Source: Myxococcales bacterium | GTDB taxonomy: Bacteria; Myxococcota_A; Bradymonadia; REDH01 | Length of the DNA stretch: 40,018 nt | Assembly (NCBI GenBank): GCA_947496715.1 | Contig: CANMDT010000016.1 | Span: 1-40,018 of the forward strand | Direction of reading: 5' to 3' | Shown: positions 1-40,018 of the stretch, in pieces | How positions within the stretch are numbered: position 1 is the stretch's first letter | Layout of the letters: each line of letters starts with the position of its first letter | Program-made: the position numbers and the translations under genes | The notes under the pieces: generated by a model | Database searches by the model: none | What the model saw: only the letters and a program-made list of their open reading frames with translations | What the model was told of the DNA's origin: nothing

Positions 1-38
1 CGCTCCCGCCCAGGCCTCTCCCGCCCGAGCGGCGAACC

Positions 39-656
39 TCAGCCCGGCCAGTTTCCGTCGAGCCGCAGATGCTCCCAGATCACCTGCGACAGATACTCTA
101 CCGCCTCCAGGTGGCGCATCGCATCGGCCACCCGTGCACCCCACGCATAGACGCCGTGTCCCGCGACAAGCACTGCCCCCACATCGGGGCGTGAAGCGTC
201 GAGCACCGCCTGCGCCAGCGTCGGGATGTCGCCGTGGTTGGGCACGATCGGGAGCGTCAGCACATCGCCCTCGCCCCAGAAGCCCATCGCCTTGATGAGC
301 TCCCAGCCCGTCACGGTTACCTTGCCCTCGTTGACGAACCGTTGCGCCACCATCGTAGCAAAGAGCGGGTGGCCATGCAGGATCGCTCCGGGCGCGTAGC
401 GAGCATAGAGCAGGTCATGCACCGCCGTCTCGGCCGAGGACTTCGCAGCCCGCGCGTCGAGGCGCCGGAGCCCCACCTCAAAGAGGAGAAAGTCCTCCGT
501 CGTCAGTTCGCTCTTGGAGCCGCCCGACGCGCTGATGAGATAGCGGGTCGGCGTCCCTTCACGGCGCACCGAAAGGTTGCCCGAGGTCGCCGGAACCCAG
601 TTCCGCGCGCCCATCTTGCGACCTGCCTCGACCAGCAACGAGACCTCTTCTTCCAT
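39..656 (-). CDS. mtnB: Methylthioribulose-1-phosphate dehydratase (MtnB), class II aldolase fold
   Basis: The product is a 205-aa cytoplasmic class II aldolase/adducin-fold protein. MtnB dehydrates 5-methylthioribulose-1-phosphate in the methionine salvage pathway, using a zinc ion. Visible signatures are WVPATSGNLSVR near residue 20 (phosphate-binding loop), the SSAETAVHDLLYARY segment, HGHP near residue 94 (two zinc His), IPIVPNHGDIPTLA-type sequence in the middle (here LPIVPNHGDIPTLA), and AGHGVYAWG near residue 168 (third zinc His). Family length is about 200-215 aa, so it is complete. The ATG is preceded by an AGGAG-like sequence on the minus strand. It is divergent from a class I aminotransferase, and the last step of salvage is a transamination, which supports the assignment. 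A generic fuculose- or ribulose-phosphate aldolase is the alternative; the NHGDIP and AGHGVYAWG segments favour MtnB. Confidence 0.82.
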   Translation of the reverse strand: MEEEVSLLVEAGRKMGARNWVPATSGNLSVRREGTPTRYLISASGGSKSELTTEDFLLFEVGLRRLDARAAKSSAETAVHDLLYARYAPGAILHGHPLFATMVAQRFVNEGKVTVTGWELIKAMGFWGEGDVLTLPIVPNHGDIPTLAQAVLDASRPDVGAVLVAGHGVYAWGARVADAMRHLEAVEYLSQVIWEHLRLDGNWPG

Positions 657-797
657 CGTGCACTCCGGCTCCTGCGTCGCGGAAAAAGCCGCGCGCGCAT
701 CTTCGCAAATGGCGTGGGGCTAGCCGCTCCGCACGGCGAATGCTAGCAGCGGCCTCCACCGCGAACTCCAAGACGCACGCCAACACGCAGGATGACC

Positions 798-1964
798 ATG
801 AACCGCCACCACATTGCAGCCCGTGTTGCAGGCCTCACCCAGTCCGAGATCCGCGCAATGACGCGCGCCTGCAACGCCGTCGGCGGTATCAACATGGGCC
901 AGGGCGTCTGCGACGTCCCCGCTGAGCTCCTCATCAAAGAGGCAGCCAAGACCGCCATCGACAGCGACATCTCGCTCTACACCCGCTTCGACGGCGAAGA
1001 GCGGCTGCGCCGAGCCCTCGCCCACAAGTTCACCAACTACAACAAGGTGAACTACAACTTCGAGAACGAGATCTGCGTCACGCTCGGCGCCTCCGGCGCC
1101 TTCGCCTGTGCCCTCACCGCACTGCTCAACGCCGGCGACGAGATCCTCATGTTCGAGCCCTTCTACGGCTACCATTGGAACACGGCCTACATCGCCGGCC
1201 TCAACCCCGTGCCGATCCCGCTCGCACCCCCCGACTTCGCCTTCGATGTCGAGCTCATCCGCTCCCGCATCACCCCCAAGACGCGCGCCATCCTCGTCAA
1301 CACACCCGGCAATCCGAGCGGCAAGGTCTTCTCGCGCGCCGAGCTCGAGACCATCGCCGCCATCTGCATCGAGTTCGACCTGCTCTGCCTCACCGACGAG
1401 GTCTACGAGTATCTCACCTTCGACACCGAGCATGTCAGCATGGCCTCCCTCCCCGGCATGCGCGAGCGCACCGTCACGATGGGCAGCTACAGCAAGACCT
1501 TCAGCATCACCGGCTGGCGCATCGGTTACGCCGCCGCCTCGGAGCCCCTCGCCCGCGCCATCGGCATGGTCAACGACCTCTACTACAACTGCGCGCCCGC
1601 TCCGCTGCAGCGCGCAGTCGCCGTCGGCATCGAGACCTACGGCCCCGAGTTCTACACCGACCTCGCCAAGACCTACCGCAAGAAGCGGGACATCTTCTGC
1701 GAACTCCTCACCGAAATCGGCCTCGATCCCATCGTCCCCAAGGGCGCCTACTACGTGCTCGCCGACAACCGCCGGCTCGGCGCCGCCAACGCCAAGGATG
1801 CCGCCATGAAGCTGCTCCACGAGAGCGGTGTGGCCGCCATCGCAGGCTCCGCCTTCTACACCGGCGAGACCGGCGAAGGGCTCCTCCGCTTCTGCGTCGC
1901 CAAGAGCGACGAAGACCTTGCTCGCGCCTGCGACCAGCTCCGCAACTGGGGCAACAAGCACTAG
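798..1964 (+). CDS. PLP-dependent class I/II aminotransferase
   Basis: This 388-aa fold-type I aminotransferase transfers an amino group between an amino acid and a 2-oxo acid in the cytoplasm. With the chosen start, the PLP-binding Lys is K233 in SYSKTFSITGWRIGY. N172 (NTPGNPSGK), D200 and Y203 (TDEVYEYL), R241 and the substrate carboxylate-binding R364 (LLRFCVAKS) are all present, so it should be active. An ATG lies at 792 and another at 798; AGGA at 789-792 has ideal spacing only for 798. It is divergent from mtnB with a gap of about 140 bases. Methionine salvage ends in transamination of 4-methylthio-2-oxobutyrate, so this may be that enzyme, but this is inference from position. Aspartate, aromatic or kynurenine aminotransferase activity cannot be excluded. 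Confidence 0.85.
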   Translation: MNRHHIAARVAGLTQSEIRAMTRACNAVGGINMGQGVCDVPAELLIKEAAKTAIDSDISLYTRFDGEERLRRALAHKFTNYNKVNYNFENEICVTLGASGAFACALTALLNAGDEILMFEPFYGYHWNTAYIAGLNPVPIPLAPPDFAFDVELIRSRITPKTRAILVNTPGNPSGKVFSRAELETIAAICIEFDLLCLTDEVYEYLTFDTEHVSMASLPGMRERTVTMGSYSKTFSITGWRIGYAAASEPLARAIGMVNDLYYNCAPAPLQRAVAVGIETYGPEFYTDLAKTYRKKRDIFCELLTEIGLDPIVPKGAYYVLADNRRLGAANAKDAAMKLLHESGVAAIAGSAFYTGETGEGLLRFCVAKSDEDLARACDQLRNWGNKH

Positions 1965-1989
1965 CGCGGAGTGGCCAGCTCAGAGCGAA

Positions 1990-3018
1990 TCAGGTCGGCC
2001 ACTCCATCACGAGCTTGCCCACGGTAGCACCCCGCTCCAGGTCGGCGTGTGCCGCAGGGAGCTCCGAGGCGGGACGGCGGCTCAGTTCGAGCTTCACCGT
2101 GCCGTCGGCCACCAGAGCGGCAGCCCGCTCCGTGACGGCACGCATCGCGGCCGGACGCGCATCCGCCACGCGGAGCATGTTCACCCCGATGAGGCCCCGC
2201 GAGCTGGAGAGAAAGACCAGCGGGTGAAAGAGCCCGAACTCGAGCGCCCGGAGCGGAGCGAGCAGCCGCGACCAGCCGCCGGCAGCCATGGTTGCCACGC
2301 CGAAGCAGACCATGCGGCCGCCGTGCGCCAGCAGGCCCCAGGTGCGGCGCGCCTCCGCGCCACCAAGCGAGTCGAAGATCAGGTCGTAGCCGCCCGGCGC
2401 CGCAGCACGGAGCCTCTCCAGGTCGCCGCCCGTGCCGTTCGTCACAATCGGGATGGCACCGAGCGCCCGGAGCCGGTCACACTTGGCGGCGCCGCGGGTG
2501 GTGGCGATCACGGTTGCCCCCTTGGCCACCGCCATCTGCGTGAGCCAGAGCCCCACGCCGCCAGCCGCAGCGCGAATCAGGACCGTGTCGCCCGCATGAA
2601 GGGTCGCCACCCACTCCGCGCACCAGACCGCCGTGGCGCCCTGCACGGGGATCGCTGCAGCCTGAGCGAAGTCGAGCCCTTCGGGCAGCGCAACCAGCCC
2701 CTCGGCGAGCGTCACCACACTGCGGCCGTACCCCCCAAAACGGGTGAGTGCCATGACCCTGTCGCCCACCTTCCAACCCTCGACCCCCGGGCCCACGGCG
2801 GAGATGAGGCCGGCCACCTCGTAACCAAGCGTTGCCGGGTTGGGAGGCGCGTCGGGGTAGACGCCAAGCCGCGCCATCACATCGGCAAAGTTGAGCCCAA
2901 AGGCGGCAGCGTCGACCACAACCTCTCCGGCGCCGGGTGCGCGGAGCTCCACAGACCGGTGCTCAAACGAACTCTCGGCCGCTCCGTTGCGAACCAACAC
3001 CCACGCCTCGGTCTTCAT
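1990..3018 (-). CDS. NAD(P)H:quinone oxidoreductase-like medium-chain reductase (MDR family)
   Basis: The 342-aa product belongs to the zinc-free quinone oxidoreductase/VAT1-like branch of the medium-chain dehydrogenase superfamily, which reduces quinones or enoyl compounds with NAD(P)H. The GroES-like N-terminal domain carries GLNFADVMARLGVYP (about residues 41-55) and GYEVAGLISAVGPGV. The Rossmann domain follows, with nucleotide-binding AAAGGVGLWLTQ near residues 150-161. Structural zinc Cys residues of alcohol dehydrogenases are absent. The frame is open 21 codons further upstream, but the ATG at 3018 is preceded by GGAGG with a 6-base spacer and starts the usual beta-strand (KTEAWVLV), so I chose it. 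It is divergent from the acyl-CoA dehydrogenase gene, 92 bases away, and the two may share a control region. The substrate is unknown. Confidence 0.85.
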   Translation of the reverse strand: MKTEAWVLVRNGAAESSFEHRSVELRAPGAGEVVVDAAAFGLNFADVMARLGVYPDAPPNPATLGYEVAGLISAVGPGVEGWKVGDRVMALTRFGGYGRSVVTLAEGLVALPEGLDFAQAAAIPVQGATAVWCAEWVATLHAGDTVLIRAAAGGVGLWLTQMAVAKGATVIATTRGAAKCDRLRALGAIPIVTNGTGGDLERLRAAAPGGYDLIFDSLGGAEARRTWGLLAHGGRMVCFGVATMAAGGWSRLLAPLRALEFGLFHPLVFLSSSRGLIGVNMLRVADARPAAMRAVTERAAALVADGTVKLELSRRPASELPAAHADLERGATVGKLVMEWPT

Positions 3019-3110
3019 CTTCTGCCTCCGCACTGCCGCTTCGCACTTGTCGGTCCTAACGGTGCGCGGTAGACCCGCCAAGACCCATCGTCCGAAGGAG
3101 CAGAAGCGCC

Positions 3111-4250
3111 ATGTACCAGTTCGAACTCACCGAAGAGCAGACAGCCATCCGCGACACCGCCCGCGCCTTCGCCCGCGATGTCATCATCCCTGTCGCCGGT
3201 GAACTCGACGAGCACGGCACCTTTCCCCGCGACATCTGCGCCAAGGCCTTCGACCTCGGCCTCATGAATGTGGAGGTCCCCGAGGAGTACGGCGGACTCG
3301 GACTCGGCGCCTTCGAGCACGCCATCATCTGCGAGGAGCTCTCCTACGGCTGCGTCGGAGTCGCCACCACCATCTCCGCCAACAACCTCGCTGCGACCCC
3401 CATCTTCCTCGCCGGCAACCACGAGCAGAAGAAGCAGTACCTCGGCGGCCTCACGGGCGCCCTCTCCTTCGCCTCCTACGCTACCAGCGAGCCCGACGCC
3501 GGCTCCGACGTCGCAGGCCTCCGCTGCCGCTACGAGCGCAAGGGCGATACCTTTGTCCTCAACGGCTCCAAGCAGTGGATCACCAACGGCGGCCACGCAG
3601 ACTTCATTGTCATCTTTGCCACCCGCGACGCTGCCACCCGACACAAGGGGATCTCGGCCTTCATCATCCCCAAGGGCACGCCCGGCCTCTCCATCGGCAA
3701 GAAGGAGAACAAGATGGGGCAGCGCTGCTCCAACACCACCGCCATCCACCTCGAGGATTGCGCCATCCCCGCCGCCAACCTGCTCGGCGCAGAGGGCGAT
3801 GGCTTCAAGTTGGCCATGGCCACCTTCGACCGCACCCGCCCCGACATCGCCGCCTTCGGCCTCGGCATCATGCGCCGCTCCATCGACGAGTCGGTTAAGT
3901 ATGCCAAGGAGCGCAAGACCTTCGGCGTGCCCATCGCGCAGCACCAGGCGATCCAGTTCATCATCGCCGACATGGCCATCGCCTACGAGGCCGGTCACCT
4001 GCTCACCTACAAGGCCGCCACGCTCCTCGACCGAGACCAGCCCAGCGCCATGCTCAGCGCCTACGCCAAGTGCTTCTGCGCCGACAACGCCATGCGGGTC
4101 GCTACCGACGCCGTCCAGGTCTTCGGCGGCAACGGCTATGTGAAGGAGTATCCTGTCGAGAAGCTCATGCGCGACGCGAAGCTCCTCCAGATTTACGAGG
4201 GCACCTCGCAAGTCCAGCGCATGGTCATCGCCAAGCGCCTCCTCGCCTGA
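3111..4250 (+). CDS. Acyl-CoA dehydrogenase (short/medium-chain type)
   Basis: This 379-aa flavoenzyme introduces the alpha,beta double bond into acyl-CoA thioesters and passes electrons to electron-transfer flavoprotein. Length and layout (helical N-domain, beta middle domain, helical C-domain) match the homotetrameric family. FAD-contact segments YATSEPDAGSDVAGL (about 124-138) and QWITNGG (about 156-162) are visible. The catalytic base is E363 in YEGTSQVQRMVIAKRLL, the short/medium-chain position. The ATG has an AAGGAG-type ribosome site about 10 bases upstream. No ETF or thiolase genes are adjacent, so the pathway (fatty acid or branched amino acid degradation) cannot be fixed. Butyryl-CoA-type activity is the simplest guess. 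Confidence 0.92.
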   Translation: MYQFELTEEQTAIRDTARAFARDVIIPVAGELDEHGTFPRDICAKAFDLGLMNVEVPEEYGGLGLGAFEHAIICEELSYGCVGVATTISANNLAATPIFLAGNHEQKKQYLGGLTGALSFASYATSEPDAGSDVAGLRCRYERKGDTFVLNGSKQWITNGGHADFIVIFATRDAATRHKGISAFIIPKGTPGLSIGKKENKMGQRCSNTTAIHLEDCAIPAANLLGAEGDGFKLAMATFDRTRPDIAAFGLGIMRRSIDESVKYAKERKTFGVPIAQHQAIQFIIADMAIAYEAGHLLTYKAATLLDRDQPSAMLSAYAKCFCADNAMRVATDAVQVFGGNGYVKEYPVEKLMRDAKLLQIYEGTSQVQRMVIAKRLLA

Positions 4251-4261
4251 ACCCCCGCTCG

Positions 4262-4292
4262 CGCTAGGAAGCAGGCCCGCAACCTGCTAGCG
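4262..4292 (+). terminator. Possible hairpin after the acyl-CoA dehydrogenase gene
   Basis: AGCAGG at 4270-4275 pairs with CCTGCT at 4283-4288 across a 7-base loop, and flanking CGCT (4262-4265) pairs with AGCG (4289-4292) if a 4-base bulge is allowed. It lies in the 94-base gap between the acyl-CoA dehydrogenase stop and the next gene. There is no T run after it, so it is at best a weak or Rho-assisted terminator. No other feature is visible in this gap. Confidence 0.3.
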
Positions 4293-4344
4293 ACCCTCCC
4301 TGCCGGCCTATGGGCCACCTCCACACCTCCTCCGCAACGACCGC

Positions 4345-7035
4345 ATGGCTCTGGATTTCAAGGCACCCAAGACTTGGAACGCGATCGCGAAGGTAGGCCT
4401 CGTGCTCTTCCTGCTCGCGGGCGGTTCGTTACTCTACCCCGTGCTGCTCTGCGCGCTCGGGGCTGCCACGGGCGGCGGGCCGGATTCGGGCTTTGGCGCC
4501 TGCGCCGTCCAGCAGCCCATGCTCCAATCACCGGGCTTCGCAGCGGCAGTCTCCGTCATCGGCATCGCGGTCTTCGTGCTATCCACCTACCGCGCCCGCA
4601 ACATTGGTCGGTTTGTTCCGCCCAAGCCTGGCGCGACCAAGGCCATGCCGATCATCCCTGGTTCCCCCAAGTTCACCACGGCCAACCCTGCCTTCGCTGC
4701 GCAGTCGCACGCCGGCCACGCCACGCTGGCCAACCCCGCCACCGGCACGGGATCTGCGCCCAAGATCGTCCGTCCCCACGCAACGGGCGGCGCCCACCGC
4801 GCCGAGCGCGACCCCGCAGACCGCTGGGCGACGGGCTCCAAGCAGTCCACCACCTTCAGCGACAACCCCTTCGCTGAAGACGGAAGCAACCCCTTTGGTG
4901 ACGATGGCAGCAATCCGTTCGGCGACACCGATACGGGCGGCATCTCCTCAGCCAACCCCTTTGCCGACCAGCAGTTTGGCGGCCCAACCCCCGCCTCGAC
5001 CGGCGCGACCTCCGCGCCCGATAGCTTCCAATCCTTCGCGGATGACCCCTTCGGCATCGAAAAGCCTGCGGGCGTGGGGCTTGGCTTCGGAGACCCGTTC
5101 GGCGTGAACGACGGCATGAGCGGTGCCGATTCGCTCGACGCCGAGCTCGGCCTGTCAGGCGGCACGGAGATGGCGACGCCACTTGCACCGCCGTCGCAGA
5201 TTGCGACGCTCTTCGCGCCTCCAACAACGGCCGCGATTATAAGCCCTCCCCTGCCGAGCCGCGAAGACAAAGACAAACTCGACTTCAACCTCGACCTTGG
5301 CCTCAACGACCCTAAACTTCGGACCACAGCCGCACATGCGGTGGTCGAAACGCCCGTGGTTACATCACCAGCTACGTCGCGCCTGCCGGCTCCCAGCGCC
5401 CCGCCTCGCCCGTCCGCGCGCCCCGTCTATGCGGAGCCCGAACTCCAGGGCGTTCGGCTCGCGCCAAACTTGGCCTTCGGAGAGGAGATCGCCTTCGAAG
5501 TGCGAGGAAAGCACCTCATGCAGGAGGCCAAGAGCGAGGCCACGGTCCAGCTGGCCTACATCGACCCTACCCGCGGTGTGACGCCCCTCTGGAGCCCGCC
5601 CCGCCCGCTCCACGAGTTTGCCGGCGCGCGTGAACTTGAGCGGTCGCCGAGGGCCGTGCTGCGCGTGGCCTGGGAGTCTGTTGCGGCAACCATCGTCTCG
5701 CTTGCCTCGGCGCCCGGCGCAGGCCCAGGCCGCATCCGGCTGCTGGTTGCGACCAACCGGTCCGAGGAGATCTCGGCCGCCCCCATTTCGGACAGCCTCG
5801 CCATCGACCTCGCCATCCGCGGCGGCGCCCTCTTTCGGCCCACGACCGCCTCGCTCCGCGCGCCCGATGGTACCGTGTACGGCATCGGCATTGCGCCCGA
5901 AGCAGGCACCGCAAGCATTCGCATCCCAGACCTTGGAACGGGCAGTTTCGAACTCGAACTGCACGACGGCTCTCTGCTGGCGTTGCCCGGTCAACAGCCC
6001 TCCAAAACCGTCCAGATCTCCACACGCGGCGCGACGGCCGGCTCACTGGATGGCGTAGCGCGCATTACGGTGATCCAGCCCTTCCTCCTGCATGTGCAGG
6101 CGGGCAGCGTCGCCGGCGATGGCTCAGCGGAGCGTCCCTTCGGCTCCATTGCCGAGGCAGTATCGAGACTGCAGGCCGACCGCGCTGCGCCCGACCCTGC
6201 GGTGCGCGAGAGGGCGCAACTCGGCGAGATCCGCGTCGCCCCGGCCCAGGGGCTGCCCGAGGAGCGGCCGCAACAGGCGGCCAGTTCGGGCAACACGCCC
6301 TGGTTCAACTGGTGGCGCAGCCACACCCCCAACACCCAGGTCGCCTGGTTCGACGGCGACGCCGCCACCGCGCGCGCTTCGCACCAGTTCTACCTCGAGG
6401 GCGCCCTGCACGAAGATGTGGTCATCGAGGGGATGACCCACCTCCGCATCGTGAACGCAGCCTACGCTGAGCTGCGGGAACTCGCGGCGGTCAATGCCGG
6501 CGAGGCGGCCCGCATTGACGAAGAGTATGCCCTGCTCCCCTTCGCCGTGCTTGCCCGTCCGCGCGAGCCACTCACCCGCTCCTACCGGCTTGAGATTCGC
6601 GGATGCCGCGATGTCCTCGTCGAGGGCCTCTTCCTGTTCGGCAACGAGTCGCAGAGCGGAGCACTGATCACAGGCTGTGCCTCGGTGACGCTCAAGCGCT
6701 GCATCTTCGCCTTCTTCGCTTCGGGCCCCACCAAGATCGCCGGCACCTTCGCCGTCGGCCGCGGACTGATGATCGACAAGTCGGGGCTGACCGGCCCCGC
6801 CGATGGCATCCGCCTCGACCAGTGCGAGTTCGGCTGGAACACGGCGGTCCGCAAGAGCGTGCAGGTGCGCGCCGCGGCGCTTGCCGTCTACGGCTCCGCC
6901 GTCTCACTCTCCCGCTGCTACGCCCACCACAACCGGGCCGACCTCGAGCCCGCCGACATCATGGCAGACGCCCCCTCGACGCTCTCGGGCGACGCCAACA
7001 ATCACCGCGAAGCGAACTCCACCTTCAAGGCTTAG
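4345..7035 (+). CDS. Large membrane-anchored protein with NPF/DPF repeats and C-terminal beta-helix
   Basis: I do not recognise a named family for the whole 896-aa protein. Two hydrophobic segments (about residues 17-42 and 64-83) anchor the N-terminus in the inner membrane. A low-complexity linker follows with six NPF/DPF motifs (F at 176, 184, 192, 206, 236 and 252) set in Gly/Asp/Ser sequence. A further Pro/Ala-rich stretch leads to a folded part from about residue 370. Around residues 586-612 a GSVAGDGSAERPFGSIAEAV motif matches the entry strand of DUF1565/parallel beta-helix proteins. Residues about 750-880 contain regularly spaced short strands typical of beta-helix rungs (for example GCASVTLKRCIFAFF). 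No catalytic residues are obvious. No good ribosome-binding site precedes the ATG, so the start is tentative. Its end overlaps the convergent lipoprotein gene by 11 bases. Confidence 0.8.
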   Translation: MALDFKAPKTWNAIAKVGLVLFLLAGGSLLYPVLLCALGAATGGGPDSGFGACAVQQPMLQSPGFAAAVSVIGIAVFVLSTYRARNIGRFVPPKPGATKAMPIIPGSPKFTTANPAFAAQSHAGHATLANPATGTGSAPKIVRPHATGGAHRAERDPADRWATGSKQSTTFSDNPFAEDGSNPFGDDGSNPFGDTDTGGISSANPFADQQFGGPTPASTGATSAPDSFQSFADDPFGIEKPAGVGLGFGDPFGVNDGMSGADSLDAELGLSGGTEMATPLAPPSQIATLFAPPTTAAIISPPLPSREDKDKLDFNLDLGLNDPKLRTTAAHAVVETPVVTSPATSRLPAPSAPPRPSARPVYAEPELQGVRLAPNLAFGEEIAFEVRGKHLMQEAKSEATVQLAYIDPTRGVTPLWSPPRPLHEFAGARELERSPRAVLRVAWESVAATIVSLASAPGAGPGRIRLLVATNRSEEISAAPISDSLAIDLAIRGGALFRPTTASLRAPDGTVYGIGIAPEAGTASIRIPDLGTGSFELELHDGSLLALPGQQPSKTVQISTRGATAGSLDGVARITVIQPFLLHVQAGSVAGDGSAERPFGSIAEAVSRLQADRAAPDPAVRERAQLGEIRVAPAQGLPEERPQQAASSGNTPWFNWWRSHTPNTQVAWFDGDAATARASHQFYLEGALHEDVVIEGMTHLRIVNAAYAELRELAAVNAGEAARIDEEYALLPFAVLARPREPLTRSYRLEIRGCRDVLVEGLFLFGNESQSGALITGCASVTLKRCIFAFFASGPTKIAGTFAVGRGLMIDKSGLTGPADGIRLDQCEFGWNTAVRKSVQVRAAALAVYGSAVSLSRCYAHHNRADLEPADIMADAPSTLSGDANNHREANSTFKA

Positions 7036-7750
7036 CCAGCGGACCGCCGAGCCCCCGAAGGCTCAGGCGATAGGGCAGCGGCGAAGATGCGTCAGATCGC
7101 GACCGTACGGTAACGGTCACATTGTTCGCGCCGCCGGGCACAACCACCGAGGTGCCCTCCCCGGCAAGCGATGCGGCCTGCGCGCGAAGGTTGGCGCCCT
7201 CGTTCACCCGCAGCTCCCACGCCACGCCTGGCACACCCGTGAGGCGTAGCTCCGTGCCGGCGCCACCCTGCGGGGAGACAAGGTAGGTATCGACGTCGGC
7301 GGGCCAACCGATGACGCCTGTGCAGCCCGCGCTCGAACAGCTCGAAGGCGCTCCAGCAAGGGCCTCGTCCTCTTCGGTTTCGAAGATGGGACGCAGCCGC
7401 AAGCGATACCAGAGCGTGGCAGCAGGGACATTGGCGGGAAGCGTAAGAGTGACCCCAAGCGGGCCGTGGGCGTGAAGGCCGAACAGCCCTTCGGTGGCAG
7501 CGTGAAGTCGTCCTGCAGCGAGCTCCCGGCCGTCGGCTACAAGGAGCCACGTTGTGTTTTCAACAGCGCCGCGGAGCTCCAGTTCACCGCGCTCGTCGGC
7601 CGCAACCGCTGGGAGCGAAATGGTGGTCGCTTCGCCGGGCTCCAATGACAGCGCTGTCCAGGAGCCTGCCAGATCGGGCTCCTGTAACGGCGCGGCGCAA
7701 CCCGCGAACGCAAGGATCGCAGACGAGCAGGCGATGCGGAGGGCCTGCAT
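7025..7750 (-). CDS. Putative lipoprotein of unknown function
   Basis: The 241-aa product starts with a short lipoprotein signal (MQALRIACSSAILAFAGC) with the acylated Cys at position 18. The remainder looks like a secreted beta-rich protein with no family I can name, and a CSSAGC Cys pair in its middle. Ala, Leu, Gly and Val dominate. The frame is open far upstream, but that extension overlaps the preceding gene in another frame and is compositionally unlike a protein. The ATG at 7750 lies 4 bases after the stop of the upstream gene (7755-9101), so the two are probably translationally coupled. It is convergent with the NPF-repeat protein gene, sharing 11 bases. Confidence 0.75.
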   Translation of the reverse strand: MQALRIACSSAILAFAGCAAPLQEPDLAGSWTALSLEPGEATTISLPAVAADERGELELRGAVENTTWLLVADGRELAAGRLHAATEGLFGLHAHGPLGVTLTLPANVPAATLWYRLRLRPIFETEEDEALAGAPSSCSSAGCTGVIGWPADVDTYLVSPQGGAGTELRLTGVPGVAWELRVNEGANLRAQAASLAGEGTSVVVPGGANNVTVTVRSRSDASSPLPYRLSLRGLGGPLAKP

Positions 7751-7754
7751 CCGC

Positions 7755-9101
7755 CTAGCGGAGGATGTACCAGGCGATCGCGGCGAGGACGAGGACCGTC
7801 GCGATGCCGGCCACCCAGAGGACCGCGTTGTCGCGGCGGACAGGTGCGGGTTCACGCGATTCGCTCCGTTCTGGCGCTGCCGCCAGCGCTTCGCGGCGCG
7901 CGGGCTCACGCTGCGCGGGATGGGACTCCACCCGTGGCACAGACCCTGTCTGGTACCGCTTGGTCTTCTCCGGCGCCGGCAGTTCGGTCTTGGCATGCGA
8001 GAGGTCTGCGGCGCTGAAGGCGGTCCGGGTGCTGGAGGAATCCGGCACCACGCTCTCGGGCCCCATGAAGAGGGTCGCGTTGGAGGCGGGGGGCGCCGGG
8101 GCAGGCGCGGGAGCGGGGCGGTGCGGGGCGGCCTTGGGTTCCGCCGGCTTCACAGCCGCTGCGGCCGCTGCTGCAGCCTGCTCGAGCCACTCCGAAGACA
8201 TCAACAGGGTGCCGGCGGAGGTCGCGGGCGGCGCGACGGGCACAGGCGCTGCGACAGGCGCCTGCGCTGAGGCTGCGCTCGCCAGCCTCGTGTCTGCCCG
8301 CGCGGAGGCCTGCTGCTGTTCCTCTTCCAACGCGGCAAGAGCCGCAGAGCGGGCGTCGGCAGAGATACCGCCGGTAGCGGCAAAGGCGGCATCCACCTCG
8401 TCGGGCTCAGATGGCTCCTCCATCTCAGCCTCCTCGCTGACGGCGCTGAGGCTGCTCGTCACCTGCCCGAATACGCTCGATAGCGCGTCGGGTTCAGACG
8501 CCTGCTCCAACTCCGCCTCGACGCCGGCGGCGTTGAGGCTGCTCGTCACCTGCCCGAATACGCTCGAGAGCGCATCGCCCAAATCATCCGCATCGAAGAG
8601 CATCGTTGCATTGCTCTCCGCCGGCACTGAACTCTCGGTTGCGCCCGCCTCCACAACAGACTCAGGCTCAGATGCAGGCGCAGGTTCAGGTTGGACCGCA
8701 GCCTCTGGCACGGGCGCCGCCTCCGCTTCGCCGCTGAGGAGCTTGTCGAGGTCGCCGAAGTCGGCGAGGGTCATCAGCATGGTACCGTTGGCCGGAGGCT
8801 CGATGCTGTCTGCCGGAGCAGGAAGCAGGGGCGCAGCGACGGTCGAGCTACGCGGGCGCGGCGGAGGAAGCGGCGCCGACCGCTGCGTCACAGGCTTCGG
8901 TGCGGCCTCGGCTGCGCCCGTAGCCCGCTCCTCCACCGAGGCGATGGCCGCATCCAGCTGCGCAAGTTCATCGGCTCCGAAGGAGAGCCCCACCATCGTC
9001 CGCTCTCCGGCAGCCGCCGGCCTGTCTTCGGGCGGCGCCTCCGTGCTCTCGAGCGGCAGTCCGGGCAACCCAAAAACCGTCTTCTCATTTTCGCTGGCCA
9101 C
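7755..9101 (-). CDS. Tail-anchored low-complexity protein with repeated Thr-hydrophobic motifs
   Basis: This 448-aa protein is not in a family I recognise. It is almost entirely Ala/Pro/Glu-rich and ends in one hydrophobic segment (about residues 426-446) followed by Arg, so it is a tail-anchored membrane protein with a cytoplasmic body. Seven short motifs of the type [K/R/G/A]-T-[M/V/L/A]-[F/V/L] are spaced along it: T8 (KTVFGLPG), T35 (RTMVGLSF), T107 (GTMLMTLADF), T166 (ATMLFDADDL), T298 (GTLLMSSEWL), T343 (ATLFMGPES) and T360 (RTAFSAADL). A 14-residue unit, DALSSVFGQVTSSL, is duplicated at 176-189 and 205-218. The start is GTG with GGAG 7 bases upstream. It lies between a 122-aa protein gene and a coupled lipoprotein gene, all read leftward. 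The motifs could be docking or phosphorylation sites; that is inference. Confidence 0.78.
   Translation of the reverse strand: MASENEKTVFGLPGLPLESTEAPPEDRPAAAGERTMVGLSFGADELAQLDAAIASVEERATGAAEAAPKPVTQRSAPLPPPRPRSSTVAAPLLPAPADSIEPPANGTMLMTLADFGDLDKLLSGEAEAAPVPEAAVQPEPAPASEPESVVEAGATESSVPAESNATMLFDADDLGDALSSVFGQVTSSLNAAGVEAELEQASEPDALSSVFGQVTSSLSAVSEEAEMEEPSEPDEVDAAFAATGGISADARSAALAALEEEQQQASARADTRLASAASAQAPVAAPVPVAPPATSAGTLLMSSEWLEQAAAAAAAAVKPAEPKAAPHRPAPAPAPAPPASNATLFMGPESVVPDSSSTRTAFSAADLSHAKTELPAPEKTKRYQTGSVPRVESHPAQREPARREALAAAPERSESREPAPVRRDNAVLWVAGIATVLVLAAIAWYILR
8448..8576 (-). repeat. Near-identical duplicated coding segment (87-base period)
   Basis: Two copies of a 42-base segment encoding DALSSVFGQVTSSL lie at about 8535-8576 and 8448-8489. 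They differ at only a few bases although codons could vary freely. This points to a fairly recent in-frame duplication inside the tail-anchored protein gene. Confidence 0.7.
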
Positions 9102-9162
9102 GAGGCAACTCCGCTCAAGAAATGCTTATTGCCCTCTAGGACTTCGCCTCGGAGCGTGTCAA

Positions 9163-9531
9163 TCAGAGCCGCCGAACACGGAGTTCTGAACGGCCACCCG
9201 ACGCCCGCACCAGCACCTCACACTGCGTCGCCAACCGGAGGTCGGCTGTGTCGTGCGCAACCATCAGTTCCACCCTGACGCCGTGCCGCCGTCCGCTCTG
9301 CCGAAGCATGGCTGCCACCGCAGCGAGCAGCTCCAACCTCCGGTGCCATGCAGCCGGCACGATGACCAGGTCGAAGTCCGCAGCCAGGGCCTCGACTCCA
9401 TCTTCCGAACTGGCGTCGAAGCAGACCCGCAACAGCGGCGCAGCCCTCCCGTCTAGCGCAGCCCCGCCCTCCGGTGCGCCTGCGCCTCCACTCAGAATCC
9501 GCTCCCACCAAGCCATGCACGCTCGCATCAT
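9163..9531 (-). CDS. Small uncharacterised protein (122 aa)
   Basis: The product matches no family I know. It begins with a short amphipathic stretch (ACMAWWERILSG). Its core looks like a small alpha/beta fold: LRVCFDASSEDGVEALAADFDLVIVP reads as strand-helix-strand, followed by an Arg-rich helix and the strands VRVELMVAHD and CEVLVRASGG. The start is well supported: tandem ATGs at 9526-9531 follow AAGGAG with a 6-base spacer on the minus strand. It is probably first in a leftward unit with the tail-anchored protein (61 bases downstream) and the lipoprotein. It is divergent from typA. A competing overlapping frame has no ribosome-binding site. Confidence 0.62.
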   Translation of the reverse strand: MMRACMAWWERILSGGAGAPEGGAALDGRAAPLLRVCFDASSEDGVEALAADFDLVIVPAAWHRRLELLAAVAAMLRQSGRRHGVRVELMVAHDTADLRLATQCEVLVRASGGRSELRVRRL

Positions 9532-9723
9532 CTTCGACTCCTTCAGCAGAAAGCACCCTCACCATCATTGTCGGCGTTCCGCGCGCAATGTTGCACGGCT
9601 GTCGCAAAGTCGCCCGAAGGCCCGAAAACTGCCGCTTCTTCTTGTGACAGAGCCGCTCCCCCGCTAGGAGTGCGCGCCCCTCGCGTCCGCGGGGACCCCG
9701 CCCGTACCTCAGAGTGCCCCGTC

Positions 9724-11544
9724 ATGAAGAAGGCTGAGTTCATCCGCAACGTCGCAATCATCGCACACGTCGACCACGGCAAAACGACGCTGGTCGACAA
9801 GCTGCTGCGGCAGTCTGGCACTGTGGCCGCCCATAAAGAGATGGCCGAGCGGGCCATGGACAGCAACGACCAAGAGCGTGAGCGGGGCATCACCATCTTG
9901 GCCAAGTGCACCACTGTGAACTACAAATCCGACAGCGGCGATGTGTTCACCCTCAACATCGTCGACACACCCGGACACGCCGACTTCGGCGGCGAGGTTG
10001 AGCGCGTCCTCAAGATGGTCGACTCGGTCCTACTGCTTATCGACGCAGTCGAGGGGCCCATGCCCCAGACCCGCTTCGTGCTTCGGAAGTCGCTGGCGCT
10101 GGGTCTCAAGCCCATCGTGGTCATCAACAAGATCGACCGCCCGAACGCTCGCCTCGACGAGGTGCTCAACATGTGCTTCGACCTCTTCGTCGCCCTCAAG
10201 GCCACGGACGAGCAGCTGGACTTCCCGGTCATCTACGCCTCTGCCAAGAAGGGCTACGCGATGAACGACCCGAAGGAGCCCGCGATCGACATGCGCCCCA
10301 TCTTCGAGCGCATCATCAAGTCGGTGCCGGCGCCCGACGCCGACGTCGACGCCCCCTTCTGCATGCAGGTCGCGACGCTCTCCTATGACGCCTTCGTTGG
10401 TCGCTTGGCAGTCGGTCGTGTCTATGACGGTCGCGTTACCGTCGGTTCGCGCGTGGCCGTGCTGGGCCAGAACGATGTGAACAGCTTCGGCCGCATCTCG
10501 AAGATTGTCCGCTTCCAGGGCCTTGAGCGCGTCGAGGCCAGCGAGGCCAAGGCCGGCGACATCATCATGATCGCAGGCCTGGACACCGTCCTGCCCGGCG
10601 ACACCATCGGCGCACCGGACGGCACCAAGCGGTTGCCCGCAATGGAGATCGACGAGCCGACCATCAGCATGCTCTTCATGGTCAACACCTCGCCCTTCGC
10701 AGGCCGCGAGGGTAAGTTCGTCACCAGCCGCCACATCCGTGACCGGCTCATGCGCGAGCTCGAGGCCGACGTCTCGCTTCGCGTCGAAGACACCGAGTCT
10801 GCAGAGACCTTCCGCGTCTCCGGTCGCGGCGAACTCCACCTGTCCGTCCTCCTCGAGCGCATGCGCCGCGAAGGCTACGAGCTCGCAGTCTCGCAGCCCA
10901 AGGTCATCCTCAAGAAGGACGAGAAGGGCCACACGCTCGAGCCCATGGAAATCGTCGTCGTCGAGTGCGGCGAAGACTACCAGGGCACCGTCATCAACAA
11001 GCTCAGCATGCGCAAGGGCGAGCTCAAGGTGCTTGAGCCCTCGGGTGAAGGCATGTGCCGCATGGAGTACCTCATCCCGTCGCGCGGCCTCATCGGCTTC
11101 CGCAGCGAGTTCCTTACCGACACGCGCGGCACCGGCGTGCTCTACTCCAACTTCGACCACTACGCCCCCTTCCGCGGCGATATCGGCGGCCGTGCCAACG
11201 GCGCGCTCGTCGCCCTCGAGCCGGGCGACACCACCGCCTACGCGCTCTACCGCCTGCAGGACCGTGGCCTCATGTTCATGGGCACGGCAGAGAACGTCTA
11301 CGGCGGCCAGATCATCGGTCAGCACGCCAAGGAGAACGACCTCGTCATCAACCCCTGCACCAAGAAGGCGCTTACCAACATCCGGTCAGCCGGTGCCGAC
11401 GAGAAGTTGACGCTCGTTCCGCCGCGCCTGCACACGCTTGAGTCTGCGCTCGAGTGGATTGATGACGACGAGCTGGTCGAGGTCACCCCGACCAGCATCC
11501 GTATCCGCAAGGCCGTCCTCGACCATAACCGCCGCAAGCGCTAG
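9724..11544 (+). CDS. typA: Ribosome-binding GTPase TypA/BipA
   Basis: This 606-aa translational GTPase of the EF-G/LepA class binds the 70S ribosome and supports 50S assembly and stress or low-temperature growth. All G motifs are present: AHVDHGKTT at about residues 14-22 (P-loop), RGITI (switch I), DTPGHADF (G3), NKIDRPNA (G4) and a SAKKG-type G5. Domain II, the EF-G III/V-like domains and the BipA-specific C-terminal domain ([20 protein letters not shown] onward, about 455-475) follow. Length matches E. coli BipA. The frame is open 52 codons upstream, but homology starts at [19 protein letters not shown], so the ATG at 9724 is chosen; no strong ribosome-binding site is visible. Its TAG stop overlaps the TAG of the convergent beta-barrel gene within one CTAG. 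Confidence 0.96.
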
Positions 11545-12590
11545 GGCTCCGCGCCCTGCCGCTCCGAGCGCCACGACAGCCCTACAAAGGCGATGTGGCG
11601 CTCGAAATCGTTTTGGGCCGAGCTCGCCGCTCCCAGCCGCTGAAGGTAGCGTTGGTAGCGACCCTCGAGGCCCCAGCCATCGACGAGCGGCTGCTCGATG
11701 GCGATGCTCACCTGGTTGCGATCCTCGTCTTCGACTGCCAGCTCCACGACAGAGCCGGCACCCTCATAGGCAACGCGCTGCAGCACCCCGCTCAGGCGCC
11801 CCACTGCGTCGCCCCAGAGGAGCCCGCCAAGGGTGAGTTCCGCCGTCTCGTGAAGGTAGTCGCCACCGCTCAATGCAACGGAGCCTGCCGAAGCGGCCGT
11901 GGCCGAGCCGGAGAGCGATGCGACCCAGCGTCCGGCATCATACTGCAGCCTCGCGCCCGTCGACTGCGTCAGGCTTTCGGTGAGCAAGAAGGGCGTCTCT
12001 GCATTGATGCGGAGCGACGGCTCGTAGGAGGCACTGAGGGTAACGGCTTCGCTCGGAGCATAGCTGAGCGTCAGCGCTGCAGTCGGCCCATGCCAGCTCC
12101 GGCCACTGTCGGCGGCGTAACCGAACGCGGCGTAGCCCGCCGCGGCCTCGAATGTGACCTGCTCCCAGCCGCGCGCGCTGCCGACGGTGGCGGCGACCCG
12201 CTCATAGTCGCGGGTCATGCCTAGGCCATCATCGCCGGGGGCCTCGCTGCGTCCACGGAACTCCGCGTAGGTGCGGTGGCTCCAGTCGCCGCCACTCGTC
12301 CAGTCCAGTCCGCCGCCAACACGCCAGACCGCGGCCCAGTCTGCACGGAGCGGCAGCCAGCGCGCCCCCACCTGCGCCTCCGTCGTCAGCAGGCCGTCAG
12401 ACCAGACCAACCGTTCGTCCACGTAAGAGATGGTCCCCTTGGGTCCTGCTACCACGCCCTCTTCGGCCTCAAAGATGCGCGCTGGATTGCTATCGGACTC
12501 AGCACCGAGCCGGAGAATGAGCTGCCTCTCCGCGGCCGATGCGGCAGCAGGAAAAAGAAGCGAAGCAAAGAGCAGGAAATGCCGAACCAT
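11541..12590 (-). CDS. Predicted outer-membrane beta-barrel protein
   Basis: The 349-aa product has a Sec signal peptide (VRHFLLFASLLFPAAASA, cleavage near residue 20). It continues with alternating hydrophobic/polar strands rich in Tyr, Trp, Gly and Thr, such as VTFEAAAGYAAFGYA, VTLSASYEPSLRIN and HIAFVGLSWRSER. The mature start, LRLGAESDSNP, resembles outer-membrane barrel proteins of the BBP2 type, but I cannot assign a family or substrate. In the same frame the reading frame runs upstream to 13778 through the antisense of the DTTA-repeat gene; that Gly/Val extension is an artefact and was excluded. The ATG at 12590 directly precedes the signal peptide; its ribosome site is weak. It is divergent from the repeat lipoprotein and convergent with typA (4-base overlap). 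Confidence 0.78.
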   Translation of the reverse strand: MVRHFLLFASLLFPAAASAAERQLILRLGAESDSNPARIFEAEEGVVAGPKGTISYVDERLVWSDGLLTTEAQVGARWLPLRADWAAVWRVGGGLDWTSGGDWSHRTYAEFRGRSEAPGDDGLGMTRDYERVAATVGSARGWEQVTFEAAAGYAAFGYAADSGRSWHGPTAALTLSYAPSEAVTLSASYEPSLRINAETPFLLTESLTQSTGARLQYDAGRWVASLSGSATAASAGSVALSGGDYLHETAELTLGGLLWGDAVGRLSGVLQRVAYEGAGSVVELAVEDEDRNQVSIAIEQPLVDGWGLEGRYQRYLQRLGAASSAQNDFERHIAFVGLSWRSERQGAEP

Positions 12591-12722
12591 CCTGCGCACG
12601 GTAGCGCAGCGCCGCCAGCCGTGCCACTTCCATCGCGGAGGCGAATCGCCGCACTGTTGTTGCCCCATCGCCGCCACCGCTCTAGCATGACGCGCGCTTG
12701 CCCCGAACCTCAAGGTCGCCAC

Positions 12723-13736
12723 ATGCGCAGTTCCATCATCGTGCTTGTCGCCTGTCTGGCCGCCTGCTCCTCCAAAGAGAGTGTGAGCACCGGAGACTCG
12801 GACGCAGGGAGCGGGCAAGACACCTCCGTCGGCTCGGGTGACGCGATGGGCTCTGGTTCGGGGAACGATGCCGACACGACGCCGGAAGACACCGGCGCAT
12901 TGGCCTGTGAACTCACGCTGCCACCCGCGACCGGAACCGCCTGCGACTGCCTCGGGGCAACCCGAGACTTTCCCATGAACGCCACGGGCCCGCTCACCTG
13001 CAGCTGCACCGACAGAGGCTGGGCCTGCGCCGCAGTCGAGCCAGAACCCGACACCACAGGCGATGACACCAACGCAGACACCACAGCAGACGCCACAGCA
13101 GACACCACGGTCGACGACACCACCGCCGACACCACCGCCGACACCACCGCCGACACCACCGCCGACACCACGGTCGACGACACCACCGCCGACACCACCG
13201 CCGACACCACCGCCGACACCACCGCCGACACCACCGCCGACACCACGGTCGACGACACCACCGCCGACACCACCGCCGACACCACCGCCGACACCACCGC
13301 CGACACCACCGCCGACACGACGCCCGTCGGCCCCTGCGAGGCAGGCGGCGGCGTCTGCATCGGCATGGGCGGTCCCTGCGAGACCGTGGGCGGCACTCCC
13401 TATCCCGCAGGCAACAGCCAGTGTGTCTTCACCGGAGAGCTCGGAAGCTGCTGCGTGCCACCGCCTGTACAGCTCACGGGCGATACCTGCGCCGAACGCG
13501 GCGGCGTCTGCGCCCCCATCGCCGGCTGCAACTTCACCAACAGCGCCTTCGCACCAACCCCGACCCCCAGCTGCGGCTTCGGCGGAATCATCTGCTGTGT
13601 GCCCAACACCGTCTGCGGCGAAGAGACGACGCGCTGCTGTGACACGATGGCCTCCTTCCGCCCCGCCTGCGACCGCGGGCAATGGATCTGCACCATCGAC
13701 GGCACCACCATGCTGCCGATCTCCGAGTGCCCCTAG
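12723..13736 (+). CDS. Lipoprotein with Asp-Thr-Thr-Ala tandem repeats and two Cys-rich modules
   Basis: The 337-aa product is a predicted surface or periplasmic lipoprotein. Its signal MRSSIIVLVACLAAC places the lipidated Cys at residue 15. A Ser/Gly/Asp linker and a small Cys-containing domain (about 60-105) follow, then about 90 residues of DTTA repeats interrupted three times by DTTVD. After the repeat, two similar Cys-rich modules occur: CEAGGGVC...CCVP and CAERGGVC...CCVP. A third, shorter Cys segment ends the protein. The acidic repeat is probably an extended stalk displaying the disulfide-rich heads. AAGG about 7 bases before the ATG supports the start. It sits 28 bases before def but looks functionally unrelated. 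The same repeat creates long antisense and +1 frames that are not genes. Confidence 0.8.
   Translation: MRSSIIVLVACLAACSSKESVSTGDSDAGSGQDTSVGSGDAMGSGSGNDADTTPEDTGALACELTLPPATGTACDCLGATRDFPMNATGPLTCSCTDRGWACAAVEPEPDTTGDDTNADTTADATADTTVDDTTADTTADTTADTTADTTVDDTTADTTADTTADTTADTTADTTVDDTTADTTADTTADTTADTTADTTPVGPCEAGGGVCIGMGGPCETVGGTPYPAGNSQCVFTGELGSCCVPPPVQLTGDTCAERGGVCAPIAGCNFTNSAFAPTPTPSCGFGGIICCVPNTVCGEETTRCCDTMASFRPACDRGQWICTIDGTTMLPISECP
13050..13322 (+). repeat. 12-base tandem repeat array inside the lipoprotein gene
   Basis: The unit is GACACCACCGCC or a close variant, encoding DTTA. It is interrupted by GACACCACGGTCGAC, which encodes DTTVD and shifts the register by one residue. Interruptions recur at intervals of 63 and 75 bases, giving a higher-order period of 21 and 25 residues. 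The central copies are nearly identical at DNA level. Changes of whole units keep the frame, so the stalk length can vary without loss of the downstream Cys-rich modules. Confidence 0.9.
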
Positions 13737-13764
13737 TCCCTCCACCCCTCGCCCCGCATACGCC

Positions 13765-14343
13765 ATGGCGCTCCGCACCGTTGTCCTCTACCCCCACCCT
13801 GCTCTCACGACGCCGGCCGAACCGGTCACCGCGTTCGATGAGCAGCTCCATGCCTTCATCGAAGATATGGCAGAGACCATGTATCACAGCCGAGGCGTGG
13901 GCCTCGCCGCAAACCAGATCGCTGTGCTGAAGCGGGTCGCGCTGGTCGACGTCGCTGAAGATGGCGAGCCGGCCCGGCGCATCGAGCTCATCAACCCGAG
14001 CGTGGTCGCGGCGAGTGGCAAGGGGCGACGCGAAGAGGGCTGCCTCTCCTTCCCGAATCTCTACGACAACATCGACCGGGCCACCGAGGTCACTGTCCAG
14101 TTCGTGAACCGCTTCAACGAGCCGCAGGAGGTCAGCGCGACCGGGCTCCTCGCCGTCGCGCTGCAGCACGAAATCGACCATCTCGACGGCAAGGTTTTCC
14201 TCGACCGGATGGGCCCCTTGCAGCGAGCGATGGCGATGAAGCGCTACCGCAAGATCATGGAGCGGCGCGCAGAGAACGCTGCTGCGCCGGAGGCGAAGCG
14301 CATCGAGGGACCACAGAATCGCCAGCCTCCCCGCAACGGCTGA
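13765..14343 (+). CDS. def: Peptide deformylase
   Basis: This 192-aa metalloenzyme removes the formyl group from the initiator Met of nascent proteins. All three family motifs are present: GVGLAANQI (residues 44-52), EGCLSFP with metal ligand C93, and HEIDHLDG with metal ligands H135 and H139 and catalytic E136. Residues 150-192 form a basic C-terminal tail longer than the minimal enzyme. The frame is open upstream through the repeat of the preceding gene, but the family begins at this ATG (ALRTVVLYPHPAL). No strong ribosome-binding site is visible. It is followed after 2 bases by fmt, the classic def-fmt pair that formylates and later deformylates initiator Met. It may share a transcript with the downstream genes through maiA. 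Confidence 0.96.
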   Translation: MALRTVVLYPHPALTTPAEPVTAFDEQLHAFIEDMAETMYHSRGVGLAANQIAVLKRVALVDVAEDGEPARRIELINPSVVAASGKGRREEGCLSFPNLYDNIDRATEVTVQFVNRFNEPQEVSATGLLAVALQHEIDHLDGKVFLDRMGPLQRAMAMKRYRKIMERRAENAAAPEAKRIEGPQNRQPPRNG

Positions 14344-14345
14344 AC

Positions 14346-15299
14346 ATGACCGCAAAAATTGTCTTCATGGGCACGGCAGCCTTCTCGGTCCCTGCGCTGC
14401 GCATGCTGGCCGCCCGAACCGATGCGACCGTCTCGCTGGTCATCTCGCAGCCGAGCCGCGCTGCAGGGCGGGGCAAGCAGCCAACCCCGCCGCCCGTGGC
14501 CGCAGCAGCGCTCGAACTGGGGCTCCGGCTCGAACAGCCCGAATCGCTCAAGAGCGACGAAGTGCACGCGCTCCTGGAGGCCGAGCATGCCGACCTCTTC
14601 GTGGTCGCAGCCTACGGCCAAATTCTCCGCCAGCGCACGCTTGACCTTCCGCGCCGCGGCTGCGTGAACATCCACGGCTCGCTGCTCCCGCGCTGGCGCG
14701 GCGCGGCGCCCATCTCCTGGAGCATCGCGGCAGGCGATGCCACCACGGGCGTCGCGATCATGCAGATGGAGCGCGGCCTCGACACCGGCCCCGTCTTCGC
14801 GCAGCGCCCGCTCATGATCGGCGACACGGAGACGGCCGGCGAACTCCACGACCGGCTCGCACTGCTCGGCGCCGACCTGCTCGCCGACCTGCTCCCTGCC
14901 ATCCTCGCTGGCAGCGCCACTGCAGCACCACAGCCCGCGCGCGGTACAACCTACGCCCGCATGCTGACCCGCGCAGACCGCACCATCCCCTTCTCGCAAC
15001 GAGCCGCCTCCGTCGCGGATTGGATCAACGGCATGACGCCTTGGCCCGGTGCCGCAGCCACGGTGGAGGGCGAACTGGTGCTGCTCAGCCGCGCCCGGCC
15101 CGTAGAGGGCAGCCACGCGCTGGAGCCAGGCCAGGTGGTCGCCGCCGACGCCCGCAACGGCCTCTTCCTGGCCGCCGGCGAGGGCACCCTGCTCGAGGTG
15201 CTCGAACTGCAGCGGGCGGGCAAGCGGGTGATGCCGACCAAGGTGGTACTCAACGGCTGGTGCCCCGCTACGGGAACGCGCTTCGAGCCGGTCGCTTGA
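14346..15299 (+). CDS. fmt: Methionyl-tRNA formyltransferase
   Basis: The 317-aa enzyme transfers a formyl group from 10-formyl-THF to initiator Met-tRNA. The N-terminal Rossmann-like domain begins IVFMGTAAFSVPAL. The catalytic triad N108, H110 and D146 is visible in VNIHGSLLPRWRGAAPISW and in LDTGPV, matching E. coli N106/H108/D144. The C-terminal OB-fold tRNA-binding domain (about 205-317) is present. It starts 2 bases after def. Its TGA stop overlaps the TTG start of the next gene in the sequence TTGA, suggesting translational coupling. Confidence 0.96.
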   Translation: MTAKIVFMGTAAFSVPALRMLAARTDATVSLVISQPSRAAGRGKQPTPPPVAAAALELGLRLEQPESLKSDEVHALLEAEHADLFVVAAYGQILRQRTLDLPRRGCVNIHGSLLPRWRGAAPISWSIAAGDATTGVAIMQMERGLDTGPVFAQRPLMIGDTETAGELHDRLALLGADLLADLLPAILAGSATAAPQPARGTTYARMLTRADRTIPFSQRAASVADWINGMTPWPGAAATVEGELVLLSRARPVEGSHALEPGQVVAADARNGLFLAAGEGTLLEVLELQRAGKRVMPTKVVLNGWCPATGTRFEPVA

Positions 15300-15997
15300 C
15301 CCAAACCACCCCCTCATACGACGGCCTTTTGTGCGGCCTTGGCCCCTCCGTCGCCTGCGGCCTGGGCCACGGGCTGATGCTGCCTCTGGCGCGTGAAGCA
15401 GCGACCACTGCGCTCGGCGAGCGGCTCCCGCAGAACGACGCGATGGCGGCGATGGCAGCGGCGCTTGGGGCCCTCGAGGCCGCTGCGCAGACCGCCCTGC
15501 AGACAGGCCTTGGCGTGGTGCTGCTCTGGCCCCACCCTCCGGCCCGCTTCTCGACCTTCGCCCTGCCCGACTGGGCGGTGGCCGTTATCACACCCGAACT
15601 GCCTGAAAGCGCGTCGGAGGCCTCTGCCTTCCTCGGCAAGACGCTGATCGGCAAGGCCGCCGCAACCTTCGCCTCGCGCGCCGTCGCGGTCACCGAGGCG
15701 CTCCGATCCGGCAGCCTCGAACTGCTCCGCTTCGCGCTGGACGACGGTTCGCTTCACGACCTGCTTGGCGCCGGTATACCGGGCCTGCAGCCCGCGCTTG
15801 CGGCCGCACGCGAAGACGGCGCTGCCGCCGGACTCAGCCGCTTCCGCGGGCGCCGCTGCATCGTCGCACTTCACCCCGACGCCGACCGCGCAGCCGCTGC
15901 CGCAGCCGCTGCTGCGGCGCGCTGGGAAGCACACGCCCTCTCCTGCGAGGTCACTCTGACCCGCTTCGCCAGCTGTCAGCCGGAGCCCCGCTCTTGA
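15296..15997 (+). CDS. Shortened homoserine-kinase-like GHMP protein, probably not a normal kinase
   Basis: The 233-aa product resembles the second half of homoserine kinase (ThrB), a GHMP kinase. The stretch from WAVAVITPELPESASEA (about 93-109) through LRSGSLELLRFALDD to GIPGLQPALAAAREDGAAAG follows ThrB order. GLGPSVACG at about 15-23 sits where the ATP-loop GLGSSAA is expected, so about 85 N-terminal residues of the family are missing. The C-terminal SGSGPT loop reads RFRGRRC. These losses argue against ordinary homoserine phosphorylation. The start is TTG overlapping the fmt stop (TTGA), and the stop overlaps the TTG start of rsmB in the same way. This tight packing suggests the gene is maintained. 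It could be a decayed or repurposed GHMP protein; the assignment is by eye. Confidence 0.55.
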   Translation: MTQTTPSYDGLLCGLGPSVACGLGHGLMLPLAREAATTALGERLPQNDAMAAMAAALGALEAAAQTALQTGLGVVLLWPHPPARFSTFALPDWAVAVITPELPESASEASAFLGKTLIGKAAATFASRAVAVTEALRSGSLELLRFALDDGSLHDLLGAGIPGLQPALAAAREDGAAAGLSRFRGRRCIVALHPDADRAAAAAAAAAARWEAHALSCEVTLTRFASCQPEPRS

Positions 15998-17334
15998 ACG
16001 CCACCCCTCCCTCCGCTTCTCCGCCCGAGTCGGCGCGCAGCCTCGCCGCCCGCGTCGTCACCCGCGTTGTCGACGAAGGTGCCTTCAGCTCCATCACCCT
16101 CCGCTACCAGCTCGCTGCCTCGACCCTCGAGGGCCGTGACCGCGGGTTTACGACCGAGCTTGTCTACGGCACCGTCACCTGGCTCACCCCCATCGACGAG
16201 GCCCTCGAGGCCTGGATGACCCAGGGGCTCGGCAGCGTCCCGCCCCTCGCCCGCGCCGTACTCCGCGTGGCCACCTACGAGCTCCTGCGCCCCAATCGGC
16301 CCGGCGCAGCGCACGCTGTGGTGGACGAGGCTGTCTCCCAGATGCATGCCATCGGGCTCGGCCGCATCTCCGGTCTGACCAACGCTGTTCTACGCAAGAT
16401 CGCCCGCTTTGGTGCGCCCTTCGCGGCCCACCCCGACGCCTCCTCCGCGGCGACCCTCGCCACCTCCGGTTCTCTGCCCCTCTGGATTGCAGAACGGCTC
16501 CTCGCCGCCCGCGGCCCCGAAGGCGCAGCCGCCGCGATGGCCGCATGGAACGGAAGCTCCGCCACCCATCTCCGCCTCCGCGTTCCACTCACAGATGTGC
16601 TCCGCGAGACCTTCACCGCCGAAGGCATCGAACCCCACCGCACGGTACCGGGCTGCTTCGTCATGCGTTCCGGTAGCGCCATCAAGGTGGCCCTGCAGCT
16701 GGGCGACGACGTCGCGGTGCAGGATGCCGGCGCGCAGTGGATTGGGCTCGTCGCCGCAGAAGGCCTCCCCGCAACGGCCCGCATCTGGGACGTCTGCGCC
16801 GGCCTCGGCAGCAAGGCTGTCCACCTCGCCGAACTCCTCCCGCAGGCGCAGGTGCTGGCCACCGACCTGCATGCCCACAAGCTCAATGCTGCGCGCAAGG
16901 CCGCCGGCACCCTGCCCGGCCTCCGATTCCTGCAGGCCGACGCAACTGCCGGCCCGCCGGGCGACGAGGCCGGCCCCTACGACCTCATCCTGCTCGACGC
17001 CCCCTGCTCCGGACTCGGCACCATCGGTCGGCACCCCGAAGTCCGCTGGCGGCGCACGCCCGAAGACCTCACCGCAACCTCCACGCTCCAGCGCCGCCTG
17101 CTCGAGACCTCGGCGCCCCACCTCGCGGTGGGCGGACGCCTCGTCTACGCCGTCTGCAGCTGGGCACCCGAAGAGGGCCGCGAGGTCATCCGCGACTTCC
17201 TCGCCCGCCACGCTGACTTCGCCGAGGAGCCTCTCCCGGGCGAGAGCGATCAGGAGCTGCCGGGCCGCCTCCTCTTCCCCGACACCAACGACACCGACGG
17301 CTTTTTCGTGGCCCGCCTCCGGCGCCTTTGCTAG
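15994..17334 (+). CDS. rsmB: 16S rRNA (cytosine-967-C5)-methyltransferase RsmB
   Basis: The 446-aa enzyme methylates C967 of 16S rRNA with SAM. An N-terminal NusB-like RNA-binding domain covers about residues 12-140 (ARVVTRVVDEGAFSS, HAVVDEAVSQ, FTTELVYGT). A linker domain and the class I methyltransferase domain follow. The two Cys of the m5C mechanism are C338 in DAPCSGLGTIGRHPEVRW and C388 in VYAVCSWAPEEG. SAM motif I is IWDVCAGLGSKA, differing from the usual CAAPGGKT. The start is TTG, overlapping the TGA of the upstream gene. Length is close to E. coli RsmB (429 aa). def-fmt-rsmB-rpe order is a common bacterial arrangement. Confidence 0.93.
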   Translation: MNATPPSASPPESARSLAARVVTRVVDEGAFSSITLRYQLAASTLEGRDRGFTTELVYGTVTWLTPIDEALEAWMTQGLGSVPPLARAVLRVATYELLRPNRPGAAHAVVDEAVSQMHAIGLGRISGLTNAVLRKIARFGAPFAAHPDASSAATLATSGSLPLWIAERLLAARGPEGAAAAMAAWNGSSATHLRLRVPLTDVLRETFTAEGIEPHRTVPGCFVMRSGSAIKVALQLGDDVAVQDAGAQWIGLVAAEGLPATARIWDVCAGLGSKAVHLAELLPQAQVLATDLHAHKLNAARKAAGTLPGLRFLQADATAGPPGDEAGPYDLILLDAPCSGLGTIGRHPEVRWRRTPEDLTATSTLQRRLLETSAPHLAVGGRLVYAVCSWAPEEGREVIRDFLARHADFAEEPLPGESDQELPGRLLFPDTNDTDGFFVARLRRLC

Positions 17335-17366
17335 TCGATCAGCGCGCTGCACATACGGAGACAGAG

Positions 17367-18062
17367 ATGCCGATCGCCAGACCCCTGCCGGGCCAGACCC
17401 TCATCGCCCCCTCGCTGCTCTCAGCCAACTTCGCCCGCCTCGGAGAGGATGTGGAGAAGGTCACCGCGGCGGGCGCCGACTGGCTCCATGTCGATGTCAT
17501 GGATGGCCGCTTCGTGCCCAACATCACCATCGGCCAGCCCGTCGTCGCAGCACTCAAGAAGGTGGCGCGGGTACCGCTCGATGTGCACCTCATGATTGTG
17601 GAGCCGGAGCGCTACATCGACAGCTTCATCGACGCCGGAGCAGAGGTTGTGACCGTCCATGTTGAGGCCTCGACCCACCTCCACCGCACGCTGCAGGCCA
17701 TCCGCGCTCGGGGCGTGCTCGCGGGGGTCTCGCTCAATCCGCACACCCCGCCCGAGGCCGTGGAGTGGGTGCTCGACAGCTGCGATCTGGTGCTCGTCAT
17801 GAGCGTCAATCCGGGCTTCGGCGGGCAGTCCTTCATCCCCTCCGCGCTGCGGAAGATGGAGTGGTTCGCCAACCATGCCTCGCGCAACAACCTTGACTAC
17901 ATCATCGAGGTCGACGGCGGCGTGAACACCGACAACATCGCAAGCATCGCCGCGGCGGGCGCCACGGTCTGCGTTGCCGGAAATGCCGTATTCAGCACCT
18001 CCGACTGGGGTGCCACGATCGAACTCCTCAAGCAGCGCGCCGCCGGCGGCAAGGTGAAGTAA
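17367..18062 (+). CDS. rpe: Ribulose-phosphate 3-epimerase
   Basis: The 231-aa TIM-barrel enzyme interconverts ribulose-5-phosphate and xylulose-5-phosphate in the pentose phosphate pathway. Visible signatures are APSLLSANFARL, HVDVMDGRFVPNITIG with metal ligands H41 and D43, DVHLMI with H74, the MSVNPGFGGQ phosphate loop, and EVDGGVN with D183. Upstream codons remain open to 17328, but GGAG with a 6-base spacer precedes the ATG at 17367, and homology begins there. The gap to rsmB is 32 bases. The next gene starts one base after the TAA stop. Confidence 0.96.
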   Translation: MPIARPLPGQTLIAPSLLSANFARLGEDVEKVTAAGADWLHVDVMDGRFVPNITIGQPVVAALKKVARVPLDVHLMIVEPERYIDSFIDAGAEVVTVHVEASTHLHRTLQAIRARGVLAGVSLNPHTPPEAVEWVLDSCDLVLVMSVNPGFGGQSFIPSALRKMEWFANHASRNNLDYIIEVDGGVNTDNIASIAAAGATVCVAGNAVFSTSDWGATIELLKQRAAGGKVK

Positions 18063-18063
18063 G

Positions 18064-19047
18064 ATGAAGTTCGCAACCCGCAAGAACGGAACCCGCGACG
18101 GCGAGCTCCTGCTCATCTCCTCCGACGCCAGCCGCGCCCTCTCGCTCGCCGCGCTCGCGCCCAACCTGCAGGCGCTCCTCGACCACTGGGAGGCGATGCT
18201 GCCCCATGTGCGCGAAAAGGCCGCAGCGCTCGAGGCCGGTGATGCCAACGCGATTGCGACCCCCTGGTCCGAGCTCCACTCGCCCCTACCGCGAGCCTAC
18301 GAGTGGGTAGACGGCAGCGCCTTTATTCATCATGTGAAGCTGGTTCGGCGCGCGCGAAAGGCCGAACTGCCGCCCACGCTCAACACCGACCCGCTGGTCT
18401 ACCAGGGCGGAAGCGGCGTTTTCCTCGCCCCCACCGACCCCATCACCTTCCCCACCGAGGCCTGGGGCATCGACTTCGAGTCGGAGGTCGCCATCGTGCT
18501 CGGCGACGTGCCGCGCGGAACCAAGGCCAGCGAGGTCGCGCCCTACGTGCGGCTCGTGATGCTGGTCAACGACACCACCCTGCGCAACCTCATCCCCGAT
18601 GAGCTCGCCAAGGGCTTCGGCTTCTTCGTCTCCAAGCCCTCCACCACCTTCTCGCCCCTGGCGCTCACCCCCGACGAGCTCGGCGAGGCCTGGTCGGGCG
18701 GACGGCTCCACCTCCCGCTCCGCAGCATGCTCAACGGGACCCTCTTCGGCGACCCGAACGCCGGCCCCGAGATGCACTTCAGCTTCTTTGAGCTCGTCGA
18801 GCACATCTGCCGAACCCGCGCGCTGACCGCGGGCACCATTGTTGGCAGCGGTACCATCTCGAACGAAGACCCTGCCCGCGGATCCAGCTGCATCGTCGAG
18901 CGGCGCACCCTCGAAACGCTCGCTGACGGCGCGCCCAAGACCCCCTACATGACCTTCGGCGACAGCATCGAAATCAGCATGTTCGACGCGGCCGGCCGCA
19001 ACCTCTTCGGCACCATCTCGCAGACCGTAGCCAAGAGCGACCGATGA
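18064..19047 (+). CDS. Fumarylacetoacetate hydrolase family protein
   Basis: The 327-aa product is an FAH-fold hydrolase, most likely fumarylacetoacetase, which splits fumarylacetoacetate to fumarate and acetoacetate at the end of tyrosine/homogentisate degradation. The metal-binding acidic cluster is visible as DFESE (E139 and E141) and ND at residue 170, which correspond to E199, E201 and D233 of the mammalian enzyme. KLVRRARKAELPP and YQGGSGVFLAPTDPI are typical substrate-side segments of the bacterial subfamily. It starts one base after rpe and overlaps maiA by ATGA; the maiA partner strongly supports the tyrosine-pathway role over other FAH-fold activities. The homogentisate dioxygenase gene is not in the window. 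Confidence 0.88.
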   Translation: MKFATRKNGTRDGELLLISSDASRALSLAALAPNLQALLDHWEAMLPHVREKAAALEAGDANAIATPWSELHSPLPRAYEWVDGSAFIHHVKLVRRARKAELPPTLNTDPLVYQGGSGVFLAPTDPITFPTEAWGIDFESEVAIVLGDVPRGTKASEVAPYVRLVMLVNDTTLRNLIPDELAKGFGFFVSKPSTTFSPLALTPDELGEAWSGGRLHLPLRSMLNGTLFGDPNAGPEMHFSFFELVEHICRTRALTAGTIVGSGTISNEDPARGSSCIVERRTLETLADGAPKTPYMTFGDSIEISMFDAAGRNLFGTISQTVAKSDR

Positions 19048-19697
19048 GCGACGCCCGCCCCATCCTCTACAGCTACTTCCGTTCGTCGGCCTCCTACCGC
19101 GTCCGCATCGGGCTGGCGCTCAAGGGCATCGACTACGACTACCGAGCGGTCCACCTCGTCGAAGGTGGAGGAGCTCAGTACAAGCCGGCCTATGCGGCAC
19201 TGAACCCCATGCAAGAGGTGCCAAGCCTGCTCATCGATGGCCATGTGCTCTCGCAGTCGCTCCCCATCCTCGAGTACCTCGACGAGACACGCCCCCAGCC
19301 GCCGCTGCTCCCCGCCGATCCCTACGGTCGAGCCAAGGCGCGGCAGCTTGCAGAGTGCGTAAATGCCTCCATTCAGCCCCTGCAGAACCTCCGCGTGCTG
19401 AAGAAGCTCGAGACCGACTTTGGCGCCGTTGAAGAGACCCGCCGCGCCTGGGTGGCCCACTTCATCCACAGCGGCTTTCGTGGCATCGAGGCCATCCTGC
19501 GCGACACAGCGGGCACCTTCGCCGTCGGCGATGCGGTCACCCTCGCAGACGTCTGCCTCGTCCCACAGGTGGTGGGCTCCGCCCGGTTCGGCGTCACGCT
19601 CGAAGACTACCCACGCCTGGCCGCCGTAGCGGCCCGCGCGGCTGCCCTCCCCGCCTTCGAGGCCGCTCACCCGTCCCGACAGCCCGACGCGCAGTAG
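19044..19697 (+). CDS. maiA: Maleylacetoacetate isomerase (zeta-class GST)
   Basis: The 217-aa protein isomerises maleylacetoacetate to fumarylacetoacetate with glutathione. The zeta-class signature SSASYRVRIGLALKG (about 14-28) is present, with Ala where eukaryotic enzymes have Cys16. NPMQEVPSLLIDG and LSQSLPILEYLDE form the glutathione site. The C-terminal helical domain contains the GDAVTLADVCLVPQ motif. It overlaps the upstream FAH gene in ATGA and is the last gene of the unit beginning at def. It supplies the substrate of its neighbour. Confidence 0.94.
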   Translation: MSDARPILYSYFRSSASYRVRIGLALKGIDYDYRAVHLVEGGGAQYKPAYAALNPMQEVPSLLIDGHVLSQSLPILEYLDETRPQPPLLPADPYGRAKARQLAECVNASIQPLQNLRVLKKLETDFGAVEETRRAWVAHFIHSGFRGIEAILRDTAGTFAVGDAVTLADVCLVPQVVGSARFGVTLEDYPRLAAVAARAAALPAFEAAHPSRQPDAQ

Positions 19698-19715
19698 TGG
19701 GCCCGCACTCCAGCG

Positions 19716-19744
19716 TTGACGAGCCTGCCGGTTCCGTCTAGATG
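19716..19744 (+). promoter_or_regulatory. Candidate sigma-70 promoter for tRNA-Pro
   Basis: TTGACG (19716-19721) is followed 17 bases later by TAGATG (19739-19744). The -35 matches consensus at 5 of 6 positions and the -10 at 3 of 6. Transcription would start about 25 bases before the tRNA, leaving a short leader. Confidence 0.45.
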
Positions 19745-19776
19745 CGTCACCCTCCGCTTCACGCGGGGCATCCAAT

Positions 19777-19850
19777 CGGGGTGTAGCGCAGCCTGGTAGC
19801 GCGTCTGCTTCGGGAGCAGAAAGTCGCAGGTTCGAATCCTGTCACCCCGA
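19777..19850 (+). tRNA. tRNA-Pro, anticodon CGG
   Basis: A complete cloverleaf can be drawn. The acceptor arm CGGGGTG (19777-19783) pairs with CACCCCG (19843-19849), with discriminator A at 19850. The anticodon stem TCTGC/GCAGA holds the loop TTCGGGA with anticodon CGG, which reads the Pro codon CCG. The T arm GCAGG-TTCGAAT-CCTGT has one G-U pair. CCA is not encoded. The 306 bases between maiA and the next gene hold this tRNA and two promoter candidates, nothing else visible. Confidence 0.95.
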
Positions 19851-19928
19851 CTTCCCAAACATCATTTGTAGGCGCGGCCACCACGGGCGGGAGGCCAAGT
19901 TCAAAGGTCTCGACCTGCCGTAGCGCCT

Positions 19929-19957
19929 TTGACACCCTCCACGCTGACGAGTATCCT
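19929..19957 (+). promoter_or_regulatory. Strong sigma-70 promoter candidate for the zinc-ribbon gene
   Basis: A perfect TTGACA (19929-19934) is separated by 17 bases from TATCCT (19952-19957), 4 of 6 to TATAAT. It lies 46 bases before the ATG at 20004. The -35 overlaps the right arm of an inverted repeat, TCAAAGG (19901-19907) with CCTTTGA (19926-19932), which could end tRNA transcription or act as an operator. Confidence 0.6.
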
Positions 19958-20003
19958 CGCACACCTGTGACTGTCGCTCGCGAAGTGTCTGGAGAGAACC
20001 CCC

Positions 20004-21410
20004 ATGCATGTCGAATGTCCCAAGTGTGGAAGTCTGTGTCGTGTCGCAGACGGCTCTCTCCCCGAAGCGGGCGCCAACCTCAGGTGCGGCTCCTGCACGA
20101 ATGTCTTCTTCGTCGCACCCGACGCCGCAGGTTCCCTTCGCGTCGTGCAGGCCTCCGCAAGCGGCAACTATCCTGCAGCGGCAAGCGCCGAGGCCACCAT
20201 CACGGGCAGCCTGCCCGCGACCTCCTCTTCGCCCACCATGACCGGCACAGCGCGAGCCATGACAGGTGTCTACGCAGCCATCTCTGGCCTCGGAAACGAA
20301 GCCTCCACAGACGCATCTCAGCCTGCCATAAGCTCCGACTCCGGCTCCACGCCGCGCGTAGCCATCGACCCGCGCCTCACCGGTTCCACCGCGACGCTTC
20401 AGCCGCATACCGCATCCGACGTCGTTCCTCCGCAGGGGGCTTGGCAGGTCCGCGGCACAGACGGCATGGTCTTCAATTTCATCGACGCCGGTGATGTGCA
20501 GATCTGGCTCAGCCGCCGCGACTCCCACGAGGGACTCAGCGCTTCGAACGACGGAGGCAAGGTCTGGAGCGACCTCGCTACCCTCCCCTACTTTGCCAAG
20601 GTCCTGGCCGCCGGAAAGCTCGGTGGCCGCCGCACCGGAGTAACGAGCGCCATCCCACGCGCGACCGGCTCCTTCCAGAGCGTCGGCCCGCGCAGCGGCT
20701 CCGCGCCCGCCCTCTCTGGCAACGCACCCGCAGTCTCGGGCTCGCAACCGGCCGTCACTGGCAGCCAGCCCAAGGTCTCCAGCAGCGTCCTGCCCGTCAC
20801 CAGCCTTGGAAACACAGGCTCCCAGCCCGCCGTCACAGGCAACAACCCACGCGTCACCGGCAGCAACCCACGCGTCACCGGCAGCAACCCGGCCATCACG
20901 GGCTCCATGCCCGCGATCCCTGTCGACAAGAAGGCCGCGGCAGCCCGTCAGAAGGCCATCTTCGGGCTCATCGCCCGCCTTGTCGTTCTGATCGGCGTCG
21001 CCGCCGCGGGCTACTACGCCTACGACGCAATGTATGCCGAAGAGGTCCTCGAAATCCCCAATACCCCGGCCGGCGACAAACTCCGCTGGACCATGGCCGT
21101 ATTCAACCAGAAGCGCGGCGAAGTGACCGAGGATGAGATTCTGAAGAACTTCTCGCCCGAAGTCACAAGCAAGGTCACGCCTGCTGCATTGGTCGAGAAC
21201 TTCATCTTCCTTGGTCGACAGAATGGCTTCTACGAGCTCGTCTCCATCGAAGAGGGTGCAACAGACCACAGCCTTATCGCCGTCATGCGGACCACCAACC
21301 TGAGCCTCGTCGAACTCCGCATCACCACCGAGAACAAGCCCCCCTTCAGCTTCAAGTCGCTGGCCTTCGAGGAGACCAAGCGGCGTCCGAAGGGCTCGGG
21401 CTTTAACTAG
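20004..21410 (+). CDS. Zinc-ribbon membrane protein with GYF-like domain and xPAVTG repeats
   Basis: The 468-aa protein begins with an MJ0042-type zinc ribbon: CPKC (C5, C8) and CGSC (C28, C31). A Thr/Ser/Gly linker follows, then a GYF/DUF4339-like domain at about 146-200 (GAWQVRGTDGMVFNF...VWSDLATLPYF). A seven-residue repeat, xP[A/R][V/I][T/S]G[S/N], runs at about 235-305. One transmembrane helix lies near 319-340, and a C-terminal domain of about 125 residues lies across the membrane. This layout is typical of delta-proteobacterial and myxobacterial regulatory membrane proteins. I infer a cytoplasmic N-terminal sensing or protein-binding part and a periplasmic C-terminal domain of unknown role. 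It ends in CTAG, which also holds the stop of the convergent hydrolase gene. Confidence 0.82.
   Translation: MHVECPKCGSLCRVADGSLPEAGANLRCGSCTNVFFVAPDAAGSLRVVQASASGNYPAAASAEATITGSLPATSSSPTMTGTARAMTGVYAAISGLGNEASTDASQPAISSDSGSTPRVAIDPRLTGSTATLQPHTASDVVPPQGAWQVRGTDGMVFNFIDAGDVQIWLSRRDSHEGLSASNDGGKVWSDLATLPYFAKVLAAGKLGGRRTGVTSAIPRATGSFQSVGPRSGSAPALSGNAPAVSGSQPAVTGSQPKVSSSVLPVTSLGNTGSQPAVTGNNPRVTGSNPRVTGSNPAITGSMPAIPVDKKAAAARQKAIFGLIARLVVLIGVAAAGYYAYDAMYAEEVLEIPNTPAGDKLRWTMAVFNQKRGEVTEDEILKNFSPEVTSKVTPAALVENFIFLGRQNGFYELVSIEEGATDHSLIAVMRTTNLSLVELRITTENKPPFSFKSLAFEETKRRPKGSGFN
20706..20915 (+). repeat. Degenerate 21-base repeats encoding xPAVTGS units
   Basis: About ten units of seven codons encode variants of N-P-R-V-T-G-S and Q-P-A-V-T-G-S. 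Two adjacent units near 20848-20890 are identical at DNA level. They form the linker before the transmembrane helix of the zinc-ribbon protein. Confidence 0.75.
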
Positions 21411-22576
21411 CGCTTCAACAGCGTCGTCTCGATACCGAACAGGCCCGCGTTGAGGTAGGCAGCGCCCCGCGCATCGCCGGTGAGCACCGAGGCGAAGAAG
21501 GCGGTCACCATGGCGGCCGTTGCCTGGCGTGCCGCGCCGTTGTCCAGATAGGTGAAGGGTGCGCGGCCCGTCATACGGCGACCTTCGCCGCACCCTGCCG
21601 CGAAGTCCACCGTCAGACCGCAGATGTCCGACGGACTCCAGTGCCCCGCATCGGCCAGCTCAATGAGCCAGCTCGGCGAGGCTGCCGCGGCATGGTTGTT
21701 CCGAATGAACCGGTTGCCCAACTCCGTGATGCTGTTGTCTTCGCGCGCGAGCAGAAAGAGGGTCGGCAGCGGCAGCGCTGCCATCATCGGCCCGGGCAGC
21801 AGCGGGCTCTCCATGGGTGCCGCCAGCGCCACGACAGCCTTCATGCCTGGCAGGCGCTCGCCCGTCCATGCCGCTGTCGCCGCGCCGAAGCTGTGGCCCA
21901 TAACGCCCATCCGCGCGGCGTCGAACCGCAACCCCGCCGCAGCAAACGGACCGGCTGGGTCGAAGGCGGCCGCCGCCGTGAAGAGCATGTCTTCTACCCG
22001 CGTGTTGAGGAAGGCCGCATTGATCGGAGCGGGGGTGCCCGCCTCGTGGGCAAAGAGCGTGTTCCCCGCATGGTCGGGCGCCACCACCGCGAAGCCGTAG
22101 GAGGCAAGCTGCTCGGCAACGGTGAAGAGTTCGAAGCGGGTGCAGCCGTGGCAGTGCGAGAAGAAGATGACCGGCAGCGGCCCGCTCCCGGCAGGCGCAG
22201 CATTGCGGATGGCCTGCGTCGACCGGGTCGCGCACCCTTCCGGCGATGCAGGATAGAGCTGTTCCAGCAACGCTCGCTCCTCAGAGCTCGTGGCGAAGGC
22301 GAGCAGATCGGAGGCCGAGCCCTCCTCGACCGTCGGGTACCAGACTTCTGCGGTCCAGGCGCGCGACCGCGCGGAATCTACGAGCGGCAGGCTCCGAACC
22401 CCAACGCGATAGGGGCCCGGTGCAGCAAAGTCGAAGGCTGCCGCGCCGCTGCCAGACCCCTCGACATTGCTGGAGCCGTCACCACTGCCCGACCCGTCGC
22501 CGCTCTCAGCATCTGTACATCCGCACACACCTACAGAGAGGAGGAACAGGACAGAGAGATGGCCCCACTTCTTCAT
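21407..22576 (-). CDS. Alpha/beta-hydrolase lipoprotein (PAF-acetylhydrolase/dienelactone-hydrolase type)
   Basis: The 389-aa product has a lipoprotein signal with lipidated C20 (SVGVCGC), a Ser/Gly/Asp linker and an alpha/beta-hydrolase domain from about residue 50. The nucleophile elbow is GHSFGAATA with S229. D280 (LLARED) and H312 (DAGHWS) fit the remaining catalytic triad. FFSHCHGCTRFE near 138-149 is the oxyanion-side loop and contains a CHGC pair. The family includes platelet-activating-factor acetylhydrolases and predicted dienelactone hydrolases, so it likely hydrolyses an ester in the periplasm or at the surface. GGGAG 5 bases before the ATG supports the start. It is convergent with the zinc-ribbon gene and divergent from the FHA-GGDEF gene. 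Confidence 0.85.
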   Translation of the reverse strand: MKKWGHLSVLFLLSVGVCGCTDAESGDGSGSGDGSSNVEGSGSGAAAFDFAAPGPYRVGVRSLPLVDSARSRAWTAEVWYPTVEEGSASDLLAFATSSEERALLEQLYPASPEGCATRSTQAIRNAAPAGSGPLPVIFFSHCHGCTRFELFTVAEQLASYGFAVVAPDHAGNTLFAHEAGTPAPINAAFLNTRVEDMLFTAAAAFDPAGPFAAAGLRFDAARMGVMGHSFGAATAAWTGERLPGMKAVVALAAPMESPLLPGPMMAALPLPTLFLLAREDNSITELGNRFIRNNHAAAASPSWLIELADAGHWSPSDICGLTVDFAAGCGEGRRMTGRAPFTYLDNGAARQATAAMVTAFFASVLTGDARGAAYLNAGLFGIETTLLKR

Positions 22577-22694
22577 TCAGACTCCCGCGGCCGTTCGGCA
22601 AAAATGGAACCGTATCTTCGCTACATGCCGCCAATCTGTTTGGGTTGGCGACCCGCTTATGGTAGTAGCAAGAGCACCAACCCGCGAGGTGATT

Positions 22695-23615
22695 GTGTCG
22701 AACGAGAACACCAAACAGACCCGACAGATCACCCTCGTCCGCGCCATCACGCTGCCTGGGCAGGAGCAGAAGTTCGACGCATGTCTGCTGGGTCTTGCGG
22801 GCCGCGACATGGGCCGACGCTTCCTGCTCGCGCAGCGCAAGATCTCCATCGGACGCTCTGAGCAGGCCGACGTCACCATCGACGACGACGATGCTTCGCG
22901 GCTCCACTGCGAGATCCTCGCGCATCCCGCCGGCGTGATGCTCCAAGATCTCCAGAGCACCAACGGAACCAAGGTCAACGGCGAGCGCGTCAAGCAGCAG
23001 CTGCTTTCGGATGGAGACCAGATCCAGATTGGCGGTGCGGTCTTCCGCTTCACGCGCGCGAACCACGTCGAGGCCCACTACTTCGACGAGATGTTCCGCC
23101 TCACCAACACCGACCCGCTCACCGGGGCCTACAACAAGCGCTACTTTCTAAGCATGCTCGAGCGCGAGCTCGCCCGCGCGGAGCGATACAAGCGAGAGTC
23201 CGCGCTTCTCATGCTCGACCTCGACCACTTCAAGAAGGTGAACGACACCTTCGGCCATGTCGCGGGCGATGCCGTGCTCGTGGAGGCGGTGAAACGGATC
23301 GGGGCCGAGCTCACCAGCGAAGACCTGCTCGCCCGCTTTGGCGGCGAAGAGTTCGTCGTGCTGCTCGACCAGACGACGCTCGCAGAAGCGGCGCTGGTGG
23401 CCGAACGCATCCGCGCCAGCATTGCCGCCTCGCCCATGCTCCACGCGGGCGCGACGATCCCCGTCACAACCTCCATCGGCGTCAGCGGCCTGCAGGAGGT
23501 CGCCGGAGCAGACGACGCCGCCTCGCGGACGCATCGGGTCGAGGCGCTCCTCACGCTTGCCGACACCAAACTATACGAGGCCAAGCATGCAGGTCGAAAT
23601 CGCGTCGTTATCTAG
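22695..23615 (+). CDS. FHA-GGDEF diguanylate cyclase
   Basis: The 306-aa cytoplasmic protein joins a phosphothreonine-binding FHA domain (about 35-120) to a GGDEF domain (about 140-306) that makes cyclic-di-GMP from GTP. FHA key residues are visible: G53-R54-S55, S68-R69, H71 and N90-G91. The cyclase active site is GGEEF (216-220), a catalytically competent form, with DLDHFKKVND upstream. The product-inhibition I-site RxxD is replaced by TSED (207-210). The frame is open upstream, but GTG at 22695 is preceded by GAGG with a 5-base spacer and precedes the first folded segment. It overlaps the next gene by 29 bases. A phosphorylated partner is expected; none is proven here. Confidence 0.9.
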   Translation: MSNENTKQTRQITLVRAITLPGQEQKFDACLLGLAGRDMGRRFLLAQRKISIGRSEQADVTIDDDDASRLHCEILAHPAGVMLQDLQSTNGTKVNGERVKQQLLSDGDQIQIGGAVFRFTRANHVEAHYFDEMFRLTNTDPLTGAYNKRYFLSMLERELARAERYKRESALLMLDLDHFKKVNDTFGHVAGDAVLVEAVKRIGAELTSEDLLARFGGEEFVVLLDQTTLAEAALVAERIRASIAASPMLHAGATIPVTTSIGVSGLQEVAGADDAASRTHRVEALLTLADTKLYEAKHAGRNRVVI

Positions 23616-24609
23616 TCTCCGGCTGCTCCCCTCGCTCCTCCTCCTGCTTGCCGCCTGCAGTGCCGAAGAGAAGGCCACCGACGATGCTGACACCTCGGCA
23701 GACAGCGGCGCTGACGGCTCCGCCGACGGCAGCGGCAGGCCCGATTGCATTACCTTCTCAGGTTCCGGTGAGCCACCCGTCTGCGCCGAGCCTGCGACCG
23801 CTGCGCCGCTCGCTGCCGGGCCGGCCCGCGACCCATCCTGCGGCGTCTCCTCGAAGTGGGTGACCAGCATCTCGGGCACCATCCTCGACGATGCCGGTGC
23901 CCCCGTGCCCTGCGCCAAGGCGCAGGTCTGCGTGCGTGGCGGAAAGCCGGCTCGGCTCACCTGCCTCCGCCCCGTCACCACCGCGCAGGACGGCACCTTC
24001 ACCATTCCGGTCGGGACCGAGGTGCAGTGCATGAGCTCGGCTACGCTTCGTCTCTTTGCGCCCGGTCGTCCGCTGGCAACCACCTACTGCGGTGTCGACT
24101 TGGCTGCAGAGGGCGACATCACCCTCGCCGATACCGGGCGCCTCTTCCGCCTCCGCGCCCCCGTTAACGCCCCCGACTTCTGCGACGAGACAGAGGCGCA
24201 ATCTGTCTCGCTCGACGGCGGGCTCACCGTCGAAGTACAACCTTCGCTGCTGTCCGACGCCGCGGGCGACCTCCCGCAGCTCTTGGCAGCCAAGGTCGAC
24301 CCCAGTGCTGAAGGGCTCTGCTTCCTCGGCGCCGACGCGCCTGCGATGCTCTACGCCTTCGGCCCCGAAACCGATGTCGCAGGCGACGGCTTCCGCTTCT
24401 CGCTGCCGAACGACCTCGGGCTGGCCGCCGGGGCGACCGCCAATCTCTTCATCCTCGGTGGCCTCTCCACAACCGTGGGCACCGAGAGCATCGAGGAGGG
24501 CGAGTGGCACCTCTACGGACAGGGCACCGTCTCTGCAGACGGCAGCCGCATCCTTGCCGAGGGCGTGAACGGCCTGCCCTACCTCTCCTGGCTGGGCGTC
24601 GCGCCCTAG
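23587..24609 (+). CDS. Cys-containing lipoprotein of unknown function
   Basis: The 340-aa product starts MQVEIASLSS with a lipobox LAAC (C24), followed by an acidic Ala/Asp/Ser linker. At about 90-165 a carboxypeptidase-regulatory-like beta-sandwich is likely (ISGTILDDAGAPVPCAKAQVCV...DGTFTIPVG). The rest is beta-rich with several Cys. I do not recognise the full family. The start is inside the end of the FHA-GGDEF gene in another frame; GAGG with a 6-base spacer precedes the ATG, so co-translation is likely. It is probably anchored in the outer membrane. Confidence 0.78.
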   Translation: MQVEIASLSSLRLLPSLLLLLAACSAEEKATDDADTSADSGADGSADGSGRPDCITFSGSGEPPVCAEPATAAPLAAGPARDPSCGVSSKWVTSISGTILDDAGAPVPCAKAQVCVRGGKPARLTCLRPVTTAQDGTFTIPVGTEVQCMSSATLRLFAPGRPLATTYCGVDLAAEGDITLADTGRLFRLRAPVNAPDFCDETEAQSVSLDGGLTVEVQPSLLSDAAGDLPQLLAAKVDPSAEGLCFLGADAPAMLYAFGPETDVAGDGFRFSLPNDLGLAAGATANLFILGGLSTTVGTESIEEGEWHLYGQGTVSADGSRILAEGVNGLPYLSWLGVAP

Positions 24610-24698
24610 CGAACGAAACGCGGGCGCCAAAACGACCGGCGGCCCGGGACGCGAGGTCGAGGGCCGCCAGGAACGAGGCGCCATAAGGCGCTTCGGTG

Positions 24699-25877
24699 CT
24701 ATTCGATGGTGAACTCGTAAGGGGCGCTGGCGCTGCTGTAGCCGTAGACCGCGACGTAGGCGGGGCCGGTGTAGCTGAGCGCCTCGGTGCCGGTCGTCTC
24801 TTGGCTGATGACGTCGTTGCCGGCCGAATCCTTGACGGGGCGGTTGTTGGGCACGTCGAGCACAAACATGTCGATGTCACCCAACGACTGGTCGTAGGTG
24901 AGGGTCATCGTCCAGGGGCCGGCCTCGGTGATCGAGTAGATGTCGGGGGCTGCCGAGCAGATGCCGCCGGTGAAGGAGCCGATGCCAACGGGCGTGGCGG
25001 TAGTCGCATCGTCGTTGGGCTCGGTGAGCTCATCGTCGCCAGGGCCGCAGTTGCTGGTGAAGGGGACGGTCGGCGGGCCCCACGAGCCGGCATCGGGGTC
25101 ACGCGCAATCTCGACGAAGTTGAGGTAGCTGCCGCCCGCGTTCTCGGGGTTGGCGATGACCTGCATATCGCGGACGCGAATGACATAGGCACTGGGGAAG
25201 GCGTTCACCTCACCGAGGGTGTGGAAGTAGTTGGCGGGGTTGGCGGCGCCATCACCGACGGCCCACATGTTGTCCGGAGCGACGCCGTTGAGGGTGGCGT
25301 GCTGGGTGACGAAGCGCTTTGCCTCCGCATTGCTCGCCGGCGCGCCGCTGGTGTCTTCGAAGTTAACGACGACGAAGAGGCCACCCTCTGCCTTGAACTC
25401 TTCCGCAACCCGAGACGCGAAGGCGATTTCGGCGGGGCAGTACTGGCACCAGGAGGCTACCACGATGATGGCCAGCGTATCGATCGGCGCCTCGGTCGAC
25501 ATGGGGTCGGCGCAGGTCTGGTTCTCGAAGAGCTTGTAGAAGTCGACATCGCCGGCCGCCTGGGTGCCGACGTTGGTCGCGCCGCGCCAGAAAAGGTCCT
25601 TCACGGTGTCGCCAAGCTGAAGACCTTCAGCAGCGCCAAGGTTGGGGTAGACGGGACGGCAGGCGCCGGTGCCCGTGTCGGTCGTTCCGCCGTCGGTCTC
25701 GGTCGTGCCGGTGTCGGTGGTGCCGGTGTCTTCGGTCGTGGCGCCCGAGCCGCCCGTGCCCGTGTCAGCCGTGCCGCCGCCGCCGCCGCCGGTCTCGTTG
25801 CGAACTTCAATCTCGCTGCTGCAGCCAGCAGCCGTAAGCATCACCAGCAGGCTCAACGACAAACTCTTACGGACCAT
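24699..25877 (-). CDS. Thioredoxin-fold lipoprotein with C-terminal PPC-like domain
   Basis: The 392-aa lipoprotein carries its lipidated Cys at residue 19 (LTAAGC), then a Gly/Thr/Asp-rich linker to about residue 72. A thioredoxin/TlpA-like domain follows with active site WCQYC (C144, C147) inside IIVVASWCQYCPAEIAFA, and a cis-Pro-like FPSAYVI later. The last about 95 residues (GICSAAPDIYSITEAGPWTMTL onward) resemble a bacterial pre-peptidase C-terminal (PPC) beta-domain. It should act as an extracytoplasmic thiol-disulfide protein. The ATG at 25877 has GGGAG with a 7-base spacer; an open extension of 20 codons upstream is unlikely. It is divergent from another thioredoxin-fold lipoprotein 122 bases away. 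Confidence 0.86.
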   Translation of the reverse strand: MVRKSLSLSLLVMLTAAGCSSEIEVRNETGGGGGGTADTGTGGSGATTEDTGTTDTGTTETDGGTTDTGTGACRPVYPNLGAAEGLQLGDTVKDLFWRGATNVGTQAAGDVDFYKLFENQTCADPMSTEAPIDTLAIIVVASWCQYCPAEIAFASRVAEEFKAEGGLFVVVNFEDTSGAPASNAEAKRFVTQHATLNGVAPDNMWAVGDGAANPANYFHTLGEVNAFPSAYVIRVRDMQVIANPENAGGSYLNFVEIARDPDAGSWGPPTVPFTSNCGPGDDELTEPNDDATTATPVGIGSFTGGICSAAPDIYSITEAGPWTMTLTYDQSLGDIDMFVLDVPNNRPVKDSAGNDVISQETTGTEALSYTGPAYVAVYGYSSASAPYEFTIE

Positions 25878-25929
25878 GTGTAGACTCCCAAGAAATCGCA
25901 CGCTGGCACCACAATAGGGCCGTGCGGAA

Positions 25930-25959
25930 TTGACCAAACCGACCCTGCCACACTAGAAA
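25930..25959 (+). promoter_or_regulatory. Candidate promoter of the thioredoxin-barrel cluster
   Basis: TTGACC (25930-25935) and TAGAAA (25954-25959) are spaced by 18 bases and lie about 40 bases before the ATG at 26000, within the 122-base divergent gap. The -35 is 5 of 6 and the -10 is 4 of 6 to consensus. Confidence 0.4.
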
Positions 25960-25999
25960 AAGACCTGCAAGCGCGCACCGCTCTTTTTGGTGATTCCTC

Positions 26000-26596
26000 A
26001 TGAACTTTCTCGCTCTTCGCCTCGCCCTCCCCGCCGTGCTCCTGCTCACCACCATGAGCGGCTGTGCCGACGAAGAGGCTGTCACCTGTGGCGCTGTCAC
26101 GGCGGTTCCTCGTACGACCTACCCCGCAGCGCCTTACGGAACTGCCGCCGGAACGACCCTCGCGAACCTCTCCTTTGCCGACCCGAACGGCACCGCGACC
26201 GTCGACTTCCAGAGCCTCCGCGCCAGCGGCGACAAGCGGCTGCTCATGGTCATCACCTCGGCGGGCTGGTGCTCGGCCTGCATCGAAGAGCAGCCCGAAC
26301 TCAACCGGCTCTACGACACCTACAAAGATTGTGGTCTTGAGGTGCTGCTCACGGTCTTCGAAGATGACCAGACAAGCCCGGCCACGCCTGCCCTCGCTGC
26401 CCAGTGGAAGAGCAGCTATAGCAACACCTTCCCCGTCGTCGCCGACGCACCCTTTGTGCTCAAGGACTACTACGACGAGAGTTACACGCCGATGGTCATG
26501 TTCGTCGACCTTGAGACCATGGAGATCCTCAGCATCGCCACCGGTCAGGTGGACGCTGCGACCGAGGCCTTTATCCGGCAGCAGCTCGCAGAATAA
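26000..26596 (+). CDS. Thioredoxin-fold lipoprotein, CSAC active site
   Basis: The 198-aa product has a lipobox MSGC with lipidated C22 and a redoxin/thioredoxin-like domain from about residue 50. The active-site motif is AGWCSACIEEQPEL (C91, C94). The cis-Pro loop reads ESYTPMVMFVD. The CxxC is intact, so it should exchange disulfides outside the cytoplasm. It starts the rightward cluster with the TlpA-type gene 58 bases downstream, and pairs with the divergent thioredoxin lipoprotein. Extra Cys residues at 30 and 113 may form a structural disulfide. The substrate is unknown. Confidence 0.86.
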   Translation: MNFLALRLALPAVLLLTTMSGCADEEAVTCGAVTAVPRTTYPAAPYGTAAGTTLANLSFADPNGTATVDFQSLRASGDKRLLMVITSAGWCSACIEEQPELNRLYDTYKDCGLEVLLTVFEDDQTSPATPALAAQWKSSYSNTFPVVADAPFVLKDYYDESYTPMVMFVDLETMEILSIATGQVDAATEAFIRQQLAE

Positions 26597-26654
26597 CCTC
26601 GGCTGACTTCCGTCCTGCGACCGTCCCCTCTCGCTCGAACCGCCTCGGAGCCCC

Positions 26655-27179
26655 ATGACCTCCTCCTTCAGCCGCCTCCTCTCTATCGCCCTCTTCGCCC
26701 TTCTGACCCTGTCCGGCACCGTCTCGGCTGGCGAGGCACCGCGGGCCGCTGCGCCCGCCATCTCGCTCAAGAGCCTCGACGGCAAGCCTGTCACACTCGC
26801 GCAGCACAAGGGCAAGGTGGTCCTCATCAGCTTCTGGGCCACCTGGTGCGGCCCCTGCCAGCAGGAGCTGCCCAAGATTCAGGCCATCGCCACCAAGTAT
26901 GCCGACAAGGGCCTCGTCGTCCTGACCGTCAGCGTCGATGACGCCTCCACCGTCGCGCAGGTCCGCGCCACGGCCCGCAAGCACCGCCTCAGCGTGCCCG
27001 TCCTGCTCGACCCCGACAACACCGCCATCGCCTCCTTCAACCCCCGCGGCGATGTGCCCTTCACGGTCATCATCGACAAGAACGGCAACATCGCTGAAAA
27101 GCATGGTGGCTACACCGCGGGCGACGAGGCGAACTACGAGAAGATTGTGGTCGGCCTGCTCGCAGAAGCCGCCAAGTGA
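26655..27179 (+). CDS. TlpA-family thiol-disulfide oxidoreductase
   Basis: The 174-aa exported protein has a Sec signal peptide (cleavage near GTVSA, residue 25). Its AhpC/TSA-TlpA thioredoxin domain has the canonical WCGPC (C65, C68) in SFWATWCGPCQQELPK. The cis-Pro loop is DVPFTVIIDKNGN. Such proteins reduce disulfides in the periplasm, for example for cytochrome c or metal-centre assembly. GGAG lies 4 bases before the ATG. Its TGA stop overlaps the GTG start of the beta-barrel gene (GTGA), so the two are made together. This suggests that the barrel protein or its cargo is the redox client. Confidence 0.92.
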   Translation: MTSSFSRLLSIALFALLTLSGTVSAGEAPRAAAPAISLKSLDGKPVTLAQHKGKVVLISFWATWCGPCQQELPKIQAIATKYADKGLVVLTVSVDDASTVAQVRATARKHRLSVPVLLDPDNTAIASFNPRGDVPFTVIIDKNGNIAEKHGGYTAGDEANYEKIVVGLLAEAAK

Positions 27180-28735
27180 AGCGCGCGCCCCTTCTTCTCG
27201 GGCTCGTCGCGGTGACGGCAGGCGCAGGCTTTGCCGCGTCCACGCGCGCCCAGGAGGCTGCGGCCACACAGCTTCAGGTGACCTCGACCACCGTGGTCGA
27301 GCAGCACACCGACAACCAGGATGATGCCACCGACAACGATGACTATGGGATCGTTGTGCAGCGGCTCAACCTCGGTGCAGTGTCCAACGGTCTGGAGTTC
27401 ACCGGCCGCCTCGATGGCGTTGGCCTGTGGAACGAGCCCTCCGCCGCCTACGGCTCCTATCTTGAGCTCGAGCGGCTCGGCGTCGTCTGGCGTGGCGAGG
27501 CCGTGAGCCTGAAAGCGGGCGACGACTACCTTCAGGTGGGCCGAGGCTTTCTGCTGTCGCTCCGCAAGAACGACGAGGCGGGTCTCGACATCTCCTTCCG
27601 CGGCGTTGGCGTGGAGGCTGATACCGGCCCGGTCCATAGCCGCCTCTTCTACGGTCGGAGCAACTTCGCCAACCTCGATGCGCTTACCCAGCGCTCGATC
27701 GCCGATGTGAACGATATCATCTCGGGCGCAGTGGTCACCGCCGACGCCGGCGATTTCGGCACAATCGGCCTGCAGACGGTCGCTGTCTCGACCCGGATTG
27801 GCAGCGGAGCCACGGCAACCGATGGCGCGTTCACGGGCGTGGGCGCAACCTGGGACCTCCCCGCGCCGACGACCTGGATGTCGCTCTATGCGGAGGCAAA
27901 CCTGCTGCGAAGCGAATCCTATGGCATCGCCGAACAGCACCCCGCTGCGCTGCTCTCCACCAACTTTTTTGTGGGCGATGCGACACTCATCCTCGAGGCG
28001 CTCACCGTCGAGGGTTTCGCCATCGAGAGCACCCCGCAGCCTGCTGCGGCCGGCCTGGGCACCACGGGAGCCACCTTCTACTACAACCAGACGCCCACGC
28101 TCGAGCGACCCGATCAGGAGGTGCTCAACGCCAACGACGCGAATGCGCTGCGGACCAGGCTGGACTACGTCGTCGGCGATACCGGCCTCTCAGTCTATGC
28201 CAATGCGCTGCTCCGTCAGCAGGGCCAGAGCACCGCGCTACCCACCGATCAGCTGCATGGCTACGCTGGATGGGAGTTTGCCTACGGCGAAGGCGCGTCG
28301 CACTTCAACGGCAGCGTCGGAGCCCGCAACGAGACGCAGAACGGCAAGGAGTTCGCAACCATGGAGCACGCCGACATCGACTGCGTGCAGGCGCTCGGCG
28401 GCCCCTGGTCGCTTCACCTGACCGCAAAGGGCGAGAACTGGAGGAAGCAGGCGGTTGGCGCCACCAAGGCCTACGTTCGCGGCAACGCCATCGTCGGGCT
28501 CGACCTGCGCGGCATCGGCGGTCTGGCGTTTGAATACGGCCATGATGACGAGAAGGAGGGCGACGACCGCCGCATCGACTTCTACGCTGGCCACATCAAC
28601 TATGAGATCTCCGAGGCCTTCACCCTGCGCGGCGTGGGCGGCTCGCAGCGGGGCGGCCTCAAGTGCGTCAATGGCGTCTGCCGCGAGTACCCCTCTTTCT
28701 CGGGCGGACGGCTCGAGCTCATCGCGAGGTTCTGA
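27176..28735 (+). CDS. Predicted outer-membrane beta-barrel protein (DUF6029-like)
   Basis: The 519-aa product has a signal peptide (KRAPLLLGLVAVTAGAGFA, cleavage near residue 27). It continues with many amphipathic strands and ends in ARF, a C-terminal Phe as in outer-membrane barrels. GDDYLQVGRGFLLSLRKN near 115-131 resembles the conserved part of DUF6029-type proteins; this is by memory. Two Cys near the C-terminus (KCVNGVCREYPSF) could form a disulfide, and one more Cys is at about residue 402. The start is GTG overlapping the TlpA stop. The stop overlaps the ATG of the next gene in TGATG. Translational coupling to a TlpA protein is the informative context. Confidence 0.78.
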   Translation: MKRAPLLLGLVAVTAGAGFAASTRAQEAAATQLQVTSTTVVEQHTDNQDDATDNDDYGIVVQRLNLGAVSNGLEFTGRLDGVGLWNEPSAAYGSYLELERLGVVWRGEAVSLKAGDDYLQVGRGFLLSLRKNDEAGLDISFRGVGVEADTGPVHSRLFYGRSNFANLDALTQRSIADVNDIISGAVVTADAGDFGTIGLQTVAVSTRIGSGATATDGAFTGVGATWDLPAPTTWMSLYAEANLLRSESYGIAEQHPAALLSTNFFVGDATLILEALTVEGFAIESTPQPAAAGLGTTGATFYYNQTPTLERPDQEVLNANDANALRTRLDYVVGDTGLSVYANALLRQQGQSTALPTDQLHGYAGWEFAYGEGASHFNGSVGARNETQNGKEFATMEHADIDCVQALGGPWSLHLTAKGENWRKQAVGATKAYVRGNAIVGLDLRGIGGLAFEYGHDDEKEGDDRRIDFYAGHINYEISEAFTLRGVGGSQRGGLKCVNGVCREYPSFSGGRLELIARF

Positions 28736-29463
28736 TGCGCCTTACCCTCGGACTGCTTGCGCTGCTGGCGCTCACCACCCTGCATCCAGGCAGCAGCGAA
28801 GGAGCCTCTTCACGCGGCGGCCTTTACCAGCGCTACCGCGGCGAACTCCTCGACGATGCAGCCCGTCCGCTCTCGGGCATCTTCACCATGACCTTCTCCT
28901 TCTGGCAGCACCCGAGCGGCCCGCCTGTCTGGCGGGAGACCCGCGTCGTTGCGGTGGTTGACGGCGAGTATGAGGTCAAACTGGGCAGCATCAACCCCAT
29001 GCCCTTCCAGCTGCAGAACAGCCCCGGCGAACTCCACGTCATGCTGGAGGCGGACGAACTGACCAGGCACGCCTTCCGCGTGTCGCTCATCCGCGCCGAC
29101 CTAGACTCGGCCGAGCCCAAGCTGCCCGTGCCCGTCTATCTTGCAGAGGTCACCGAGCGGGCGATGCTCGCAGCCTACGCCGAAACCGCCAACAACTGCG
29201 ACCGGCTCGGCGGCAAGCGGATCGATGAGATTGATCGCTTCGAAGAGCTGCTGGCGGAGGTAGCGAGGATGCGGGCGCTGCTCGACAGTGCGGGAGACAA
29301 GCCGCACATCAGCAACAAGCAGGTGGGCCTGCCCCGCATCGGCGGCTCGACTGGAAACAGGTATGCCGTGAACTGCCCGCCCGGTTCCATTGTCACAGGC
29401 GTCGAGATCAAAGGCGGCGACCTCATCGACTCCATCACGCCGACCTGCACGCCCATCGAGTAG
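28735..29463 (+). CDS. Secreted protein with coiled coil and Cys-bounded C-terminal module
   Basis: The 242-aa product has an N-terminal signal (RLTLGLLALLALTTLHPGSSEGA). A beta-rich domain (about 30-125) contains YRGELLDDAARPLSGIFTMTFSFW. A short coiled-coil helix follows (about 163-185, RIDEIDRFEELLAEVARMRALL). The last about 35 residues run NCPPGSIVTGVEIKGGDLIDSI to PTC; this pattern, with a Cys-Pro entry, a Gly-rich body, IDSI and a closing Cys, recalls small lectin-like C-terminal modules in myxobacterial exported proteins. It starts in TGATG overlapping the barrel gene. A helper or surface partner of that barrel is plausible, but function is unknown. Confidence 0.75.
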   Translation: MRLTLGLLALLALTTLHPGSSEGASSRGGLYQRYRGELLDDAARPLSGIFTMTFSFWQHPSGPPVWRETRVVAVVDGEYEVKLGSINPMPFQLQNSPGELHVMLEADELTRHAFRVSLIRADLDSAEPKLPVPVYLAEVTERAMLAAYAETANNCDRLGGKRIDEIDRFEELLAEVARMRALLDSAGDKPHISNKQVGLPRIGGSTGNRYAVNCPPGSIVTGVEIKGGDLIDSITPTCTPIE

Positions 29464-29467
29464 CGGA

Positions 29468-29689
29468 TTACTCCGGCTTGCGGAGCGACTGCAGCGGCTC
29501 GATGCCCAGCCAAGCCTCGAGCGATTGGGGGTCCTCGGAGGTTGCGGCAGCTGCGCGGCGATAGGCAACATACTGAGCCAAGACGCCCGAAGCTACGGTC
29601 ACCGGCGCCCCCTCCTCGTTGAGGAAGTAGGAGTAGGCGGGGAGGGAGGGGGTTGATGCCTGGCGTTGCGGCTTCACGGCGCACTCCAT
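29468..29689 (-). CDS. Possible small protein (73 aa)
   Basis: A short leftward frame encodes a plausible globular peptide with segments PAYSYFLNEEGAPVTVASGVL and YVAYRRAAAATSEDPQSLEAWLG, and few of the Arg/Pro runs seen in shadow frames here. There is no clear ribosome-binding site before its ATG, and it fills the 284 bases between two convergent genes. I do not recognise a family. It may be a true small protein or chance. Confidence 0.38.
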   Translation of the reverse strand: MECAVKPQRQASTPSLPAYSYFLNEEGAPVTVASGVLAQYVAYRRAAAATSEDPQSLEAWLGIEPLQSLRKPE

Positions 29690-29747
29690 TGAAGGGAGGG
29701 TAGGATTCGCATCGTAGGCACCTCGTCAGATCCGCAAGCCGACTGTC

Positions 29748-30959
29748 TCAGGAGAACTCTTCGGTTGCGACGGCAGGGCCGGCGAGCAGGATGACAAGGC
29801 AGAGGGCAACGAGCGTCGACCCGATGAAGAAGGGGAGCCGGGGGGAGTACTCGAAGAGCGAGCCCGCGAGCGCCGGACCCACGACGCGGCCGAGCGAATT
29901 GGCAGCCTGACCTACGCCCAGGATGCTGCCCCGCTTCTGCGCCGGCGCGAGGTTGGAGAGCATGCCCATGAGCGTAGGATTGGTGAGGCCTGACCCCAGT
30001 GCCAGCACGAAGCCAACGCCAATGAGCGCCGCGAAGGGGAGGCTCTGCACGAGCGGAATCCCGAGGACCCCGAGCGCCATCAGCGCCATGCCGACGGCGG
30101 CGATCGAGCGTGCTGCGAAGCGCTTGCCGATGCGTCCAATCAGCCCTCCTTGGACGATGGCACCCGTGAGGCCGATGGTCATCAGGAAGTAGACGGTGAG
30201 GCGGACAGCCATGGGCATCTCACCGTGGACTGCCTCCGTACCACCCTTGGCCCAGACCTCGGCGACAAACAGCGAGAGCACCTGCTCGAAGAGTGCAAAG
30301 CCGGTGGTCAGGAGGAAGCCGATGGCGAGCATGCGACCGACGCCCGGCACGCGGATGGCCTCGTCCCAGGGCGCACGGCGGACCTCTGCAGGCTGCGTGC
30401 GCTTCTCGGGCGGGTGGGTCTCCTGCAGCCAGGCCAGCGCAAGCAGCCAGTTGCAGGCGCCGAGCGCGCCTGCGACCAGCGCAGGAGCGTGGAGGCCCCA
30501 GCGACTTGCGAAGCCTCCGATGATGGGGCCGATGATGAAGCCTAGGCCGAACGCCGCGCCGAGCATGCCCATGCCCTTGGCGCGGTTCTCCGCGGTGGTG
30601 ACATCGGAGACGACGGCCTGCGCGACCGCGAGGTTGGCGTTGCCGAAGCCGGCAAGCGCTCGCCCTGCGAAGAGCATCGGAATGGAATCGGCGAAGCCGA
30701 GCAGCAGGTAGCCGCAGACGCCGAAGGCGATCGAACTGATCATCACCGGGCGGCGGCCGATGCGGTCGGAGAGGCGGCCCCAGAGCGGCGCAAAGATGAA
30801 CTGCATCGCGCTGTAGGTGGCACCTACGAGCGTGATGATGGCCGGCGACGCGTCGAGCGACTCGGCGAGGAAGGGCTGCACCGGGATGAGGATGCCAAAC
30901 CCAACGAGATCAAGAAGAACGGCGACGAAGACGGTCAGCAGCGCGCGCTTGTTCTTCAC
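29748..30959 (-). CDS. MFS efflux transporter (TetA/MdtG-like drug:H+ antiporter)
   Basis: The 403-aa inner-membrane protein has about 12 transmembrane helices. The MFS motif A, GRLSDRIGRRPVM, sits between helices 2 and 3, and GAAFGLGFIIGPIIGG in helix 5 fits the antiporter motif C of drug exporters. The N-terminus KNKRALLTVFVAVLLDLVGFGILIP is typical of TetA-like members. The frame continues upstream without stops, but GTG at 30959 starts the homologous part and overlaps the TGA of the upstream 81-aa gene (GTGA). The substrate cannot be inferred; a regulator gene is not adjacent. Confidence 0.9.
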   Translation of the reverse strand: MKNKRALLTVFVAVLLDLVGFGILIPVQPFLAESLDASPAIITLVGATYSAMQFIFAPLWGRLSDRIGRRPVMISSIAFGVCGYLLLGFADSIPMLFAGRALAGFGNANLAVAQAVVSDVTTAENRAKGMGMLGAAFGLGFIIGPIIGGFASRWGLHAPALVAGALGACNWLLALAWLQETHPPEKRTQPAEVRRAPWDEAIRVPGVGRMLAIGFLLTTGFALFEQVLSLFVAEVWAKGGTEAVHGEMPMAVRLTVYFLMTIGLTGAIVQGGLIGRIGKRFAARSIAAVGMALMALGVLGIPLVQSLPFAALIGVGFVLALGSGLTNPTLMGMLSNLAPAQKRGSILGVGQAANSLGRVVGPALAGSLFEYSPRLPFFIGSTLVALCLVILLAGPAVATEEFS

Positions 30960-31201
30960 GAGACCCGATACTCGCGCCGCACCGAACCGTCGGGAAAGAG
31001 CGGGTCGACCACAAGGAATACACCGTCCATGTTCTCCGACACCGCGTTGCGGTCGGGGAACTGCTCGCGGAGGTAGGCCATGAGTGCGCCACGCCGGTCG
31101 GGATTGGCGTGGAGAAACTCCATGGAGAACCAGCCTGCGTTTGCCTGCTGGTTGGCTTCGACGACGCGAAGAGAGACGCGATGTTTGGTTCGACCAGCCA
31201 T
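30956..31201 (-). CDS. Small conserved-looking protein coupled to the MFS gene (81 aa)
   Basis: The product is an 81-aa soluble protein with no family I can name. It begins with a short basic segment (AGRTKHRVSLRVVEANQQ). The part GWFSMEFLHANPDRRGALMAYLREQFPDR looks like a strand and helix, and VFLVVDPLFPDGSVRREYRVS like two strands. GAGGAG with a 6-base spacer precedes the ATG, which makes it a real gene. Its stop overlaps the GTG start of the MFS transporter, implying co-translation. It could modulate or accompany the transporter; this is inference. Confidence 0.7.
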   Translation of the reverse strand: MAGRTKHRVSLRVVEANQQANAGWFSMEFLHANPDRRGALMAYLREQFPDRNAVSENMDGVFLVVDPLFPDGSVRREYRVS

Positions 31202-31324
31202 TCCAAGCTCCTCTAGCGGCCTCGCTTCTAGAGTTGTGACAAAGGGTTGTCCATAGCGTAGCCTGCGCCGCGTCTACTGGCCGCCCCGCGGTGGCGGTGG
31301 GTTCTGTTCGAAAGGGAGAAACCG

Positions 31325-31981
31325 ATGCGTTTGGCTGCGGCAATTGCGACGAGTGTGGGGCTCTGCCTCTGCATCATCGGCTGGCTCGACAGCGCACTGT
31401 TCGCCAGCGCCGTCGGCGGTGTGATCACGTTATGGGGCGGGCTGCTGTTGGCGGCGGGGATTGTGGGGTCGCTGCTGCTGATGCGCCGCAAGCAGATGAC
31501 GGTGTCGACGCTGCTCATCGTCTTTCTCGGCACGCTCCCCTTCGGTGGCTTCGGCGGGTTCCTCTGGTGGCAGATTCAACTCTCCAAGGAGCGCTCTGCT
31601 GCCTGCGAGGCAGGGAGCGTGGAGGCCTGCCTCAGCTACGGGATCCGGAAGGTGCGGCGCGGCGACGTCGATGCGGGGCTCCCGCGGTTGCGGCGCGCCT
31701 GCTCGCTGGGAAGCGCGGAGGGCTGCTTCATGGCCGGTGGACTGGCGCCCAAGGCGACGGGCGTGGAGTGGTTGGCAAAGGCCTGCAACCTGGGCGACGC
31801 CCGCGGATGTGCGCGCGCCGCGCAGCTCCTGCGGACCGGCGACGGCGTGACCGCTGCGCCTGCGCGCGGGTGCGATCTCGCCCGCCGCGGGTGCGCGACG
31901 GCCTCTGCAGAGTCCTGTGCAGAGGCCAGCTACTGCAGCGGCGGCGAGGGCTCAGGCAGCGGCGCGAGGCCAAGACCTTGA
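31325..31981 (+). CDS. Membrane protein with Sel1-like Cys repeats
   Basis: The 218-aa product has three predicted transmembrane helices (about 5-25, 29-53 and 60-85). A Cys-rich repeat region follows: ACEAGSVEACLSYG, ACSLGSAEGCFMAG, ACNLGDARGCARAAQ and GCATASAESCAEAS. The AC...G...GC spacing is like Sel1-type repeats of Helicobacter cysteine-rich proteins, where each repeat holds one disulfide. If so, the repeats face the periplasm. GGGAG with a 6-base spacer precedes the ATG. It is divergent from the 81-aa/MFS pair, and the 123-base gap contains GTGACA (31236-31241) 17 bases from TAGCCT (31259-31264), a possible promoter. Function unknown. Confidence 0.75.
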   Translation: MRLAAAIATSVGLCLCIIGWLDSALFASAVGGVITLWGGLLLAAGIVGSLLLMRRKQMTVSTLLIVFLGTLPFGGFGGFLWWQIQLSKERSAACEAGSVEACLSYGIRKVRRGDVDAGLPRLRRACSLGSAEGCFMAGGLAPKATGVEWLAKACNLGDARGCARAAQLLRTGDGVTAAPARGCDLARRGCATASAESCAEASYCSGGEGSGSGARPRP

Positions 31982-32042
31982 CCGCTCCGAGACGATGCAC
32001 GAAGGGGCCGCAGAGGCGGCGACAGTGGAGAGGAGCGAAGCG

Positions 32043-33320
32043 ATGATCACAAGCATTTTGGGGCACTTCGCCGGCAAAGAGCATCGGCTCACGATTCCGT
32101 ACGACATCACCGACGCAATCCGTATCGACCACGCCGCCGAGTGTGACCCGCGCGACGCAGGGATGACCCAGGAAGGCGTCGACGCCATCTGGAACAAGGT
32201 GCTCGACCACTATCGTACGGGCTACCAGCCAGCCATCTCGATCTGCCTGCGGCGTCGCGGAAAGGTGGTCATCAAGCGGTCGGTCGGCCATGCCTCCGGC
32301 GCAGACCCGGCTGACCCTGTCGACGGCCCCAAGAAGGTCATGGATCCCGCGACCCCTGTCTGCGTCTTCTCGGCTTCGAAGGCTATGACGGGGATGCTTA
32401 TCCACCTGCTCGACGAGCGCGGCAGCCTGCACATCGACGATCGGGTTGTGGAGTACATCCCCGAGTTCGGAAAGTATGGCAAAGACACCATCACGCTCCG
32501 CCACGTGCTGACCCACCGCGCCGGCATCCCCTTCGCCAAGCAGAAGGGGCGAGAGACCGACATCCTCGCCGACTGGAATGCGGTGCTGAGCCTGCTCTGC
32601 GAGTCTGCTCCACGGTCGCGGCATGGCCGCCGGCTCTCCTACCACGCCATCACGGGCGGCTTCATCCTTGGCGAAGTTATTCAGCGGGTCACCGGAAAGT
32701 CGATCGCCACGGTGCTGGACGAGGAGTTCCGCAGCAAGCTGGGCATGGACTACTTCACCTATGGCATGCGCCCCGAGCAGCTCCCGCTCCTGGCGCGGAG
32801 TTCGATGATGGGCGAGGCGCCCAAGCCCCCCTTCGACCTCATCCTCAAGCGGGCTCTTGGCATCGAGTTCGACAAGATTGCCGAGCTCGCCAACGACCCC
32901 GTCTTCCTCACCTCCGTCGTCCCCTCGGGCAACATGGTGGCGACGGCCGAAGAGATGAGCCGCTTCTACCAGATGCTCCTTGATGGTGGCCGCGTAGGCG
33001 AGCACGAAATCTTCGAGCCCCGCACGGTTCGTCGGGCGCGGAACGAGTCGGCCTACCTCGAGCTCGACCACACGCTCCTCCTGCCTGTCCGGTATGGACT
33101 GGGCTTCATGCTCGGCGGCGATCTTGCGAGCCTCTACGGACCCGACTCGGGCGAGGCCTTTGGCCATCTCGGCTTCTCGAACATGATGACCTGGGCCGAC
33201 CCTTCGCGCGAGATAAGCGTGGGCTACCTGACGACTGGAAAGACCTTCGTTCCGCTCGAACTCTGGGCGCAGCGCGAGGCGCTGGCGGCCATCTCAGAGC
33301 ATTGCCACCGCCTCAGGTAG
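32043..33320 (+). CDS. Serine hydrolase of the beta-lactamase/EstB family
   Basis: The 425-aa protein has the class C beta-lactamase/penicillin-binding fold used by esterases (family VIII) and peptidases. The nucleophile motif SxxK is S110-A-S-K113 in VFSASKAMTG. The second motif is Y200-H-A in LSYHAITGGFILGEVI, where Y-x-N or Y-x-T is more usual. LTHRAGIPF and FGHLGFSNMMTWADP in the C-terminal part match the family. No signal peptide is visible, so it may be cytoplasmic. Upstream in-frame ATGs exist, but AGGAG lies 7 bases before the ATG at 32043. It overlaps the convergent DUF4126-type gene by 8 bases. Substrate unknown; esterase is more likely than antibiotic resistance. Confidence 0.85.
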   Translation: MITSILGHFAGKEHRLTIPYDITDAIRIDHAAECDPRDAGMTQEGVDAIWNKVLDHYRTGYQPAISICLRRRGKVVIKRSVGHASGADPADPVDGPKKVMDPATPVCVFSASKAMTGMLIHLLDERGSLHIDDRVVEYIPEFGKYGKDTITLRHVLTHRAGIPFAKQKGRETDILADWNAVLSLLCESAPRSRHGRRLSYHAITGGFILGEVIQRVTGKSIATVLDEEFRSKLGMDYFTYGMRPEQLPLLARSSMMGEAPKPPFDLILKRALGIEFDKIAELANDPVFLTSVVPSGNMVATAEEMSRFYQMLLDGGRVGEHEIFEPRTVRRARNESAYLELDHTLLLPVRYGLGFMLGGDLASLYGPDSGEAFGHLGFSNMMTWADPSREISVGYLTTGKTFVPLELWAQREALAAISEHCHRLR

Positions 33321-33891
33321 CGGGCGCTGGTTCGGCCTTGCTCCGCTTCCGCTTGGACCAGAGCCGGTAGAGCAGCACGACGAGCACCGCGAACAGCGCG
33401 AGCGCCAGGAGCGGGACGAGCAGCGCGAGCAGCGTCATGGCGACCGAGGCGAGGAGCTCAAAGGTGGAGACGATCGGGTTGGCCAGTCCGCCCGTCGTGA
33501 CGCCGGAGACGCCCCGGGTCGCGGTCGTGCCGGCCTGAACGGCTGCAGCTACGCCGCCTCCTGCAACAATCGAGAGCCCCCACTGCAGCGCCGGGGAGCT
33601 GTCGCCCATCGAGGAGGCCATGAGCAGCGTTCCAGCCACCACAGCGAGCGGCGCGACGGCGAGGTCGAGAAGGTGGTCGAGCCACGGGATGTAGAAGGCG
33701 CCAATCTCTACGATGGTCGCAACGCCCAAGGCGGTGACTGCAATCCAGCTGTCGAGCCAGTGAAAGGAGGCCGATGGCTCCATCCAGTTGAGCGTGTAGG
33801 CGAGGCTTAGACCGAGCAGCGGCACGAAGAGGCGAAAGCCCGCTGCGGCGGCAAGCCCGACTCCGACGACACAACCAATCATCCACTCCAT
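33313..33891 (-). CDS. DUF4126-type integral membrane protein
   Basis: The 192-aa product has about five hydrophobic segments and matches my memory of DUF4126: GLAAAAGFRLFVPLLGLSLA at the N-terminus and GGGVAAAVQAGTTATRGVSG near the centre. A basic tail (RLWSKRKRSKAEP) lies at the C-terminus. Molecular function of the family is not established. The ATG at 33891 has GGGAGG with a 5-base spacer; an upstream in-frame ATG lies inside the preceding gene. It follows the RsmC-like methyltransferase gene by 28 bases and is probably co-transcribed. Confidence 0.8.
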   Translation of the reverse strand: MEWMIGCVVGVGLAAAAGFRLFVPLLGLSLAYTLNWMEPSASFHWLDSWIAVTALGVATIVEIGAFYIPWLDHLLDLAVAPLAVVAGTLLMASSMGDSSPALQWGLSIVAGGGVAAAVQAGTTATRGVSGVTTGGLANPIVSTFELLASVAMTLLALLVPLLALALFAVLVVLLYRLWSKRKRSKAEPAPAT

Positions 33892-33919
33892 GCTGGCCTC
33901 CCCTGCTTCGCCTTGCTGT

Positions 33920-35047
33920 TCACGAACGCTTGCGAGCCCTGTCACGCCGCTGCTCTGGCTTCGGTGGCTCTGTCTTCGGCGATGCTACTTTCGGCGGCGC
34001 TGCTCTCGGTGCGACGGCTCTGGGCGCCTCGGCTCGGTAGAGTCTGAACTTTCCTGTCTCCGCGACCACCGATACCCGCTCAAAGGCAGCATCCAGCGTC
34101 TCATTGTAGGGCAAGAAGCGGTTGGCGACCAGATAGAGTCGACCAACGTAGCGCATGACGCGCGGCAGGTCGGCAATCATGCGGAGCGTCGGGTCGACGG
34201 TCTGCGTGTGGCCCTGGTGGAAGGGCGGGTTGGAGACAACGAGGTCGTAGCCGCCGGCGGCGTCGGAGAGCCCCTCGGAGGCGCGCACCGTGGCTGCAGC
34301 GCCAAAGGAGGCGAGCGTGGCGCGCGTCGCTTCCAGCGCCATCCAGTGGGTATCGACCGCCTCCACCTTTGCGGCCCTGCCGGTCTGGAGCAGGAAGCGG
34401 GCGAGCCAGCCGGCACCGCAGCCGAGGTCGAGGGCGGAGGTAGCCTGCGAGGCGGGAAGGTGGCGGAGGAGCAGGCGGGAGCCCTCGTCGAGTCCGTCGG
34501 CCGCGAAGACGCCTGGGGCCGTCGAGACCTCAAGTGAGACCGGGCCGCCGATGGCTTCCACCTCCGCATGCAGGGTCCGGAAATTCTCCATCACGGGCGC
34601 CGGCTCGTCGGTCCGTTCGAAGGCCTCGATGCGGGCATGGTTGCCGTAGGCGACGGTGTCGACGTAGCGCCAGCCTTCGCCGGCAAACTTGTCGGCCGAA
34701 CCGATGCCCTCGTCTTTGCTGCCGACCAGCCGGAGCGAGCATCCGGGTGCAGCCTTCTGCGCGAGGTGCGCGAAGAGCCAGCGGGTGAGCTCTTTGCCCT
34801 TGGGGAGCATGACGACGAGTGGGCCGGCTGCGCTCTCGGGCGGGTTGCCGAAGGTCACTGGCAGGCGCGCCGCAGCCCGCTTTACAGTGTAGTCGAAGGT
34901 GTGGGCGACGGTGGTCGGCCAGAGCGACTCAATGGTGCGGAGTGTCGCGATGTCGGGTAAGGCGTAGACCGCCGAGGGAGCAGCTTCTTCGGGATCGGTC
35001 ACACGCGCCAGCAGGCGGGCAGAGCCGAGTAGTTCACCCTTCGACAT
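33920..35047 (-). CDS. RsmC/RlmG-like rRNA guanine-N2 methyltransferase
   Basis: The 375-aa enzyme has the two-domain layout of RsmC/RlmG: a degenerate N-terminal methyltransferase-like domain (about 1-170) and a catalytic SAM domain. Motif I is ALDLGCGAGWLARFL (about 205-219) and the N-methyltransferase motif IV is VSNPPFHQG. These enzymes methylate guanine N2 in 16S or 23S rRNA. The C-terminus has a Lys/Pro/Arg-rich extension (PPKVASPKTEPPKPEQRRDR) that the E. coli enzymes lack, perhaps an RNA-binding tail. AAGGAAG precedes the ATG. Which rRNA position is modified cannot be read from the sequence. Confidence 0.85.
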   Translation of the reverse strand: MSKGELLGSARLLARVTDPEEAAPSAVYALPDIATLRTIESLWPTTVAHTFDYTVKRAAARLPVTFGNPPESAAGPLVVMLPKGKELTRWLFAHLAQKAAPGCSLRLVGSKDEGIGSADKFAGEGWRYVDTVAYGNHARIEAFERTDEPAPVMENFRTLHAEVEAIGGPVSLEVSTAPGVFAADGLDEGSRLLLRHLPASQATSALDLGCGAGWLARFLLQTGRAAKVEAVDTHWMALEATRATLASFGAAATVRASEGLSDAAGGYDLVVSNPPFHQGHTQTVDPTLRMIADLPRVMRYVGRLYLVANRFLPYNETLDAAFERVSVVAETGKFRLYRAEAPRAVAPRAAPPKVASPKTEPPKPEQRRDRARKRS

Positions 35048-35099
35048 GAGGCTTCCTTTGCGACAACGCGACCTTCTTGTTGCAGCGAGGCGCTAGGCG

Positions 35100-35897
35100 A
35101 TGCGCATCGCAGCCCGCAAGATTCTTCAATCAGCCGGATTCGACCGTGGCGCGAGCGAATGGCTCGCGGAGGCATGGACGGGCAGCCGTCGCGGCGAGTT
35201 GACCGTCGACGCTGAGCCCCTCCGCTTCACCCCCGAGGAGGGGGGCGTCTGGCAGCTCCGCAACCGCTTCTACCCCGAACTCGAGGTCGGCTGCACCATC
35301 GTGGCAGCGCGCACCGGGCCCGTCGTGCTCGCCCACCACAAGCCTGTGGGCGTGGTGACCTCGCGGGTCGACGACGGCGGCACGTCTGTCTTCAACTCGC
35401 TGCCCTGGCTCCACCTCACCGAGCGGGTCGAGCCGGTAGGCCGCCTCGATGTTGAGACCACCGGCCTGCTCCTCTTCACGGACGATGGCGAGCTGCTCCA
35501 CCGGCTGACCCACCCCAAGCGGCAGGTCGAAAGGAGCTACGAGGCAACCCTCCGCACCCCCATCACCGAGGCAATCGCAGAGCAGCTCATGGCTGGTACC
35601 ATCACCCTCCGCGACGGCCATGTGCCGGCGCCGCGGAAGATGCAGAAGCTCGATGCGGAGGGCCGCCGCTGGCAGCTCACCCTCATCGAGGGCAAGTATC
35701 ACGAGGTACGCCGGATGATGCGCGCGGTGGAGGCGCCCGTCATCACGCTGGAGCGGATCACCTACGCCACCCAGTCGCTCAGCGATGTGCCGCAACCGGG
35801 CAGCTGGCGACGTCTCGGCGACGAGGAGGTCGCAGCGCTCTACGCCTCGGTGTCGGCGACGCCCGGCAGCTCTGTCGAAGGCTGGATCGAGCCCTGA
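35100..35897 (+). CDS. RsuA/RluE-family pseudouridine synthase
   Basis: The 265-aa enzyme isomerises uridine to pseudouridine in rRNA. The catalytic Asp is D117 in VGRLDVETTGLLLFTDDGEL. HHKPVGVVTSRVDD (about 79-92) and EGKYHEVRRMMRAV match the RsuA branch. The N-terminal about 65 residues occupy the S4 domain position but are poorly conserved. The ATG at 35100 has no strong ribosome site. It is divergent from the RsmC-like gene, so two rRNA-modification genes share a 52-base control region. Its last 58 bases overlap the convergent methyltransferase gene. Confidence 0.9.
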   Translation: MRIAARKILQSAGFDRGASEWLAEAWTGSRRGELTVDAEPLRFTPEEGGVWQLRNRFYPELEVGCTIVAARTGPVVLAHHKPVGVVTSRVDDGGTSVFNSLPWLHLTERVEPVGRLDVETTGLLLFTDDGELLHRLTHPKRQVERSYEATLRTPITEAIAEQLMAGTITLRDGHVPAPRKMQKLDAEGRRWQLTLIEGKYHEVRRMMRAVEAPVITLERITYATQSLSDVPQPGSWRRLGDEEVAALYASVSATPGSSVEGWIEP

Positions 35898-36760
35898 CCG
35901 CCTGAGGGAAGCAGCTCGGGGAGCAGCGCGCTGACCAGCATCGGCACAATGGGCAGCGAGGCGAGGAGCGCCGCAAGACGGAGCCGCTCGGGCTTGTGGA
36001 AGCGGCCCACGCGACGGCCGAGGATGAGCTCGTTCTTGGGGCTGTGTTCCGAGGCTGCAAGCTCGGTGACCGTGACCTCGTAGCCGAGGCAGCGGAGCAC
36101 ACTGGCGCGGATGGCGTTGGTGAAGGCAGCGCCGATTTCGCGGCGGTGGAGCGGGTGGTCCCAGAGCAGGCGCCACGGCTCCGGCATGGAGACGTCGCCG
36201 AGCTGGCGGTAGAGCTCCGCCTGGCAGCAGGGGACAACCGCGATGTAGTCGGCGTTCCGGGTCACCGCAGCGATGAGCGCCTCGTCGGTTGCAGTGTCAC
36301 AAGCGTGCAGCGCGACCATGAGGTGGATGCGCTCGGGCAGCGGCGCCTCGGCGATGCGTCCCTCAACCGCCTGCACGCGGGTCCAGTTCTGCTCGGCCGC
36401 GATCTCTCGCACCCGCTTCACCAGCTCGGGCCGAGATTCCAGCGCCATCAGGGTGCCGCGCCCGACGGGCTGCATCAGCACCTCGAACAGCGCGAGGCCG
36501 AGGTAGGATTTTCCGGCAGCAGCATCGACCACCACAGGCTGGTCGTGGCGGGCGTAGAGGTCGGCGAGCGGCGCATCGAGCTGACGGAGAAAGTGAGCCA
36601 CCTGCTTAAGTTTGCGGTGCGCGTCGGCGTTCGCCCCACCCCGTTCTGAAACCAGGCCGAGCGCCTTGCCGAGTTCCACCGAGGCTCCGGCGTCGAGGAG
36701 AAGTTTACGGACAGCTTCGGGGTCGAGCGAGGTCCGTGTGCGCTTGGCTGGCTTGGTCAT
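35840..36760 (-). CDS. SAM-dependent methyltransferase (METTL25/Methyltransf_32 type)
   Basis: The 306-aa protein has SAM motif I as VVVDAAAGKSYLGLALFE (about 75-92). ALHACDTATDEAL and VPCCQAEL follow (about 150-185), the HxC and CC pattern of the Methyltransf_32/METTL25 family. The substrate is unknown; RNA is possible given the neighbours. A hydrophobic segment near the C-terminus (LAALLASLPIVPMLVSALLPELL) is unusual for a soluble methyltransferase. GGAG precedes the ATG at 36760; an upstream in-frame ATG is less likely. The gene is convergent with the pseudouridine synthase gene and overlaps it by 58 bases. Confidence 0.8.
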   Translation of the reverse strand: MTKPAKRTRTSLDPEAVRKLLLDAGASVELGKALGLVSERGGANADAHRKLKQVAHFLRQLDAPLADLYARHDQPVVVDAAAGKSYLGLALFEVLMQPVGRGTLMALESRPELVKRVREIAAEQNWTRVQAVEGRIAEAPLPERIHLMVALHACDTATDEALIAAVTRNADYIAVVPCCQAELYRQLGDVSMPEPWRLLWDHPLHRREIGAAFTNAIRASVLRCLGYEVTVTELAASEHSPKNELILGRRVGRFHKPERLRLAALLASLPIVPMLVSALLPELLPSGGQGSIQPSTELPGVADTEA

Positions 36761-36925
36761 GAGGGGCTCCGTGGGTCGCGAATGAGACGGGCGCCTCGCT
36801 AGCAGAGTTCGTCGCGCGTGGTCGGATTTCACACGACTGCCTCACATCCAACTTGCCGCGCCGAGCCCGCGCCTCTAGGAGATTCGGCCGGCATCGTCCG
36901 GCGTGGGCTCCAGCAGGAGAGACGG

Positions 36926-37861
36926 TTGCAAGCAACTTGGTCCATCATCGTACACGGCGGCGCGGGAACCTGGGCCGCGGAGGCGCATGTTGCGGCACTC
37001 GCCGGGGTCACGCGCGCGGTGGCAGAGGCGGCTCGGATACTCGCAGCGGGCGCGAGCGCAGCCGACGCGGTCTGTGCGGCCGCCTGCATCCTCGAAGACG
37101 ACCCGACCTTCAACTCCGGTACCGGCTCCTCTCCGAACATCGACGGACTCTGCGAGATGGATGCCTGCCTCATGCTCGGTCACGAGCTTCGCGCGGGCGG
37201 CATCGCCAATGTGCAGCGGGTGCGAAACCCCATCCTCGTAGCACGCAAGGTGCTTGAGGAGACCGACCACGCGCTGCTCGCCGGCGAGGGTGCCAACCGG
37301 TTCGCGCGGGCGCTCGGCTTCGCGGACTACGACCCGACGACGACCGCATCGCGTGCGCTCTACGCCGAGCGCATCGCCCTGCTCCGCACCGAGGGAGAGG
37401 CTTGGATGCCGCGCCATAGCGCGCTTGTGGACAAGTATCCCGCGATCTTCCGCGGCACCATCGGCGCGGTCGCGCTCGACCGGCATGGCCACCTCGCTGC
37501 TGCGACGAGCACAGGTGGCGTACTTCTCCGCCTGGCGGGCCGCGTTGGCGATGTCCCCATCCCGGGCGCCGGCACCTATGCCTCCGCGTCGGGCGCAGCC
37601 AGCGCAACAGGCCGTGGCGAGTACTGCATCCGGACGCTCACGACCAAGTCGGTCTGCGACCGCATTGCGGCCGGCATGAGCGCGGCAGAGGCAGCGCGGG
37701 CCACGCTCGATGAGGTGAACCGGCTCGCCGGCCCCGACACCGGCATGATTGTCGCCGACCTGGCCGGCGGCGTGGCTGCAGTCCACGCGACCGAGTCCAT
37801 GCCGCACGCCTTTGCAACTTCCGAAGACCCGAGTCCGACCGCCCGCATGGTCGCACCCTGA
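36926..37861 (+). CDS. Isoaspartyl peptidase/L-asparaginase (Ntn-hydrolase)
   Basis: The 311-aa proenzyme self-cleaves before a Thr to form alpha and beta chains and hydrolyses isoaspartyl dipeptides or L-asparagine. HGGAGTW (residues 10-16) is the family N-terminal signature. FNSGTGSSPNIDG is the product-side loop, and the cleavage site G177-T178 is in FRGTIGAVALDRHGHLAAATSTGG. I chose the TTG at 36926: AGGAGAG lies 6 bases upstream and homology begins immediately; an upstream ATG at 36818 would add 36 unconserved residues. It has no signal peptide. It is 28 bases before the M42-type peptidase gene, so the two form a peptide-degradation unit. Confidence 0.92.
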   Translation: MQATWSIIVHGGAGTWAAEAHVAALAGVTRAVAEAARILAAGASAADAVCAAACILEDDPTFNSGTGSSPNIDGLCEMDACLMLGHELRAGGIANVQRVRNPILVARKVLEETDHALLAGEGANRFARALGFADYDPTTTASRALYAERIALLRTEGEAWMPRHSALVDKYPAIFRGTIGAVALDRHGHLAAATSTGGVLLRLAGRVGDVPIPGAGTYASASGAASATGRGEYCIRTLTTKSVCDRIAAGMSAAEAARATLDEVNRLAGPDTGMIVADLAGGVAAVHATESMPHAFATSEDPSPTARMVAP

Positions 37862-37889
37862 AGCAAATCCCAGACGAGGAGAACCGCAC

Positions 37890-39128
37890 ATGACCGAGAC
37901 GACGACGATGCCCTGGACCGAGCCGATGCCCGATGAACAGTTCGACATCATGCGTCGGATTCTCGCGGCACCGAGCCCCATCGGCCTCGAAGCAGCCATG
38001 ACCTTCGGCGTGCTCGAACCCTACTTCGAGGAGTTCAAACTCCCCGGCTGGGCTGCGCTGCGATTTGCGGGCAGCGCCGGCGTCGTCTTCGACACCCATC
38101 CTGGCGAAACCGAGCGGTTCACGGTCATGCTCATCGGCCACGCGGACAAGATCCGTATGCAGGTCCGGAGCATCTCCGAGGATGGCAAAATCTGGATCGA
38201 CAGCGACTCTTTCATGCCCGCGACCCTGATGGGCCACGAGGTGAAGATCTTCTCGGAGAGCGTCGAGAACCCCGGCAGCTACCGTGTCATCGAGGGCGGC
38301 ACCGTCGAGGCCATCGGCGCGATTCATTTCGCCGACCTGCCGCTGCGTCAGGGTGAGAAGGGCATCAAGCCCAACATGCTCTATGTGGAGCTGCAGCTTC
38401 ACGGGGAGAAGCGGCGCGACCAGGTCGAAAAGCTCGGTATCCGCGCCGGCGACAGCATCATCCTGAACCGCCACATCAAGCGGGGATTTGCCCCCAACAC
38501 CTTCTACGGCGCCTACCTCGACAACGGCCTCGGCTGCTTCGTTGCGATGGAGGTCTGCCGGCTCGTCGCAGAGGCCGGCGGGCTCAAGAACATCCGCCTG
38601 CTCGGCGGCATCGCGAGCTACGAGGAGATCGGCCGCCTCGGCAGCCGCGTGCTTGCCGGCGAGATGCGCCCCGATGCGGTCATCGCCATCGATGTGAACC
38701 ACGACTACGAGGCAGCGCCTGGCGTTGGCGACCGGCGCTTCAACCCGCTCGCGATGGGCAAGGGCTTCACGCTCGCGGTCGGCTCTATCGTCAGCGAGGC
38801 GCTCAACACCGTCATCGAGTCGGCGTCGCGCGAGGCGGGCGTCCCCTTCCAGCGGTCGGTTGTCGGCACCGACACTGGCACCGACGCGATGGCGGCCGTC
38901 TTTGCAGCCATCGACGCTGCTGCGACCTCGGTCGGCTTCCCCATCCGCAACATGCACACCATCTCCGAGTCGGGTCACACGGGCGATGTCCTCGCCTCTG
39001 CGCACGGCATCTTCGCCGCGCTGCAGAAGATGGATGGGATGAACGAGGGTGAAGGCATCACGCGTGAGAGCTTCAAGCAGCTCCACCCGCGCCTCGACCT
39101 AGCCACGCCGCTTCGCAAAGAGGTCTAG
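37890..39128 (+). CDS. M42-family metallopeptidase (aminopeptidase-like)
   Basis: The 412-aa protein fits the M42 glutamyl aminopeptidase/endoglucanase family, dinuclear-metal enzymes that trim peptides. Proposed ligands and catalytic residues are H84 and D86 (IGHADKIR, usually GHMDE), D211 (YLDNGLG), catalytic E245/E246 (SYEEIGRLG), D268 (AIDVNHD) and H356 (RNMHTISE). The order and spacing follow the family, with some departures around the first ligand. An insertion-type domain (about 95-195) matches the M42 PDZ-like dimerisation domain. GAGGAG with an 8-base spacer supports the ATG at 37890. It is probably co-transcribed with the isoaspartyl peptidase gene. Confidence 0.86.
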   Translation: MTETTTMPWTEPMPDEQFDIMRRILAAPSPIGLEAAMTFGVLEPYFEEFKLPGWAALRFAGSAGVVFDTHPGETERFTVMLIGHADKIRMQVRSISEDGKIWIDSDSFMPATLMGHEVKIFSESVENPGSYRVIEGGTVEAIGAIHFADLPLRQGEKGIKPNMLYVELQLHGEKRRDQVEKLGIRAGDSIILNRHIKRGFAPNTFYGAYLDNGLGCFVAMEVCRLVAEAGGLKNIRLLGGIASYEEIGRLGSRVLAGEMRPDAVIAIDVNHDYEAAPGVGDRRFNPLAMGKGFTLAVGSIVSEALNTVIESASREAGVPFQRSVVGTDTGTDAMAAVFAAIDAAATSVGFPIRNMHTISESGHTGDVLASAHGIFAALQKMDGMNEGEGITRESFKQLHPRLDLATPLRKEV

Positions 39129-39156
39129 GCCCAGCGGGCCTTCGCAGCGTCTGAGC

Positions 39157-40018
39157 TTACTGGCCGGGCTTGGCGCGGCCGCCCCGCTCGCGCTCGAGGC
39201 GCTCCTTGAACTCAATGCCGTGACGGGCCCAGGGGCGGAGCGCGAGACGCTTCATGCCGATGGGCTCCCCGGTCCCTTCGCAGTAGCCGAATTCGCCGCG
39301 CTCGAACTTCGCGAGGGCGCGGTCGATCTCCTGCAGCTTCTTCTGCTCCTTGTCGGCGAGCCGGAGCAGGTAGGCCTGCTCAGACTGGCGCGTGGCGAGG
39401 TCCATCTCGTCGGGGAGATTGTCGCTCTCGCCGGTGACCTCGTTCACGTGCTCCTGGAGTTTCACCAAGGTGCGCTCGCGCTCCTCGATAAGCATTGCAC
39501 GCAGCGCCTTGAGCTCCTCCTTGGTGAGCTCCTCGGCCTCGCCGTAGCTTTCGGGCTCGGCGGCCTCGGATGCGCGGGAAGCGGGCTTGGGCGGGTTCAG
39601 CGAGTTCATGAAACTCGGCACAGGCGCGGCGAGGATGCTGCCAACGCCTCCAGTCTTCTTCGGGATCACAGCAGGCTCCAACTTAACAGGCGTAACTTCG
39701 GTGGAATTGGCGGGGACAATGGCAGATGTGGCGCCCTTGCTGGCCTTCGCGGCGGGCTTGGCGGGAGCCTTCACAGCAGGGTTGGCGGCAGGAGCTGGAG
39801 CCGGCAGGGACTTGGCTGCAACCTGAGCGACAGGCGCCGGAGCGGGCTTTGCGGGAGCCTTCGAGGCGGGCTTGGCAGGAGCGGGCTTGGCAGGTGCCTT
39901 CGCGGCGGGCTTGGCCGGTGCCTTCGCGGCGGGCTTGGCCGGTGCCTTCGCGGCAGCCTTGGCCGGGGCCTTCGCGGCGGGCTTGGCCGGAGCCTTTGCG
40001 GGAGCCTTGGCCGGAGCC
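39157..40018 (-). CDS. DksA/TraR-like protein with histone-H1-like Ala/Lys/Pro N-terminal tail (5' end outside window)
   Basis: The reading frame runs leftward from the window edge without a stop, so the N-terminus is missing and at least 287 codons are seen. The visible N-terminal about 130 residues are almost pure Ala, Lys and Pro (units like AAPKAPAK), like histone H1 tails. A linker with PSFMNSLNPPKPASRASE follows. The last about 130 residues match DksA: a coiled-coil hairpin (EELTKEELKALRAMLIEERERTLVKL onward, with DEMDLATRQSEQ at the tip) and FGYCEGTGEPIGMKRLALRPWA, where the zinc finger keeps only one Cys. DksA binds RNA polymerase to modulate transcription with ppGpp. The tail may bind DNA. 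A GTG at 39774 could be an internal start, but the open tail makes a longer protein more likely. Confidence 0.82.
   Translation of the reverse strand, partial: APAKAPAKAPAKPAAKAPAKAAAKAPAKPAAKAPAKPAAKAPAKPAPAKPASKAPAKPAPAPVAQVAAKSLPAPAPAANPAVKAPAKPAAKASKGATSAIVPANSTEVTPVKLEPAVIPKKTGGVGSILAAPVPSFMNSLNPPKPASRASEAAEPESYGEAEELTKEELKALRAMLIEERERTLVKLQEHVNEVTGESDNLPDEMDLATRQSEQAYLLRLADKEQKKLQEIDRALAKFERGEFGYCEGTGEPIGMKRLALRPWARHGIEFKERLERERGGRAKPGQ
39841..40018 (-). repeat. 24-base tandem repeats encoding the Ala/Lys/Pro tail
   Basis: Read on the plus strand, CGCGGCGGGCTTGGCCGGTGCCTT occurs twice without change at 39901-39924 and 39925-39948. Diverged copies lie on both sides and run to the window edge. 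Each unit encodes eight residues (AAPKAPAK or a variant), so copy changes keep the frame. Confidence 0.85.

Follow-up and report, generated by a model that had tools for sequence, protein, structure and literature searches.

Why would a bacterium encode an outer-membrane beta-barrel together with its own set of thioredoxin-like proteins? The question arises from a stretch of 40,018 nucleotides of a Myxococcales bacterium (hereafter the window, which is contig G000:C16 of a draft host genome in 244 contigs, 93% complete), where six genes for exported proteins lie between 23.6 and 29.5 kb: up1, lipoA, lipoB, TlpA, a barrel of the DUF6029 family and a secreted protein (Table 1). An earlier note on this DNA had proposed a dedicated envelope thiol-redox module made of the last five. 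Our analysis retains lipoA, lipoB, TlpA and the barrel, removes the secreted protein, and adds up1, which lies inside the conserved block and was missing from that five-gene list. In this composition the module is almost certainly a real functional unit, and it probably represents a dedicated machine that makes or mends disulfide bonds at the outer membrane of many Myxococcota.

Layout of the locus

The sequence agrees with the earlier description on all points. Lipoproteins with WCQYC and WCSAC stand beside a TlpA protein with WCGPC, and no other called gene of the window encodes a WCxxC protein. The TlpA and barrel genes overlap in GTGA, the barrel and secreted-protein genes in TGATG, and the CVNGVC pair is seen near the C-terminus of the barrel. 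Cytochrome c genes had been said to be absent nearby, and no called gene of the window has a CxxCH heme motif. The open frame of lipoA spans 24699-25937 on the minus strand, with a likely ATG start at 25877 and the lipobox LTAAGC; lipoB has a lipobox-like TMSGC. Lipoboxes are thus visible in the sequence, and the outward facing of lipoA, lipoB and up1 is treated as conditional in what follows.

Elsewhere in the window (20004-21410), a protein begins with a four-cysteine segment, MHVECPKCGSLC...LRCGSC, and continues with long runs of GSQPAVTGS/GSNPRVTGS-like repeats and then a predicted membrane segment.

Table 1. Features of the locus, with window positions, strand and supporting remarks
Feature	Position	Strand	Remarks
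up1, cysteine-rich lipoprotein	23587..24609	+	lipobox LLAAC; transthyretin/CarboxypepD_reg-like domain plus unnamed domain (suggested)
lipoA, lipoprotein, thioredoxin-like domain plus C-terminal extension	24699..25877	-	homolog comparison; below Pfam cut-off
lipoA CxxC (CQYC within WCQYC)	25437..25448	-	invariant in 12/12 homologs
lipoB, thioredoxin-fold lipoprotein	26000..26596	+	Pfam AhpC-TSA; directly 5' of TlpA, conserved
lipoB CxxC (CSAC within WCSAC)	26270..26281	+	in 22/22 homologs; relatives mostly CTAC
TlpA/ResA-like thiol-disulfide oxidoreductase, signal peptide	26655..27179	+	Pfam AhpC-TSA; solved relatives, e.g. ResA
TlpA CxxC (CGPC within WCGPC)	26847..26858	+	in 35/35 homologs
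DUF6029 (PF19494) outer-membrane beta-barrel, start GTG 27176	27176..28735	+	Pfam, AlphaFold2, Foldseek
Barrel C-x4-C (CVNGVC; Cys497, Cys502), hairpin between last two strands	28664..28681	+	invariant columns
Secreted coiled-coil protein, adjoins barrel, outside module	28735..29463	+	dispersed family

Conservation of the gene block

A DUF6029 match is present in 103 of the 239 Myxococcota genomes sampled, and a barrel homolog in 37 of the 96 related genomes. Where the gene context is intact, most relatives within the class keep a block of lipoA, up1, lipoB, TlpA and barrel, in which the order of lipoA and up1 varies; in the genus of the window, lipoA runs in the opposite direction. The grouping is above chance, because it recurs across the class and the phylum and the host genome holds 12 AhpC/TSA-type matches in 3.56 Mb. 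The co-occurrence across Myxococcota expected by the earlier note is therefore observed for lipoA, lipoB, TlpA and the barrel, and not for the secreted protein.

The phylogenetic profile extends this view to up1. Of the 57 class genomes, 23 carry both the barrel and up1, and 33 carry neither. The lone exception (G003, 77% complete) has up1 without a barrel, on a contig that ends within lipoA just beside up1. The presence of lipoB tracks the same pattern except in G033. Genomes devoid of both barrel and up1 include families f3 and f5 as well as individual genomes within other families: G005, G037, G048 and G055 (65% completeness). These absences suggest repeated joint loss. Furthermore, four genomes (G004, G022, G031 and G053) encode both up1 and the barrel, but on separate contigs or at a great distance from each other. 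G004 keeps up1, two lipoA copies, lipoB and TlpA together, ~24 kb from the barrel. That the genes co-occur when unlinked argues for a functional tie between them.

Linkage between thioredoxins and barrels was counted with a profile built free of fused frames. A same-strand CxxC thioredoxin occurs within 1.2 kb upstream of the barrel in 88 of 97 loci, and at least two thioredoxins are found upstream in 38 of the 97, versus such a thioredoxin within the same distance downstream in 8 of the 93 loci with enough sequence (Fisher p ~3e-33 for upstream versus downstream, uncorrected for relatedness). In four loci (L053, L165, L177 and L189), a single open frame encodes TlpA, as the N-terminal part, and the barrel; in L189 and L177, a signal peptide ahead of TlpA is clear. 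Since L165 and L177 both come from family f37, the four fusions represent at least three lineages. A domain attached N-terminally to such a barrel is expected to be periplasmic, which would place the fused TlpA on the inner side of the membrane. These natural fusions add evidence of a physical coupling between the two proteins.

The secreted protein, which the earlier note had made a partner of the barrel, was rejected as a module member. Its relatives, detected in 46 of 58 genomes, are scattered and occur in the barrel-less families f3 and f5; the host genome carries a second copy elsewhere; and the protein adjoins the barrel solely in the window's genus, being missing from other barrel loci. 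By this distribution, its position 3' of the barrel is an arrangement at the level of the genus. Many large secreted proteins of the class match the first ~115 residues, which, by these matches, constitute a reusable N-terminal module; one such match, in the relative genome G006 (contig C33, 72374-72562), falls inside an extremely large open frame, listed at 24,370 residues.

Elsewhere in the phylum, ~27 loci (for example, L055, L059, L062 and L154) have a same-strand gene for a secreted protein of about 310-320 amino acids directly 3' of the barrel, with an N-terminal sequence that, by eye, resembles discoidin. Partners of the module may differ between lineages.

The barrel and its candidate redox partners

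The barrel matches PF19494 with 32.4 bits (cut-off 27). Its AlphaFold2 model, based on 55 sequences, reaches a pLDDT of 92.3 and a pTM of 0.86 and displays about 24 predicted strands by count. Foldseek reports a general likeness to the PapC usher, TonB receptors, Occ porins and AlgE, with TM-scores not above ~0.5; sequence search of solved structures returned no match to the barrel, and no barrel was found in plasmid and viral collections. Conserved residues are located in predicted outer loops and strands. The two cysteines lie in a short modeled hairpin (494-498/501-505) between the final two strands. By strand parity, this hairpin is probably an outer loop, and the x-G turn between the cysteines would fit a disulfide-closed hairpin.

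The conservation of this pair, a point raised in the earlier note, is complete: C-x4-C is present near the C-terminus in all 95 complete barrels among 97 Myxococcota DUF6029 loci, which were gathered by protein or HMM search and not via the cysteine motif. A separate scan of genome contigs yielded 80 loci, with uncultured Myxococcota and Sorangium cellulosum as named relatives, the latter with a DUF6029 barrel; since its pattern was the cysteine motif itself, these loci were left out of the conservation claim. Of 36 barrels checked, 17 contain no cysteines other than this pair. In seven loci (L043, L044, L048, L156, L184, L204 and L206), C-x4-C is retained although no thioredoxin was found nearby, which means that the pair is not strictly dependent on a linked enzyme. 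Three of them (L184, L204 and L206) may show a barrel role without linked redox genes. The L184 and L204 barrels share a variant ending, CAGGVCR followed by YPD.

The three thioredoxin-like proteins score differently in family tests. Against the Pfam AhpC-TSA cut-off of 26 bits, TlpA, which has WCGPC and a signal peptide, scores 92.6 and lipoB 29.7, versus 15.7 for lipoA, which also shows weak tblastn matches to lipoB. TlpA is close to solved ResA structures, and it stays under the NCBIfam cut-offs of ResA, TlpA and DsbE/CcmG, the best being ResA (91.5 versus 170 bits). The TlpA motif H-x-G-[YF]-x2-G-D-E was not used as a marker because just 47 of 97 loci have it. WCGPC-type sites alone cannot separate a reductase from an isomerase or an oxidase.

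The host genome offers a redox background for such proteins. A single DsbD_TM match, a CcdA/DsbD-type protein, was found at G000:C52:2713-4796, and an AhpC/TSA-type match (FWATWCPSC) lies within ~1.2 kb of it, a possible electron source for envelope thioredoxins. A profile search of the host genome detected no VKOR and five Thioredoxin_4 (DsbA-like) matches, whose proteins would presumably serve general oxidation.

As for up1, six cysteines besides that of the lipobox are invariant in the 15-17 homologs covering them. A further pair (GGLDC ... LPCLTW) is lost jointly in the window protein, L072 and L082, and joint loss in three lineages is what a disulfide pair would be expected to show. The predicted model (pLDDT 86.7) and Foldseek, together with a weak match in Pfam, suggest two domains, the first transthyretin- or CarboxypepD_reg-like and the second unnamed; sequence comparison with solved structures gave one non-significant match (E 0.61). 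The cysteine pattern makes up1 a probable disulfide-bonded client or partner.

Proposed mechanism, rival readings and known systems

From this material, we infer a dedicated thiol-disulfide system that would serve the barrel and up1. Our preferred reading, to which we assign a probability of about 0.5, is one of maturation: TlpA would keep the thiol pairing of the barrel correct until the C-x4-C staple forms. TlpA would act on the barrel chain as a periplasmic reductase or isomerase; pairing would be corrected before or during barrel insertion, resulting in a Cys497-Cys502 disulfide staple in the last outer hairpin; and the CcdA/DsbD-type (DsbD_TM) protein of the host would recharge TlpA. lipoA and lipoB would perform the corresponding task for up1 and, if outward-facing, might keep exposed disulfides in repair. 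With the cysteine hairpin predicted outside and the fused TlpA expected inside, TlpA could act directly only ahead of insertion or via the lumen.

The chief competing reading is an uptake channel: the barrel would admit a thiol-, disulfide- or metal-bearing nutrient and the thioredoxins would reduce this cargo, with up1 as a capture lipoprotein and C-x4-C merely as a structural staple. The large size of the barrel, the outer-loop and strand positions predicted for its conserved residues, its general likeness to TonB receptors and porins and the several thioredoxins per barrel would all suit such a channel, and the surface thioredoxin HBP35 of Porphyromonas gingivalis helps hemin use (PMC2907840). 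However, neighbor clustering reveals no transporter, TonB box or metal gene among the conserved neighbors, and we hold this reading to be possible but unlikely. It is improbable, in our view, that the barrel is itself redox-active in a transmembrane thiol relay, where TlpA would reduce the barrel C-x4-C, which would pass electrons on to lipoproteins taken as outward-facing, extracellular disulfides being reduced across the outer membrane. Such a relay would make use of the invariant cysteine pair, the fused TlpA and the CxxC lipoproteins within the block, but the predictions put TlpA on one side of the membrane and the cysteine hairpin on the other.

Two further readings deny the redox genes any tie to the barrel. 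Some Wzi-type barrels are similar to DUF6029 according to HHpred (PMC9603273) and AlgE is among the Foldseek matches, which might point to a polysaccharide-export porin flanked by incidental thioredoxin genes; this is very improbable, as thioredoxin linkage is far from incidental and, in the set of relatives searched, OPX (PF02563) matches and DUF6029 barrels never lie on one contig. We would give hardly any credence to an ordinary ResA/CcmG-type cytochrome c maturation protein placed beside a barrel by accident: its matches to ResA-type models and structures notwithstanding, TlpA does not reach the ResA, TlpA or DsbE thresholds of NCBIfam, CxxCH proteins are lacking among the called window genes, and linkage and fusion with the barrel are repeated.

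The maturation reading can be set against what is known of each part. In a literature search covering few subscription journals, DUF6029 is mentioned solely in PMC9603273, where DUF6029-like barrels near OPX genes are suggested to be polysaccharide porins. Neither TlpA with outer-membrane barrels in myxobacteria nor surface thioredoxin lipoproteins are described as such a system in the literature searched, and a description elsewhere is possible; likewise, we found there no earlier account of an outer-membrane barrel with its own thioredoxin set. The window barrel is a member of DUF6029 above the Pfam cut-off and shares the region of the C-terminal cysteine motif with the family. Pfam assigns the family no function, and the thioredoxin block and the fusions do not appear in the literature found. 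The invariant cysteine pair, the conserved neighbors and the natural fusions tie DUF6029 to thiol chemistry and, if this is true, make its function directly open to testing.

Among thioredoxin-fold proteins, HBP35 of P. gingivalis is an outer-surface thioredoxin-domain protein with measured thioredoxin activity (PMC2907840). HBP35 is exported through a C-terminal domain, whereas lipoA and lipoB are lipoproteins. TlpA/ResA oxidoreductases are exported thioredoxin-fold proteins with WCxPC, as is the window TlpA, but the latter is below named-equivalog cut-offs and is linked or fused to a barrel instead of being linked to cytochrome c genes. The E. coli outer-membrane barrel LptD undergoes DsbC-type disulfide isomerization, and the mechanism that we propose here likewise has a thiol-disulfide enzyme act for a barrel of the outer membrane. 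In contrast to the DsbC/LptD case, the window enzyme belongs to the TlpA family and is encoded with, or fused to, its barrel, with a putative catalytic role. The parts of the module belong to known families; their combination appears to be new.
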